Assembly: GCA_903838985.1 (NCBI GenBank)
Contig: CAIMAO010000019.1
Coordinates: forward strand, 1-49,366
Direction: 5' to 3'
DNA length: 49,366 nt
From: an uncultured bacterium
Lineage (GTDB): Bacteria > Patescibacteriota > Minisyncoccia > Phycocordibacterales > UBA9973
The translations under genes and the position numbers were made by a program. Shown piece after piece: positions 1 through 49,366 of this stretch. The notes under the pieces were generated by a model. It did no database searches and was not told the origin of the DNA. It was given only the letters and a program-made list of their open reading frames with translations. Within the stretch, counting starts at the first letter, position 1. Every line of letters begins with the position of its first letter.

Positions 1-73
1 AAATAATTATATCAAAATTATGAAATAATAAAAACAAAAAAATAACCTTATAAAATAAGGATAAATATATTTG

Positions 74-160
74 CGGAGGCGGTGAGATTCGAACTCACGG
101 ACCCCGTAAAGAGTCTCTTGTTTTCAAGACAAGTGCCTTCAACCACTCAGCCACGCCTCC
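74..160 (-). tRNA. tRNA-Ser(TGA)
   Basis: Reverse complement GGAGGCG...CTTGAAA anticodon loop...GTGAG-TTCGAAT-CTCAC T-arm...CGCCTCC-G; long variable arm; CCA not encoded. Confidence 0.95.
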
Positions 161-166
161 GTTTAT

Positions 167-427
167 TTATTTAACAATTTCGTCTCTTTTGAAAAGTCCT
201 TTTACATCACTCCAGTTCTTTTTAGCAACGTGGAAAATATAGATAATATCTAAAATTCCGACAGTATTTAGTAGAAGAAGTGCTATGAACCATTTCCATT
301 GATTATTTTTTGAGGCTGTCCAAAGTGAATAACCTTTCCAAAATAATGTCCAAATGGATAATACTATAAAAAGAACACTAAACCAATCATTATTAAAAAA
401 CAAAGATTGTGTATAAAATTGATTCAT
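167..427 (-). CDS. Small two-TM membrane protein, DUF5652-like
   Basis: 86 aa hydrophobic ORF (WTLFWKGYSLW...LLNTVGILDIIYIF); resembles DUF5652 proteins by eye; TATAAT upstream on minus strand. Confidence 0.7.
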   Translation of the reverse strand: MNQFYTQSLFFNNDWFSVLFIVLSIWTLFWKGYSLWTASKNNQWKWFIALLLLNTVGILDIIYIFHVAKKNWSDVKGLFKRDEIVK

Positions 428-475
428 AATAAATATATTATACCAGAAATAATTTTTTTATGCTAGTATTTGTTT

Positions 476-910
476 ATGAAAATTTTAGGTATAGATTATG
501 GAACAAAAAGGATAGGTATAGCTATTTCAGACGAAGGAAGCAAGTTGGCTTTTCCGAGAGAGATTATATTAAATGCTACAGATACTCTTCTGGAGATTGG
601 GGAAATAATTAAAAAAGAAAATATTTCAGAAATTGTGATAGGCGAGTCAGTAGATTTTTCTGGAAAGTTGAACGCCTTGTCAGCTAGGATCGAAGTTTTT
701 ATTTTGGAACTTCAAGAGAAATTTAAGTTGCCCATATATAAACAAAAAGAATTTTTGACTTCGGTTGAAGCTCGGAAGGCGGGAAGTAGTAAAAAAAGTT
801 TGAGCCAATCTCAGTCCCATAGTAAAATAAAACAAATTAAAAGTGGACGAATAGATGCAAGTGCGGCGGCCTTAATATTACAAAGATATTTAGATAAGAA
901 AAATAAATAA
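476..910 (+). CDS. ruvX: Holliday junction resolvase-like YqgF/RuvX
   Basis: N-term MKILGIDYGTKRIGIAISD; start at 476 preferred over 470 (TAGTAT -10 ends 6 nt upstream). Confidence 0.9.
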   Translation: MKILGIDYGTKRIGIAISDEGSKLAFPREIILNATDTLLEIGEIIKKENISEIVIGESVDFSGKLNALSARIEVFILELQEKFKLPIYKQKEFLTSVEARKAGSSKKSLSQSQSHSKIKQIKSGRIDASAAALILQRYLDKKNK

Positions 911-911
911 A

Positions 912-1241
912 ATGATAAATATAGATGATTTTAAAAAAATAGAGATTAAAGTTGGTAAAATTTTATCAGCAGAAAAAATCCCAGAGACAGATAAATTATT
1001 AAAATTGTCTGTTGATCTAGGAGAAGAGATGCCAAGACAAATTGTTTCCGGTATTTCTTTATATTTTCCAGATTGTAATACTTTGATTGATAAGAAATGT
1101 ATGTTTGTCGCTAATTTGGAAGCAAGAATGATTCGTGGTTTTGAAAGTCAGGGTATGATATTAGCAATTTCTACACCAGATGGAAAATTTTCCTTACTTT
1201 CTCCGAATGATGATATACCAGTAGGCACGAAAGCTAGCTAA
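912..1241 (+). CDS. Stand-alone tRNA-binding (MetG beta / EMAPII-like) domain protein
   Basis: KIEIKVGKILSAEKIPETDKLLKLSVDLGE...RQIVSGI...LEARMIRGFESQGMILA. Confidence 0.9.
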   Translation: MINIDDFKKIEIKVGKILSAEKIPETDKLLKLSVDLGEEMPRQIVSGISLYFPDCNTLIDKKCMFVANLEARMIRGFESQGMILAISTPDGKFSLLSPNDDIPVGTKAS

Positions 1242-1281
1242 AACCATAGCACAAAAGAAAGTATTATTATATAATATTAAT

Positions 1282-2355
1282 ATGTTTCTAAGTAGATATT
1301 TTCCAATGCCTAAGTTTTTAGAACTGCCTTCTTTTGGTCTGGATATTTCTGATGAATCTTTAAAATTTGTAAAACTTATTCAAACAAAAGATGGCATTAG
1401 AGTCTCTCATTATGGGGAGAAAAAAATTCCTGCGGGTATTGTTGACTCTGGTAAAATAAAAGATCCACAAAGAATGAAAGAAATTTTAGTCTCTTTAAAA
1501 AAAGAAGAAGGTATAGAGTCTGTTCGGGCTTCTCTTTCTGAAGAACAAGTTTATCTTTTTAATTCTAAATTAGAAAAAGCAGGTCTTCTAGACATAAGAG
1601 AGGGTATAGAGTTCTCCCTTGAAGAGCATATTCCAATATCAGCTCAAGATACAATATTTGATTATGAATTATTAAGTGAAGGCGAACATGATTTAAAATT
1701 ACAAGTCGTAGCTATACAAAAAAATGTAGTTGAAGATTTTTTTACTGTTTTTGAAGAAGCTGGTATTGTTGTAAATTCTTTTGAGCCAGAAGCTGAAGCT
1801 ATTAGGAGATCTGTTATAAAAACAGGGGATATGGAGACTTACATGGTGGTGGATTTTGGGGAAAAACATTCGAGTATTTTTGTTATTTCGAAAGGTATGG
1901 TTGTTTTCACTTCTACTCTCGATGTTGGTGGGGCTATGCTTACAAGCATGATTGAAAAGAATTTCAAAATAAGTTTTGAAGAAGCAGAAAAAAAGAAAAA
2001 AGAATGTGGGCTTAAACGTAATGCTACAAATACAGAAGTTTTTTCTGTTCTTTTAAATGGTGTTTCTATTTTGCGTGATGAAATAGTAAAACATTTTTTG
2101 TATTGGAATACACACAAAGACGAAGAGGGAAATAACAGACCACAGATTAAAAAAGTTATTCTTTGTGGTGGTGATTCCAATTTGATAGGTTTAGCTGAAT
2201 ATTTTTCTGTTAGTATTAAAACCACAGTGGAAACAGCTAATGTGTGGATAAATATAGCTGAAACAGAAAAATATATTCCTGAGATAAGTGCAGATCAATC
2301 TTTAATATTTGCATCTGCATTAGGGCTTGCATTAGGAGATTTTAAAAATGATTAA
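1282..2355 (+). CDS. pilM: Type IV pilus assembly protein PilM
   Basis: FGLDISDESLKFVKL, VVDFGEKHSSIFV, followed by pilN/pilO-like genes. Confidence 0.85.
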   Translation: MFLSRYFPMPKFLELPSFGLDISDESLKFVKLIQTKDGIRVSHYGEKKIPAGIVDSGKIKDPQRMKEILVSLKKEEGIESVRASLSEEQVYLFNSKLEKAGLLDIREGIEFSLEEHIPISAQDTIFDYELLSEGEHDLKLQVVAIQKNVVEDFFTVFEEAGIVVNSFEPEAEAIRRSVIKTGDMETYMVVDFGEKHSSIFVISKGMVVFTSTLDVGGAMLTSMIEKNFKISFEEAEKKKKECGLKRNATNTEVFSVLLNGVSILRDEIVKHFLYWNTHKDEEGNNRPQIKKVILCGGDSNLIGLAEYFSVSIKTTVETANVWINIAETEKYIPEISADQSLIFASALGLALGDFKND

Positions 2356-2890
2356 TTTAATTCCAAAAGAAGAAAGAGAAAAAAAGTCTAAAGATTTTCA
2401 TCTAAGGGTTGTTGTTGTTTCTCTCGTGACGTTTGGCTTTTCTATGCTAGTAGCTGCTTTATTTATTTTGCCATCTTATTTCACTTCTTTTATAGAAAAA
2501 AATTCTTTTGATAAAAAAATAGAAGTTCAGAAAAATGAGCCTATTCCATTGCCCGACCAAAATGCATTAATGGCTATTGAAGACTTAAAAAATAAAATGA
2601 ACTTGATTGAAAATGTTAACAAAAATAAATCTACTTTTTCTGAAAGAATATTAAATAAGATTTTATTAAAAAATATGTCTGGTATTAAAATTACTGGTAT
2701 TTTATATAAAAATGATGCACAAACAGGTGAAGTGGTGAATATAAATGGAGTAGCTATAAGCCGCGATTCATTGCTTTTGTTTCGTCGAGCTTTAGAAAAT
2801 GATACAGCATTCTCAAAAATTGATTTACCAGTTTCAAATTTCGTAAAAGGATCTGATATTAAGTTTAGTTTAAGTTTAATTCCATCATAA
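2348..2890 (+). CDS. pilN: PilN-like type IV pilus inner-membrane protein
   Basis: MINLIPKEEREKK plus one TM helix; overlaps pilM end. Confidence 0.75.
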   Translation: MINLIPKEEREKKSKDFHLRVVVVSLVTFGFSMLVAALFILPSYFTSFIEKNSFDKKIEVQKNEPIPLPDQNALMAIEDLKNKMNLIENVNKNKSTFSERILNKILLKNMSGIKITGILYKNDAQTGEVVNINGVAISRDSLLLFRRALENDTAFSKIDLPVSNFVKGSDIKFSLSLIPS

Positions 2891-2893
2891 AAT

Positions 2894-3445
2894 ATGAAAT
2901 CTTTTATTAAACAAAAATCCATAATCTTTTCAGTAATATTTTTCTTAATTTGTTGTTTTATTGTTGTATTTTTATATAAAAATATTATTGATAATAGAGA
3001 AAACGCGAAAGTTGTTGAGCAACAATGGCAAGAAGAATCTTCCCGTAGAGAAAACGCAAAGAGCCTTGTGGATTCAATTAAAACAGTAGAATCTGAAAAA
3101 GCAATTTTAGAATCACATTTCGTACAAAGTTCTAAAACAGCACCATTTTTAGATGCTATCGTTGCACCATTTTTAGACACAATTGAAAAATTATCCAATG
3201 AAGTTGGAATTAAAACAGAAGTTATTTCTGTTGATTCTCCAAAAGAAAGTACTTCACTTGTTGTTAGTATAAAATCCACTGGAAGTTTTGAAAATGTTTA
3301 TAAATTAATTATGCTTTTGGAAAATTCACCTTATGATCTTGAGTTTGTTTCTGTTGACCTTGAAAATGTAAATGCTGGAAATTCATCTAAAACTCCACAA
3401 TGGACAGCAAATTTAGAAATAAGACTTTTGAGTTTTATTAATTAG
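2894..3445 (+). CDS. pilO: PilO-like type IV pilus protein
   Basis: Single N-terminal TM, coiled coil, position after pilMN. Confidence 0.65.
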   Translation: MKSFIKQKSIIFSVIFFLICCFIVVFLYKNIIDNRENAKVVEQQWQEESSRRENAKSLVDSIKTVESEKAILESHFVQSSKTAPFLDAIVAPFLDTIEKLSNEVGIKTEVISVDSPKESTSLVVSIKSTGSFENVYKLIMLLENSPYDLEFVSVDLENVNAGNSSKTPQWTANLEIRLLSFIN

Positions 3446-3457
3446 TAATTTTTAAAA

Positions 3458-3763
3458 ATGGAAATAAAATTCTTAAAAAAAGAAAAGAAGTTTAGAAAAA
3501 AAGGTTTAGAAATTAGACCAGAAATTTATTGGGAGTATATTCTTTATGTTATTTTAATTTTGGTTTTAGTTTCTATTGTATTTGGTGTGTATGTCTTTAT
3601 AGAAACTAATAAAGATTTAGCTTTGCCGGTTGTAAGTAATGATAGTAAAGAAATAATTGGAAAAGAAAGATTTGATAAAGTGCTAAATTATTTTTCAGAA
3701 CGTGAAAAAAAATCAAATGAAATTTTGAATACGCATTTTCCGATGATTGACCCATCGTTATAA
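3458..3763 (+). CDS. Small single-TM protein of the pil cluster
   Basis: 101 aa ORF with a central TM, downstream of pilO. Confidence 0.55.
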   Translation: MEIKFLKKEKKFRKKGLEIRPEIYWEYILYVILILVLVSIVFGVYVFIETNKDLALPVVSNDSKEIIGKERFDKVLNYFSEREKKSNEILNTHFPMIDPSL

Positions 3764-3822
3764 AAATGTTAATTTAAAAGAGCACATTATATAGAAATAT
3801 ATGTAATTAATTAAGTTGTTAT

Positions 3823-3895
3823 GCGCGATTAGCTCAGTTGGTAGAGCAACCCGTTTACACCGGGAAGGTCGTAGGTTCGAGTCCTACATCGCGCA
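3823..3895 (+). tRNA. tRNA-Val(TAC)
   Basis: GCGCGAT...CCCGTTTACACCGGG...GTAGGTTCGAGTCCTAC...ATCGCGC-A. Confidence 0.96.
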
Positions 3896-3901
3896 CTCTA
3901 C

Positions 3902-3973
3902 GCCTTCGTAGTTCAATGGATAGAACAGAGCTCTTCTAAGGCTTTGATGTAGGTTCGATTCCTACCGAAGGCA
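3902..3973 (+). tRNA. tRNA-Arg(TCT)
   Basis: GCCTTCG...CTTCTAA anticodon loop...GTAGGTTCGATTCCTAC...CGAAGGC-A. Confidence 0.95.
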
Positions 3974-3980
3974 CAAAAAA

Positions 3981-4814
3981 ATGACACTAAAGATTAAAGT
4001 TTTATATGAGGATAAGGATGTTTTAGTCATAGACAAACCATCTGGTATTTCTGTTCACCCCGCAGCAGGCGGGGTAAACCCTGACGGTAGAACAAAAGAC
4101 CCTTCGACTTTACTCAGGGCAGAAAAAACGATAACTGATTGGGTTTTAAAAAATTACCCAAAAATGAAAAATGTCGGAGAACCAATGGGTGAGATAGATA
4201 GACCGGGGATTGTTCATAGATTGGATAAAGAAACTTCTGGAGTTTTACTTTTGGCAAAAAATCAAAAAGCTTTTGAATTTTTTAAGAAACAATTTATGGA
4301 TAGAGAAATTAAAAAAACTTATAACGCTATCGTTTTAGGTTTTGTAAAAAATGATCACGATACAATAAATAAACCCATCGGTAGAAGTCCAAGTGATTTT
4401 AGAAGAAGACTTGCCGGCCGTGGTGCAAGAGGGGAACTCCGTGAAGCAGTTACTGAATATAGAGTTTTAAAAAGATTTATAGCTTTGGTGCCTAAAAATT
4501 TTTCCTCCTGCGCCCTTCCGCGAGTACGCGTTGGGACCCTCGGAGATAAAAATTTTCAGGCACCAAAGCCTGAGAAGTTCACTTTTTTAGAAATTCATCC
4601 AAAGACAGGCAGGACGCATCAAATTCGTGTTCATATGAAATATATAAATCATCCTGTAGCTTGTGACTCTTTGTATAATCCAGATAAACCTTATCCAAAA
4701 GGGCTAGATAGATTGGCATTACATGCGAAAGCCATAGAATTTAAAGATTTAAAAAGTAAAACTATAAAAATAGAATCTCCATTACCTAAAGAATTTGAAA
4801 TGGTGTTAAAATAA
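3981..4814 (+). CDS. RluA/RluD-family pseudouridine synthase carrying repeat-derived insertions
   Basis: Motif GIVHRLDKETSGVLLLAKN and HPKTGRTHQIRVHM; atypical segments GGVNPDGRTKDPSTLLRA and VPKNFSSCALPRVRVGTLGDKNFQAPKPE. Confidence 0.9.
   Translation: MTLKIKVLYEDKDVLVIDKPSGISVHPAAGGVNPDGRTKDPSTLLRAEKTITDWVLKNYPKMKNVGEPMGEIDRPGIVHRLDKETSGVLLLAKNQKAFEFFKKQFMDREIKKTYNAIVLGFVKNDHDTINKPIGRSPSDFRRRLAGRGARGELREAVTEYRVLKRFIALVPKNFSSCALPRVRVGTLGDKNFQAPKPEKFTFLEIHPKTGRTHQIRVHMKYINHPVACDSLYNPDKPYPKGLDRLALHAKAIEFKDLKSKTIKIESPLPKEFEMVLK
4482..4569. repeat. In-frame palindromic repeat inside the rluD-like gene
   Basis: Left arm gctttggtgcctaaaaatttttcctcc is near reverse complement of right arm ggagataaaaattttcaggcaccaaagc; core tgcgcccttccgcgagtacgcgttgggaccctc. 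Confidence 0.85.
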
Positions 4815-4818
4815 TAAA

Positions 4819-6491
4819 ATGGAAAAAGAAATTAAAAATTGCCAAAACTGTAAAAAAGACTTTGTAATCGAGTTGGACGATTTTGGATTTTATGAAAAAA
4901 TTGGTGTATGTTCACCTAATTTATGCATTGAATGTCGTTCTCAGTTGAGACATATTTTTAGAAATGAAAGGAATTTTTACAAAAGAAATTGTGATTTGTG
5001 TGGTGAAAGTATAATTACAATATGGTCTCCAAATAAAGACACTCCTGTATATTGTGTACCATGTTGGTGGAGTGACAAATGGGATCCTATGTTTTTTGGA
5101 GTTAGTTACGATAAAGGGAAATCATTTTTTGAACAGGTTGGAGATTTATATAAGAAAGTTCCGAAATCGGCGCTTGTTGGTACTAATAATGTTGATTGTC
5201 AGTATGTAAATTATGTAGCTGATTGTAAAAATTGCTATATGATAGTTGAATCTTCTAATAATGAAGATTGTATCCATTCGTATTGGATACAAAAAACAAA
5301 AGATTGTGTTGATGCTTCTTTTACTCATCAAGTTGAATTGTCTTATGAAGTGGATGATTGTCATGATTCATATAGATTAAAATATTCTAGAAGTTGTTAT
5401 AGTTGTACAGAAGGAACTTTTCTCCTAAATTGTCGTGGGTGTGTTGATTGTTTAGGTTGTGTTAATTTGAGAAATAAAAATAATTGTATATTTAATGAAC
5501 AATATTCAAAAGAAAAATATAAAGAAAAACTTAAAGAATTCAAGCTTGATACGTATGAAGGAGTAGAAAATTTTAGAAGAGTATTTGATGACTTTGCGAA
5601 AAAATTTCCTAGAAAATACGCTGAAATATATATGTCAGTAAATGTAACTGGTAATTATGAAGTAAATGTAAAAAATAATCGTGTTTGCTTTCATTCGTAT
5701 GAATCAGAGGATAATGCATACTCTGTTCATGTGTGGCGTGAAGCACGAGATTGTATGGATTGTCACACAGCAGGAAGAACTGCTGAAAAAATATATAATT
5801 CTACAAATACGGGTCTTCAAGCTTCAAATTGTAATTGTTGTCACAATTGTTGGGGATCAAATTTTGTTGATTATTCTTTTAATTGTCCTTTTGGTAAAAA
5901 TTTATTTGGATGTATGGCTATTAAAAAAGAAAATCATATTGTATTTTAAATAAAAGATATTCTAGAGAAGAATATGAGAGAATACGTAAAGAAATCATAG
6001 AAAGTTTGAAGATGGAAAATAAATATGGTGAGTATTTTCCTAAAGAACTTATGATTCTTGGTTATAATGAGACCACAGCGATGGACGAATTTCCTTTGAG
6101 TAAAGAAGAGGCTGTATCGAAAGGTTTTAAATGGGAAGATACACCACGTGGAACATATGGTAAAGAAACAAAAAAATGGGATGAAATTGTAGATAATCTT
6201 GGTGAGTTAGATTTTGATGTGACAAAAGAGGTGTTTGTTTGTTTAGAATGCAACAAAAATTATCGCATCATACATAATGAATTTTTGTTTTATAAAAAAT
6301 TAAATATTCCATTACCTAGATTTTGTCCTGATTGTAGACATTCTAAAAGAATGTTGTCACGTGGGCCAAATAAACTTTGGCATAGAAAATGCATGAAAGA
6401 AGGTTGTCAAAATGAATTTGAAACTTCATATGCCCCAGAAAGACCTGAAATAGTTTATTGTGAAAAGTGTTATCAACAAGAAGTTTACTAG
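4819..6491 (+). pseudogene. Cys-rich zinc-ribbon protein, copy 1, split by a frameshift at an A6 tract (ORFs 4819-5949 and 6006-6491)
   Basis: One added A at 5923-5928 fuses the ORFs as ...AIKKRKSYCILNKRYSREEYERIRKEIIESLKMENKYGEYF..., collinear with the 6515-8218 paralogue. Confidence 0.8.
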
Positions 6492-6514
6492 CCTTTGGTT
6501 AATGTATTAAAATT

Positions 6515-8218
6515 ATGGAAAAAGAAATTAAAAATTGCCAAAACTGTAAAAAAGACTTTGTAATCGAGCCAAATGATTTTAACTTTTATGAAAAAATGAA
6601 AGTTCCTTCGCCTACATGGTGCCCAGAATGCAGGATGATTAGACGTTTTTCTTTTCAAAATACTTGGAATATATGTTGGCGTAATTGTGATAAATGTGGA
6701 GAAAAAACTTTTTCTATGTTTTTGCCAGAACAAAGAATTATGGCTTATTGTCAAAAATGTTGGTGGAAAGATGATTGGGATGGAACAGAATATGCTATGG
6801 ATTATGATTCATCTCGTCCTTTTTTAGAACAAGTTAAAGAACTTTTTGATAAAACACCTCATACTGCTAGCACTAGTTTATATACTAGTTTAAAAAATTC
6901 TGACTATTCAAATGCATTAGCTTGGTGTAAAGATTGTTATATGGTTTTTTGGGCAGATTATTGTGATAACGTATATTATTCATCTTTATTAAATGGTCTT
7001 AAATATAGTTCTGACTGTATTAGAGGATATGATTCAGAATTATGTTATGAATCTATCGGTTTTACAAAAAATTATAAAACCTTTTTTTCTGATGAATGCG
7101 ACACTTGTGTCGATGTATGGTTTTCGCGTAATTGTTATAGTTGTACTAATTGTATTGGTTGTGTAAATTTACGTGGTGCGACAAATTATATTTTTAATAT
7201 TAAATATTCTAAAGAAGAATATGAAAAAAAAGTAAAAGAATTTAATTTAGGGTCTTGGAAAAATTTACAAAAAGTAAAAAAAGAGGCATATGATTTTTGG
7301 AGAACAAAACCATATAGAGAATATAATGGGCATTCTTTGAATCTAAACGTAACAGGTGAGCACATATATACATCTAAAAATTCTAAAGAAATGTATATTG
7401 CAAATGGAGCAGAAAATTGTAAATATTGTCAGTTTATTACTGTTCCGACAGCTAAAGATTGCATAGATTATTCTGGTTGGGGGAATAATGCAGAAAATAT
7501 TTATGAATCTACTGTTGTGGGAGAGAACTCTAGTTCAGTTTGTTTCTCTGGTGAATGTTGGCCAGACTCTTTAAATTTGCAGTATTGTTACTATAATATT
7601 GCTGGTAAAAATAATTTTGGATGTGTAAATTTAAAAAGAAAATCATATTGTATTTTAAATAAACAATATACAAAAGAACCATTCGACAAGTTCAGGACGC
7701 AAATAATTGCGGATATGGATAAGAACCCTTACATAGATAAGACTGGAAGAGTTTATAAATATGGAGAATTTTTTCCACTGGAGTTTAGTATGTTTCCCTA
7801 TAATAGATCAAACGCTATGAGGTTTTTCCCTAAGACAAAAGATCAAGTTCTTAAAGAAGGTTATAATTGGATTGATACAGAAGATGTTATATATAAAATT
7901 TCTAAAACAGCAGATTCTTTGCCAGACAAAATAGTTGATACAAAAGAAGAAATATTAAATGAAGTAATAGGTTGTGAAAATTGTGGAAATGGATACAGAA
8001 TAGTTCAAGGTGAATTGAATTTATTACGCAAGATGAATTTGCCTGTGCCACATGAATGTCCAAAATGTCGTGAGAATAGAAGGTTTGATAGAATGACTAA
8101 ACCTAAATTATATAATAGGAAATGTGATAAATGTGATAATGTCATTTATACACCCTATGCACCAGATAGGCCTGAGATAGTTTATTGTGTAAAGTGTTAT
8201 CAGCAGGAATTTTCTTAA
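6515..8218 (+). CDS. Large Cys-rich multi-zinc-ribbon protein, copy 2 (intact)
   Basis: 567 aa, about 36 Cys mostly in CxxC pairs; first 54 nt identical to copy 1. Confidence 0.85.
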   Translation: MEKEIKNCQNCKKDFVIEPNDFNFYEKMKVPSPTWCPECRMIRRFSFQNTWNICWRNCDKCGEKTFSMFLPEQRIMAYCQKCWWKDDWDGTEYAMDYDSSRPFLEQVKELFDKTPHTASTSLYTSLKNSDYSNALAWCKDCYMVFWADYCDNVYYSSLLNGLKYSSDCIRGYDSELCYESIGFTKNYKTFFSDECDTCVDVWFSRNCYSCTNCIGCVNLRGATNYIFNIKYSKEEYEKKVKEFNLGSWKNLQKVKKEAYDFWRTKPYREYNGHSLNLNVTGEHIYTSKNSKEMYIANGAENCKYCQFITVPTAKDCIDYSGWGNNAENIYESTVVGENSSSVCFSGECWPDSLNLQYCYYNIAGKNNFGCVNLKRKSYCILNKQYTKEPFDKFRTQIIADMDKNPYIDKTGRVYKYGEFFPLEFSMFPYNRSNAMRFFPKTKDQVLKEGYNWIDTEDVIYKISKTADSLPDKIVDTKEEILNEVIGCENCGNGYRIVQGELNLLRKMNLPVPHECPKCRENRRFDRMTKPKLYNRKCDKCDNVIYTPYAPDRPEIVYCVKCYQQEFS

Positions 8219-8290
8219 AACCCCGAATGAAAGCAAAGCTTTATACGGGGCAGGTTGCAAAAATGAGATACTTGTGTTAAATTTGGATTT

Positions 8291-8692
8291 ATGACAAAGA
8301 TTGATAAAACAAAACTTACTTCAGTAAGTGTTGAAGATAGAAAAAAGCTTAATTTTAGTGCTGGAGACACCGTACGTGTCTGGTCTAAAGTTTTAGACGA
8401 GAAAGGTAAAACAAGACTTCAGGCTTTTGAAGGAATTGTGCTTGCTAGAAAACATGGTACAGAAATAGGTTCCACTTTTACTGTAAGAAGAGTTGCTTCA
8501 GGTGTGGGCGTAGAAAGAATTTTTCCACTTTATTCTCCAATGGTTGATAAGATTGAAATAACTAAGAAATCTCGTGCTCGTAAATCAAAACTCTATTATG
8601 TTCGTACAAAAGCAGTGAAGGATGTACGAAGAAAATTACGTTCAGTCACCTCAATGGTTGACGATGAAGTAGAAGTAAAAAAAGAAGAATAA
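8291..8692 (+). CDS. rplS: Ribosomal protein L19
   Basis: FSAGDTVRVWSKV...RLQAFEGIVLARKHG...FTVRRVASGVGVERIFPLYSP. Confidence 0.95.
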   Translation: MTKIDKTKLTSVSVEDRKKLNFSAGDTVRVWSKVLDEKGKTRLQAFEGIVLARKHGTEIGSTFTVRRVASGVGVERIFPLYSPMVDKIEITKKSRARKSKLYYVRTKAVKDVRRKLRSVTSMVDDEVEVKKEE

Positions 8693-8698
8693 AAAATA

Positions 8699-8729
8699 AA
8701 AACCTCCTAAATATGGAGGTTTTTATTTT
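8699..8729 (+). terminator. Intrinsic terminator after rplS
   Basis: AACCTCC-taaatat-GGAGGTTTTTATTTT. Confidence 0.85.
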
Positions 8730-8763
8730 GTTTAAATAATTAGTAGACGCTATATACTTGAGG

Positions 8764-8772
8764 TGATATAAT
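8764..8772 (+). promoter_or_regulatory. Extended -10 promoter (TGaTATAAT)
   Basis: TATAAT at 8767-8772, 6 nt before ATG 8779. Confidence 0.7.
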
Positions 8773-8778
8773 ATTTAT

Positions 8779-9462
8779 ATGGGGGATAGAGGACCAAAAC
8801 CAAAAAAAATAATAAATGAAACTTGGAATCCAAATTTGGCTTACGCTATTGGATTGCTTGCCACTGACGGATCTTTGTCTAAGGATAGAATTTTAATTGA
8901 TTTAACTTCTAAAGATAGAGAACAATTATTAAATTTTTGTAAATGTGTTGGAGTTAATTTTAAAATAGGTAAAAAATTTAATGGCAATGGAGATATAAGT
9001 TTTAGAATTCAGTTTAAAAATAGAATATTTTATGATTTTCTTTTATCTATTGATTTAACTTCTAAAAAATCATTAACAATTGGAAAGTTAAAAATACCAG
9101 ATGAATATTTTTTTGATTTTTTGCGAGGGTGTTTTGATGGTGATGGATGTTTTTATTCTTATTGGGACCCAAGATGGAGATCAAGTCATATGTTTTATAT
9201 AGAATTTATTTCTGCAAGTAAAAAACATATTGATTGGCTTCGGAATGAATTAAAAAGTAAAATTAAAATAATAGGACATATCACCATTGTCCGTAGAAAA
9301 AATAATTATTATCAGTTAAAATATGCAAAAAAAGAAGCGATAGAAGTTATAAAGAAAATGTATTATAATCAGAATGTTGTTTCTTTATCAAGAAAGCGAA
9401 TAAAAATAAAGAAAGCTTTAAAAATAGAAGAAAAACAACAAAAAATATATTTGACAAAATAA
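8779..9462 (+). CDS. LAGLIDADG-type homing endonuclease, free-standing
   Basis: Two LAGLIDADG-like motifs: LAYAIGLLATDGSLS and FFDFLRGCFDGDGCF. Confidence 0.85.
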   Translation: MGDRGPKPKKIINETWNPNLAYAIGLLATDGSLSKDRILIDLTSKDREQLLNFCKCVGVNFKIGKKFNGNGDISFRIQFKNRIFYDFLLSIDLTSKKSLTIGKLKIPDEYFFDFLRGCFDGDGCFYSYWDPRWRSSHMFYIEFISASKKHIDWLRNELKSKIKIIGHITIVRRKNNYYQLKYAKKEAIEVIKKMYYNQNVVSLSRKRIKIKKALKIEEKQQKIYLTK

Positions 9463-9463
9463 T

Positions 9464-9549
9464 GCGCGGGTGTTGTAACAGTAGCCAAGCTACCTTGAGG
9501 TGGTAGTGTCCGTAAGGACGTGGAGGTGCGAATCCTCTCCCGCGCACCA
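9464..9549 (+). tRNA. tRNA-Leu(GAG), CCA encoded
   Basis: GCGCGGG...CTACC-TTGAGGT-GGTAG...GAGG-TGCGAAT-CCTC...CCCGCGC-A-CCA; unusual D- and T-loops. Confidence 0.85.
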
Positions 9550-9606
9550 ATATAAATTTGTGCCTCAATTAATTTGGAGAATTAATTATTTAAAAATAAT
9601 TTTTAT

Positions 9607-10161
9607 ATGTTATATACAAGAAAAGGGGACGGTGGAACAACTAAAACATTTAGATGTGATCAACGTATTTCAAAAAGCTCCATTATAGCTGAGGCTCTTG
9701 GTGCGTTAGATGAAATAAATTCTTTCTTGGGTTTATGTAAAGTTAAATCAAAAAAGGAGAAATTTTTTGTCCCAAATAAAATTGAAGCAGGACAAGTGAT
9801 TCATGACATACAAAAGAATTTATTTATTGTTCAAGCGGAGTTGGCAGGAGCTTCAATGTCTATTGATGAGGAAAAAGTAAAAGAAGTAGAAAACATTGTT
9901 GATAGAATAGAAAAAGAACTTCCACCAATAAAAACTTTTTTTATTTCTGGTGGCACAGAACTAGCTGTACTTTTTGATACAGCTCGCACTATTTCTCGTA
10001 GAGCTGAAAGGAGAGTCGTGGGGGTCACAGAAGAAGGCAAAACACCAATAAATCAATTTACTCTTGCTTATTTAAATCGTCTTTCAAGCTTACTTTATGC
10101 GCTAGCTAGACTAGCAAATTATAAAGCTGGGATAAAAGAAGAAGGCCCAGATTATAAATAG
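9607..10161 (+). CDS. PduO-type ATP:cob(I)alamin adenosyltransferase
   Basis: MLYTRKGDGGTTKTF...ALGALDEINSFLGL...RTISRRAERRV...YLNRLSSLLYALARLANY. Confidence 0.92.
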   Translation: MLYTRKGDGGTTKTFRCDQRISKSSIIAEALGALDEINSFLGLCKVKSKKEKFFVPNKIEAGQVIHDIQKNLFIVQAELAGASMSIDEEKVKEVENIVDRIEKELPPIKTFFISGGTELAVLFDTARTISRRAERRVVGVTEEGKTPINQFTLAYLNRLSSLLYALARLANYKAGIKEEGPDYK

Positions 10162-10205
10162 AAAGTAGCGTTTATCTATATTTTTTGATATAAATAACAA
10201 TGTAT

Positions 10206-10278
10206 GGTGCCTATAGTGTAACGGTTAGCACTAGGGTTTGTGGAACCCTCGGTTCGAGTTCAAATCTCGATAGGCACC
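10206..10278 (+). tRNA. tRNA-His(GTG)
   Basis: Extra 5' G, GTGCCTA...TTGTGGA anticodon loop...TTCAAAT T-loop...TAGGCAC-C. Confidence 0.95.
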
Positions 10279-10295
10279 CAATTATATAATTCTAT

Positions 10296-11309
10296 ATGCA
10301 AACGGAGATTGTTAAAATTACAGATCAAAACAAAGAAGAAGTTTTGAATAGGGCAGCAGACATTATAAAAAATGGAGATTTGGTTGTTTTTCCGACTGAG
10401 ACTGTCTATGGTTTAGGAGCGAGTGTTTTTGATGAAAAAGCTTTATCTAAAATTTTTATTGCAAAAGGTAGGCCAAGCGACAATCCTTTAATTGTGCACA
10501 TTAGTGATAAAAATCAGCTAAAAGATCTAGTAAAAAATATTACAGAGTCTCAACAAAAATTAATGGATAAATTTTGGCCAGGGCCACTTACTATTATTTT
10601 TGATAAAAAAGAAAATATTTCAGATATTGTTTCTGGTGGACTTTCTACTATTGCAATTCGTATGCCTTCAAATATTTTCGCACGTGAACTCATAAATTTA
10701 GCCGGAGTACCTATAGCTGCTCCTTCGGCAAATATTTCTGGTAGACCGAGTGGAACCACTGGGGAGGATATTTATAAAGAATTGGATGGGAAAGTAGATA
10801 TGATTATTGAAGCTGGAGAATCTAAGATTGGAGTAGAGTCAACAGTTGTAAAAATAAATGAGGAATCTGTTTTGATACTTCGTCCAGGGGCTGTCACAAA
10901 AGAAATGTTGGAAGAAACTTTACACTTACCAGTAATTTTTGCGAAAGAAAAAAATGACCTTCAATCTTCTCCAGGTACGAGGTATAAGCATTATGCGCCC
11001 AAAGCCAACTTGGAACTTGTTTCAAAAGAAGAAATATTTAATAAAGCAGAAAGTTTTAAAAAAGAAGGTTTAAAAATTGGAATAATAACTACAATTCAGA
11101 ATAATAATTCTTTTAAAGAATATGAGCCAAATGTTTTTATTTTGGGCGATGAAAATAATTTAGAAGAAATATCTCAGAAGCTTTATAGTGCATTACGATT
11201 TTTTGATGATAAAAATGTGGATATTATTTTATGTCAGAATTTTAAAGAAGAGGGAATAGGTGTCGCTATTATGGATCGACTTGGGCGCGCCAGTGCAAAA
11301 AAATCTTAA
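10296..11309 (+). CDS. Threonylcarbamoyl-AMP synthase (Sua5/YrdC/TsaC family)
   Basis: GDLVVFPTETVYGLGA, KGRPSDNPLIVHI, APSANISGRPSGT, SPGTRYKHYAP. Confidence 0.95.
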   Translation: MQTEIVKITDQNKEEVLNRAADIIKNGDLVVFPTETVYGLGASVFDEKALSKIFIAKGRPSDNPLIVHISDKNQLKDLVKNITESQQKLMDKFWPGPLTIIFDKKENISDIVSGGLSTIAIRMPSNIFARELINLAGVPIAAPSANISGRPSGTTGEDIYKELDGKVDMIIEAGESKIGVESTVVKINEESVLILRPGAVTKEMLEETLHLPVIFAKEKNDLQSSPGTRYKHYAPKANLELVSKEEIFNKAESFKKEGLKIGIITTIQNNNSFKEYEPNVFILGDENNLEEISQKLYSALRFFDDKNVDIILCQNFKEEGIGVAIMDRLGRASAKKS

Positions 11310-11352
11310 TATAAAAAATGCCTATTTTCTTTAAATATGGCATAATTTAAAT

Positions 11353-12726
11353 ATGGCAAAGAAAAGTATTTTAGAAAAGATTTTTAGTGCGCCAGCAGAA
11401 GTGTTGGAAAAAAGTGTAGAACTGGAGCAAGAAATTAAAGAAGATATTGAAAAACAAGAGCCAATCAAAGAAGCAAAACAGTATTGGAAAACATTAGGTC
11501 CCGGGCTTACGACAGGAGCAGCAGATGATGATCCTTCTGGTATTGCAACATACTCACAAATGGGAGCTTCACGTGGCTTTAATTTGATTTGGCTTTCACT
11601 TTTTTCTTTCCCTCTAATGGGAGCTATCCAAGAAATGTGTGCTCGTATTGGCATGACGACGGGTGTCGGACTTGCAACAAACATTAAAAGACATTTCTCA
11701 AAAAAACTTTTATATTTTTGTACCATACTTTTATTATTTGCAAATGTATTTAACATAGGTGCGGATTTAGGTGCGATGGCGAAGGGAACACAATTGATTC
11801 TTCCTAAATTAGATTTCACTTTTTTAGTTTTACTTTTTGCGGCATTATCTCTTGGTCTTCAGATTTTTATTCCTTATAAAAAATATTCAAAATATTTAAA
11901 GTATTTGTCTTTAGTGCTTTTTGCCTATGTATTTTCTGCTTTTTCCGTGAATATAGATTGGAGTAATGTCTTTAAGCATTTAGTAATGCCAACGATATCA
12001 TTTTCAAGAGAAGAAATTATTTTAATATGTGCAGCTTTTGGCACTACTATTTCTCCATATTTATTTTTTTGGCAAACCTCACAAGAGGTAGAGGAGCAGA
12101 TATTAAAAGGTGAAAAGACTGAAGAAAAAAGAAAAGCATTAAATACTGGAGAAGACATACATAAAATGAGAATAGACGTATGGTCAGGAATGTTTTTATC
12201 TAATTTAATAATGTTTTTTATAATTGCTACTTGTGCTGCGACATTATTCCAAAGTGGAATCACAAATATAGGAACAGCTGCTGACGCAGCTCTAGCATTG
12301 CGACCTTTTGCTGGAGATTTTTCTTATTTCTTGTTTGCAATTGGTATCTTGGGTGTAGGGCTTTTGGCAATCCCTATACTTGCAGGTTCAGCTTCTTATG
12401 CAATTTCTGAAACATTTAATTGGAAGACGGGACTTTATAGAAAATTAAAACAAGCTACTTCTTTCTATGGAGTAATAATTGTGGCTATGGCTTTAGGTAT
12501 AGTTTTAAATTTTATTGGTCTTGACCCTATAAAAACCCTTATTTACTCAGCTGTTTTCAATGGTATTATTTCGCCAATAATTTTATTCTTTATTGTGCGT
12601 ATTAGTGCGAATGAAGAAATAATGGGTTCTTTTAAAAATAAAAAAATAACCAATATCATAGGATGGTTTAGTGTGGTCTTATTGTTTGTTGTAAGTATTG
12701 GTACGATAATCTTTCTTTTTAGTTAA
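11353..12726 (+). CDS. NRAMP family divalent metal transporter
   Basis: LGPGLTTGAADDDPSGIATYSQMGA...multi-TM; CATAAT -10 6 nt upstream. Confidence 0.9.
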   Translation: MAKKSILEKIFSAPAEVLEKSVELEQEIKEDIEKQEPIKEAKQYWKTLGPGLTTGAADDDPSGIATYSQMGASRGFNLIWLSLFSFPLMGAIQEMCARIGMTTGVGLATNIKRHFSKKLLYFCTILLLFANVFNIGADLGAMAKGTQLILPKLDFTFLVLLFAALSLGLQIFIPYKKYSKYLKYLSLVLFAYVFSAFSVNIDWSNVFKHLVMPTISFSREEIILICAAFGTTISPYLFFWQTSQEVEEQILKGEKTEEKRKALNTGEDIHKMRIDVWSGMFLSNLIMFFIIATCAATLFQSGITNIGTAADAALALRPFAGDFSYFLFAIGILGVGLLAIPILAGSASYAISETFNWKTGLYRKLKQATSFYGVIIVAMALGIVLNFIGLDPIKTLIYSAVFNGIISPIILFFIVRISANEEIMGSFKNKKITNIIGWFSVVLLFVVSIGTIIFLFS

Positions 12727-12734
12727 AATATTTT

Positions 12735-13748
12735 ATGGAAATTATTAAAAATTATGATTTAAAAAAATTAAATACCTTCGGAGTTTCTGCTCAGACAAAA
12801 TTTTTTGTTGAGTTAAATAATGAAAATGATTTAAAAGAACTTTTTGATTCTACAGAATTTAAAAATAATGAAAAATTATTTTTAGGTGGAGGTAGTAATG
12901 TTTTATTTACAAAAGATTTTGATGGTATTGTCGTTTTGAATAAACTAAAAGGAATAGAAATTATAGAAGAAAATTCTGAAAATGTTTTGATTAGATCAAT
13001 GGGTGGAGAAAATTGGAATGATTTAGTTAATTTTGTAGTAGATAGAGAATATTGGGGTATAGAGAATTTGGCACTTATCCCGGGGACAGTCGGCGCTTCA
13101 CCTGTACAAAATATAGGTGCTTATGGAGTAGAAATAAAAGACACATTAGAAAACGTTGAAGTTTATGAAATAGAAACAGGAGAGAAAAAAGTTTTTAAAA
13201 AAGATGAATGTGAATTTGGTTATCGTTCTAGTATTTTTAAAACTAAATTTAAAGAAAAATATTTTATCTCTGCAGTATTTTTAAAATTAAATAAAAAAGA
13301 AAAGAAAAATATAGATTACAAAGTTTTGATGGAATATTTAGAAGAAAATAAGATTGAAGTTAAAAGTTCTAAAGATATAAGTAATGCTATTTCTGCGATA
13401 AGAAAAAACAAATTGCCGGATCCTGTGTTGATGGGTAATGCTGGCAGTTTCTTTAAAAATATTTATGTTGATAAAAATAAAGCTGAAGAAATAAAGTTAA
13501 AATATACGGATGTTCCGTTGTTTGAAGAAAATGAAAGAATAAAAATTCCTTCTGGTTGGCTTATTGAAAAATGTGGTTGGAAAGGGCACAGGGTTGGGAA
13601 TGTAGGTATACATGAGAAACAAGCGTTAGTCCTCGTAAATTATGGAGGGGCTACAGGCAAAGAAATAAAAGATTTTTCTGAACAAATAATTAACTCAGTA
13701 AATGATAAATTTGGGCTGATTCTCGAAAGAGAAGTCAATTTGATTTAG
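12735..13748 (+). CDS. murB: UDP-N-acetylmuramate dehydrogenase
   Basis: LNTFGVSAQTKFFVE, GGGSNVLF, LALIPGTVGASPVQNIGAYGVEI, GNAGSFFKN. Confidence 0.95.
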   Translation: MEIIKNYDLKKLNTFGVSAQTKFFVELNNENDLKELFDSTEFKNNEKLFLGGGSNVLFTKDFDGIVVLNKLKGIEIIEENSENVLIRSMGGENWNDLVNFVVDREYWGIENLALIPGTVGASPVQNIGAYGVEIKDTLENVEVYEIETGEKKVFKKDECEFGYRSSIFKTKFKEKYFISAVFLKLNKKEKKNIDYKVLMEYLEENKIEVKSSKDISNAISAIRKNKLPDPVLMGNAGSFFKNIYVDKNKAEEIKLKYTDVPLFEENERIKIPSGWLIEKCGWKGHRVGNVGIHEKQALVLVNYGGATGKEIKDFSEQIINSVNDKFGLILEREVNLI

Positions 13749-13828
13749 TGCATCTCTAGTGTATAATTAATGTATTATAAAATAAATTTTTCCGTTAAAG
13801 ACGGATCAGCCTTTGGCTAATTTTAAAT

Positions 13829-14383
13829 ATGAAAGAAAATAAAGTAAGTTTAATCGTGTCATTTATAATTTTTTTAGCTGTCGTCGCAGCTTTAGTTTAT
13901 GTTGCTATTAATAATAAAGCACAAGAACCAATACAAGTACAAACACAAGCACAAAATCAAGAACAAACACAACCCGTAGGTGCTGTGGGTACAGAACAAA
14001 AAGATATGCAAAACAATACACAAAAAGAAGGAGTAAAAGCTATAATTACAAAAGAAGGTAAAGGAGAGGTGGCAAAATCAGGGGATACAATTTTGATGAA
14101 TTACACAGGTAAGCTTACAAATGGTAAAGTTTTTGATTCAAATGTTGATCCAAAATTCGGTCACGTAGAACCATTTGAATTTACTTTGGATGCTGGTCAG
14201 GTTATAAAAGGTTGGGATATGGGAGTAGCTGGAATGAAAGTTGGGGAAAAAAGAACACTTGAAATTCCAGCGGAATTTGCTTATGGAGTTCCTGGTATTG
14301 TTGACCCAGTTACAAAAATCGTAGTTATTCCACCAAATGCAACTTTGATTTTTGATGTTGAACTTGTCTCTATTAAAAAATAA
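13829..14383 (+). CDS. Membrane-anchored FKBP-type peptidyl-prolyl isomerase
   Basis: [21 protein letters not shown]...[30 protein letters not shown]. Confidence 0.93.
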
Positions 14384-14400
14384 TTTACATTCTTAAATGG

Positions 14401-15213
14401 ATGTATCATAAAAATATGAATATGACACCTGAATTAAAAGCGAAAATGTATAGTGGTTTGAGAATAGCCTTGATTGTCTTTTTTGTTGTCGTTGCTGTTG
14501 TTTTTTTAACAGGTTTTAAGCAAGATGACAATAAACAAGAAAATACAATATCTTTTTCAGGACATGGAGAAGTGACAGCTGTTCCAGATATTGCAAATGT
14601 CTATTTTACTATCAACAAAGAAGCTAAAACAGTAAAAGAAGCGCAAGCCTTAGTCGCGACAGTAGAAAAAAGTTCATTAGATTTCTTAAAAGCAAATGGC
14701 GTAGCTGAAAAAGATATTAAAACAGCAAATGCTTCATTTAATCCTAAATATGAATATAAATATGATACTAAAGTGATAGTTCCTTGTACTCAATACAATT
14801 GTCCACCTCCCTCTGGTAAAAATGTTATCACTGGTTATGAAGCGACTGAAAGCATAACTGTAAAAGTTAGAAATACTGATGATGTTGGAAAAATTATGCA
14901 AGGACTTGGCACATTGGGAGTTTCTGATTTGAGTGGCCCAAATTTTGCTATAGATAATGAAGATGGTTTAAAAGCTAGTGCAAGAAAAAATGCCATAGAT
15001 GATGCCAAAGCAAAGGCTGAAGTTTTAGCTAAAGATTTAGGCATACATTTAGGTAAAATTACTTCTTTCAGTGAATCTGGTAATTATCCTGTGCCTATGT
15101 ATTCTGCAAAAATGATGGATAATGCTGTTTCTAATGTAGCTGCACCCGCTCAAATACCAAAAGGAGAGAATACTATTAGTTCAGATGTCACTATTACTTA
15201 CGAAATACGATAA
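14401..15213 (+). CDS. SIMPL (DUF541) domain protein, N-terminal TM
   Basis: ISFSGHGEVTAVPDIANVYFTI...GYEATESITVKVRN. Confidence 0.85.
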   Translation: MYHKNMNMTPELKAKMYSGLRIALIVFFVVVAVVFLTGFKQDDNKQENTISFSGHGEVTAVPDIANVYFTINKEAKTVKEAQALVATVEKSSLDFLKANGVAEKDIKTANASFNPKYEYKYDTKVIVPCTQYNCPPPSGKNVITGYEATESITVKVRNTDDVGKIMQGLGTLGVSDLSGPNFAIDNEDGLKASARKNAIDDAKAKAEVLAKDLGIHLGKITSFSESGNYPVPMYSAKMMDNAVSNVAAPAQIPKGENTISSDVTITYEIR

Positions 15214-15243
15214 TTGACTATTTTCAAACAAAAGAGTATTATT

Positions 15244-15271
15244 AAAAAAGCCCTTGAAAGGGGGCTTTTTT
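15244..15271 (+). terminator. Intrinsic terminator
   Basis: AAAAAAGCCCttgaaagGGGGCTTTTTT. Confidence 0.85.
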
Positions 15272-15324
15272 AAAAGGTTCGCCCGTAGGGGCTATGCCCG
15301 AGGGTTTAAACAAAAATTATAAAA

Positions 15325-15510
15325 ATGTCAAAAATTACTGAGTATTTTAAAGAAACAAAAACTGAATTAAAACACGTAATTTGGCCAAATAGACGTCAAA
15401 CCATTTACTATACTTTAGCTGTGGTTGTGTTGTCTTTCATTGTTGCTTATCTTTTAGGCATTTTTGATTTTATGTTTTTACAAGGGCTACAAAAATTAAT
15501 ATCTTTTTAA
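15325..15510 (+). CDS. secE: Preprotein translocase subunit SecE
   Basis: YFKETKTELKHVIWPNRRQTIYYT, single TM, upstream of nusG. Confidence 0.93.
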   Translation: MSKITEYFKETKTELKHVIWPNRRQTIYYTLAVVVLSFIVAYLLGIFDFMFLQGLQKLISF

Positions 15511-15513
15511 ATT

Positions 15514-16059
15514 ATGTCAAAACAAGAAACACAAGGCGCAAGAAATTGGTATGCCATACACACTTATGCTGGGTATGAAAATGTTGTTTTGCGTAATTTG
15601 AAACAGCGTATTGATTCTCTAGGAATGAACGATAAAATTTTTAATGTTATTGTTCCGATTGAGAAAAAAATAAAAATAAAAGCTGGTAAGCGCGTAGAAG
15701 TAGAAGAAAAAATTTACCCGGGGTATGTTTTGGTAGATATGATAGTTACAGATGATTCTTGGTATGTTGTTCGCAATACTCCACGTGTCACAGGGTTTGT
15801 CGGTGCTGGTGTTAATCCTGTTCCATTAAAAAATGAAGAAGTAGAATATCTTTTCAAGAAAATGGATACAGGTACTGTCAGACACAATATTGATCTTGCT
15901 ATAGATGAGACAGTACGTATTGTGGATGGCCCATTTAAAGATCTTGAAGGTAAAGTAAACGCTGTTGACAATGAAAGAGGTAAAGTTAAAGTTCTCGTCT
16001 CTATGTTTGGTCGTGAGACACCAGTAGAACTCGACTTCTTGCAAGTTAAGAAGACATAG
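15514..16059 (+). CDS. nusG: Transcription antitermination protein NusG
   Basis: NWYAIHTYAGYENVVLRNL...YPGYVLVDM...NTPRVTGFVG...KOW motif. Confidence 0.96.
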   Translation: MSKQETQGARNWYAIHTYAGYENVVLRNLKQRIDSLGMNDKIFNVIVPIEKKIKIKAGKRVEVEEKIYPGYVLVDMIVTDDSWYVVRNTPRVTGFVGAGVNPVPLKNEEVEYLFKKMDTGTVRHNIDLAIDETVRIVDGPFKDLEGKVNAVDNERGKVKVLVSMFGRETPVELDFLQVKKT

Positions 16060-16063
16060 ATTA

Positions 16064-16110
16064 GTATAAAGTTCGAAGGTTTATAAAGTTATAAAGAAAT
16101 AAATAAAATC
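16064..16110 (+). repeat. ATAAAGTT-rich spacer repeat before rplK
   Basis: gtataaagttcgaaggtttataaagttataaagaaataaataaaatc; related to three other spacers. Confidence 0.65.
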
Positions 16111-16536
16111 ATGGCAAAAAAGATAACAAAAAAAATAAAATTACAAATACAAGCTGCTAAGGCAACCCCAGCTCCACCTTTAGGACCAGCATTGGGTCAG
16201 GCAGGAATAAACATTGGAGACTTCGTAACTAAATTCAATGCTGCAACGTCTAAAATGGCAGGGGATAAGGTTTCTGTAAACATTACAGTATATGAAGACA
16301 GAAGTTATGATTTCGTCGTAAAGACACCTCCAGCCACAGGATTGATATTAAAAGCAGCAGGAGTAGAAAAAGGTTCAGGTAAAAATACTACTCATAAAGT
16401 AGGTAAAATTACAAAAGCTCAAGCAGGTGAAATTGCAGAGAAGAAAATGACAGATTTGAATGCAAAAGATATGGAAGGGGCAATCAATATAATCGCAGGC
16501 TCCGCCCGATCTATGGGAATAGAAGTTAAAGACTAA
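16111..16536 (+). CDS. rplK: Ribosomal protein L11
   Basis: [29 protein letters not shown]. Confidence 0.97.
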
Positions 16537-16554
16537 TTTAGTTTAAAAAAATTA

Positions 16555-17214
16555 ATGCAAAAACTTGAGGAATTAGATTATAAAAAAATTCTTATTTGTT
16601 TGACGCTATATATAAGTTCTCTTTTTGCTGCTAACACCTTGGGAATAAAATTAATGCCTTTTTTATTTGGTACACATCTTTCTGTTGCAGTTTTTTCTTT
16701 TCCCATTGTATTTATTATGACTGATGTTATTGGAGAAGTTTATGGTAAAAAGATGGCAAAGAATTTTGTCTATGCTGGAATAATTAGTATTTTTTTGTTT
16801 CTATTTTATTCTTTTGTCTCAATGATTACACCCTGGGCAGAGAGTGGTTTATGGGCAAAGGAAGGATATAATTTAATTTTTAGTGTTTCTATCCGTTTTT
16901 CGATGGCCTCACTTGTGGCTTATGCGATAGGTGAATATCAAGACGTTATTTCTTTTTTCTTTTTTAAAAAACACACAGGAAATAAATATTTTTGGATACG
17001 TTCTAATCTTTCTAATCTTTGGTCTCAATTAATTGATTCTACTGTCTTTATGTTTATTGCCTATTTGGGTGTTATGCCAATAAAAACTATTTTATTAATT
17101 ATAATTCCATGGTGGATTTATAAGGTATTTATGGGATTTTTATTTACTCCACTTTCATATTTAGGAATTCGTTTATTGAAGGGAAAAAACAATAATGCAA
17201 ATTACACCAATTAA
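16555..17214 (+). CDS. Queuosine precursor transporter family (YhhQ/VUT)
   Basis: ANTLGIKLM...SFPIVFIMTDVIGEVYGKK...multi-TM. Confidence 0.85.
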   Translation: MQKLEELDYKKILICLTLYISSLFAANTLGIKLMPFLFGTHLSVAVFSFPIVFIMTDVIGEVYGKKMAKNFVYAGIISIFLFLFYSFVSMITPWAESGLWAKEGYNLIFSVSIRFSMASLVAYAIGEYQDVISFFFFKKHTGNKYFWIRSNLSNLWSQLIDSTVFMFIAYLGVMPIKTILLIIIPWWIYKVFMGFLFTPLSYLGIRLLKGKNNNANYTN

Positions 17215-17914
17215 AACTAAAATTTTTTGTGAAAAAGAAGATTTATTTGATTTTATTAATACCAACATAAAAGGAATTTCAAATAATTCTATCATAGTTG
17301 TTACTTCTAAGATTGTTGCACTTTCTGAAGGAAGAACAGTTGAATATAAAAATAAAAATCAAAAAGTTAAATTAATAAAAAAAGAAAGTACCCTTGCGAT
17401 TAAAACAAAATACACATGGCTAACCATTAAAGATGGAATGGTTATGGCCTCGGCAGGAATTGATGAATCAAATGCTGATGGAAGATTAATTCTTTTGCCA
17501 GAAGATAGTTTTGCCACAGCAGATATTTTGCGAAAGAAATTGATGAAAAAATTTAAGCTAAAAAATTTAGGGGTTCTAATTACTGATTCGAGACTATTAC
17601 CCCTTCGTGCTGGAGTTGTCGGAGTTGCGTTGGGTTATGCTGGTTTTAGTGGTGTTAAAAATTATATAGGTAAAAAAGATATTTTTGGTAGAATTTTAAA
17701 AATGTCTAGAACAGATATTGCTGATAGTTTAGCGACAGCAGCTGTTCTTTGTATGGGGGAGGGTAAAGAACAACAGCCATTAGCTTTAATAAAAGATGCA
17801 CCGGTTGTTTTTTTGAATAAAATAAACAAAGAAGAACTTTTCATTAACCCACGAGAAGATATATATCAACCTATTTTTGAAAAAATAAAGAAAATTAAAA
17901 TAAATAAGCTTTAA
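17195..17914 (+). CDS. CofE-like (coenzyme F420-0:L-glutamate ligase family) protein
   Basis: NNSIIVVTSKIVALSEGR...ASAGIDESNADGRLILLP...VLITDSRLLPLRAGVVGVALGYAGF. Confidence 0.8.
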   Translation: MQITPIKTKIFCEKEDLFDFINTNIKGISNNSIIVVTSKIVALSEGRTVEYKNKNQKVKLIKKESTLAIKTKYTWLTIKDGMVMASAGIDESNADGRLILLPEDSFATADILRKKLMKKFKLKNLGVLITDSRLLPLRAGVVGVALGYAGFSGVKNYIGKKDIFGRILKMSRTDIADSLATAAVLCMGEGKEQQPLALIKDAPVVFLNKINKEELFINPREDIYQPIFEKIKKIKINKL

Positions 17915-17969
17915 TAATAGAGACACTTTATTTTTTGCGTTTTTTATACTTGGGGGGTATATTTAATGT

Positions 17970-18506
17970 ATGAAAAAAGAGACTAAAAAAAATATAAAAG
18001 AGGTACGTCCTAGCTGGGATGAGTATTTTATTAACATTGCAGAGAAAGTTTCAGAAAGATCAAAAGATCCTTCGACGAAGACTGGTTGTGTTATTGTTGA
18101 TGAAAAAAATAGACCTATTTCGCTTGGATATAATGGTTTTATAGGAGGTTGTGACGAAAAGAAAATGTCTCAGGAGAGACCTATGAAATATTATCTAGTA
18201 ATTCATGCAGAAATGAATGCTATTTTGTTTGCAAAAAGAAATTTAGAAAATTGTACAGTTTATTCACTTTATGCTCCTTGTGAAAATTGTTTAAAACATT
18301 TGATTCAAGCAGGCGTAAAAAAGATTGTTTATAAAAATTCAGTTGTTGAAAGCAAAATCAACAATATTTCGAAATCTATGACTAATTCTGAGACCAATGA
18401 AGCTATCACTAGAATGTTATTGTCTTCACTTTGGATAGATTGTCATAATATTAGTGGTAAGAGTTATTTAAAAGAAATGTGGGGTAATAAAATTCCTAAA
18501 TTTTAA
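17970..18506 (+). CDS. dCMP deaminase family protein
   Basis: SKDPSTKTGCVIVD...HAEMNAILFAKRN...YAPCENCLKHLIQAGVKKIVY. Confidence 0.92.
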   Translation: MKKETKKNIKEVRPSWDEYFINIAEKVSERSKDPSTKTGCVIVDEKNRPISLGYNGFIGGCDEKKMSQERPMKYYLVIHAEMNAILFAKRNLENCTVYSLYAPCENCLKHLIQAGVKKIVYKNSVVESKINNISKSMTNSETNEAITRMLLSSLWIDCHNISGKSYLKEMWGNKIPKF

Positions 18507-18508
18507 TT

Positions 18509-19075
18509 ATGACTAAAATTATTGTTGGAATAACAGGAACAATCGGTGCTGGAAAGGGAACTATAGTTGAATATCTTTTAAAAAATAAAGGTTTTGTTCA
18601 TTTTTCTGCACGAGAAGATGTTATAAACAAAGAGATAGAGAAAAGAGGACTTCCAATAACAAGAGATAATATGGTTTTAGTTGCCAACGATCTTAGAAAA
18701 AATTATGGGCCGAGTTATGTTGCCGAAGAGCTTTTTAAGATGGCTCAAAATTCTGATAAAAATTGTGTTTTAGAAAGTATAAGAACTGTTGGTGAAGTTG
18801 AATCTCTTAGAGGAAAAGGGGAGTTTTATTTGTTTGCTGTAGATGCCGAACGAAAAACGAGATATAGTAGAATTCAGAAAAGGAAAAATGCACAAAGTGA
18901 TGATGTAAGTTTTGAAAAATTTGTTGAACAAGAAGAAGTTGAAATGAAATCAGATGATCCTAATAAGCAGAATTTATCCAAATGTATTGGAATGGCAGAT
19001 TATTTTTTTGATAATAATGGAACTTTTGAAGATTTATATAAACAAGTGGATGAGGTAATTGAAAAAATTTCTTAA
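18509..19075 (+). CDS. P-loop (deoxy)nucleotide/dephospho-CoA kinase-like protein
   Basis: Walker A GITGTIGAGKGT; adjacent to dCMP deaminase and folA/thyA. Confidence 0.75.
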   Translation: MTKIIVGITGTIGAGKGTIVEYLLKNKGFVHFSAREDVINKEIEKRGLPITRDNMVLVANDLRKNYGPSYVAEELFKMAQNSDKNCVLESIRTVGEVESLRGKGEFYLFAVDAERKTRYSRIQKRKNAQSDDVSFEKFVEQEEVEMKSDDPNKQNLSKCIGMADYFFDNNGTFEDLYKQVDEVIEKIS

Positions 19076-19569
19076 AATCTATTGTATGTCACAAATGAAT
19101 AATCATAAGGGTTTTTTTCGTCTCTTGAATGTTCTTCTCTAGAAGTTTCTAAGAAAACAATAGGAATAATCTCTGGGAAGAATGCATCGGCATCAGGAAA
19201 TGATGCATCGACGTGAGTGATGTAAAGTTTATCTGCCTTTTCTATCATTAATTTGTAAATTATTCCTCCACCTATAACAAAATTTTCTTCATCGGGGTTG
19301 GAAGTTTCTTCTAGCAATGCATCAAGTTCTTCTAATGAGTAAACTACCTCTACTCCATCTGCCTTAAAATTTTTGTCCAATGTTAAAACAATATTTCTAC
19401 GGTTTGGAAGGGGACGGCCGATGGATTCAAATGTTTTTTGTCCCATTATCACAGTATGTCCTGACGTAGTTTCTTTGAAATGTTTCATATCCGCAGGCAA
19501 ATTCCAAAGAAGTTCATTCTTTTTTCCAATTTCATTATTTTTACCAATTGCAGAAATTATAGATATCAT
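19072..19569 (-). CDS. folA: Dihydrofolate reductase
   Basis: ISAIGKNNEIGKKNELLWNLPADMKHFKETTSGHTVIMGQKTFESIGRPLPNRRNIVL. Confidence 0.95.
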   Translation of the reverse strand: MISIISAIGKNNEIGKKNELLWNLPADMKHFKETTSGHTVIMGQKTFESIGRPLPNRRNIVLTLDKNFKADGVEVVYSLEELDALLEETSNPDEENFVIGGGIIYKLMIEKADKLYITHVDASFPDADAFFPEIIPIVFLETSREEHSRDEKNPYDYSFVTYNRF

Positions 19570-19570
19570 A

Positions 19571-20443
19571 TTAAATTGCTATTTCGAAAGGTATACGAGG
19601 ATAACTTTCATAATTAATAATTGTGGAATCTTCATTTTTCCAATCAAAGATTGATTTCCAATTTGTTGTTTCTATTTTTGGCAATTTATATTTATTTTGA
19701 TCTCTCGAAAGCTGTTCTTTTGCTCCCTCTAAATGATTTTCATAAATATGGACATCTGCTAAAAAGCCAACCAATTTTCCTTCTTCTAGCCCTGCTTCTT
19801 TTGCTAGTAAGTGAAGTAACAAAGCATAGCTAGCAATATTAAATGGCAATCCGAGCATTGTATCCACAGAGCGTTGATTCCACAATAAGTTTAATTTATT
19901 ATCTATGACTGTGACTTGAAATGCATAGTGACATGGAGGTAAGGCCATTTCATTAAATTGCAAAGGATTCCATGCACTGACTATCATTCTACGATCTCGA
20001 GGATTTGTTTTTAATGTTTCAATAATTTTTTTGATTTGATCAACACCCCTTCCTTCATAATTGGAATCAAAACTTTCGTAAGGAGCGTTGAAATGTCTCC
20101 ATTGGAAACCATAAATTGGTCCTAAGTCTCTTTCTTCTAACATTTTCTTTTTTGAAATTTCATCATGTCCATATGGGGCTTTTTGTGGTTTTGCCCATTC
20201 GTCCCAAATGTGATTATTTTTATCTTGAAGCCATTTTTTATCTGTTATCCCTTTTATAAAAAATTCTAGTTCACTAGAAATCAAACGGAAGGGAGTCTTT
20301 TTTGTAGTTAAAAGAGGGAAACCCAAAGACATATCATGTTCAAATATTGTTCCAGCAATAGTGTATGCTTTTACTCCTGTACGGGTGTCAACTTTTTTTC
20401 CATTTTCCAAAACATTTTTTACAATATCTAAATAAGCTTTCAT
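19571..20443 (-). CDS. thyA: Thymidylate synthase ThyA
   Basis: DRRMIVSAWNP...ALPPCHYAFQVTV...WNQRSVDTMLGLPFNIASYALLLHL; start at MKAYLDIV preferred over the longer ORF. Confidence 0.95.
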   Translation of the reverse strand: MKAYLDIVKNVLENGKKVDTRTGVKAYTIAGTIFEHDMSLGFPLLTTKKTPFRLISSELEFFIKGITDKKWLQDKNNHIWDEWAKPQKAPYGHDEISKKKMLEERDLGPIYGFQWRHFNAPYESFDSNYEGRGVDQIKKIIETLKTNPRDRRMIVSAWNPLQFNEMALPPCHYAFQVTVIDNKLNLLWNQRSVDTMLGLPFNIASYALLLHLLAKEAGLEEGKLVGFLADVHIYENHLEGAKEQLSRDQNKYKLPKIETTNWKSIFDWKNEDSTIINYESYPRIPFEIAI

Positions 20444-20486
20444 GTTATCTAGTATAACTTGTATTTTAAAATTATGAAAACATTGA

Positions 20487-20510
20487 CCACGTCGCTCGCG
20501 AGCGACGTGG
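20487..20510. repeat. Perfect 24-nt GC-rich palindrome between divergent thyA and helicase genes
   Basis: ccacgtcgctcgcgagcgacgtgg equals its own reverse complement. Confidence 0.9.
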
Positions 20511-20539
20511 TTGACAAAAAAGAATAGAAATGCTATTCT
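20511..20539 (+). promoter_or_regulatory. Sigma70-like promoter for the DEAD-box helicase
   Basis: TTGACA - 17 nt - TATTCT. Confidence 0.75.
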
Positions 20540-20582
20540 TAAAACATCATTCTCATCTATCACATATTGGGAGTGACCCATT

Positions 20583-21860
20583 ATGTATAAAAATAATAAC
20601 TCACTAAAACCAAAGAAATTTGGGCCTTCTAAATTTGGCTCTAAAAAACCTTTTCACAAAGCTACCAGTGGAAAGCCTTTTATCGTAGGTAGTAAACCAG
20701 GTGGATTTAAAAGAAATGGCAGTCGTCCTAAAAAACGTGGTTTTTCTGAACGAATAGATTTTTCTCGTTTTATTAAAAAAGGCCAACATATAGAGGAAAA
20801 GCCTTATGTTTCTAAACATACTTTTGTCGATTTTCCATTTGATACGCAAATTCATAAAAACATAGCAAGAGCTGGTTTTATAAATCCAAGGCCAATACAA
20901 GATCAAGCCATCCCTTCTGTATTAAAAGGCATGGATGTTTTTGGTATGGCTAATACTGGCACAGGCAAGACTGCAGCTTTTTTACTTCCTTTGATTGAAA
21001 AAGTTGTTAAAACAAAAGGACAAAACAAAAGGGAAATAGTTTTAATTATGGCTCCGACAAGAGAGCTAGCGATGCAAATTGATTCTGATTTTAGAACTCT
21101 TGCTTTTGGTTTAGGAATATTTTCTGTGTCTTGTGTCGGCGGGCTTCCAATAATGAAACAAATTAGTGAAATAAAAAGAGGTGTGTCTTTTGTAATAGGT
21201 ACACCGGGTAGAATGCGCGATCTCATAGAAAGAAAAGTTTTAGATTTATCTACTTGTCATTCTGTGGTGCTCGATGAAGCAGATAGAATGCTCGATATGG
21301 GATTCAGAGATGATATGATTTTTATTCTTGCTAAAGCTCCAAAAGAAGGACGACAAACTCTTTTCTTTTCGGCGACACTTTCTCCTGAGGTTAAAAAACT
21401 AACTACAGAATTTTTAAAAGACCCTGTTTTTATTTCTGTTATTTCTGGAGAAACAGCTAAAAATATAGATCAAGATGTTGTGCGTACAAGATCAAAAGAA
21501 GAAAAGTTAGAAAAATTACATGAAATATTAAAGAAGGAAGGATCAGATAAAGTTTTGATTTTTAGAGAAATGAAACATAGTGTAGATACTTTAACAAAAG
21601 AGCTTTCTCATTTAGGATTTAAGGTGGGTTGTATTCATGGAGATAAAAGAAGTCGTGAACGTATTCGTACTTTGGAATTATTTAAAAAAGATCAGATTAA
21701 TATCTTGATAGCGACAGATGTCGCAGCTCGTGGACTTGATATTCCAGATGTGACACATGTTATTAACTATGATATTCCACAAACTTATGATACTTACGTG
21801 CACCGCATCGGCCGTACTGGCCGTTCTGGCAAAAAAGGAACAGCCTTAACATTTGTTTAA
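20583..21860 (+). CDS. DEAD-box RNA helicase
   Basis: ANTGTGKTAAFLLPL, APTRELAMQ, LDEADRMLDMGF, FSATLS, ATDVAARGLDIPDV, HRIGRTGRSGKKG. Confidence 0.96.
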   Translation: MYKNNNSLKPKKFGPSKFGSKKPFHKATSGKPFIVGSKPGGFKRNGSRPKKRGFSERIDFSRFIKKGQHIEEKPYVSKHTFVDFPFDTQIHKNIARAGFINPRPIQDQAIPSVLKGMDVFGMANTGTGKTAAFLLPLIEKVVKTKGQNKREIVLIMAPTRELAMQIDSDFRTLAFGLGIFSVSCVGGLPIMKQISEIKRGVSFVIGTPGRMRDLIERKVLDLSTCHSVVLDEADRMLDMGFRDDMIFILAKAPKEGRQTLFFSATLSPEVKKLTTEFLKDPVFISVISGETAKNIDQDVVRTRSKEEKLEKLHEILKKEGSDKVLIFREMKHSVDTLTKELSHLGFKVGCIHGDKRSRERIRTLELFKKDQINILIATDVAARGLDIPDVTHVINYDIPQTYDTYVHRIGRTGRSGKKGTALTFV

Positions 21861-21888
21861 TTTTCTATTTTTGGTGTATATTTACTAA

Positions 21889-22467
21889 ATGCCATCAGAA
21901 AATTTAACACCTCAAAATAATAATAATCAAGAAATTTCTAAAGCAGAAGTTATTCAGCTATCTCCAGATCAATGGGAGCTTTTTAGAGATATAAAATTAA
22001 AAGCCTTAAAAGATTGCCCAGAAGCTTTTAAAGATAAATATGAAGATGAAGTTAATTTATCAGAAGAAGATTGGAGGAAAAAATTATCAGATATAAAAAA
22101 ACAATACTTCTTTTCAGAAAAAGACAAAAAAATTATTGCTATGATTGGAATAGAATTTTTAGAAGGAGTTGATAAACAAAAAGTAGAAATTCATAGTGTC
22201 TTTGTTGATAGAGATCGTCGTTATAAAGGAGTGGGAACAGCTTTAATGAAAGATATTTTAGAGAAGATAAAAACTAATCCAGAAATTACAGAAGTTGTAT
22301 TAAAGGTTCGTGCTACACAAGAAGATGCAATAAAAATATATAAAAAATTAGGCTTTGAAGTTTATGAAGATGAAAAAATGGAAGGGAAAGAAGATAAGGT
22401 TAAGCTCAAAGATGGTAGTTTTGTAGATAGAATTTCAATGAAATTAACTCTTAATAATCTAAACTAA
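21889..22467 (+). CDS. GNAT family N-acetyltransferase
   Basis: HSVFVDRDRRYKGVGTALMKDILEKI...KIYKKLGFEVYEDE. Confidence 0.88.
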   Translation: MPSENLTPQNNNNQEISKAEVIQLSPDQWELFRDIKLKALKDCPEAFKDKYEDEVNLSEEDWRKKLSDIKKQYFFSEKDKKIIAMIGIEFLEGVDKQKVEIHSVFVDRDRRYKGVGTALMKDILEKIKTNPEITEVVLKVRATQEDAIKIYKKLGFEVYEDEKMEGKEDKVKLKDGSFVDRISMKLTLNNLN

Positions 22468-22491
22468 AAAATCCCCAACTGGGGATTTTTT
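22466..22491. terminator. Bidirectional terminator between convergent GNAT and rpmB genes
   Basis: AAAAAATCCCCaactGGGGATTTTTT. Confidence 0.85.
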
Positions 22492-22505
22492 AAATTAAAG
22501 TTCTA

Positions 22506-22751
22506 TTATTTTACTAACCCAGCTTTTTTGAGAGTTTTGTAAACGCCGTTTTTCTTGATTGTTCTCATTCCACGTGTAGTGACTTCAATATTTACACTTT
22601 TGTTTAATTCAGGAACAAAAACCTTCTTCTTTTGAAGATTTGGGTATTTTCGCTTTTTGCCAGTTGGATTAAATTTGGTGGCACGAGTTCTATTTGAATA
22701 TCCGCCTCCGACTATTGAACCCTTTTTTGTTATTGCACATATTTTCACCAT
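22506..22751 (-). CDS. rpmB: Ribosomal protein L28
   Basis: MVKICAITKKGSIVGGGYSNRTRATKFNPTGKKRKYPNLQKKKVFVPE. Confidence 0.9.
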   Translation of the reverse strand: MVKICAITKKGSIVGGGYSNRTRATKFNPTGKKRKYPNLQKKKVFVPELNKSVNIEVTTRGMRTIKKNGVYKTLKKAGLVK

Positions 22752-22783
22752 AGTTTTTTTATGTTATCATTAAATTTATCATT

Positions 22784-23398
22784 ATGCAAGGAATTGATGC
22801 TGTATTTTTTGTTGCCATACTTATAATGTCTGTTGTTATCCATGAGGTTTCTCATGGTTTTGTTGCGTTACGTTTTGGCGATAGAACAGCTTTGTATGCA
22901 GGAAGACTCACTTTAAACCCGCTCAAACACTTAGATATTTTTGGTTCAATAATTTTGCCCGCATTTCTTGTCTTAACTCATTCTCCATTTTTATTTGGTT
23001 GGGCAAAACCTGTTCCATACAATCCAAATAATCTTATAAATAGAAAATTGGGGACTATTGCGGTTGCCGGTGCTGGAATTTTGGCAAATCTTTTTATTGC
23101 TGTTTTTTTTGGACTCATTTTACGTTTTTCAATAAATAGTGGAGTTTCAGAAAAATTTATTTCTATAATTTCTTCAATTGTTATTGTTAATCTAGGTTTA
23201 GCAATTTTTAATTTGATACCTATTCCACCTCTTGATGGTTCTAAAATACTTTTTTCAATTTTACCAAGTTCTTTCTATAGAATTGTGTCTTTTATTGAAC
23301 AGTATTCACTTGTTTTAATATTGATTTTTATAGTTTTCTTCTCTGAAAGTTTGTATCCAATATTGGTTTTTTTATACCACCTTATTACCAATCTTTAG
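22784..23398 (+). CDS. Site-2 protease (M50) family metallopeptidase
   Basis: VVIHEVSHGFVALRFGDRTA...GRLTLNPLKHLDIFGSI...NLIPIPPLDGSKIL. Confidence 0.92.
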   Translation: MQGIDAVFFVAILIMSVVIHEVSHGFVALRFGDRTALYAGRLTLNPLKHLDIFGSIILPAFLVLTHSPFLFGWAKPVPYNPNNLINRKLGTIAVAGAGILANLFIAVFFGLILRFSINSGVSEKFISIISSIVIVNLGLAIFNLIPIPPLDGSKILFSILPSSFYRIVSFIEQYSLVLILIFIVFFSESLYPILVFLYHLITNL

Positions 23399-23501
23399 CC
23401 TCTCTTCTTTAGACAGGTATAGATATTTGCAATTTTATTAAATATATAGTAGATTATTCTCAGGGTCTTCGGACTCTTTTGTTTTCGTAAGTTTATATCG
23501 T

Positions 23502-23924
23502 ATGCCAACAATAAACCAATTAATTAAAAAGAATAGAGTTAAAGTTCACGCAAAGTCAAAGACTGTTGCTCTTGCTCGTGGATTTAACGTTTTGAAAAAC
23601 AGACCAGTATTTTCTGCATCTCCTTTTAAACGTGGTGTATGTACAAAAGTTTCAACCACTACTCCTAAAAAACCAAACTCAGCTCTTCGAAAGATTGCGA
23701 GAGTTCGTTTGACTAATGGCATGGAAGTCACAGCTTATATTCCAGGAGAAGGACACAATTTACAAGAACATTCAGTGGTAATGCTTCGTGGGGGACGTGT
23801 GAAGGATTTGATTGGAGTAAGATATCACATTGTCAGAGGAGTATTAGATACACAAGGAGTTGAAAAGAGAAGACAAGGTAGATCTCTTTATGGTAATAAG
23901 AGACCAAAAGAAGCAAAGAAGTAA
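23502..23924 (+). CDS. rpsL: Ribosomal protein S12
   Basis: [11 protein letters not shown]...[47 protein letters not shown]. Confidence 0.97.
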
Positions 23925-23925
23925 A

Positions 23926-23956
23926 AAGTTTATAAAGTTCATAAAGTAATAAAGAA
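23926..23956 (+). repeat. ATAAAGTT-rich spacer repeat before rpsG
   Basis: aaagtttataaagttcataaagtaataaag. Confidence 0.75.
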
Positions 23957-23959
23957 AAA

Positions 23960-24430
23960 ATGCGAAGAAAAGTAAACAATAGAAATATAGTTAAACCAGA
24001 TTTTATATACAATTCTCAAAAATTGGAGAAATTTATCAATTACGTTATGTGGTCTGGAAAGAAAGAAACTTCCAGAAAGATAATGTATAAAGCTTTTGAT
24101 GTAATTAAAGAAAAAACAGGTAATCCAAATCCGCTTGAGATTTTTGATTTAGCAATGAAGAATGCTGGTCCTTTGACTGAAGTACGTTCAAAACGTATCG
24201 GAGGTGCAAACTATCAAGTTCCAAGAGAAGTTCGTCCTGAACGCCGTCTTGCTCTTGCTATGCGATGGATTCGTGATGCAGCTCGTAAAAATAAAGGACG
24301 CCCTATGCATTTAAAATTAGCGGATGAATTGATTGCTGCTTCAAAGAACGAAGGTGCTGCTATTAAAAAGAGAGAAGATACTCACAAAATGGCTGAGGCC
24401 AACAAAGCTTTTGCTCATTTTGCTTGGTAA
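23960..24430 (+). CDS. rpsG: Ribosomal protein S7
   Basis: MRRKVNNRN...LEKFINYVMWSGKKETSRKIMYKAFDVI...GGANYQVPREVRPERR. Confidence 0.97.
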   Translation: MRRKVNNRNIVKPDFIYNSQKLEKFINYVMWSGKKETSRKIMYKAFDVIKEKTGNPNPLEIFDLAMKNAGPLTEVRSKRIGGANYQVPREVRPERRLALAMRWIRDAARKNKGRPMHLKLADELIAASKNEGAAIKKREDTHKMAEANKAFAHFAW

Positions 24431-24442
24431 AAATTTTTATTT

Positions 24443-24468
24443 AAAATCCCCGATGAGGGGATTTTTTT
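24443..24468 (+). terminator. Intrinsic terminator after rpsG
   Basis: AAATCCCCgatgaGGGGATTTTTTT. Confidence 0.85.
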
Positions 24469-24548
24469 GTTTGACTAATTGTTAAAAAAGTATTACTTTA
24501 ACAAAAGGAAAAAGTAATTATTTTTTAATAAAATAAGAAAGGCTCTTT

Positions 24549-25022
24549 ATGTTTAAATATAGTGAATTGCTAGAAGCATGCAAGAGATCGGAGGTTGATC
24601 CATTTTTGAAAGGGTGTAATCTTGAAGCTAAAACAATATTGGCAGGTTGCAAATATTTTGATTTGTCTCAAATATCTTTTCCAAAGGAAGAGCTTGGACA
24701 GGTCTTGAGCATTGGGCTTATGGTTGAAAATTTGATTTCTCAGGTACAACCTAATACGTTTTCTGTTGTTGGGAAAAATGAGAAAATAAAAAAGATGTTG
24801 AAAACAGCCATGGAGAGCCAAGAGTTTTGGTTTAAAAAAGGGCTCGAGCTGTCAGCGACAGACAAGATTCTAATTCTCCATAATGGTAATGTTTTGGAGA
24901 AAGATCCAAAACATGATGAGTTAATGGAGGAATTTAATTCTGGCCTACAGAAAATTGTTGAGGATGCATCTTCAAAAGAAAAAGCTTCGTGGGCTTCTTC
25001 TCGAAATGTGCCTTTAGGTTAA
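24549..25022 (+). CDS. Hypothetical protein in the str operon
   Basis: 157 aa ORF between terminators; no family recognised. Confidence 0.65.
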   Translation: MFKYSELLEACKRSEVDPFLKGCNLEAKTILAGCKYFDLSQISFPKEELGQVLSIGLMVENLISQVQPNTFSVVGKNEKIKKMLKTAMESQEFWFKKGLELSATDKILILHNGNVLEKDPKHDELMEEFNSGLQKIVEDASSKEKASWASSRNVPLG

Positions 25023-25025
25023 TAT

Positions 25026-25061
25026 AAAAAAAGTGGAATTATTTTAATAGTTCCACTTTTT
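25026..25061 (+). terminator. Intrinsic terminator
   Basis: AAAAAAGTGGAATTattttaatAGTTCCACTTTTT. Confidence 0.8.
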
Positions 25062-25148
25062 CATTTGCAAAACATACATTTATGTTATATAGTGTTTTTA
25101 GCGCAGATGCGCTTTTTAATATTAAGTTCTAAATTTATAGAAAAATAT

Positions 25149-27302
25149 ATGGAAAGAGACTATCCACTAGAGAAAGTTAGAAATATTGGGATTATTGCAC
25201 ATATCGATGCTGGTAAGACGACTACGACAGAACGTGTGCTTTTTTATACTGGTGTATCACACAAAATAGGAGAAGTTCACGATGGTGAAACTACTACAGA
25301 TTGGATGGAACAAGAAAGAGAAAGAGGTATCACTATTACATCTGCAGCCGTCACTTGTTTCTGGACACCAACTTATTCTGACCCAAAAGATAAAAGCAAA
25401 AAACATCGTTTTAATATTATAGATACTCCTGGCCACATAGACTTTACAGTGGAAGTCAAAAGATCACTCCGCGTGCTCGATGGAGCTGTGGTGGTTTTTG
25501 ATGGTGTTGCTGGCGTTGAACCTCAATCAGAAACAAATTGGCGTTATGCTGATGAAGCCAAAGTTCCTCGTATTTGTTTTGTTAATAAATTAGATAGAAC
25601 TGGAGCATCTTTTGAACATTCATACAAAACGATCTTAGATCGTCTTACAAAGAAAGCTGTTAGAATGCAGATTCCCATTGGGCTTGAAGAAAAACATGAA
25701 GGTGTCATTGATCTTTTGAACCTAAAAGCATTTTATTTTGAAGGAGAAATGGGTAACAAAGTTATTGAAAAAGAAATTCCAGATGAAATGAAAGAAGAGG
25801 CTCTAAAATATCATCATGAACTTATAGAAAAAATAGTAGAACAAGATGATGAAGTTATGAATAGTTATTTGGAAGGAAATATTCCAGATATGCCAACTTT
25901 GAAAAAACTTTTGAGAAAAGGAGTTATTGCTAATGAAATTTTCCCAGTTTATGCTGGTTCTGCTTTGAAAAATAAAGGAGTTCAGTTGGTGCTTGATGGT
26001 GTTGTAGATTATTTGCCATCACCACTTGATATTCCTCCTATTGGTGGAACAGATCCAAATAAAAATGATGAACCTATTTTGAGACACGCTTCAGATGAAG
26101 AACCTTTTTCTGCTCTTGCTTTTAAGGTTGCGACAGATCCATTTGTAGGACAGCTTATTTTCTTCCGAGTTTATTCTGGAACATTAAATTCTGGTTCTTA
26201 TATTTACAATCCTCGCACACGCAACAAAGAAAGAATCGGAAGAATATTGAGAATGCATGCGAATGATCGTGAAGAAATGAAAAAAGTTTTTGCCGGAGAA
26301 ATCGCAGCTGCTGTGGGGCTTAAAGACACTATTACGTCTGATACTATTTGTGATGAAGAACATCCAATAGAATTAGATAGAATTATCTTCCCTGAACCTG
26401 TTATTCAACTTCGTATTGAACCAAAAACAAAAGCTGACCAAGAAAAAATGGGTATGGCTCTTAACCGTCTTGCACAAGAAGATCCTACATTTAGAGTCTC
26501 TACTGATCAAGAGACGGGTGAGACAATCATTGCAGGGATGGGAGAACTTCACCTTGAAATTATTGTTGATCGTATGAAAAGAGAGTTCACTGTTGAAGCA
26601 AATGTCGGTAAACCACAAGTAGCTTACAGAGAAACTATCACTGGTAATTCTGATGCAGAAGGTAAATATATTAAACAATCTGGTGGACGTGGAAACTATG
26701 GTCACGTAAAGATTAAAGTTAAACCAATGACAAGATTGACTAAAGAAGAAGAAGAAAAATTACCAAAGAATACAAAGAGAGCAAATGGATTTGAATTTAT
26801 TAACACAATTAAAGGAGGTGCTATTCCACAAGAATATATTGCCCCTTGTGAAAAAGGATTCAAAGAAGGTCTCGATAGAGGAGTGCTTGCAGGATTCAAA
26901 ATGGTAAATGTTTCTGTAGAGCTTTGGGATGGTTCTTTCCATGAAGTTGACTCTAACGAAATGGCTTTCAAAATTGCAGCTTCTATGGCTATACAAGATG
27001 CCTGTAAACGTGCACGACCAGTTATTCTTGAACCTATGATGAAAGTAGAAGTTGTTACTCCAGAGAAATTCATGGGAGATGTTACAGGCAACCTTTCTTC
27101 AAAACGTGGACTTATTGAAGGCATGGAAGATCGTGGAATGAACAAAGCTCTTACAGCTGTCGTTCCTCTCTCTGAAATGTTTGGATACATGACAGGACTT
27201 CGCTCTATGACAGAAGGACGTGCATCATTCACTATGGAATTCTTACGTTATGATATTGTTCCAAACAACGTAGCAGACACTATCATTGCAGCTAGAAAAT
27301 AA
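25149..27302 (+). CDS. fusA: Elongation factor G
   Basis: [35 protein letters not shown]...[12 protein letters not shown]; start at 25149 preferred over upstream ORF extension. Confidence 0.97.
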
Positions 27303-27306
27303 GATT

Positions 27307-27336
27307 AAAAAACTCAGAGATAATCTGAGTTTTTTT
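27307..27336 (+). terminator. Intrinsic terminator after fusA
   Basis: AAAAAACTCAGAgataaTCTGAGTTTTTTT. Confidence 0.85.
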
Positions 27337-27357
27337 GATAAGTGATATAATAATATT

Positions 27358-28232
27358 ATGGTTATAGGAAATTTTGATAAGCCAAATAATATTGAAGGTA
27401 AAAAGAGCAAAGCTGAACTTGAAGAGGCTTTGAAATTTTGGGCTGAAAAAAATAAAAATCCGTTGATTTTTATGTCTGACGATCTAGATGGCCCAGAAGA
27501 ATTAAATATACAAAAAATATAAAAGTTAAAAAACCAACAGAAGAAAATATTAAAAAATTTTTAAAGATTTTTAAGTCTTTTATAGAAAAACCAATTTTTA
27601 CAGATGAATATCACCAGGATCATGCTAAAAGACGTGAGTGGGAGAAAACACATTTGAAAGAACTTAGCAAAGAAGAAAATGAATATTATCACGCTAACTC
27701 CTTGGGTCTAAATAATTGTGGTTCAATTATTGCTTGTTTAGATATGCTAAAAGATTATGTAATATTTTCTTCTAAAAAAGAAGGGGAAGAGAAAGAAGAA
27801 TCAGAAGAAGATTTTTTAAAAAATTTTATAGAGAAAAATGAACATGGAGATTCAAAATATAACTATTTTACTGATGAAAAAAAAGTAGAGATCGTTAGAA
27901 AATTGAAATGCGTTCTTAAGGAGATTGTTCTCTTTTTGGAAGAGAATTTATCAAAAAAAGAAAAAGAAGATTTATATAGGAGAGTTTCAGAAGATATCTA
28001 TGAATATAATAATAGCCAAGCTGAGATAGAAAGACAGGTCCCATATCTAGAATTACCAACTGTCACAGTGATGGGACTCTTGAAAGAAAAAGGTTTGTTG
28101 AGAGTAGTTGAAGAATTTTATGAAAAAAAATATGAAAAACTGGAAAATAAAGATTACCTTAGAATTGGGCATGAATTTGGGATTGTAGCCAGATTTTTAT
28201 TAATGGAAATTGAAAATATTAATAATAAGTAG
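27358..28232 (+). pseudogene. Uncharacterised protein split by a frameshift at an A6 tract
   Basis: MVIGNFDKPNN...GPEELNIQK then stop; one extra A at 27512-27517 joins in frame to ...NIKVKKPTEENIKKFLKIF...LKELSKEENEYYH... ending at 28232. Confidence 0.75.
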
Positions 28233-28247
28233 GTTATCTTGTATTAT

Positions 28248-28275
28248 TTGACAATGTTTTTAAATTTGCTATTAT
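28248..28275 (+). promoter_or_regulatory. Promoter for tuf
   Basis: TTGACA - 16 nt - TATTAT, preceded by TGC. Confidence 0.75.
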
Positions 28276-28281
28276 AGTAGC

Positions 28282-28305
28282 AACTGCACTTTCTGCAGTT
28301 TTTAT
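28282..28305 (+). promoter_or_regulatory. 5'-terminal hairpin in the tuf leader (attenuator- or stabiliser-like)
   Basis: AACTGCA-ctttc-TGCAGTT-TTTAT starting about 7 nt after the -10. Confidence 0.55.
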
Positions 28306-28431
28306 ATTGGTTTTTTTTATAAAGCATTATAATTATTAGTTAATTAACCCACGCCTTTGGCGGGGAAAGTTAGTAATTAGACCTTAGTGACTGGTTCTCG
28401 TACACTGAGTTCTCATTATTAAAAAAACATT

Positions 28432-29625
28432 ATGGCAGAAGAATTTAAAAGAGATAAGCCACATATCAATGTGGGAACCATTGGTCACGTTGACCACGGT
28501 AAGACAACTTTAACAGCAGCAATACTCCATGTATTAAATTTAGCTGGTAAGACAGTTAGACTTCGTGGTGTTGACCAAATCGACAATGCTCCTGAAGAAA
28601 AAGCTCGTGGAATCACTATTAACATTTCACACAATGAATATGCTACTGATGCTCGTCACTATGCACACATTGATGCCCCTGGACACGCTGATTACATTAA
28701 AAACATGATTACTGGTGCCGCTCAAATGGACGGTGCTATTTTGGTGGTTGCAGCTACAGATGGAGCAATGCCTCAGACACGTGAACACGTTCTCCTTGCA
28801 AAACAAGTTGGTGTTCCAAAAATGATTGTTTTCTTAAACAAGTGCGATATGGTTGATGATAAAGACATGCTTGACCTAGTCGAAGAAGAAATTCGTGAAC
28901 TTCTAACCAAACAAGGATTTGATGGCGCAAATGCTCCAATAATTCGTGGTTCTGCTCTTAAAGCCCTTGAAGCTAAAGACTTAAATGATGAATGGGCAAA
29001 GAAGATTCTTGAATTAACAGATGCTCTTGATACTTATATTCCAATTCCAGTAAGAGATGTTACAAAGCCTTTCCTTATGCCAGTTGAAGATATATTCTCA
29101 ATTGAAGGACGTGGTACAGTTGTGACTGGAAAAATTGAAAGAGGAGTTATTAAAGTTGGTGAAGAAGTAGAAATAATTGGTATTAAAGCTACTCAGAAAT
29201 CAACAGTTACAGGTATTGAAATGTTCAACAAAAACTTACAAGAAGGTATGGCTGGAGATAATGCTGGCATTCTTCTCCGTGGTCTTAAGAAAGAAGATAT
29301 TACACGTGGACAAGTTCTTGCAAAACCAGGTACAGTTACTCCACATGATAATTTCACTTGTGAAATATACGTATTAAAGAAAGAAGAAGGTGGACGTCAT
29401 ACTCCATTCTTCAAAGGCTACAAGCCTCAATTCTACATTCGTACTACAGATGTGACAGGAGATGTCACTCTTGCTGAAGGAGTAGAAATGGTTATGCCTG
29501 GAGATACAGTAAAGATCACAGTTAAATTAGTTACCCCAGTTGCGCTTGAAGAATCACAGAGATTTGCTATCCGTGAAGGTGGTAAAACAGTTGGTGCAGG
29601 AGTCGTCACAAAGATATTGGGTTAA
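28432..29625 (+). CDS. tuf: Elongation factor Tu
   Basis: [23 protein letters not shown]...[31 protein letters not shown]. Confidence 0.98.
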
Positions 29626-29629
29626 TTTC

Positions 29630-30028
29630 ATGGCAAACAAAGAATTAAAAACGAAAAAGGCAAAAGATTTGACCGAAAAGAAGGTTAAAAGAACCGCTTC
29701 TAAAGAAAAAAAAGAAGAAGGGAAAGTAATTCTTCGTATTCGAGTTCGTGCTTACGAGAGCAAGATCTTGGATACATCTGTCAAACAAATCATAGACACA
29801 GCAATGCGTTATGATGCTGATATTATCGGTCCAGTTCCATTGCCAACAGAAATCAAAAAATACACAGTTAATCGTGCTTCTTTTATTTACAAAAATACAC
29901 GAGAACAATTTGAAATAAGAGTTCACAAAAGATTGATTGATATTATAAATCCAAATCCGAAGACAGTTGAAGCTCTTACAAATTTATCTCTTCCATCTGG
30001 AGTTGATATTGATGTAAAGATGCTATAA
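29630..30028 (+). CDS. rpsJ: Ribosomal protein S10 with Lys-rich N-terminal extension
   Basis: VILRIRVRAYESKILDTSVKQIIDTAMRYDADIIGPVPLPT; start 29630 chosen over upstream ORF overlap with tuf. Confidence 0.95.
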   Translation: MANKELKTKKAKDLTEKKVKRTASKEKKEEGKVILRIRVRAYESKILDTSVKQIIDTAMRYDADIIGPVPLPTEIKKYTVNRASFIYKNTREQFEIRVHKRLIDIINPNPKTVEALTNLSLPSGVDIDVKML

Positions 30029-30059
30029 ATAGTTATAAAATAAAGTTTTAAACAAAACA

Positions 30060-30674
30060 ATGAAATTTATTCTTGGAAAAAAAGAAAATATGACGGAATA
30101 CTTCTCACCCGAGGGACAGGTTTTTCCAGTGACTATTATTTCAGCAGGGCCAATAACCGTCACTAGAGTTTTTGAAAAATCTAAAGATGGTTATAATTCT
30201 GTGCAAGTAGGTTTTGGTACACAAAAAGAAAGTAGAATCAGTAAAGGCAGTCGTGGAGCAATGAAAGGTGCTTTCTATAAAGAACTTAAAGAATTCAGAT
30301 TGAAACCAATAGATGCGACAGATGTAAAAGAAGGAGATGTCATTGATGTTTCTGTCTTTTCAGTAGGCGATAAATTACAAGTTTCAAGTATTTCAAAAGG
30401 TAAAGGTTTCCAAGGTGTCGTTAAGCGTCATGGATTCGGTGGAGGCCCACGTTCTCATGGTCAAAAACATTCTGAAAGAGAGCCAGGTTCTATCGGTGGA
30501 GGTTTACGTACACACGTTCCAAAAGGAATGAGAATGGCAGGTAGAATGGGTGGAGATCGTATTACACAGAAAAATTTGAAAGTTATTTTTATTGACACAG
30601 AAAATAATACAATGCTTGTAAAAGGAGCAATTGCAGGAAAACGAGGAACATTAGTTGAAATAGTAAGTCGTTAG
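30060..30674 (+). CDS. rplC: Ribosomal protein L3
   Basis: KGFQGVVKRHGFGGGPRSHGQKHSEREPGSIGGG. Confidence 0.97.
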   Translation: MKFILGKKENMTEYFSPEGQVFPVTIISAGPITVTRVFEKSKDGYNSVQVGFGTQKESRISKGSRGAMKGAFYKELKEFRLKPIDATDVKEGDVIDVSVFSVGDKLQVSSISKGKGFQGVVKRHGFGGGPRSHGQKHSEREPGSIGGGLRTHVPKGMRMAGRMGGDRITQKNLKVIFIDTENNTMLVKGAIAGKRGTLVEIVSR

Positions 30675-30692
30675 TTTTTAAAATATAAAAAA

Positions 30693-31367
30693 ATGGAAGC
30701 AAAAATACAAGCAAAAATTTATGATCAAAAAGGAAAAGAAGCTGGTAAAATAGATTTACCCGCAAAGGTTTTTTCCGCGAAATGGCGTGCTGACTTAGTG
30801 CACCAAGTAGTAGAAGGAATGCGTTCAAACAAACGTGCAGGCACTGCTGACACAAAAGATCGTGGAGAAGTTCGTGGAGGTGGTAAAAAACCTTGGAAAC
30901 AAAAGGGCACAGGTCGTGCTCGTCATGGATCAATACGTTCACCTATTTGGGTTGGTGGAGGAGTCACACATGGTCCACTTTCAGAAAAGAACTATAAGAG
31001 AAAAATTTCTAAGAAAATGCGTGCGCAAGCCCTATTTTCTGTTCTCTCTAAGAAGTTGAAAGATAAAGAAATTCTTTTTGTTGATTCACTTGCTTTGACT
31101 GAAACAAAAACAAAGAAAGCTGTAGAAGTTATGAAAAATCTTTCTAAAGCTTCAGGCTGGAGACCACTCGCAAATTCAAAAAAGCCAAGAGTATTGGTCG
31201 CTTTGAGTGATAGAAGTGAAGTTACAGAAAAGAGTTTCAGAAATTTGCCACAGCTTGAAATAGTTTTCTTGAAAAATATTAATCCGCTTGATGTTTTGAA
31301 ATATCAATATCTTTTAATAGAAAATGGAGAAGAGAGTGTTAAGTTTTTAGAATCTCGTGGAGCATAA
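30693..31367 (+). CDS. rplD: Ribosomal protein L4
   Basis: TKDRGEVRGGGKKPWKQKGTGRARHGSIRSPIWVGGGVTHGP. Confidence 0.97.
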   Translation: MEAKIQAKIYDQKGKEAGKIDLPAKVFSAKWRADLVHQVVEGMRSNKRAGTADTKDRGEVRGGGKKPWKQKGTGRARHGSIRSPIWVGGGVTHGPLSEKNYKRKISKKMRAQALFSVLSKKLKDKEILFVDSLALTETKTKKAVEVMKNLSKASGWRPLANSKKPRVLVALSDRSEVTEKSFRNLPQLEIVFLKNINPLDVLKYQYLLIENGEESVKFLESRGA

Positions 31368-31380
31368 TTTAAATAAATAT

Positions 31381-31671
31381 ATGTCAGCAACAACAAAAAC
31401 AACTAAAAATCCTATAAAAAACCCAAGAGTCACAGAGAAGGCTAGTTATGCTTTCGAACACAATGTTTATACTTTTAATGTTGCAAAATCTGCAAACAAA
31501 GAAGAGATAAAAAAAGCAATTTTTTCTCTTTATAAAGTTAAACCAGTAAAAATAAATATACTACCAATACCTTACAAGAATATTATTTCCAAAGGCAAGA
31601 AGGGTGTTCGTGGTGGTGGAAAGAAAGCAGTTGTTTATTTAAAAAAGGAAGATAAAATAGAATTTATATAA
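31381..31671 (+). CDS. rplW: Ribosomal protein L23
   Basis: NPRVTEKASYAFEHNVYTFNVAKSANKEEIKKAI. Confidence 0.93.
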   Translation: MSATTKTTKNPIKNPRVTEKASYAFEHNVYTFNVAKSANKEEIKKAIFSLYKVKPVKINILPIPYKNIISKGKKGVRGGGKKAVVYLKKEDKIEFI

Positions 31672-31673
31672 AC

Positions 31674-32525
31674 ATGAAAACATACAAACCTACAAGTAAA
31701 TCAAGAAGACAGATGACGAACATTAATTATCGTGATTTTTTGACTACCTCTAAACCAGAGAAGTCTCTTACTTATGGTTTTAAACGTTCAGTCGGTAGAA
31801 ACAGTGCGGGCCGTATCACAATGAGACATAAAGGTGGTGGACACAAGCGTCTTTTCCGTGATGTTGATTTTCTATATAATAAAAAGGATATACCTGCAAA
31901 AATAACTACTATCGAATACGATCCAAACAGAAGTGCATTCATCGGTCTTGCAGTTTATAAAGATGGAGAAAAGAGATATGTAGTAATTCCTAAATCAGTT
32001 AAGCCAGGTAGCACATTTCTTGTATCAGAAAAAGCTGAACTCACACCAGGCAATAGATTGCCTTTACAAAATATTCCAGTTGGAACATTTGTTTACAATA
32101 TTGAAATAAAACCAAAAGGAGGTGCAAAGATTGCTCGTTCTGCAGGTATATTTGCTCAAGTTGTGGCAAATGCTGATGGTTATACAAATATAAAAATGCC
32201 ATCATCTGAAGTCAGAAAAATAGATGAAAAATGTTGGGCATCAATCGGTACAGTTTCAAATGAAGAACATCACTTAGAAAATTATGGTAAAGCAGGACGC
32301 AGTCGTTGGAAGGGAATCAGGCCAACAGTTCGTGGTACGGCTATGAACCCTGTAGACCATCCATACGGAGGTGGAGAAGGAAGACAAGGCCGTGGAACAA
32401 AACGTCCAAAGACTATGTGGGGTAAAGTTACAGGAGGAAGAAAGACACGAACTCCAAAGAAATATTCAAATGTATTTATAGTTTCTCGCCGAAAGACAGG
32501 CAAATCCAAAAAAGGACAATCATAA
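31674..32525 (+). CDS. rplB: Ribosomal protein L2
   Basis: KSLTYGFKRSVGRNSAGRITMRHKGGGHKRLFRDVDF...GGGEGRQGRGTKRPKTMWGK. Confidence 0.97.
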   Translation: MKTYKPTSKSRRQMTNINYRDFLTTSKPEKSLTYGFKRSVGRNSAGRITMRHKGGGHKRLFRDVDFLYNKKDIPAKITTIEYDPNRSAFIGLAVYKDGEKRYVVIPKSVKPGSTFLVSEKAELTPGNRLPLQNIPVGTFVYNIEIKPKGGAKIARSAGIFAQVVANADGYTNIKMPSSEVRKIDEKCWASIGTVSNEEHHLENYGKAGRSRWKGIRPTVRGTAMNPVDHPYGGGEGRQGRGTKRPKTMWGKVTGGRKTRTPKKYSNVFIVSRRKTGKSKKGQS

Positions 32526-32532
32526 GATTTTT

Positions 32533-32558
32533 AAAAACACCCAGAAATGGGTGTTTTT
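32533..32558 (+). terminator. Intrinsic terminator after rplB
   Basis: AAAAACACCCagaaatGGGTGTTTTT. Confidence 0.85.
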
Positions 32559-32612
32559 GTTTGATTTTTTGGTATAATTAGGAGATTATAAGAATTTTAA
32601 TTAAAATAATTT

Positions 32613-32978
32613 ATGAATATTAATAAATCACAATTGGAACAAAATACTAGTAGTAGGGAATCTGTTTTTTTTGAAGCACGAAATGATGAAATGAAAAATT
32701 CGAATGATTTAGAAAGACAAACATCAGAAATACAAGCAGCTAGATATCAAATTGCGTTACTTCGTATGATGCATAGAACAAACGATAATCCAAATTTAGT
32801 GAATATATTAAATAATTTTATAACAGCATTAGATCACCAAGCTAATTTTGGTTCTTCAGAAAAAAATTTAAATGATTTTGAAATTTCTAAAATTATTGAA
32901 TTTTTTGAAAAAAGTGCAGATGACTTGAGATATCTTTATGGGAATCAACCTGCAAATAAATCAGATTGGCGCAAGTAA
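32613..32978 (+). CDS. Hypothetical protein inserted in the S10 operon
   Basis: 121 aa ORF with upstream TATAAT near 32572; no family recognised. Confidence 0.6.
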   Translation: MNINKSQLEQNTSSRESVFFEARNDEMKNSNDLERQTSEIQAARYQIALLRMMHRTNDNPNLVNILNNFITALDHQANFGSSEKNLNDFEISKIIEFFEKSADDLRYLYGNQPANKSDWRK

Positions 32979-33095
32979 CTTTTAGAAATATTACACAACA
33001 TATCAAAAATTCTGCAACTAGATTTTAAATGACTTAGTAAATTTAATGATGGTTTTAAAATTTGACTTTATTTTGTAATTTGATATGATGAACGG

Positions 33096-33117
33096 AAGCT
33101 CGTTAAGAGCTTTTTTA
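33096..33117 (+). terminator. Terminator-like hairpin
   Basis: AAGCTCgttaaGAGCTTTTTT. Confidence 0.7.
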
Positions 33118-33118
33118 T

Positions 33119-33151
33119 TGAAAATAAGGAGCAAAAGCGACTATATTTTCA
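33119..33151. repeat. Short hairpin repeat with complementary arms
   Basis: TGAAAATA ... TATTTTCA around core aggagcaaaagcgacta. Confidence 0.6.
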
Positions 33152-33177
33152 TAACCCTGTTAAATGATTTTAAATAT

Positions 33178-33441
33178 ATGGTTAAGTTCTATTACATATA
33201 TGTTTTATTCTCTAATAAAGATAAAAACTTATATACAGGATATACTGAAGATTTAAAATCAAGATTTGAGCAACACTCAAAAGGACAGGTTCGTTCTACA
33301 AAAGAACGTAGGCCGTTAAAACTAATTTATTCTGAAGCTTGTTTAGATAAAAAAGATGCCATGCATCGTGAAAAATATCTAAAGACTTATCACGGTAAAT
33401 TATTTCTAAAAAACCGGCTCAAATCTTATTTAACAGGGTAG
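33178..33441 (+). CDS. GIY-YIG nuclease family protein
   Basis: YYIYVLFSNKDKNLYTGYTEDLKSRFEQHSKGQVRSTKERRPLKLIYSEACLDKKDAMHREKYLKT; start at MVKFYYIYV. Confidence 0.92.
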   Translation: MVKFYYIYVLFSNKDKNLYTGYTEDLKSRFEQHSKGQVRSTKERRPLKLIYSEACLDKKDAMHREKYLKTYHGKLFLKNRLKSYLTG

Positions 33442-33475
33442 TGATTTTTATACTCACTACATTCGTTAAAAATCA
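33442..33475. repeat. Short hairpin repeat with complementary arms
   Basis: TGATTTTTA ... TAAAAATCA around core tactcactacattcgt. Confidence 0.65.
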
Positions 33476-33478
33476 ACT

Positions 33479-33823
33479 ATGACACGATCAATCAAAAAAG
33501 GCTTAAATATAGACGAGGGGTTATTAAAAAAGATAGCAGGCAAAAACCCGCTTCAAACCCCAATGATAAAGACTTGGAAACGAGCTTGTCAGATATCACC
33601 TGAAATGGTTGGTTTCGTTTTTGGCGTATATAACGGTAAAGTTCACGTGGAAGTCCTTGTGACCGAAGACATGGTTGGTCATAGATTAGGAGAATTTTCA
33701 CCAACAAAGAAATTCATGAAACATGGAGGAAAGATGCAGAAAGAACTTGAACAAAAGAAAAAGGAAGCTGAGATAACACAAGCTAAATCTGCGACAGCAG
33801 CTGCAGTAAGCGCAAAGAAATAA
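33479..33823 (+). CDS. rpsS: Ribosomal protein S19
   Basis: TRSIKKGLNIDEGLLKKI...IKTWKRACQISPEMVGFVFGVYNGKVHVEVLVTEDMVGHRLGEFSPTKKF. Confidence 0.96.
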   Translation: MTRSIKKGLNIDEGLLKKIAGKNPLQTPMIKTWKRACQISPEMVGFVFGVYNGKVHVEVLVTEDMVGHRLGEFSPTKKFMKHGGKMQKELEQKKKEAEITQAKSATAAAVSAKK

Positions 33824-33824
33824 T

Positions 33825-34301
33825 ATGAAAGCATTTTTAAAAAATTACAGACAAGCCCCAAGAAAAGTCCGCTTAGTAGCAGGATTAGTAAAAGGGAAGA
33901 GTGTTAATGAAGCTATCTCAATGCTAGATTTTTTAGCTAAACGTGCAGGTTTCCCAATCAAGAAACTTTTACTTTCAGCTGTAGCAAATGCAGCACAGGT
34001 TGGTATTGAAAAAGAAAATTTATTTATCAAAGAATTACGCGTAGACAAAGGTATAGTCATGAAAAGAATGATGCCAGCAGCCATGGGCACAGGCCACAGG
34101 ATAAATAAACGCACAAGTCACATCACTCTTGTTTTGGCTGAAAAGATTGCAAAAGCAGAAGTTAAAAAGATTGCGAAAGAGGTTAAAGAAGTAAAAGAAA
34201 AAATTAAAAAAGTAGTAAAGGATGTTGCAAAAAGTCCTGCAGTTAAAAAAGCCCGCCTTGACTCGGCGAGGCAGGTAGTAAAAGCTAAAAAAACAAAGTA
34301 A
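33825..34301 (+). CDS. rplV: Ribosomal protein L22 with basic C-terminal extension
   Basis: NYRQAPRKVRLVAGLVKGKSVNEAISMLDFLAKRAGFPIKKLLLSAVANA. Confidence 0.95.
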   Translation: MKAFLKNYRQAPRKVRLVAGLVKGKSVNEAISMLDFLAKRAGFPIKKLLLSAVANAAQVGIEKENLFIKELRVDKGIVMKRMMPAAMGTGHRINKRTSHITLVLAEKIAKAEVKKIAKEVKEVKEKIKKVVKDVAKSPAVKKARLDSARQVVKAKKTK

Positions 34302-34305
34302 TTTT

Positions 34306-34998
34306 ATGTCAAAAATAGTTCACCCATATGCACATAGATTGATAATATTAAGAGATTGGAAATCTCATTGGTTTGCTGATCCTAAAAAATATTGTGATTA
34401 TTTAAAAGGTGATGTTTTGATACGTGAATATTTAGAGAAGAAATTACGCACAATGTATGTGTCTTCAGTTGAAATAGAAAGAAATCAAAAGACAACTCGC
34501 TTTATAATACGAACTTCACGCCCAGGTCTCATAATAGGACGCAATGGTGAAGGTGTCACAAAATTGAAGAATGATATTTTGAAAAAGATGGAGAAGTTAA
34601 AACTCACGAAATCAGAAGATTTTAAACTTGAAATCGTTGAAGTTGCAAATCCTGAAGCAGATGCCACTATCGTTGCATATATGATAGCTGAAGGATTAGA
34701 GAAAAGACTTCCATACAGAAGAGTTATAAAACAAATGGTTGAGAAAGTTATGATGGCTCACGGAGTAGAAGGAGTGAGAGTAGTATTAGGGGGTCGTTTA
34801 GGTGGAGCTGAAATTGCTCGTACGGAAGAGTTGAAACGTGGAAGTATTCCGCTTCAAACTTTCCGCGCGGACATTGATTTCAAGCGTGAACGTGCCACAT
34901 TACCATATGGTGTAATAGGCATAAAGGTTTGGATTTACAGAGGTAAAATCTTTGCAGATAAAAAGCCTGTTCGTTCAGAAAAAGAAGTTAAAAATTAA
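34306..34998 (+). CDS. rpsC: Ribosomal protein S3
   Basis: KIVHPYAHRLIILRDWKSHWFA...RPGLIIGRNGEG...GGRLGGAEIARTEELKRGSIPLQTFRADIDF. Confidence 0.97.
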   Translation: MSKIVHPYAHRLIILRDWKSHWFADPKKYCDYLKGDVLIREYLEKKLRTMYVSSVEIERNQKTTRFIIRTSRPGLIIGRNGEGVTKLKNDILKKMEKLKLTKSEDFKLEIVEVANPEADATIVAYMIAEGLEKRLPYRRVIKQMVEKVMMAHGVEGVRVVLGGRLGGAEIARTEELKRGSIPLQTFRADIDFKRERATLPYGVIGIKVWIYRGKIFADKKPVRSEKEVKN

Positions 34999-35011
34999 TT
35001 AAATTATCATT

Positions 35012-35440
35012 ATGCTTTTCCCAAAGAAAGTAAAATTTAGAAAGTGGCAAGTTGGCCGTATAAATCCTAAAGCTAGGACGCCAGAAACCCGTGGTACGAA
35101 GCTTGCATTCGGATCTTTCGGTTTAAAAGCTGTGACTCAGGCACGTGTTAGATCAAATCAGATAGAATCTGCCAGAAAAGTTATTTCTCGTACTTTGACC
35201 AAGACCGGTAAATATTGGGTTCGTATCTTTCCAGACAGACCTTTCACTGCTAAAGCAGCAGAGATGGGAATGGGAAAGGGAAAAGGAGATCCACAAGGAT
35301 ATTGTTTTGACGTTTTTCCTGGACGTATTATATTTGAAGTAGATGGAGCAGAAGAAGCAGTCGCTCGTGAAGCACTCAGAAAGGCTGGCACAAAACTTCC
35401 AGTAAAATGTAAGATTATTTCAAGAGTTCAGAAACAATAA
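35012..35440 (+). CDS. rplP: Ribosomal protein L16
   Basis: TKLAFGSFGLKAVTQARVRSNQIESARKVISRTL...GKGKGDPQGYCFDVFPGRIIFEVDG. Confidence 0.97.
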   Translation: MLFPKKVKFRKWQVGRINPKARTPETRGTKLAFGSFGLKAVTQARVRSNQIESARKVISRTLTKTGKYWVRIFPDRPFTAKAAEMGMGKGKGDPQGYCFDVFPGRIIFEVDGAEEAVAREALRKAGTKLPVKCKIISRVQKQ

Positions 35441-35450
35441 TTAAAAAGTT

Positions 35451-35645
35451 ATGGCAAAAAAAGAAAAAGAAAATTTAAAAGGAATGAAAAAAGAAGAGCT
35501 TTATAAAAAGCTTGCTGATTTGGAAGAAAGTATTAGAGTTTTGCATTTCAAAGCAGAAGGTTCAAAGTCAAAAAATGTTAAAGAATCTGCAACAATGAAA
35601 AAAGAAGTAGCCAGAATCTTAACAGAATTAAATAAGAAAAAATAA
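35451..35645 (+). CDS. rpmC: Ribosomal protein L29
   Basis: KGMKKEELYKKLADLEESIRVLHFKAEGSKSKNVKE; operon position. Confidence 0.9.
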   Translation: MAKKEKENLKGMKKEELYKKLADLEESIRVLHFKAEGSKSKNVKESATMKKEVARILTELNKKK

Positions 35646-35648
35646 TTT

Positions 35649-35930
35649 ATGGCAACAAAAACAAAAAAAGGAATAACAGAAGACAAAGACTTAACCAAAA
35701 AAGGAAACGTTTTGAGTGGAGTAGTTGTTTCAGATAAAATGGATAAAACTGTTGTCGTTTCAATTTCACGTTTTGTTAAACATCCAAAATATGGAAAGTT
35801 TTACAAAATAAATAAAAAATACAAAGCACATGATGAAGAGAATGCATATAAGACAGGAGACAAAGTAGATATAACAGAGACAAAACCACTTTCAAAAGAT
35901 AAAAGATTTAGAGTAGTTAAAAAAGCATAA
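35649..35930 (+). CDS. rpsQ: Ribosomal protein S17
   Basis: [54 protein letters not shown]. Confidence 0.96.
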
Positions 35931-35934
35931 TTTT

Positions 35935-36306
35935 ATGATACAAACAGAAACATTAGTAAAAATAACAGATAATGCAGGAGGCACCGTAGGTAAGGTGTTT
36001 AAGGTTTTAGGTAGTTCAAAAAAAAGATATGCTTATCTAGGTGATTTAGTTATTATTTCTGTTAAAGTTGCTTCTCCAAGAAAAGGAGTAAAGAAAAAGG
36101 ATGTATGTCAGGCTGTGGTAGTACGCACAAGAAATGCTTTCAGAAGAAAAGATGGATCATACATTAGATTTGATGATAATGCGGTTGTTTTATTAGAAAA
36201 AGGAAAACTTGATCCAAAAGCTGGACGTGTTTTCGGGCCAATACCAAGAGAACTTGCTGAAAGAGGTTTCCAAAAGATAATTTCTCTTGCACCAGAAGTG
36301 ATATAA
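35935..36306 (+). CDS. rplN: Ribosomal protein L14
   Basis: MIQTETLVKITDNAGGTVGKVFKVLG...RTRNAFRRKDGSYIRFDDNAVVLL...GRVFGPIPRELAERGF. Confidence 0.97.
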   Translation: MIQTETLVKITDNAGGTVGKVFKVLGSSKKRYAYLGDLVIISVKVASPRKGVKKKDVCQAVVVRTRNAFRRKDGSYIRFDDNAVVLLEKGKLDPKAGRVFGPIPRELAERGFQKIISLAPEVI

Positions 36307-36350
36307 GTCATAAGGTAGAAAGTTTATAAAGTTCATAAAGTATAAATAAA
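36305..36350 (+). repeat. ATAAAGTT-rich intergenic spacer repeat before rplX
   Basis: Contains aaagtttataaagttcataaagta, exact 24-nt match to the spacer before rpsG. Confidence 0.8.
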
Positions 36351-36656
36351 ATGAAATTAAAAAAAGGAGATCACATTATAGTAATAACAGGAAAAGATAA
36401 AGGCAAGAAAGGCAAAATTGTTTCTGTTTTAGTTGCAGAAAATAAAGTTGTTGTAGAAGGCATCAATATGATGAAGAAACATCAACGCCCAAGAAAGTCT
36501 GGAGAAAAGGGAAGCAAGATAGACAAGGCTATGCCTATGCACGCTTCAAATGTGCAAGTTCTAGATCCAAAGACAAATACTAGAACTCGCGTGGGAAAGA
36601 AAATGGTTGGTGATAAAATGGTTAGAATCACTAAAAAGAGTGGTCAAGAAATTTAA
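36351..36656 (+). CDS. rplX: Ribosomal protein L24
   Basis: MKLKKGDHIIVITGKDKGKKGKIVSVL...VVEGINMMKKHQRP. Confidence 0.97.
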   Translation: MKLKKGDHIIVITGKDKGKKGKIVSVLVAENKVVVEGINMMKKHQRPRKSGEKGSKIDKAMPMHASNVQVLDPKTNTRTRVGKKMVGDKMVRITKKSGQEI

Positions 36657-36665
36657 TACAAATAT

Positions 36666-37229
36666 ATGAAACATTTAACTGTAAAAGAAAAAGAGAAAGA
36701 GAGTTTTGATAAAATGAAAAGTGCTTTTCATTACAAAAATATCATGGCTGCACCTAGAATGGTGAAAGTTGTTTTGAATGTTGGCACAGGCACAGCTATA
36801 AAGAAAGACAAAAATAAAAACGATGCCATTTCTGAACGTTTATCAAAAATCACTGGTCAAAAAGGAGCACTTCGTGGAGCAAAGCAATCAATCGCATCCT
36901 TCAAAATCCGTCAAGGTGATCCTATTGGTGTCGTCGTCACACTACGTGAGAAGAGAATGTATGCTTTCTTAGAAAAACTTATAAATGTCGCTCTTCCTCG
37001 TACAAAAGACTTTCGCGGTATCAATCCTGGAGCAGTGGATGATATAGGCAATCTTACAATCGGAATTAAAGAACATACAATCTTCCCAGAAACAGCAGAT
37101 GAAGATATCAAAGATGTTTTCGGTCTTGCTATCACCCTCGTTTCTACAGCTAAAAGCAAAAAAGAAGGAAAAGCTTTCTTTGAACTATTGGGTATGCCTT
37201 TCAAAAAGACAGAAGATAAAAAGAAATAA
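36666..37229 (+). CDS. rplE: Ribosomal protein L5
   Basis: APRMVKVVLNVGTGTA...SFKIRQGDPIGVVVTLREKRMYAFLEKLINVALPRTKDFRGINP. Confidence 0.97.
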   Translation: MKHLTVKEKEKESFDKMKSAFHYKNIMAAPRMVKVVLNVGTGTAIKKDKNKNDAISERLSKITGQKGALRGAKQSIASFKIRQGDPIGVVVTLREKRMYAFLEKLINVALPRTKDFRGINPGAVDDIGNLTIGIKEHTIFPETADEDIKDVFGLAITLVSTAKSKKEGKAFFELLGMPFKKTEDKKK

Positions 37230-37233
37230 TTTT

Positions 37234-37263
37234 AAAAAGGGCATCTTGAAAGGGTGCCCTTTA
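37234..37263 (+). terminator. Intrinsic terminator between rplE and rpsN
   Basis: AAAAGGGCA-tcttgaaaggg-TGCCCTTTT. Confidence 0.8.
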
Positions 37264-37408
37264 ACATTTGACTATTTTTCTTTATTTTGTTAGTATATCA
37301 GTAAGGGATTATATAGCTTTAATTAATCCACTTTTCTCCTTTAATTCTTTATTTTTAAAGACTTAAAGAAAAAAAGTGTGATATTGTAAAGCGTTCCCAA
37401 ATTATTTT

Positions 37409-37594
37409 ATGGCAAAAACATCAGTTATAGCTAGAAGTAAAAAAGTACCTAAATTTTCTACTCGACAGAAAAATCGATGTTTTCGTTGTGGACGAGGCAA
37501 TGGTTTCATGAGAGATTTTGGTACTTGTCGTATTTGTTTTAGAGAATTAGCAAACGAAGGAATGCTTCCGGGTGTTCGTAAATCAAGTTGGTAA
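37409..37594 (+). CDS. rpsN: Ribosomal protein S14 type Z
   Basis: RQKNRCFRCGRGNGFMRDFGTCRICFRELANEGMLPGVRKSSW with CxxC-CxxC. Confidence 0.97.
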   Translation: MAKTSVIARSKKVPKFSTRQKNRCFRCGRGNGFMRDFGTCRICFRELANEGMLPGVRKSSW

Positions 37595-37606
37595 TAATTA
37601 AATTAT

Positions 37607-37993
37607 ATGGATTCAATTTCAAACATGATAATAATGTTAAAGAACGCAAGTCTCGCAAACAAAGAGTCTGTTTCTTTACCATATTCAAAAATGAAAAATG
37701 CGATTGCAGAATGTTTGAAAAAAGAAGGTTATGTGAAACAAATTTCAAAGAAAGTTAAAAAGGGTTTTCCAGTATTGGAAGTGGAATTAGTTTATACAGA
37801 AAAGAAACCAAAAATTACAGAAGTTGAAAGAGTTTCAAAACAATCACGACGTGTTTATTTTAAAATGAAAGATATCCATTCCATTAGAAATGGATCTGGT
37901 CTTTTAGTTCTTTCCACACCAAAAGGAATTTTGTCTGGTAAAGAAGCTAGAAAAGAACAGGTCGGAGGAGAAGCATTGTTTAGAATTTGGTAA
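37607..37993 (+). CDS. rpsH: Ribosomal protein S8
   Basis: ISNMIIMLKNASLANKESVSLPYSKMKNAIAECLKKEGYV...LLVLSTPKGILSGKEARKEQVGGEAL. Confidence 0.96.
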   Translation: MDSISNMIIMLKNASLANKESVSLPYSKMKNAIAECLKKEGYVKQISKKVKKGFPVLEVELVYTEKKPKITEVERVSKQSRRVYFKMKDIHSIRNGSGLLVLSTPKGILSGKEARKEQVGGEALFRIW

Positions 37994-38002
37994 TTAAAAT
38001 AT

Positions 38003-38536
38003 ATGAGTAGAATAGGAAAACAAGAAATTCAAATACCAACAGGAGTACAAGTCACAAAAGATGGGGCTGTTTTGAAAGTTGTTGGTCCAAAAGGAACACT
38101 TACAAAAGTTTTTCGTGATGATGTGACAATAAATATTGCTGACAAAATGGTGACTTTGAATATAACTAGAAATGATAAATTTTCTAAATCTCTTTGGGGT
38201 ACTTATGCTTCACATATTAAAAATATGATAAAAGGAGTAGAGACACCATACCAAAAGAAATTGATTTTAGAAGGAGTTGGTTTTAAATCTGAAGTAAAAG
38301 GGAAAGAATTTGTTTTTGCTTTAGGATTTTCTCATCCAGTCGTCGTCGGCATTCCAGAAGGCATCACAGCTACTGCAGAAAAGAACAATATTACAATCAC
38401 AGGAATTGATAAAGAATTAGTTGGAAGTTTTACAGCTGCTATTCGTGCATTGAAGAAGCCAGAACCTTACAAAGGTAAAGGTATGCGTTATGAAGATGAA
38501 GTTATCAGAAGAAAACAAGGTAAAAAGACAGCATAG
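38003..38536 (+). CDS. rplF: Ribosomal protein L6
   Basis: MSRIGKQEIQIPTGVQV...VVGPKGTL...GVGFKSEVKG...PEPYKGKGMRYEDEVIRRKQGKKTA. Confidence 0.97.
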   Translation: MSRIGKQEIQIPTGVQVTKDGAVLKVVGPKGTLTKVFRDDVTINIADKMVTLNITRNDKFSKSLWGTYASHIKNMIKGVETPYQKKLILEGVGFKSEVKGKEFVFALGFSHPVVVGIPEGITATAEKNNITITGIDKELVGSFTAAIRALKKPEPYKGKGMRYEDEVIRRKQGKKTA

Positions 38537-38556
38537 TTTAATTTTTATATAAAATT

Positions 38557-38898
38557 ATGATTAAAAAAGACGAAAAAAGAAAAAGATTAAAAGTGAAAAT
38601 TAGAGCAAAGATCTCTGGCACAGAAACACGCCCAAGACTTTCTGTTTTTCGTTCTAATAAGTTTATTTATGCTCAAGTTATCGATGACAAAAATGGTAAG
38701 ACATTAACACAAGCAAGTGATGTTAAAATCACAAAAGGCACAAAGACAGAAAGAGCCAAAGAAGTAGGTGCGATGATAGCTGAAGCTTGTAAGAAGATTA
38801 AAATTGACCAAGTTGTTTTTGATAGAAATGGATTTAGATATACTGGACGTATCAAATTAGTAGCCGACACAGCGAGAGCTAGTGGACTTAAATTTTAA
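38557..38898 (+). CDS. rplR: Ribosomal protein L18
   Basis: RPRLSVFRSNKFIYAQVIDDKNGKTLTQAS...VVFDRNGFRYTGRIKLVADTAR. Confidence 0.96.
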   Translation: MIKKDEKRKRLKVKIRAKISGTETRPRLSVFRSNKFIYAQVIDDKNGKTLTQASDVKITKGTKTERAKEVGAMIAEACKKIKIDQVVFDRNGFRYTGRIKLVADTARASGLKF

Positions 38899-38901
38899 TA
38901 T

Positions 38902-39444
38902 ATGACAGAAGAAGAAAATAAAAAAAAGAATAATAATCGCCGATCTTCATCTTTTGGAAGACCAAAGCCTGAATTTGATCAGAAGATTTTAAGTATTCGT
39001 CGTGTCACTCGTGTCGTTGCTGGAGGACGCAGATTTTCTTTTAGTGTTGCTTTAGTAGCGGGAGATAAAAAAGGTGCTATTGGCTTAGGTTTAGGAAAAG
39101 CAGGTGATACTTCTCTTGCTATAAACAAAGCACTTCGAAATGCAAAGAAAAACATGGTTAGACTACAACTTACGAAAACCATGTCTATTCCACATGAAGT
39201 TTCTGCAAAATTCTCAAGTTCATCTGTGTTACTTATGCCAAACAAAGGCCGTGGACTCGTAGCAGGCACAGTCGTTCGTGATATAGCTAAATTAGCTGGA
39301 ATGAAAGATATAACAGGTAAGATTTTATCTGGTAGTAAAAATAAATTAAATAATTCTAAAGCAGTTATGTCAGCACTTTCTCAGATTTCTTCAAAATATT
39401 CAAAAGTAGTAGTTGAGAGTGTAATTAAAGATTTGAAACAATAA
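38902..39444 (+). CDS. rpsE: Ribosomal protein S5
   Basis: ILSIRRVTRVVAGGRRFSFSVALVAGDKKGAIGLGLGKAGDTSLAINKALRNAKKNM. Confidence 0.97.
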   Translation: MTEEENKKKNNNRRSSSFGRPKPEFDQKILSIRRVTRVVAGGRRFSFSVALVAGDKKGAIGLGLGKAGDTSLAINKALRNAKKNMVRLQLTKTMSIPHEVSAKFSSSSVLLMPNKGRGLVAGTVVRDIAKLAGMKDITGKILSGSKNKLNNSKAVMSALSQISSKYSKVVVESVIKDLKQ

Positions 39445-39448
39445 TTTT

Positions 39449-39883
39449 ATGCAGATACATAATTTAAAAAGAGAACATAAAAATAAGAAAGATCGCATAG
39501 TCGGTCGTGGTGGTAAACATGCTAAGACTTCAGGAAGAGGAGGTAAGGGGCAGACAGCTCGTGCGGGTAATAAACGCCGTCCAGAACTTCGCGATATCAT
39601 TAAGAAATTACCAAAACATCGTGGTTATCAATTTAATTCTATCGAGATAAAACCAGTTGGAATTTCTCTTGATAAGGTCATTAAAGCTTTTGAAAAGGGA
39701 GGGGAAGTCAATCCTAAAAATCTTTTAGAAGCGAAAGTAGTCAAAAAAGTAAAAGGTTGGATCCCAAAGATAAAGATATTAAATGGTAAATTGGAATTAG
39801 CTACAAAGATTCAAGTTTCTAAATGTTTAGTTTCAGATTCTGCAAAAGAGAAAATACTAAAAGCAGGAGGAGAAATAAACTAA
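39449..39883 (+). CDS. rplO: Ribosomal protein L15
   Basis: VGRGGKHAKTSGRGGKGQTARAGNKRRPELRDIIKKLPKHRGYQF. Confidence 0.95.
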   Translation: MQIHNLKREHKNKKDRIVGRGGKHAKTSGRGGKGQTARAGNKRRPELRDIIKKLPKHRGYQFNSIEIKPVGISLDKVIKAFEKGGEVNPKNLLEAKVVKKVKGWIPKIKILNGKLELATKIQVSKCLVSDSAKEKILKAGGEIN

Positions 39884-39924
39884 GTCATAAAGTAGAAAGT
39901 TATAAAGTTCATAAAGTAAATATA
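39882..39924 (+). repeat. ATAAAGTT-rich intergenic spacer repeat before secY
   Basis: taagtcataaagtagaaagttataaagttcataaagtaaatata, near copy of the rplX spacer. Confidence 0.8.
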
Positions 39925-41196
39925 ATGGAAAACTTTTTAAATAAAATAAAATTGATTTGGACTGATACTGTTTTACGAAAAAGAGTTTTGTTTGTCATTT
40001 TTGCTTTAGTGGTTTTTCGTTTACTTTCTGCAATACCTATTCCAGGGATAGATACACTAGAACTCAGTCGTTTTTTATCTAACAACCAATTTTTTGGTAT
40101 TTTAAATATATTCTCTGGTGGTGGACTTTCCAATCTTTCTATAATAATGCTTGGTGTTGGGCCATACATCACAGGTTCAATCATAATGCAGCTTTTGACT
40201 ATTATGGTGCCTGCTTTAAAGAGAATCTATCATGAAGAAGGTGAAGCTGGTAGAAAAAGATTTACTCAGTATTCAAGACTTATTACTATTCCACTTGCAG
40301 CTATTCAAGGTTTCAGTCTTTTAGCTATTCTTGAAAGTCAAAAGATTTTAGTAAATTTGACGCCTTTTAATCGTATCACAAATTTGATTATAGTTATTTC
40401 AGGTTCTATTTTATTGATGTGGATTGGTGAACTTATGACTGAGTTTGGTATTGGTAATGGTGTTTCTTTAATAATTTTCGCTGGTATCGTTTCCAGACTT
40501 CCTTCAGAAATAAGTCAGTTGATATTTACTTTTGATGTTTCTCAGATACCTCTTTACTTGATGTTTATAGCAGCAGGCGCTCTTGTTATTGCAGGGGTTG
40601 TCGTTGTTACAGAGGCAGAACGTCCAATACCTGTCACTTATGCAAAGCGTGTACGTGGTGCAAAGATGTATGGTGGAGGTTCCACATATTTACCATTACG
40701 TGTTAATCAAGCAGGAGTTATTCCTATAATTTTTGCTCTTTCTTTATTGCTATTTCCACAGATGATAGGTAATTTCTTATCAAGTTCTGGAAATGCGACT
40801 GTCGCATCTGTTGCAAAAGTATTAGCTTCATTTTCACAAACAAGCACTCTTTATGCTGTGCTTTACTTTATATTAGTATTTCTTTTCACATATTTTTACA
40901 CAGCTGTCACATTTGATCCAGAAGCACTTGCAACTAATTTACAAAAGAATGGTGCATTTATTCCAGGTATTCGCCCAGGAGTTTCTACTTCTGCATATAT
41001 TTCAAAAGTTTTGAGTCGTATTACATTACTCGGTGCAGTCTTCTTAGGATTCATCGCTGTTTTGCCTTTGATAGTACGTTCATTGACTGGTATCACAGCT
41101 ATAGCTCTAGGTGGTACAGCACTTCTCATCGTTGTCTCTGTTGTTCTTGATCTCATCAAAAAAGTAGATGCTCAAATCTCAATGAGGGAATACTAA
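39925..41196 (+). CDS. secY: Preprotein translocase subunit SecY
   Basis: RLLSAIPIPGID...FSGGGLSNLSIIMLGVGPYITGSIIMQLL...GIGNGVSLIIFAGIV...ERPIPVTYAKRV. Confidence 0.97.
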   Translation: MENFLNKIKLIWTDTVLRKRVLFVIFALVVFRLLSAIPIPGIDTLELSRFLSNNQFFGILNIFSGGGLSNLSIIMLGVGPYITGSIIMQLLTIMVPALKRIYHEEGEAGRKRFTQYSRLITIPLAAIQGFSLLAILESQKILVNLTPFNRITNLIIVISGSILLMWIGELMTEFGIGNGVSLIIFAGIVSRLPSEISQLIFTFDVSQIPLYLMFIAAGALVIAGVVVVTEAERPIPVTYAKRVRGAKMYGGGSTYLPLRVNQAGVIPIIFALSLLLFPQMIGNFLSSSGNATVASVAKVLASFSQTSTLYAVLYFILVFLFTYFYTAVTFDPEALATNLQKNGAFIPGIRPGVSTSAYISKVLSRITLLGAVFLGFIAVLPLIVRSLTGITAIALGGTALLIVVSVVLDLIKKVDAQISMREY

Positions 41197-41209
41197 AAAT
41201 ATATTTAAA

Positions 41210-41239
41210 ACAAAAAACTCCCTTATTGGGAGTTTTTTG
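41210..41239. terminator. Bidirectional terminator; loop overlaps stop codon of the minus-strand kinase
   Basis: CAAAAAACTCCCttattGGGAGTTTTTTG. Confidence 0.85.
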
Positions 41240-41831
41240 TTTTGTATTCTTCTATTGCTTCCAAAATATCTTTTGTTACCTTAGAAATTGGTTGATTGCC
41301 GTTTATTATTTTTAGTTTACTTAAGCTCTGAAAGTATTTTACTGTTTTGCCGACTTGATCTTTGTGCCAATTTATTCTAGTTTTTATAATATTTTTTTCA
41401 TCAAGTATTTTATAGTCAGCTTTCATGCTTCCTGTCCTTCTTTCAGTTGATCGCTTGTAAACTTCTTTATCAGGAAGACTTACATAGAAAGCCAAAAAAT
41501 CTTGTTTTTTTTCAGCAAGGATTTTTTTTAATAATTGAGCTTCTGGTTTCAACCTAGGGTTTCCTAAGAACAACAAATCTTTATCTTTTGGTTTTTTGGA
41601 AATTTCTCGAATTAAAAATTTTTTCATAAGTGCTACAGGTGCTGGCTTGCCTTGTCCTGTCGTGCGTCTTACCCAATCTCCATCTGCGCTCTTTTCTTTC
41701 ATTAATTTACGCCAATATATACCAGACTCAACAAGCTTGAGAGCGTATTTATTTTCTAAAATTTTTGCTTGAGTATCTTTACCAGAGGCTATCATCCCTA
41801 ATAAAACTATATTAAATCCAAGTTTTTTCAT
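41223..41831 (-). CDS. Nucleoside monophosphate kinase-like P-loop protein (Adk paralogue)
   Basis: NIVLLGMIASGKDTQAKILENKYALKLVESG; TATATT -10 6 nt upstream on minus strand. Confidence 0.8.
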   Translation of the reverse strand: MKKLGFNIVLLGMIASGKDTQAKILENKYALKLVESGIYWRKLMKEKSADGDWVRRTTGQGKPAPVALMKKFLIREISKKPKDKDLLFLGNPRLKPEAQLLKKILAEKKQDFLAFYVSLPDKEVYKRSTERRTGSMKADYKILDEKNIIKTRINWHKDQVGKTVKYFQSLSKLKIINGNQPISKVTKDILEAIEEYKTKNSQ

Positions 41832-41890
41832 GTATTTAATATAACATATCGGGGGTTGTTTTTTAAGCTTAAATTTTGTATTCTTAGTTT

Positions 41891-42478
41891 ATGCAACCTC
41901 AAACTTTTGTGTTTTTTGGAATAATAGGCTCTGGCAAGGGGACACAGGTAGATTTACTTGTGGATTTCTTAAAAAAGCGTGACGGACGTGAGTGTCTTCA
42001 TACTTCTACAGGTAATGAATATAGGAAACTCATAGAAAGTGGTAATTACACAGGCACATTGGTGAAAGATTCAATAACTCGTGGGGAACTTCAGCCTAAT
42101 TTTTTGACTAATGCTATTTTTACAAATATATTGACCTCATCTTTAAATCCTGAAAAACATTTGATAGCAGATGGATATCCTAGGACCATAGAGCAATCAG
42201 AGAATTTTGAAGCAATGATGAAATTTTTCCATAGAGACAATATAGATATAATTTATATAGAACTCAGTAAAGAAGAAGCGTTGAGAAGAAATCTATTGCG
42301 TGGTAGACATGATGATACAAAGGAGGGGATAGCAAAAAGATTTAACGAATATACAAACAATGTAGTGCCTTCAATGAATTATTTTAAAGATAAAGAAAAT
42401 TATAAGATACATCATATCAACGGTGAACAAAGTAAAGAAGACGTTCACAAAGATATTATTAAAGCACTTAATTTCTAG
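41891..42478 (+). CDS. adk: Adenylate kinase family protein
   Basis: FVFFGIIGSGKGTQVDLLVDFL...LIADGYPRTIEQSENF...LRRNLLRGRHDDTKEGIAKRF; secY-adk-map context. Confidence 0.88.
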   Translation: MQPQTFVFFGIIGSGKGTQVDLLVDFLKKRDGRECLHTSTGNEYRKLIESGNYTGTLVKDSITRGELQPNFLTNAIFTNILTSSLNPEKHLIADGYPRTIEQSENFEAMMKFFHRDNIDIIYIELSKEEALRRNLLRGRHDDTKEGIAKRFNEYTNNVVPSMNYFKDKENYKIHHINGEQSKEDVHKDIIKALNF

Positions 42479-42479
42479 T

Positions 42480-43163
42480 ATGGAAAAAGAAACTATTATC
42501 ATTTCATTAGGTGGCTCTCTGATTATTCCTGATGATATTGATGTTTCTTTTTTGAAAGAGTTTAAAGATCTAATTATTTCTCAAATAGAAAAGGGAAAAA
42601 ATTTTGTGATAATAACTGGTGGAGGGAAAGTTTGTAGAAAATATCAATTGGCTGCTAAAGAAATTTCTAGCCCTTCTGATGATGATTTAGATTGGATAGG
42701 GATAGCTTCTTTGAGATTAAATGCACAACTTCTCAGAGTAATATTTAGAGATTATACTCATCCTAAAATAATAAAAGATCCAAATGAAATTCTTGATTTT
42801 GATAAGCCAATAGTAGTTGGTTCAGCAAATGAACCTGGACATAGTACGGATTGGGATGCAGTTGTCATAGCAAAAAATGTAGGTGCAAAAAAAATAATTA
42901 ATTTATCAAATACTGATTATGTTTATGATTCTGACCCAAAGATGAACCCTGATGCAAAAAAGATTGAGAAAATTTCTTGGGTAGATTATAGAAAATTAAT
43001 TCCAAAAGAATGGAACCCGGGCTTGAATTCTCCATTTGATCCTATCGCTTCAGAGCTTTCTGAAAAAGAGGGAATAGAAGTAGTGATAATGAATGGTAAG
43101 CCAATCGATAATTTAGCTAAATATCTAAACGGAGAAGAATTTAAAGGAACAGTAATTAAGTAA
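42480..43163 (+). CDS. pyrH: UMP kinase (amino acid kinase fold)
   Basis: IIISLGGSLIIPDDID...FVIITGGGKVCRKYQ...GHSTDWDAVVIAKNVGAKKIINLSNTDYVYDSDPKMNPDAKK. Confidence 0.9.
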   Translation: MEKETIIISLGGSLIIPDDIDVSFLKEFKDLIISQIEKGKNFVIITGGGKVCRKYQLAAKEISSPSDDDLDWIGIASLRLNAQLLRVIFRDYTHPKIIKDPNEILDFDKPIVVGSANEPGHSTDWDAVVIAKNVGAKKIINLSNTDYVYDSDPKMNPDAKKIEKISWVDYRKLIPKEWNPGLNSPFDPIASELSEKEGIEVVIMNGKPIDNLAKYLNGEEFKGTVIK

Positions 43164-43275
43164 AATTTTATTAATCAAACTTTTTTCGGTACGGATTTTT
43201 TGAAGCTTAAAAAATCCTGAAGTTCTCGGCTCGTCAGCCTCGAAACCCCTTCAAAAGTTTATTTATAAAATTTTA
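43161..43275. repeat. Palindromic-arm repeat, copy A (between pyrH and map)
   Basis: 68-nt core 43185-43252; left arm taaaattttattaatcaaactttt near reverse complement of right arm aaaagtttatttataaaatttta. Confidence 0.9.
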
Positions 43276-43287
43276 GTATATAAAAAC

Positions 43288-44058
43288 ATGGCAATAATAA
43301 TTAAAACAAAAGAAGAAATAGAAATATTAAGAGAAGGTGGCAAGAGACTCGCTACTGTTTTATATAAAGTTGGAGAAATGGTAAAGCCTGGTATTTCTAC
43401 TTGGGAACTAGATAAGTATGCAGAAAAATTAATTAAAGATATGGGAGATTATCCTGCATCACTACATTATCGTCCGGAGGGAGCAGATACGCCATTTCCA
43501 GCTTCTTTGTGTGTTTCGATAAATAATGAAGTTGTTCATGGAATTCCAAATAAAAATAAAATATTACAAGAAGGAGATATTGTTTCTCTTGATTTATTAC
43601 TGAGACATAAAAATCTTTTTACAGATATGGCTATCACTGTGCCTGTGGGAGAGGTTAGTTCTTCGTCAAAAAAACTTTTGAAGGTGACAGAAGATGCATT
43701 GATGGTGGGTATTGATGCGGCGAGGGGAGGAAACAGAATAGGAGACATTGGTCATGCTATAGAGAGTTTTGCTCGCAAATATAAATATGGAATTGTAGAA
43801 GTTTTGTCTGGGCATGGTGTAGGGAAGGCAATACACGAAGATCCTTATGTACCAAATTTTGGGAAAGCTGGTACTGGAGCAAAGCTCGTGCCAGGTATGG
43901 TCATAGCCATAGAGCCGATGCTAAATAATGGAACAAAAAATGTCACCTTAGATAAAGACGGATGGACTTTTCGTACAGCTGATGGCAAAAGAAGTGCCCA
44001 TTTTGAACATACGATCTTGATCACCGAAGGTGAACCGGAGATACTAACTAAAATTTAA
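43288..44058 (+). CDS. map: Type I methionine aminopeptidase
   Basis: YPASLHYRPEGADTPFPASLCVSINNEVVHGIPN...GDIVSLDLLL...GHGVGKAIHEDPYVPNFG...GMVIAIEPM. Confidence 0.96.
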   Translation: MAIIIKTKEEIEILREGGKRLATVLYKVGEMVKPGISTWELDKYAEKLIKDMGDYPASLHYRPEGADTPFPASLCVSINNEVVHGIPNKNKILQEGDIVSLDLLLRHKNLFTDMAITVPVGEVSSSSKKLLKVTEDALMVGIDAARGGNRIGDIGHAIESFARKYKYGIVEVLSGHGVGKAIHEDPYVPNFGKAGTGAKLVPGMVIAIEPMLNNGTKNVTLDKDGWTFRTADGKRSAHFEHTILITEGEPEILTKI

Positions 44059-44164
44059 ATTAAGAAACAATGTTTTTTCGGTACGGATTTTTTGAAGCTT
44101 AAAAAATCCTGAAATTCTCGGCTCGTCAGCCTCGAAACCCCTTCAAAACATTATTTCTTAATTT
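44057..44164. repeat. Palindromic-arm repeat, copy B (after map)
   Basis: Core 44077-44144 differs from copy A at 1 of 68 positions; arms aaattaagaaacaatgtttt / aaaacattatttcttaattt pair at 19/20. Confidence 0.9.
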
Positions 44165-44185
44165 AGCTTGTGATATAATAAATGG

Positions 44186-46945
44186 ATGGAAGGAACATTT
44201 TTAAATGAAATGCCAAAATTCAAGACTCCAGAAGAGGAGCTGAATTATTTGCGTGCGCATGTGGCAAAAAGAGAACAAGAATTAATTGACACAGGACGTT
44301 TTGAACATGCAGATGAAAATGCAGTAAAGGATATTATTGGACAATATAAAGAAAAGTCACAAGAAGATGTTTTACATAAAGACAATATAATTTCTAAAAA
44401 AGAAACAGAAAACATAGTATTAGCATTAAAACCAGAAACACATGACACCATAATGGAAGAGCTTTTGGGTATTGTCATAACTAAAGGAGTTCGAAATGCT
44501 TTAGCTGTCGTGGAATCTATGGCCAACCCCCATATAGACGATGATTTCCACAGAATATTGGTTCAATATTTTAAAACTGGACAGTTAGCTGGTTGCAAAG
44601 AAGGAACACCCTTGTATAAATCTTTGAATATGACCCTTTTTGAAATTACACTTCCGCCACCAAGAGAAGAAGCTGATAAGCAAAAAGGTTTTAAAGAGTT
44701 TATCGGCGCAATGGAACAATTCTACGCTGGCATGAATTCTATTTCAGAAGGAAAAAATAATGAGAAAGAAAATTATTTTACTTTAGAAGTCGCACTTAAT
44801 AACGTTTCTGATGAAGTAGTGGTTTACGCAGCGATACCAAATAAACACATTACACTTTTTGAAAAACAAGTGCTTTCTTTTTATCATGACGCAAAAATTC
44901 ACGAAGTATCTGACGATTATAACGTTTTTAATGAAAAGGGTGGTTCAGCCGGTGCTTATGCTAGCTTTTCTGAACGTTCAGTACTACCAATAAAGACTTA
45001 TGACAACATTGATCACGACCCAATGAATATCATACTCAATGTTTTTTCTAAATTAAAAAAAGAAGGAGAGGGTGCAGCAATACAGCTCATAGTGGCTCCT
45101 GCTGGTGAGAAATTTATTAATGAATTTCATTATATTTTAGATGATGTGAAAGATGGAATGTCAGTTAAACACGCAGCCGATAATTTTTATAAATTCAATA
45201 GAGCACTTTATAAAGCCACAAAAGAATTATTTTTTGAAAAAAAGAAAAAAGAAGAAACAAAAGAGAAATATATAAAAGGAAGGACTGCAGTAGATGAAGG
45301 TGCGGCAGAAAAGATAGGGAACAAAATGAAAAGCTCTATTATGAAAGCGAATATTCGTATCATTACTTCTGCACCGACAAAAGAAGAAGCAGAATCAATA
45401 TTAGGTGAGATAGAATCTTCCTTCAATCAATTTTCTGAACCAGCAAGTAATTCTTTTGTTTTTGAAAAAGCTTATGGTAGCGATTTAAAGAAACTTTTTC
45501 ATGATTTTTCATATCGTATTTTTTCTGGTGATAAAGTTTTACCAATGAATTTAAAAGAGCTTTCTTCTGTGTTTCATTTCCCAGTCGGTATAGGTAGTCA
45601 GCCACAATTGAAAGAAGCAAAGTCAGGGATAGCTCCTGCACCACTTGAAATGGGGGAGCAGGGAATCATTTTAGGTGTAAATAGCTATAGAGGAAAAGAT
45701 ACTGTAGTGCGTATGGGACGCGAAGATAGAATGAGACATTTCTATGTTATAGGTCAGACAGGCACAGGTAAGACTAATATTATGTTGAATATGATTAGCC
45801 AAGATATTAAGAATGGTGATGGTTGTTGTTATATTGATCCACATGGCACAGATATCCAAACTATTCTTTCACGTATTCCTAAAGAAAGAATTGATGATGT
45901 TATCTATTTTGATCCAGCTTATACAATGCGACCAATGGGTCTCAATATGTTGGAATATGATTCAAAATATCCAGAGCAAAAAACATTTGTAGTGAATGAA
46001 ATGATGGGAATTTTTAATAAGTTATTCGATATGAAAGTGGGTGGTGGAGCAATGTTTGAGCAGTATTTTAGAAATAGTGCGTTTCTTGTGATGGAAGATC
46101 CAGAATCTGGTTCTACACTGCTTGAGATTACTAGAGTTTTGGCTGATAAAGAATTTCGTGATATGAAACTTGCAAAATGTAAGAATCCTATCATCAAACA
46201 ATTTTGGATTTCTGCTGAACAAACGACAGGAGATCAATCTCTAGCAAACTTTGTTCCTTATATTTCTTCAAAATTTGATAACTTTATTTCCAACGACATT
46301 ATGCGCCCTGTTGTTCTCCAACAAAATTCTGTTTTTAACTTTAGAAAAATAATGGATGAGAAAAAAATTCTTTTGGTAAATCTTTCTAAAGGTAGGTTAG
46401 GGGATATAAATGCAAACCTTATAGGTCTCGTGCTTGTTGGTAAAATTCAGATGGCAGCGCTTTCTCGTGTAGATATGTTTGGTAAACCCATGAATGATTT
46501 TTATCTTTACATAGATGAATTCCAAAATGTCACTACAGATTCTATTTCTTCTATTTTGTCTGAAGCTAGAAAATATAGATTGTCATTAAACATAGCACAT
46601 CAATACATTACCCAGCTTGAAGAAAAAATTAAAAATGCTGTTTTTGGCAACGTTGGTTCTATGGCTGTATTTCGTGTGGGCACTGAAGATGCTACATTTT
46701 TGGAACCAAAATTTAAACCTCAATTTAATGCAAATGATATAGCGAAGCTGGATAATTACAATGCTTATATGAGTATGCTCATAAATGGTCAACCTACGAA
46801 ACCATTTAATATAAAGACGTTGGCACCAGAAGAAGGCAATAAAGATATTGTTGATGATTTAAAGCAACTTTCATACTTAAAATATGGACGTGACAGAGAA
46901 GAAGTGGAAGCAGAAATTATGGGTAGATATTCTTCAATGAACTAA
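44186..46945 (+). CDS. Conjugation/T4SS-type DNA-translocase ATPase (TraG/TraD/VirB4-like)
   Basis: Walker A VIGQTGTGKTNIMLNMI; CYIDPHGTD; FYLYIDEFQNVTTDSISSILSEARKYRLSLNIAHQY. Confidence 0.88.
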   Translation: MEGTFLNEMPKFKTPEEELNYLRAHVAKREQELIDTGRFEHADENAVKDIIGQYKEKSQEDVLHKDNIISKKETENIVLALKPETHDTIMEELLGIVITKGVRNALAVVESMANPHIDDDFHRILVQYFKTGQLAGCKEGTPLYKSLNMTLFEITLPPPREEADKQKGFKEFIGAMEQFYAGMNSISEGKNNEKENYFTLEVALNNVSDEVVVYAAIPNKHITLFEKQVLSFYHDAKIHEVSDDYNVFNEKGGSAGAYASFSERSVLPIKTYDNIDHDPMNIILNVFSKLKKEGEGAAIQLIVAPAGEKFINEFHYILDDVKDGMSVKHAADNFYKFNRALYKATKELFFEKKKKEETKEKYIKGRTAVDEGAAEKIGNKMKSSIMKANIRIITSAPTKEEAESILGEIESSFNQFSEPASNSFVFEKAYGSDLKKLFHDFSYRIFSGDKVLPMNLKELSSVFHFPVGIGSQPQLKEAKSGIAPAPLEMGEQGIILGVNSYRGKDTVVRMGREDRMRHFYVIGQTGTGKTNIMLNMISQDIKNGDGCCYIDPHGTDIQTILSRIPKERIDDVIYFDPAYTMRPMGLNMLEYDSKYPEQKTFVVNEMMGIFNKLFDMKVGGGAMFEQYFRNSAFLVMEDPESGSTLLEITRVLADKEFRDMKLAKCKNPIIKQFWISAEQTTGDQSLANFVPYISSKFDNFISNDIMRPVVLQQNSVFNFRKIMDEKKILLVNLSKGRLGDINANLIGLVLVGKIQMAALSRVDMFGKPMNDFYLYIDEFQNVTTDSISSILSEARKYRLSLNIAHQYITQLEEKIKNAVFGNVGSMAVFRVGTEDATFLEPKFKPQFNANDIAKLDNYNAYMSMLINGQPTKPFNIKTLAPEEGNKDIVDDLKQLSYLKYGRDREEVEAEIMGRYSSMN

Positions 46946-47023
46946 TGTTATCCACAGATTCTATCTATATTTAAAAGGATTTTTATTGTTGTGTTATGTT
47001 TTTAAATTGCTATAATATTAAAT

Positions 47024-49366
47024 ATGTTTAACCGACAAAAAACTGGTCTTTTAAAGTATATTTTTGCCTTTTTCTTTTTCATTACATTTTTTCTTGTTGC
47101 TCATTCTGCTTCTGCTACCACATATTATGTAGATGCCACAGGAGGTAATGATAGTAATAATGGAACATCTACAGGTACAGCTTGGCAGACTACTACTAAA
47201 GTAACAAATGTCGCTGGAGGTTTTGTTGCTGGTGATAGTATTTTGTTTAAAAGAGGAGAAACTTGGACTGGAACTGTGACAATTGCTGCTTCTGGTACTT
47301 CTGGTAACCCTATTACTTTTGGTGCTTATGGTAGTGGAGTTCTTCCTGTTATAAATGGAAGTACTAGTGCTAACACAATATCTATTAGTGCTGGTTATTC
47401 ACATATAACTGTTGATTCTATAAATCTTACTGGTACTAATGTTTCTAATGCGTTATTTAATATTGCTGGTACATCAGATGGAATTACCTTGTCTAATTGT
47501 ACTTTGAGTGGAACAGCTTCTAATGCAATAAAAACTAGTAATGCCCAATTAACAGTTTCTGGGTGTAGTGTTTCAGCTACAGTAATTAATGGGTTAACTG
47601 ATGGTGGAAATAATACAAAAGCAAGAATTGTAACTGGAAATACTTTTACTTCTGTATATTCTTCTAGGCTTATGGATATTGGTAGTATTGGTAATTTTAC
47701 TTTTAGTAATAATACTATTACTACTTCTTCTGGTACTCCTGGTCCTGTCTTTAATGATAATTCTGGTTCGGGTGGTACTGTTGTTGTAAGTGGAAATACA
47801 ATAAATTTAAATGTTGCAATGAATGTATCTGCTTCTACTGGTGTACTTTATTTTGTTAATGGTCCACGTTCTGTTACCGTAGATAACAATACAATTAATT
47901 CTACAATATCTACACAAGGAGGAAATATTATTTATATTAAAGATCAGCCTAATGCAACCATTAGTAATAATATAATTAATACTGTTGCTACTAGTACTTT
48001 ATATTCAACTATTAGAATTTCAGCTAGTGCTAACGTGAGTATGCCAAACTTACTTGTTACAGGTAATACTTTATATTCACATAGTTTAAGTAATTATATT
48101 TTATACATTGGTGAAGATGCTGCTCCTGCTGCAGGTGTTGCAAACATGATAGATGGGGCAATAATAACACATAACAAAATTTATGGAGGTAAATATTATG
48201 ATCGTAATGCTACTTCAACTGTGCATGGATTTTTATATGGATACAATAAATGGGCCATAGTTCGTTATAATTACTTTAATGCTAGTGTGTATGTTGCCAT
48301 GAAGGGAGAGGACGATTGGGGATATAATGGTGATATTTCATACAATATTTTTGATAATAATGATCAAATTGAAGGTTTGATGATTAAAGGTCCTCAGAAT
48401 ATTTATATTCATAACAATACTTTTTATATTAATCCTGCTTATAGTGTTCAACAAGGACATTTATATCTAAATATAAACTCGGTTCATTATGCCACAGGTA
48501 TCATTTTTAAATATAATATTTTAGTAGGTGGTCCGAAAATAAGTATGGATGTTGGTTCATCTTCGGGTTTTGTTTCAGATTATAATATTTACTATACAAC
48601 ACCAGCTAGTAATGTGAATTATAATATAGGAACTAATAACTACTCCTCCCTCTCCGCCTGGCAGGCCGCTGGTTATGATACTCACAGTACTTGGGTTGAT
48701 CCAAAATTAGTTGATCCAACAAATGCTGATTTTCATATACAACAAAATTCTCCAGCGATAAATACTGCAGCAAGTACTGGTGTTAGTCCTGATTATGTCG
48801 GTACTACTGTTCCCCAAGGTTCATTACCAGATATAGGTGCATATGAATTTTTAACTCCTTCAGTACCATCTTCCCTTGAACAATATAAAAGTGATGGAAC
48901 TACAGTCATTACTCATGGAAGTCAGACGAATGAATCTACTGTTGTAATGAAGTTTTCTATGGCTTCTACAAATGCTTCAGATTTATTAACTCCACAGATA
49001 GAAGTACAAGAAACTGGTACTTCATTTACAAATACTCCGACGAATAGTGGGACGGCTATTTCATATTCTGGTAGCCCTGTCACTGGCGTCGTCACTGTAA
49101 GTGGTTTAGTAAATACAAAAAATTATCATTGGCAAGCAAGAGTAACAAATACTGCGGGGAGTAGTTCTTGGGTTCCATTAAATTTATCTAGTGCTACTGA
49201 TTTTAATATTTTTACTTCTGCTGTTATCGCCACCCCAGCCATCTCTGGTATCACAGCTCCAGTCACAGGTGCTACACCAACATCATCAATATCAGCAACA
49301 ACGGAATATACAGCTGCAATCTCATGGAGTGGAAGTCCTGTAACATTTGCAGCAGCAACTGCCTAC
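47024..49366 (+). CDS. Secreted right-handed beta-helix surface protein with Fn3-like C-terminal region, 3'-truncated by window
   Basis: Signal peptide KYIFAFFFFITFFLVAHSASA, then TTYYVDATGGNDSNNGTSTGTAWQT...; open frame to the window end; TGcTATAAT 7 nt before ATG. Confidence 0.85.
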   Translation, partial: MFNRQKTGLLKYIFAFFFFITFFLVAHSASATTYYVDATGGNDSNNGTSTGTAWQTTTKVTNVAGGFVAGDSILFKRGETWTGTVTIAASGTSGNPITFGAYGSGVLPVINGSTSANTISISAGYSHITVDSINLTGTNVSNALFNIAGTSDGITLSNCTLSGTASNAIKTSNAQLTVSGCSVSATVINGLTDGGNNTKARIVTGNTFTSVYSSRLMDIGSIGNFTFSNNTITTSSGTPGPVFNDNSGSGGTVVVSGNTINLNVAMNVSASTGVLYFVNGPRSVTVDNNTINSTISTQGGNIIYIKDQPNATISNNIINTVATSTLYSTIRISASANVSMPNLLVTGNTLYSHSLSNYILYIGEDAAPAAGVANMIDGAIITHNKIYGGKYYDRNATSTVHGFLYGYNKWAIVRYNYFNASVYVAMKGEDDWGYNGDISYNIFDNNDQIEGLMIKGPQNIYIHNNTFYINPAYSVQQGHLYLNINSVHYATGIIFKYNILVGGPKISMDVGSSSGFVSDYNIYYTTPASNVNYNIGTNNYSSLSAWQAAGYDTHSTWVDPKLVDPTNADFHIQQNSPAINTAASTGVSPDYVGTTVPQGSLPDIGAYEFLTPSVPSSLEQYKSDGTTVITHGSQTNESTVVMKFSMASTNASDLLTPQIEVQETGTSFTNTPTNSGTAISYSGSPVTGVVTVSGLVNTKNYHWQARVTNTAGSSSWVPLNLSSATDFNIFTSAVIATPAISGITAPVTGATPTSSISATTEYTAAISWSGSPVTFAAATAY

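Follow-up and report, generated by a model that had tools for sequence, protein, structure and literature searches.

In the attC sites of integrons it is a folded strand that is functional, and this strand combines conserved unpaired features with variable paired arms. The REP/REPIN sequences and the GTAG/CGTC superfamilies are short, dispersed extragenic palindromes with an uneven distribution among relatives, and REPs in particular measure 20-40 nt and carry conserved sequence at the foot of the hairpin (PMC3733652, PMC3116915). MITEs are small bacterial mobile sequences that are short, non-coding, multi-copy and patchy, and that are presumably mobilised in trans (PMC2229807). Template switching between inverted repeats homogenises the arms and inverts the spacers (PMC8604942), and it can create and maintain hairpins (PMC8794818).

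The repeat described here, two copies of which flank map in the window (the whole 49,366-nt stretch of DNA that was analysed), is an undescribed family of Patescibacteria with a dispersed core and locus-specific arms. The sequence-only reading had reported two near-identical 68-nt cores, one base apart, on either side of map, each enclosed by arms that pair within the copy, and a hairpin inside the core (ggatttttt-gaagctt-aaaaaatcc); all of these are real (Table 1). The cores lie in register at a spacing of 892 and differ solely at 43222 (G) and 44114 (A), and a 25-nt piece of the core has two matches in the window, with 0.00 expected in shuffles. The further claim that the arms differ between the copies holds in that they are locus-specific, and does not extend to the innermost 4-5 pairs (T-run/A-run) and the A/T-rich composition, which both copies have in common. 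The first bases of arm A are the pyrH stop codon TAA (43161-43163) and those of arm B the map stop codon TAA (44056-44058), and the latter is mirrored by the TTA at the end of the far arm of copy B. Elsewhere in the window, two different adenylate-kinase-family genes lie adjacent to each other between secY and pyrH (41223-41831, minus strand; 41891-42478, plus strand), and a 919-aa protein with weak matches to TraG/HerA-like ATPases is encoded directly downstream of copy B (44186-46945, plus strand).

Table 1. Features of the two repeat copies and their neighbouring genes, in window coordinates.
Feature	Position	Strand	Remark
pyrH, amino acid kinase family (UMP kinase-like), upstream of copy A	42423..43163	(+)	PF00696
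Copy A outer arm, adjoins pyrH	43161..43183	(-)	83% complementary to 43253-43275, 23 nt
Copy A conserved core, three-way junction	43185..43252	(-)	folded strand R = minus strand
Copy A P2 hairpin, GGATTTTTT-GAAGCTT-AAAAAATCC	43193..43217	(-)	
Copy A P3 hairpin, tandem G-A internal loop and GNCG tetraloop	43223..43244	(-)	
Copy A far arm, pairs with 43161-43183	43253..43275	(-)	
map, methionine aminopeptidase (peptidase M24), between copies A and B	43288..44058	(+)	PF00557
Copy B outer arm, adjoins map	44056..44076	(-)	21 nt, 95% complementary to 44145-44165
Copy B conserved core	44077..44144	(-)	
Copy B P2 hairpin	44085..44109	(-)	
Copy B P3 hairpin, tandem G-A loop and GNCG tetraloop	44115..44136	(-)	
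Copy B far arm, pairs with 44056-44076	44145..44165	(-)	

The core holds a second hairpin (P3) besides the one reported (P2) and so forms a three-way junction with the arms, which folding recovered in all 16 strong copies of the window's own genome. P2 is an A/T-rich hairpin; the stem of P3 is interrupted by a tandem G-A/G-A internal loop and capped by a GNCG tetraloop (TTC-GA-GGCT-GACG-AGCC-GA-GAA on the minus strand of copy A). In most of these 16 copies the R strand folds more stably than its complement, and its consensus reads [arm]-TTTTT-AAGG-GGT-[TTC GA GCGC GACG GCGC GA GAA]-YTTCA-[GGATTTTTT AAGCTTC AAAAAATCC]-GT-ACC-GGC-AAAAA-[arm]. The P3 loops (G-A/G-A, GNCG) are constant, the P3 stems vary with compensation, and P2 also shows compensatory changes. 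Across 47 copies, 90% of pair cells pair and double-sided changes occur in 24 of 32 pairs, a level that none of 500 shuffles reached and below which slid controls also fell far.

A search with the core across the genome and its relatives revealed a dispersed family with near-identical cores within the own genome, where we counted 16 strong copies and a covariance-model search reports 19. Four of the copies there have a 100% identical 77-nt core inside unrelated arms. By covariance model, the family is present in 73 of the 80 genomes of the window's genus (Ca. Nomurabacteria), at 0-42 copies each, and is scattered through the class in 33 of 384 genomes; named contigs that carry it belong to Ca. 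Nomurabacteria, Vogelbacteria, Yonathbacteria, Yanofskybacteria and other Parcubacteria. Identity between loci averages 0.89 for the cores and 0.47 for 25-nt arms, the latter exceeding the shuffled value (0.34) mainly because a T-run is common to the arms, and no arms were shared beyond the core between loci. Rfam 15, at gathering and E-value thresholds, returned weak chance matches only for the window repeat and 14 loci with related types, a scan of viral contigs gave no match to the repeat, and in the literature on Parcubacteria/CPR repeats we found no description of such a repeat.

Two diverged relatives, types 2 and 3, have P3 and the arm architecture in common with the repeat itself (type 1). 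Type 2 (GAGTCCGGATATTTTTCTGCTGAAAAATTCCTCAAGACTCGCGCCGTCGCGCTCC) was seen with an identical P3 and long locus-specific arms at L050:2280-2370, L022:476-568 and the 3' end of recA (L235). Type 3 (CACGCATAAAATTC...CTCGGCCCGTCGGCCTCC), with P3 in common, was seen at L064:2276-2368, L285, L281 and L192:2960-3090, and often stands in place of type 1 at the equivalent slot of sister genomes; at G121:C4:7110-7355 (L366) it lies beside the 3' half of a type 1 copy, and the flank GTTTTGTGTAACGTYCTTAAAATCTTA is directly repeated. An unrelated family, X (TTTTCTGGCGAACAAAACGAAGCCAGTGTCCGTAGGCGAAAA), likewise sits in locus-specific stems at rplL (L278), recA (L224) and jag (L263), and at least three more unrelated families (Y, Z and W) occur at gene 3' ends inside locus-specific stems (L258 at yidD, L265, L267 at ruvA; L255, L269, L271; L310, L240).

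Between related genomes the arms change in pairs, and the core is inverted, swapped or lost. We compared two genomes that are ~90-94% identical, G120 (Baikal-deep-G202) and G121 (TrH-25oct19-271), slot by slot. The arms were identical at two slots; at four the core was unchanged and the arms had been rewritten yet were still complementary, including a paired 6-nt indel. The core was inverted relative to the genes at two slots and exchanged for another family at about eight, and presence/absence was seen at two to three, the empty slot being armless. One slot with arms and no full core keeps a core stub and is therefore a deletion, located at a TCAAAAA microhomology. Over all loci, 35 pairs of matched slots had the same orientation and 27 were inverted (n=62), and in L169 and L201 inverted cores lie within homologous arms. 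At the pyrH-map slot the element is present with diverged but paired arms in G027, G019 and G004, and G012, G008, G009 and G049 have a short armless spacer only. Arms already present at empty sites were looked for, and most such sites have none (the pyrH-map slot in these four genomes; G121:C15 compared with G120:C16). For at least one unit, the type 2 element at G120:C16, whether gained or lost, the empty flank contains no source of the arms, and no simple direct repeat that would mark a target-site duplication was seen among the few clean presence/absence slots.

Local DNA makes up the arms; in many cases it is the end of the adjoining gene, final codons and stop included, with a mirror copy beyond the core. 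The core stands a median of 26-27 nt from the stop codon, and of 179 gene ends, 20 have a stem that extends beyond the stop codon and takes in 9 nt or more of coding sequence, compared with 3.2 for random partners; one arm then includes the coding end of the adjacent gene, and the opposite arm its inverted copy. The far arm of G121:C19, TTATTCTTGGTTCTC, mirrors the gene end GAG AAC CAA GAA TAA, whereas its counterpart in the sister genome G120 has this gene end and lacks the mirror; since what was copied is coding sequence, there is no doubt which way the copying went. Two convergent genes identified by Pfam, a pfkB kinase and a transketolase, end in the two arms of a single slot, and across four species their last codons and stop agree within a species and differ between species (CTG TAA in L154, ATC TAG in L165, ATT TAA in L436 and ATT TAG in L147, where a different element family is present). 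At L214, which has a long insert between the two genes and no element, the gene ends do not match. The arms are A-rich upstream and T-rich downstream. The position of the stem just after the stop codon and its T-rich far arm would fit an intrinsic terminator; the G.U bias described next lies on the opposite strand.

Counting one copy per genomic slot (138 slots), the arms contain 114 G.U and 55 A.C on the R strand (p=1.4e-5). The ratio falls to 67:45 (p=0.047) without arm positions 5-9, counted from the core, and at 41:25 (p=0.06) it misses significance under a harsher arm-similarity filter with 63 copies; on the same strand it is 23:11 in P2 and 25:10 in P3. The bias is equal whichever way the neighbours run and thus belongs to the element. 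This roughly twofold excess of G.U over A.C points to selection on the R-strand fold, as RNA or as single-stranded DNA. Relative to the neighbouring genes, again taking a single copy per slot, R is antisense to both in 43 cases and sense in 17, and because it is mostly antisense a role at the level of the mRNA is not straightforward. A mutational strand bias was rejected, by inference, as the source of the G.U excess, since leading-strand C-to-T change would give the opposite sign, judging by the GC skew in G046. In this genome, where the skew is clear, R lies on the minus strand in 11 of 11 strong copies of the 130-495 kb half, and the other half is mixed; seen by replichore (G046:C1, L424-L443), each of the 11 strong copies in one has R on the leading-template strand, and in the other the strands are mixed.

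A Y1/RAYT transposase was considered as the mobiliser and rejected, Y1 being common in the genus and copy number uncorrelated with it (rho 0.17, p=0.13). There was no Y1 match (PF01797) in 10 genomes with 5-19 copies, and eight genomes with 4-11 Y1 genes carry 0-1 copies; G000, with 19 model hits, lacks Y1. No Y1 was found in the own genome, and at four Y1 genes examined no core lay beside the gene.

We consider it about two-thirds probable that the repeat is a short non-autonomous family at gene 3' ends, its conserved core of ~65-70 nt forming the apex of a long palindrome that is shaped by template switching and by selection on the R strand. Changes of arms and core fit what template switching between inverted repeats leaves behind, and two marks of quasi-palindrome correction were found: concerted change of the two arms (G120/G121; pfkB/transketolase), and inversion of the spacer between conserved arms (27 of the 62 slot pairs; L169/L201). 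During replication, the polymerase would switch template at the palindrome, probably folding back at the short T-run/A-run pair at the core edge, and the flank would be copied into the opposite arm, by which arms could be born, extended and corrected; the apex would sometimes be re-copied in the other orientation, giving a core inversion. Selection on the R strand would preserve the folded shape. The long stem by the stop codon may serve, in both directions, as a 3'-end hairpin or one resembling a terminator, and the core may be recognised as a folded strand by a putative protein, which would also explain its spread. Template switching accounts for the concerted arms, paired indels, mirrored gene ends and inverted cores, but alone it predicts neither the R-strand G.U bias nor identical cores at unrelated slots; core spread and strand bias need selection and a putative mobiliser. 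Inverted cores found at distant slots may equally have arisen as separate insertions, and recombination between the arms may also invert a core.

The template-switch idea of the sequence-only reading is thus largely borne out, the process itself having already been described in principle. That reading had proposed either an inverted duplication of the flank created by insertion or a selected stem, and there is support for both, in the mirrored gene ends and in the G.U/A.C asymmetry respectively; one gene end has been copied across relative to a 94% identical genome, but insertion of the core is no more than a possible cause. The suggestion of an undescribed insertion mechanism gains no support: template switching with arm homogenisation and spacer inversion is on record (PMC8794818, PMC8604942). 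A more specific scenario, in which arrival of the core would trigger inverted copying of the flank, a dedicated enzyme would flip or exchange the core, and families would compete for gene-end slots, is offered tentatively and is on the unlikely side.

It is possible, if unlikely, that a putative recombinase or transposase recognises the single-stranded R hairpin and would excise, flip and exchange cores in the manner of attC. Such an enzyme is suggested by the conserved unpaired features (G-A/G-A, GNCG, AAGCTTC) and the one-strand constraint, by core inversions and swaps among the P3-sharing families (types 1-3) at one slot, and by the non-random placement of R relative to replication in G046. 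However, there is no candidate enzyme, Y1 number does not track copy number, and the swaps could be alleles imported by homologous recombination. The short distance from core to stop codon and the A-rich upstream and T-rich downstream arms would also suit a mobile core that enters the loop of an existing intrinsic-terminator hairpin, the arms being the old stem, kept by termination. Equivalent slots of relatives do have plain terminators or other element families, and at rplL in G003 (L282) the stem of a plain terminator matches that around type X in G057. We nevertheless judge this quite unlikely, for most empty slots lack a hairpin bearing these arms, the arms extend into coding sequence, one far arm is a recent copy of coding sequence (G121:C19), and the G.U bias is antisense to the gene in most copies, the opposite of what selection for mRNA termination would leave.

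Selection might instead act alone on a structured RNA or single-stranded DNA, whose sequence-free outer stem drifts with compensation and with no template switching. The strong covariation, the tolerance of G.U on the R strand in arms and core and the greater stability of that strand's fold agree with this, but drift fails for cores that are identical within a genome while their arms are unrelated, for paired indels, for core inversion within homologous arms (L169/L201), for inverted copies of gene ends and for the joint change of stop and final codons in the genes of two different enzymes, and we regard selection alone as very unlikely. Chance or assembly artefact in A/T-rich metagenome bins deserves almost no weight: many of the genomes are indeed metagenome-assembled, but the copies recur in independent assemblies from many projects, which refute it, a 672-kb contig holds many copies, and shuffling leads one to expect zero.

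On the preferred reading of template switching under R-strand selection, these loci show template switching repeated many times in nature on a single palindrome design, and at one slot the ends of two enzyme genes change together. Compensatory changes in the arms seem to stem largely from mutation and are alone no proof of a selected RNA structure, a warning for covariation-based RNA discovery in general. The loci also bring to light a wealth of gene-end elements in the candidate phyla radiation that had not been described, and they make the movement of conserved cores without a visible transposase testable.

Like REP/REPIN sequences, the members of this family are short, dispersed extragenic palindromic repeats with uneven copy number among relatives, and like CGTC repeats they have no dedicated transposase gene alongside. 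Unlike in REPs, conservation falls on a ~68-nt three-way junction at the apex, with long arms drawn from the locus itself; GTAG or CGTC at the foot of a 20-40 nt hairpin is absent, and CGTC occurs solely as the plus-strand P3 tetraloop. The family resembles MITEs in being short, non-coding, multi-copy, patchy and presumably mobilised in trans, whereas its inverted repeats lie outside the conserved part and differ per locus, no target-site duplication was seen at the few clean presence/absence slots, and there are no conserved terminal inverted repeats beyond the 4-5 bp T-run/A-run at the core edge. Set against the general description of attC, it shares the folded strand, the conserved unpaired features and the variable paired arms, but it conserves the interior rather than the ends and appears to have no attC core sites, cassette array or linked integrase. 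With known template-switch footprints it has homogenised arms, multi-base paired changes and inverted spacers in common (PMC8604942, PMC8794818); each of those concerns one locus, and the spacers in the yeast study were short, whereas here one conserved spacer family of ~68 nt recurs at many loci and gene ends are reshaped on both sides.
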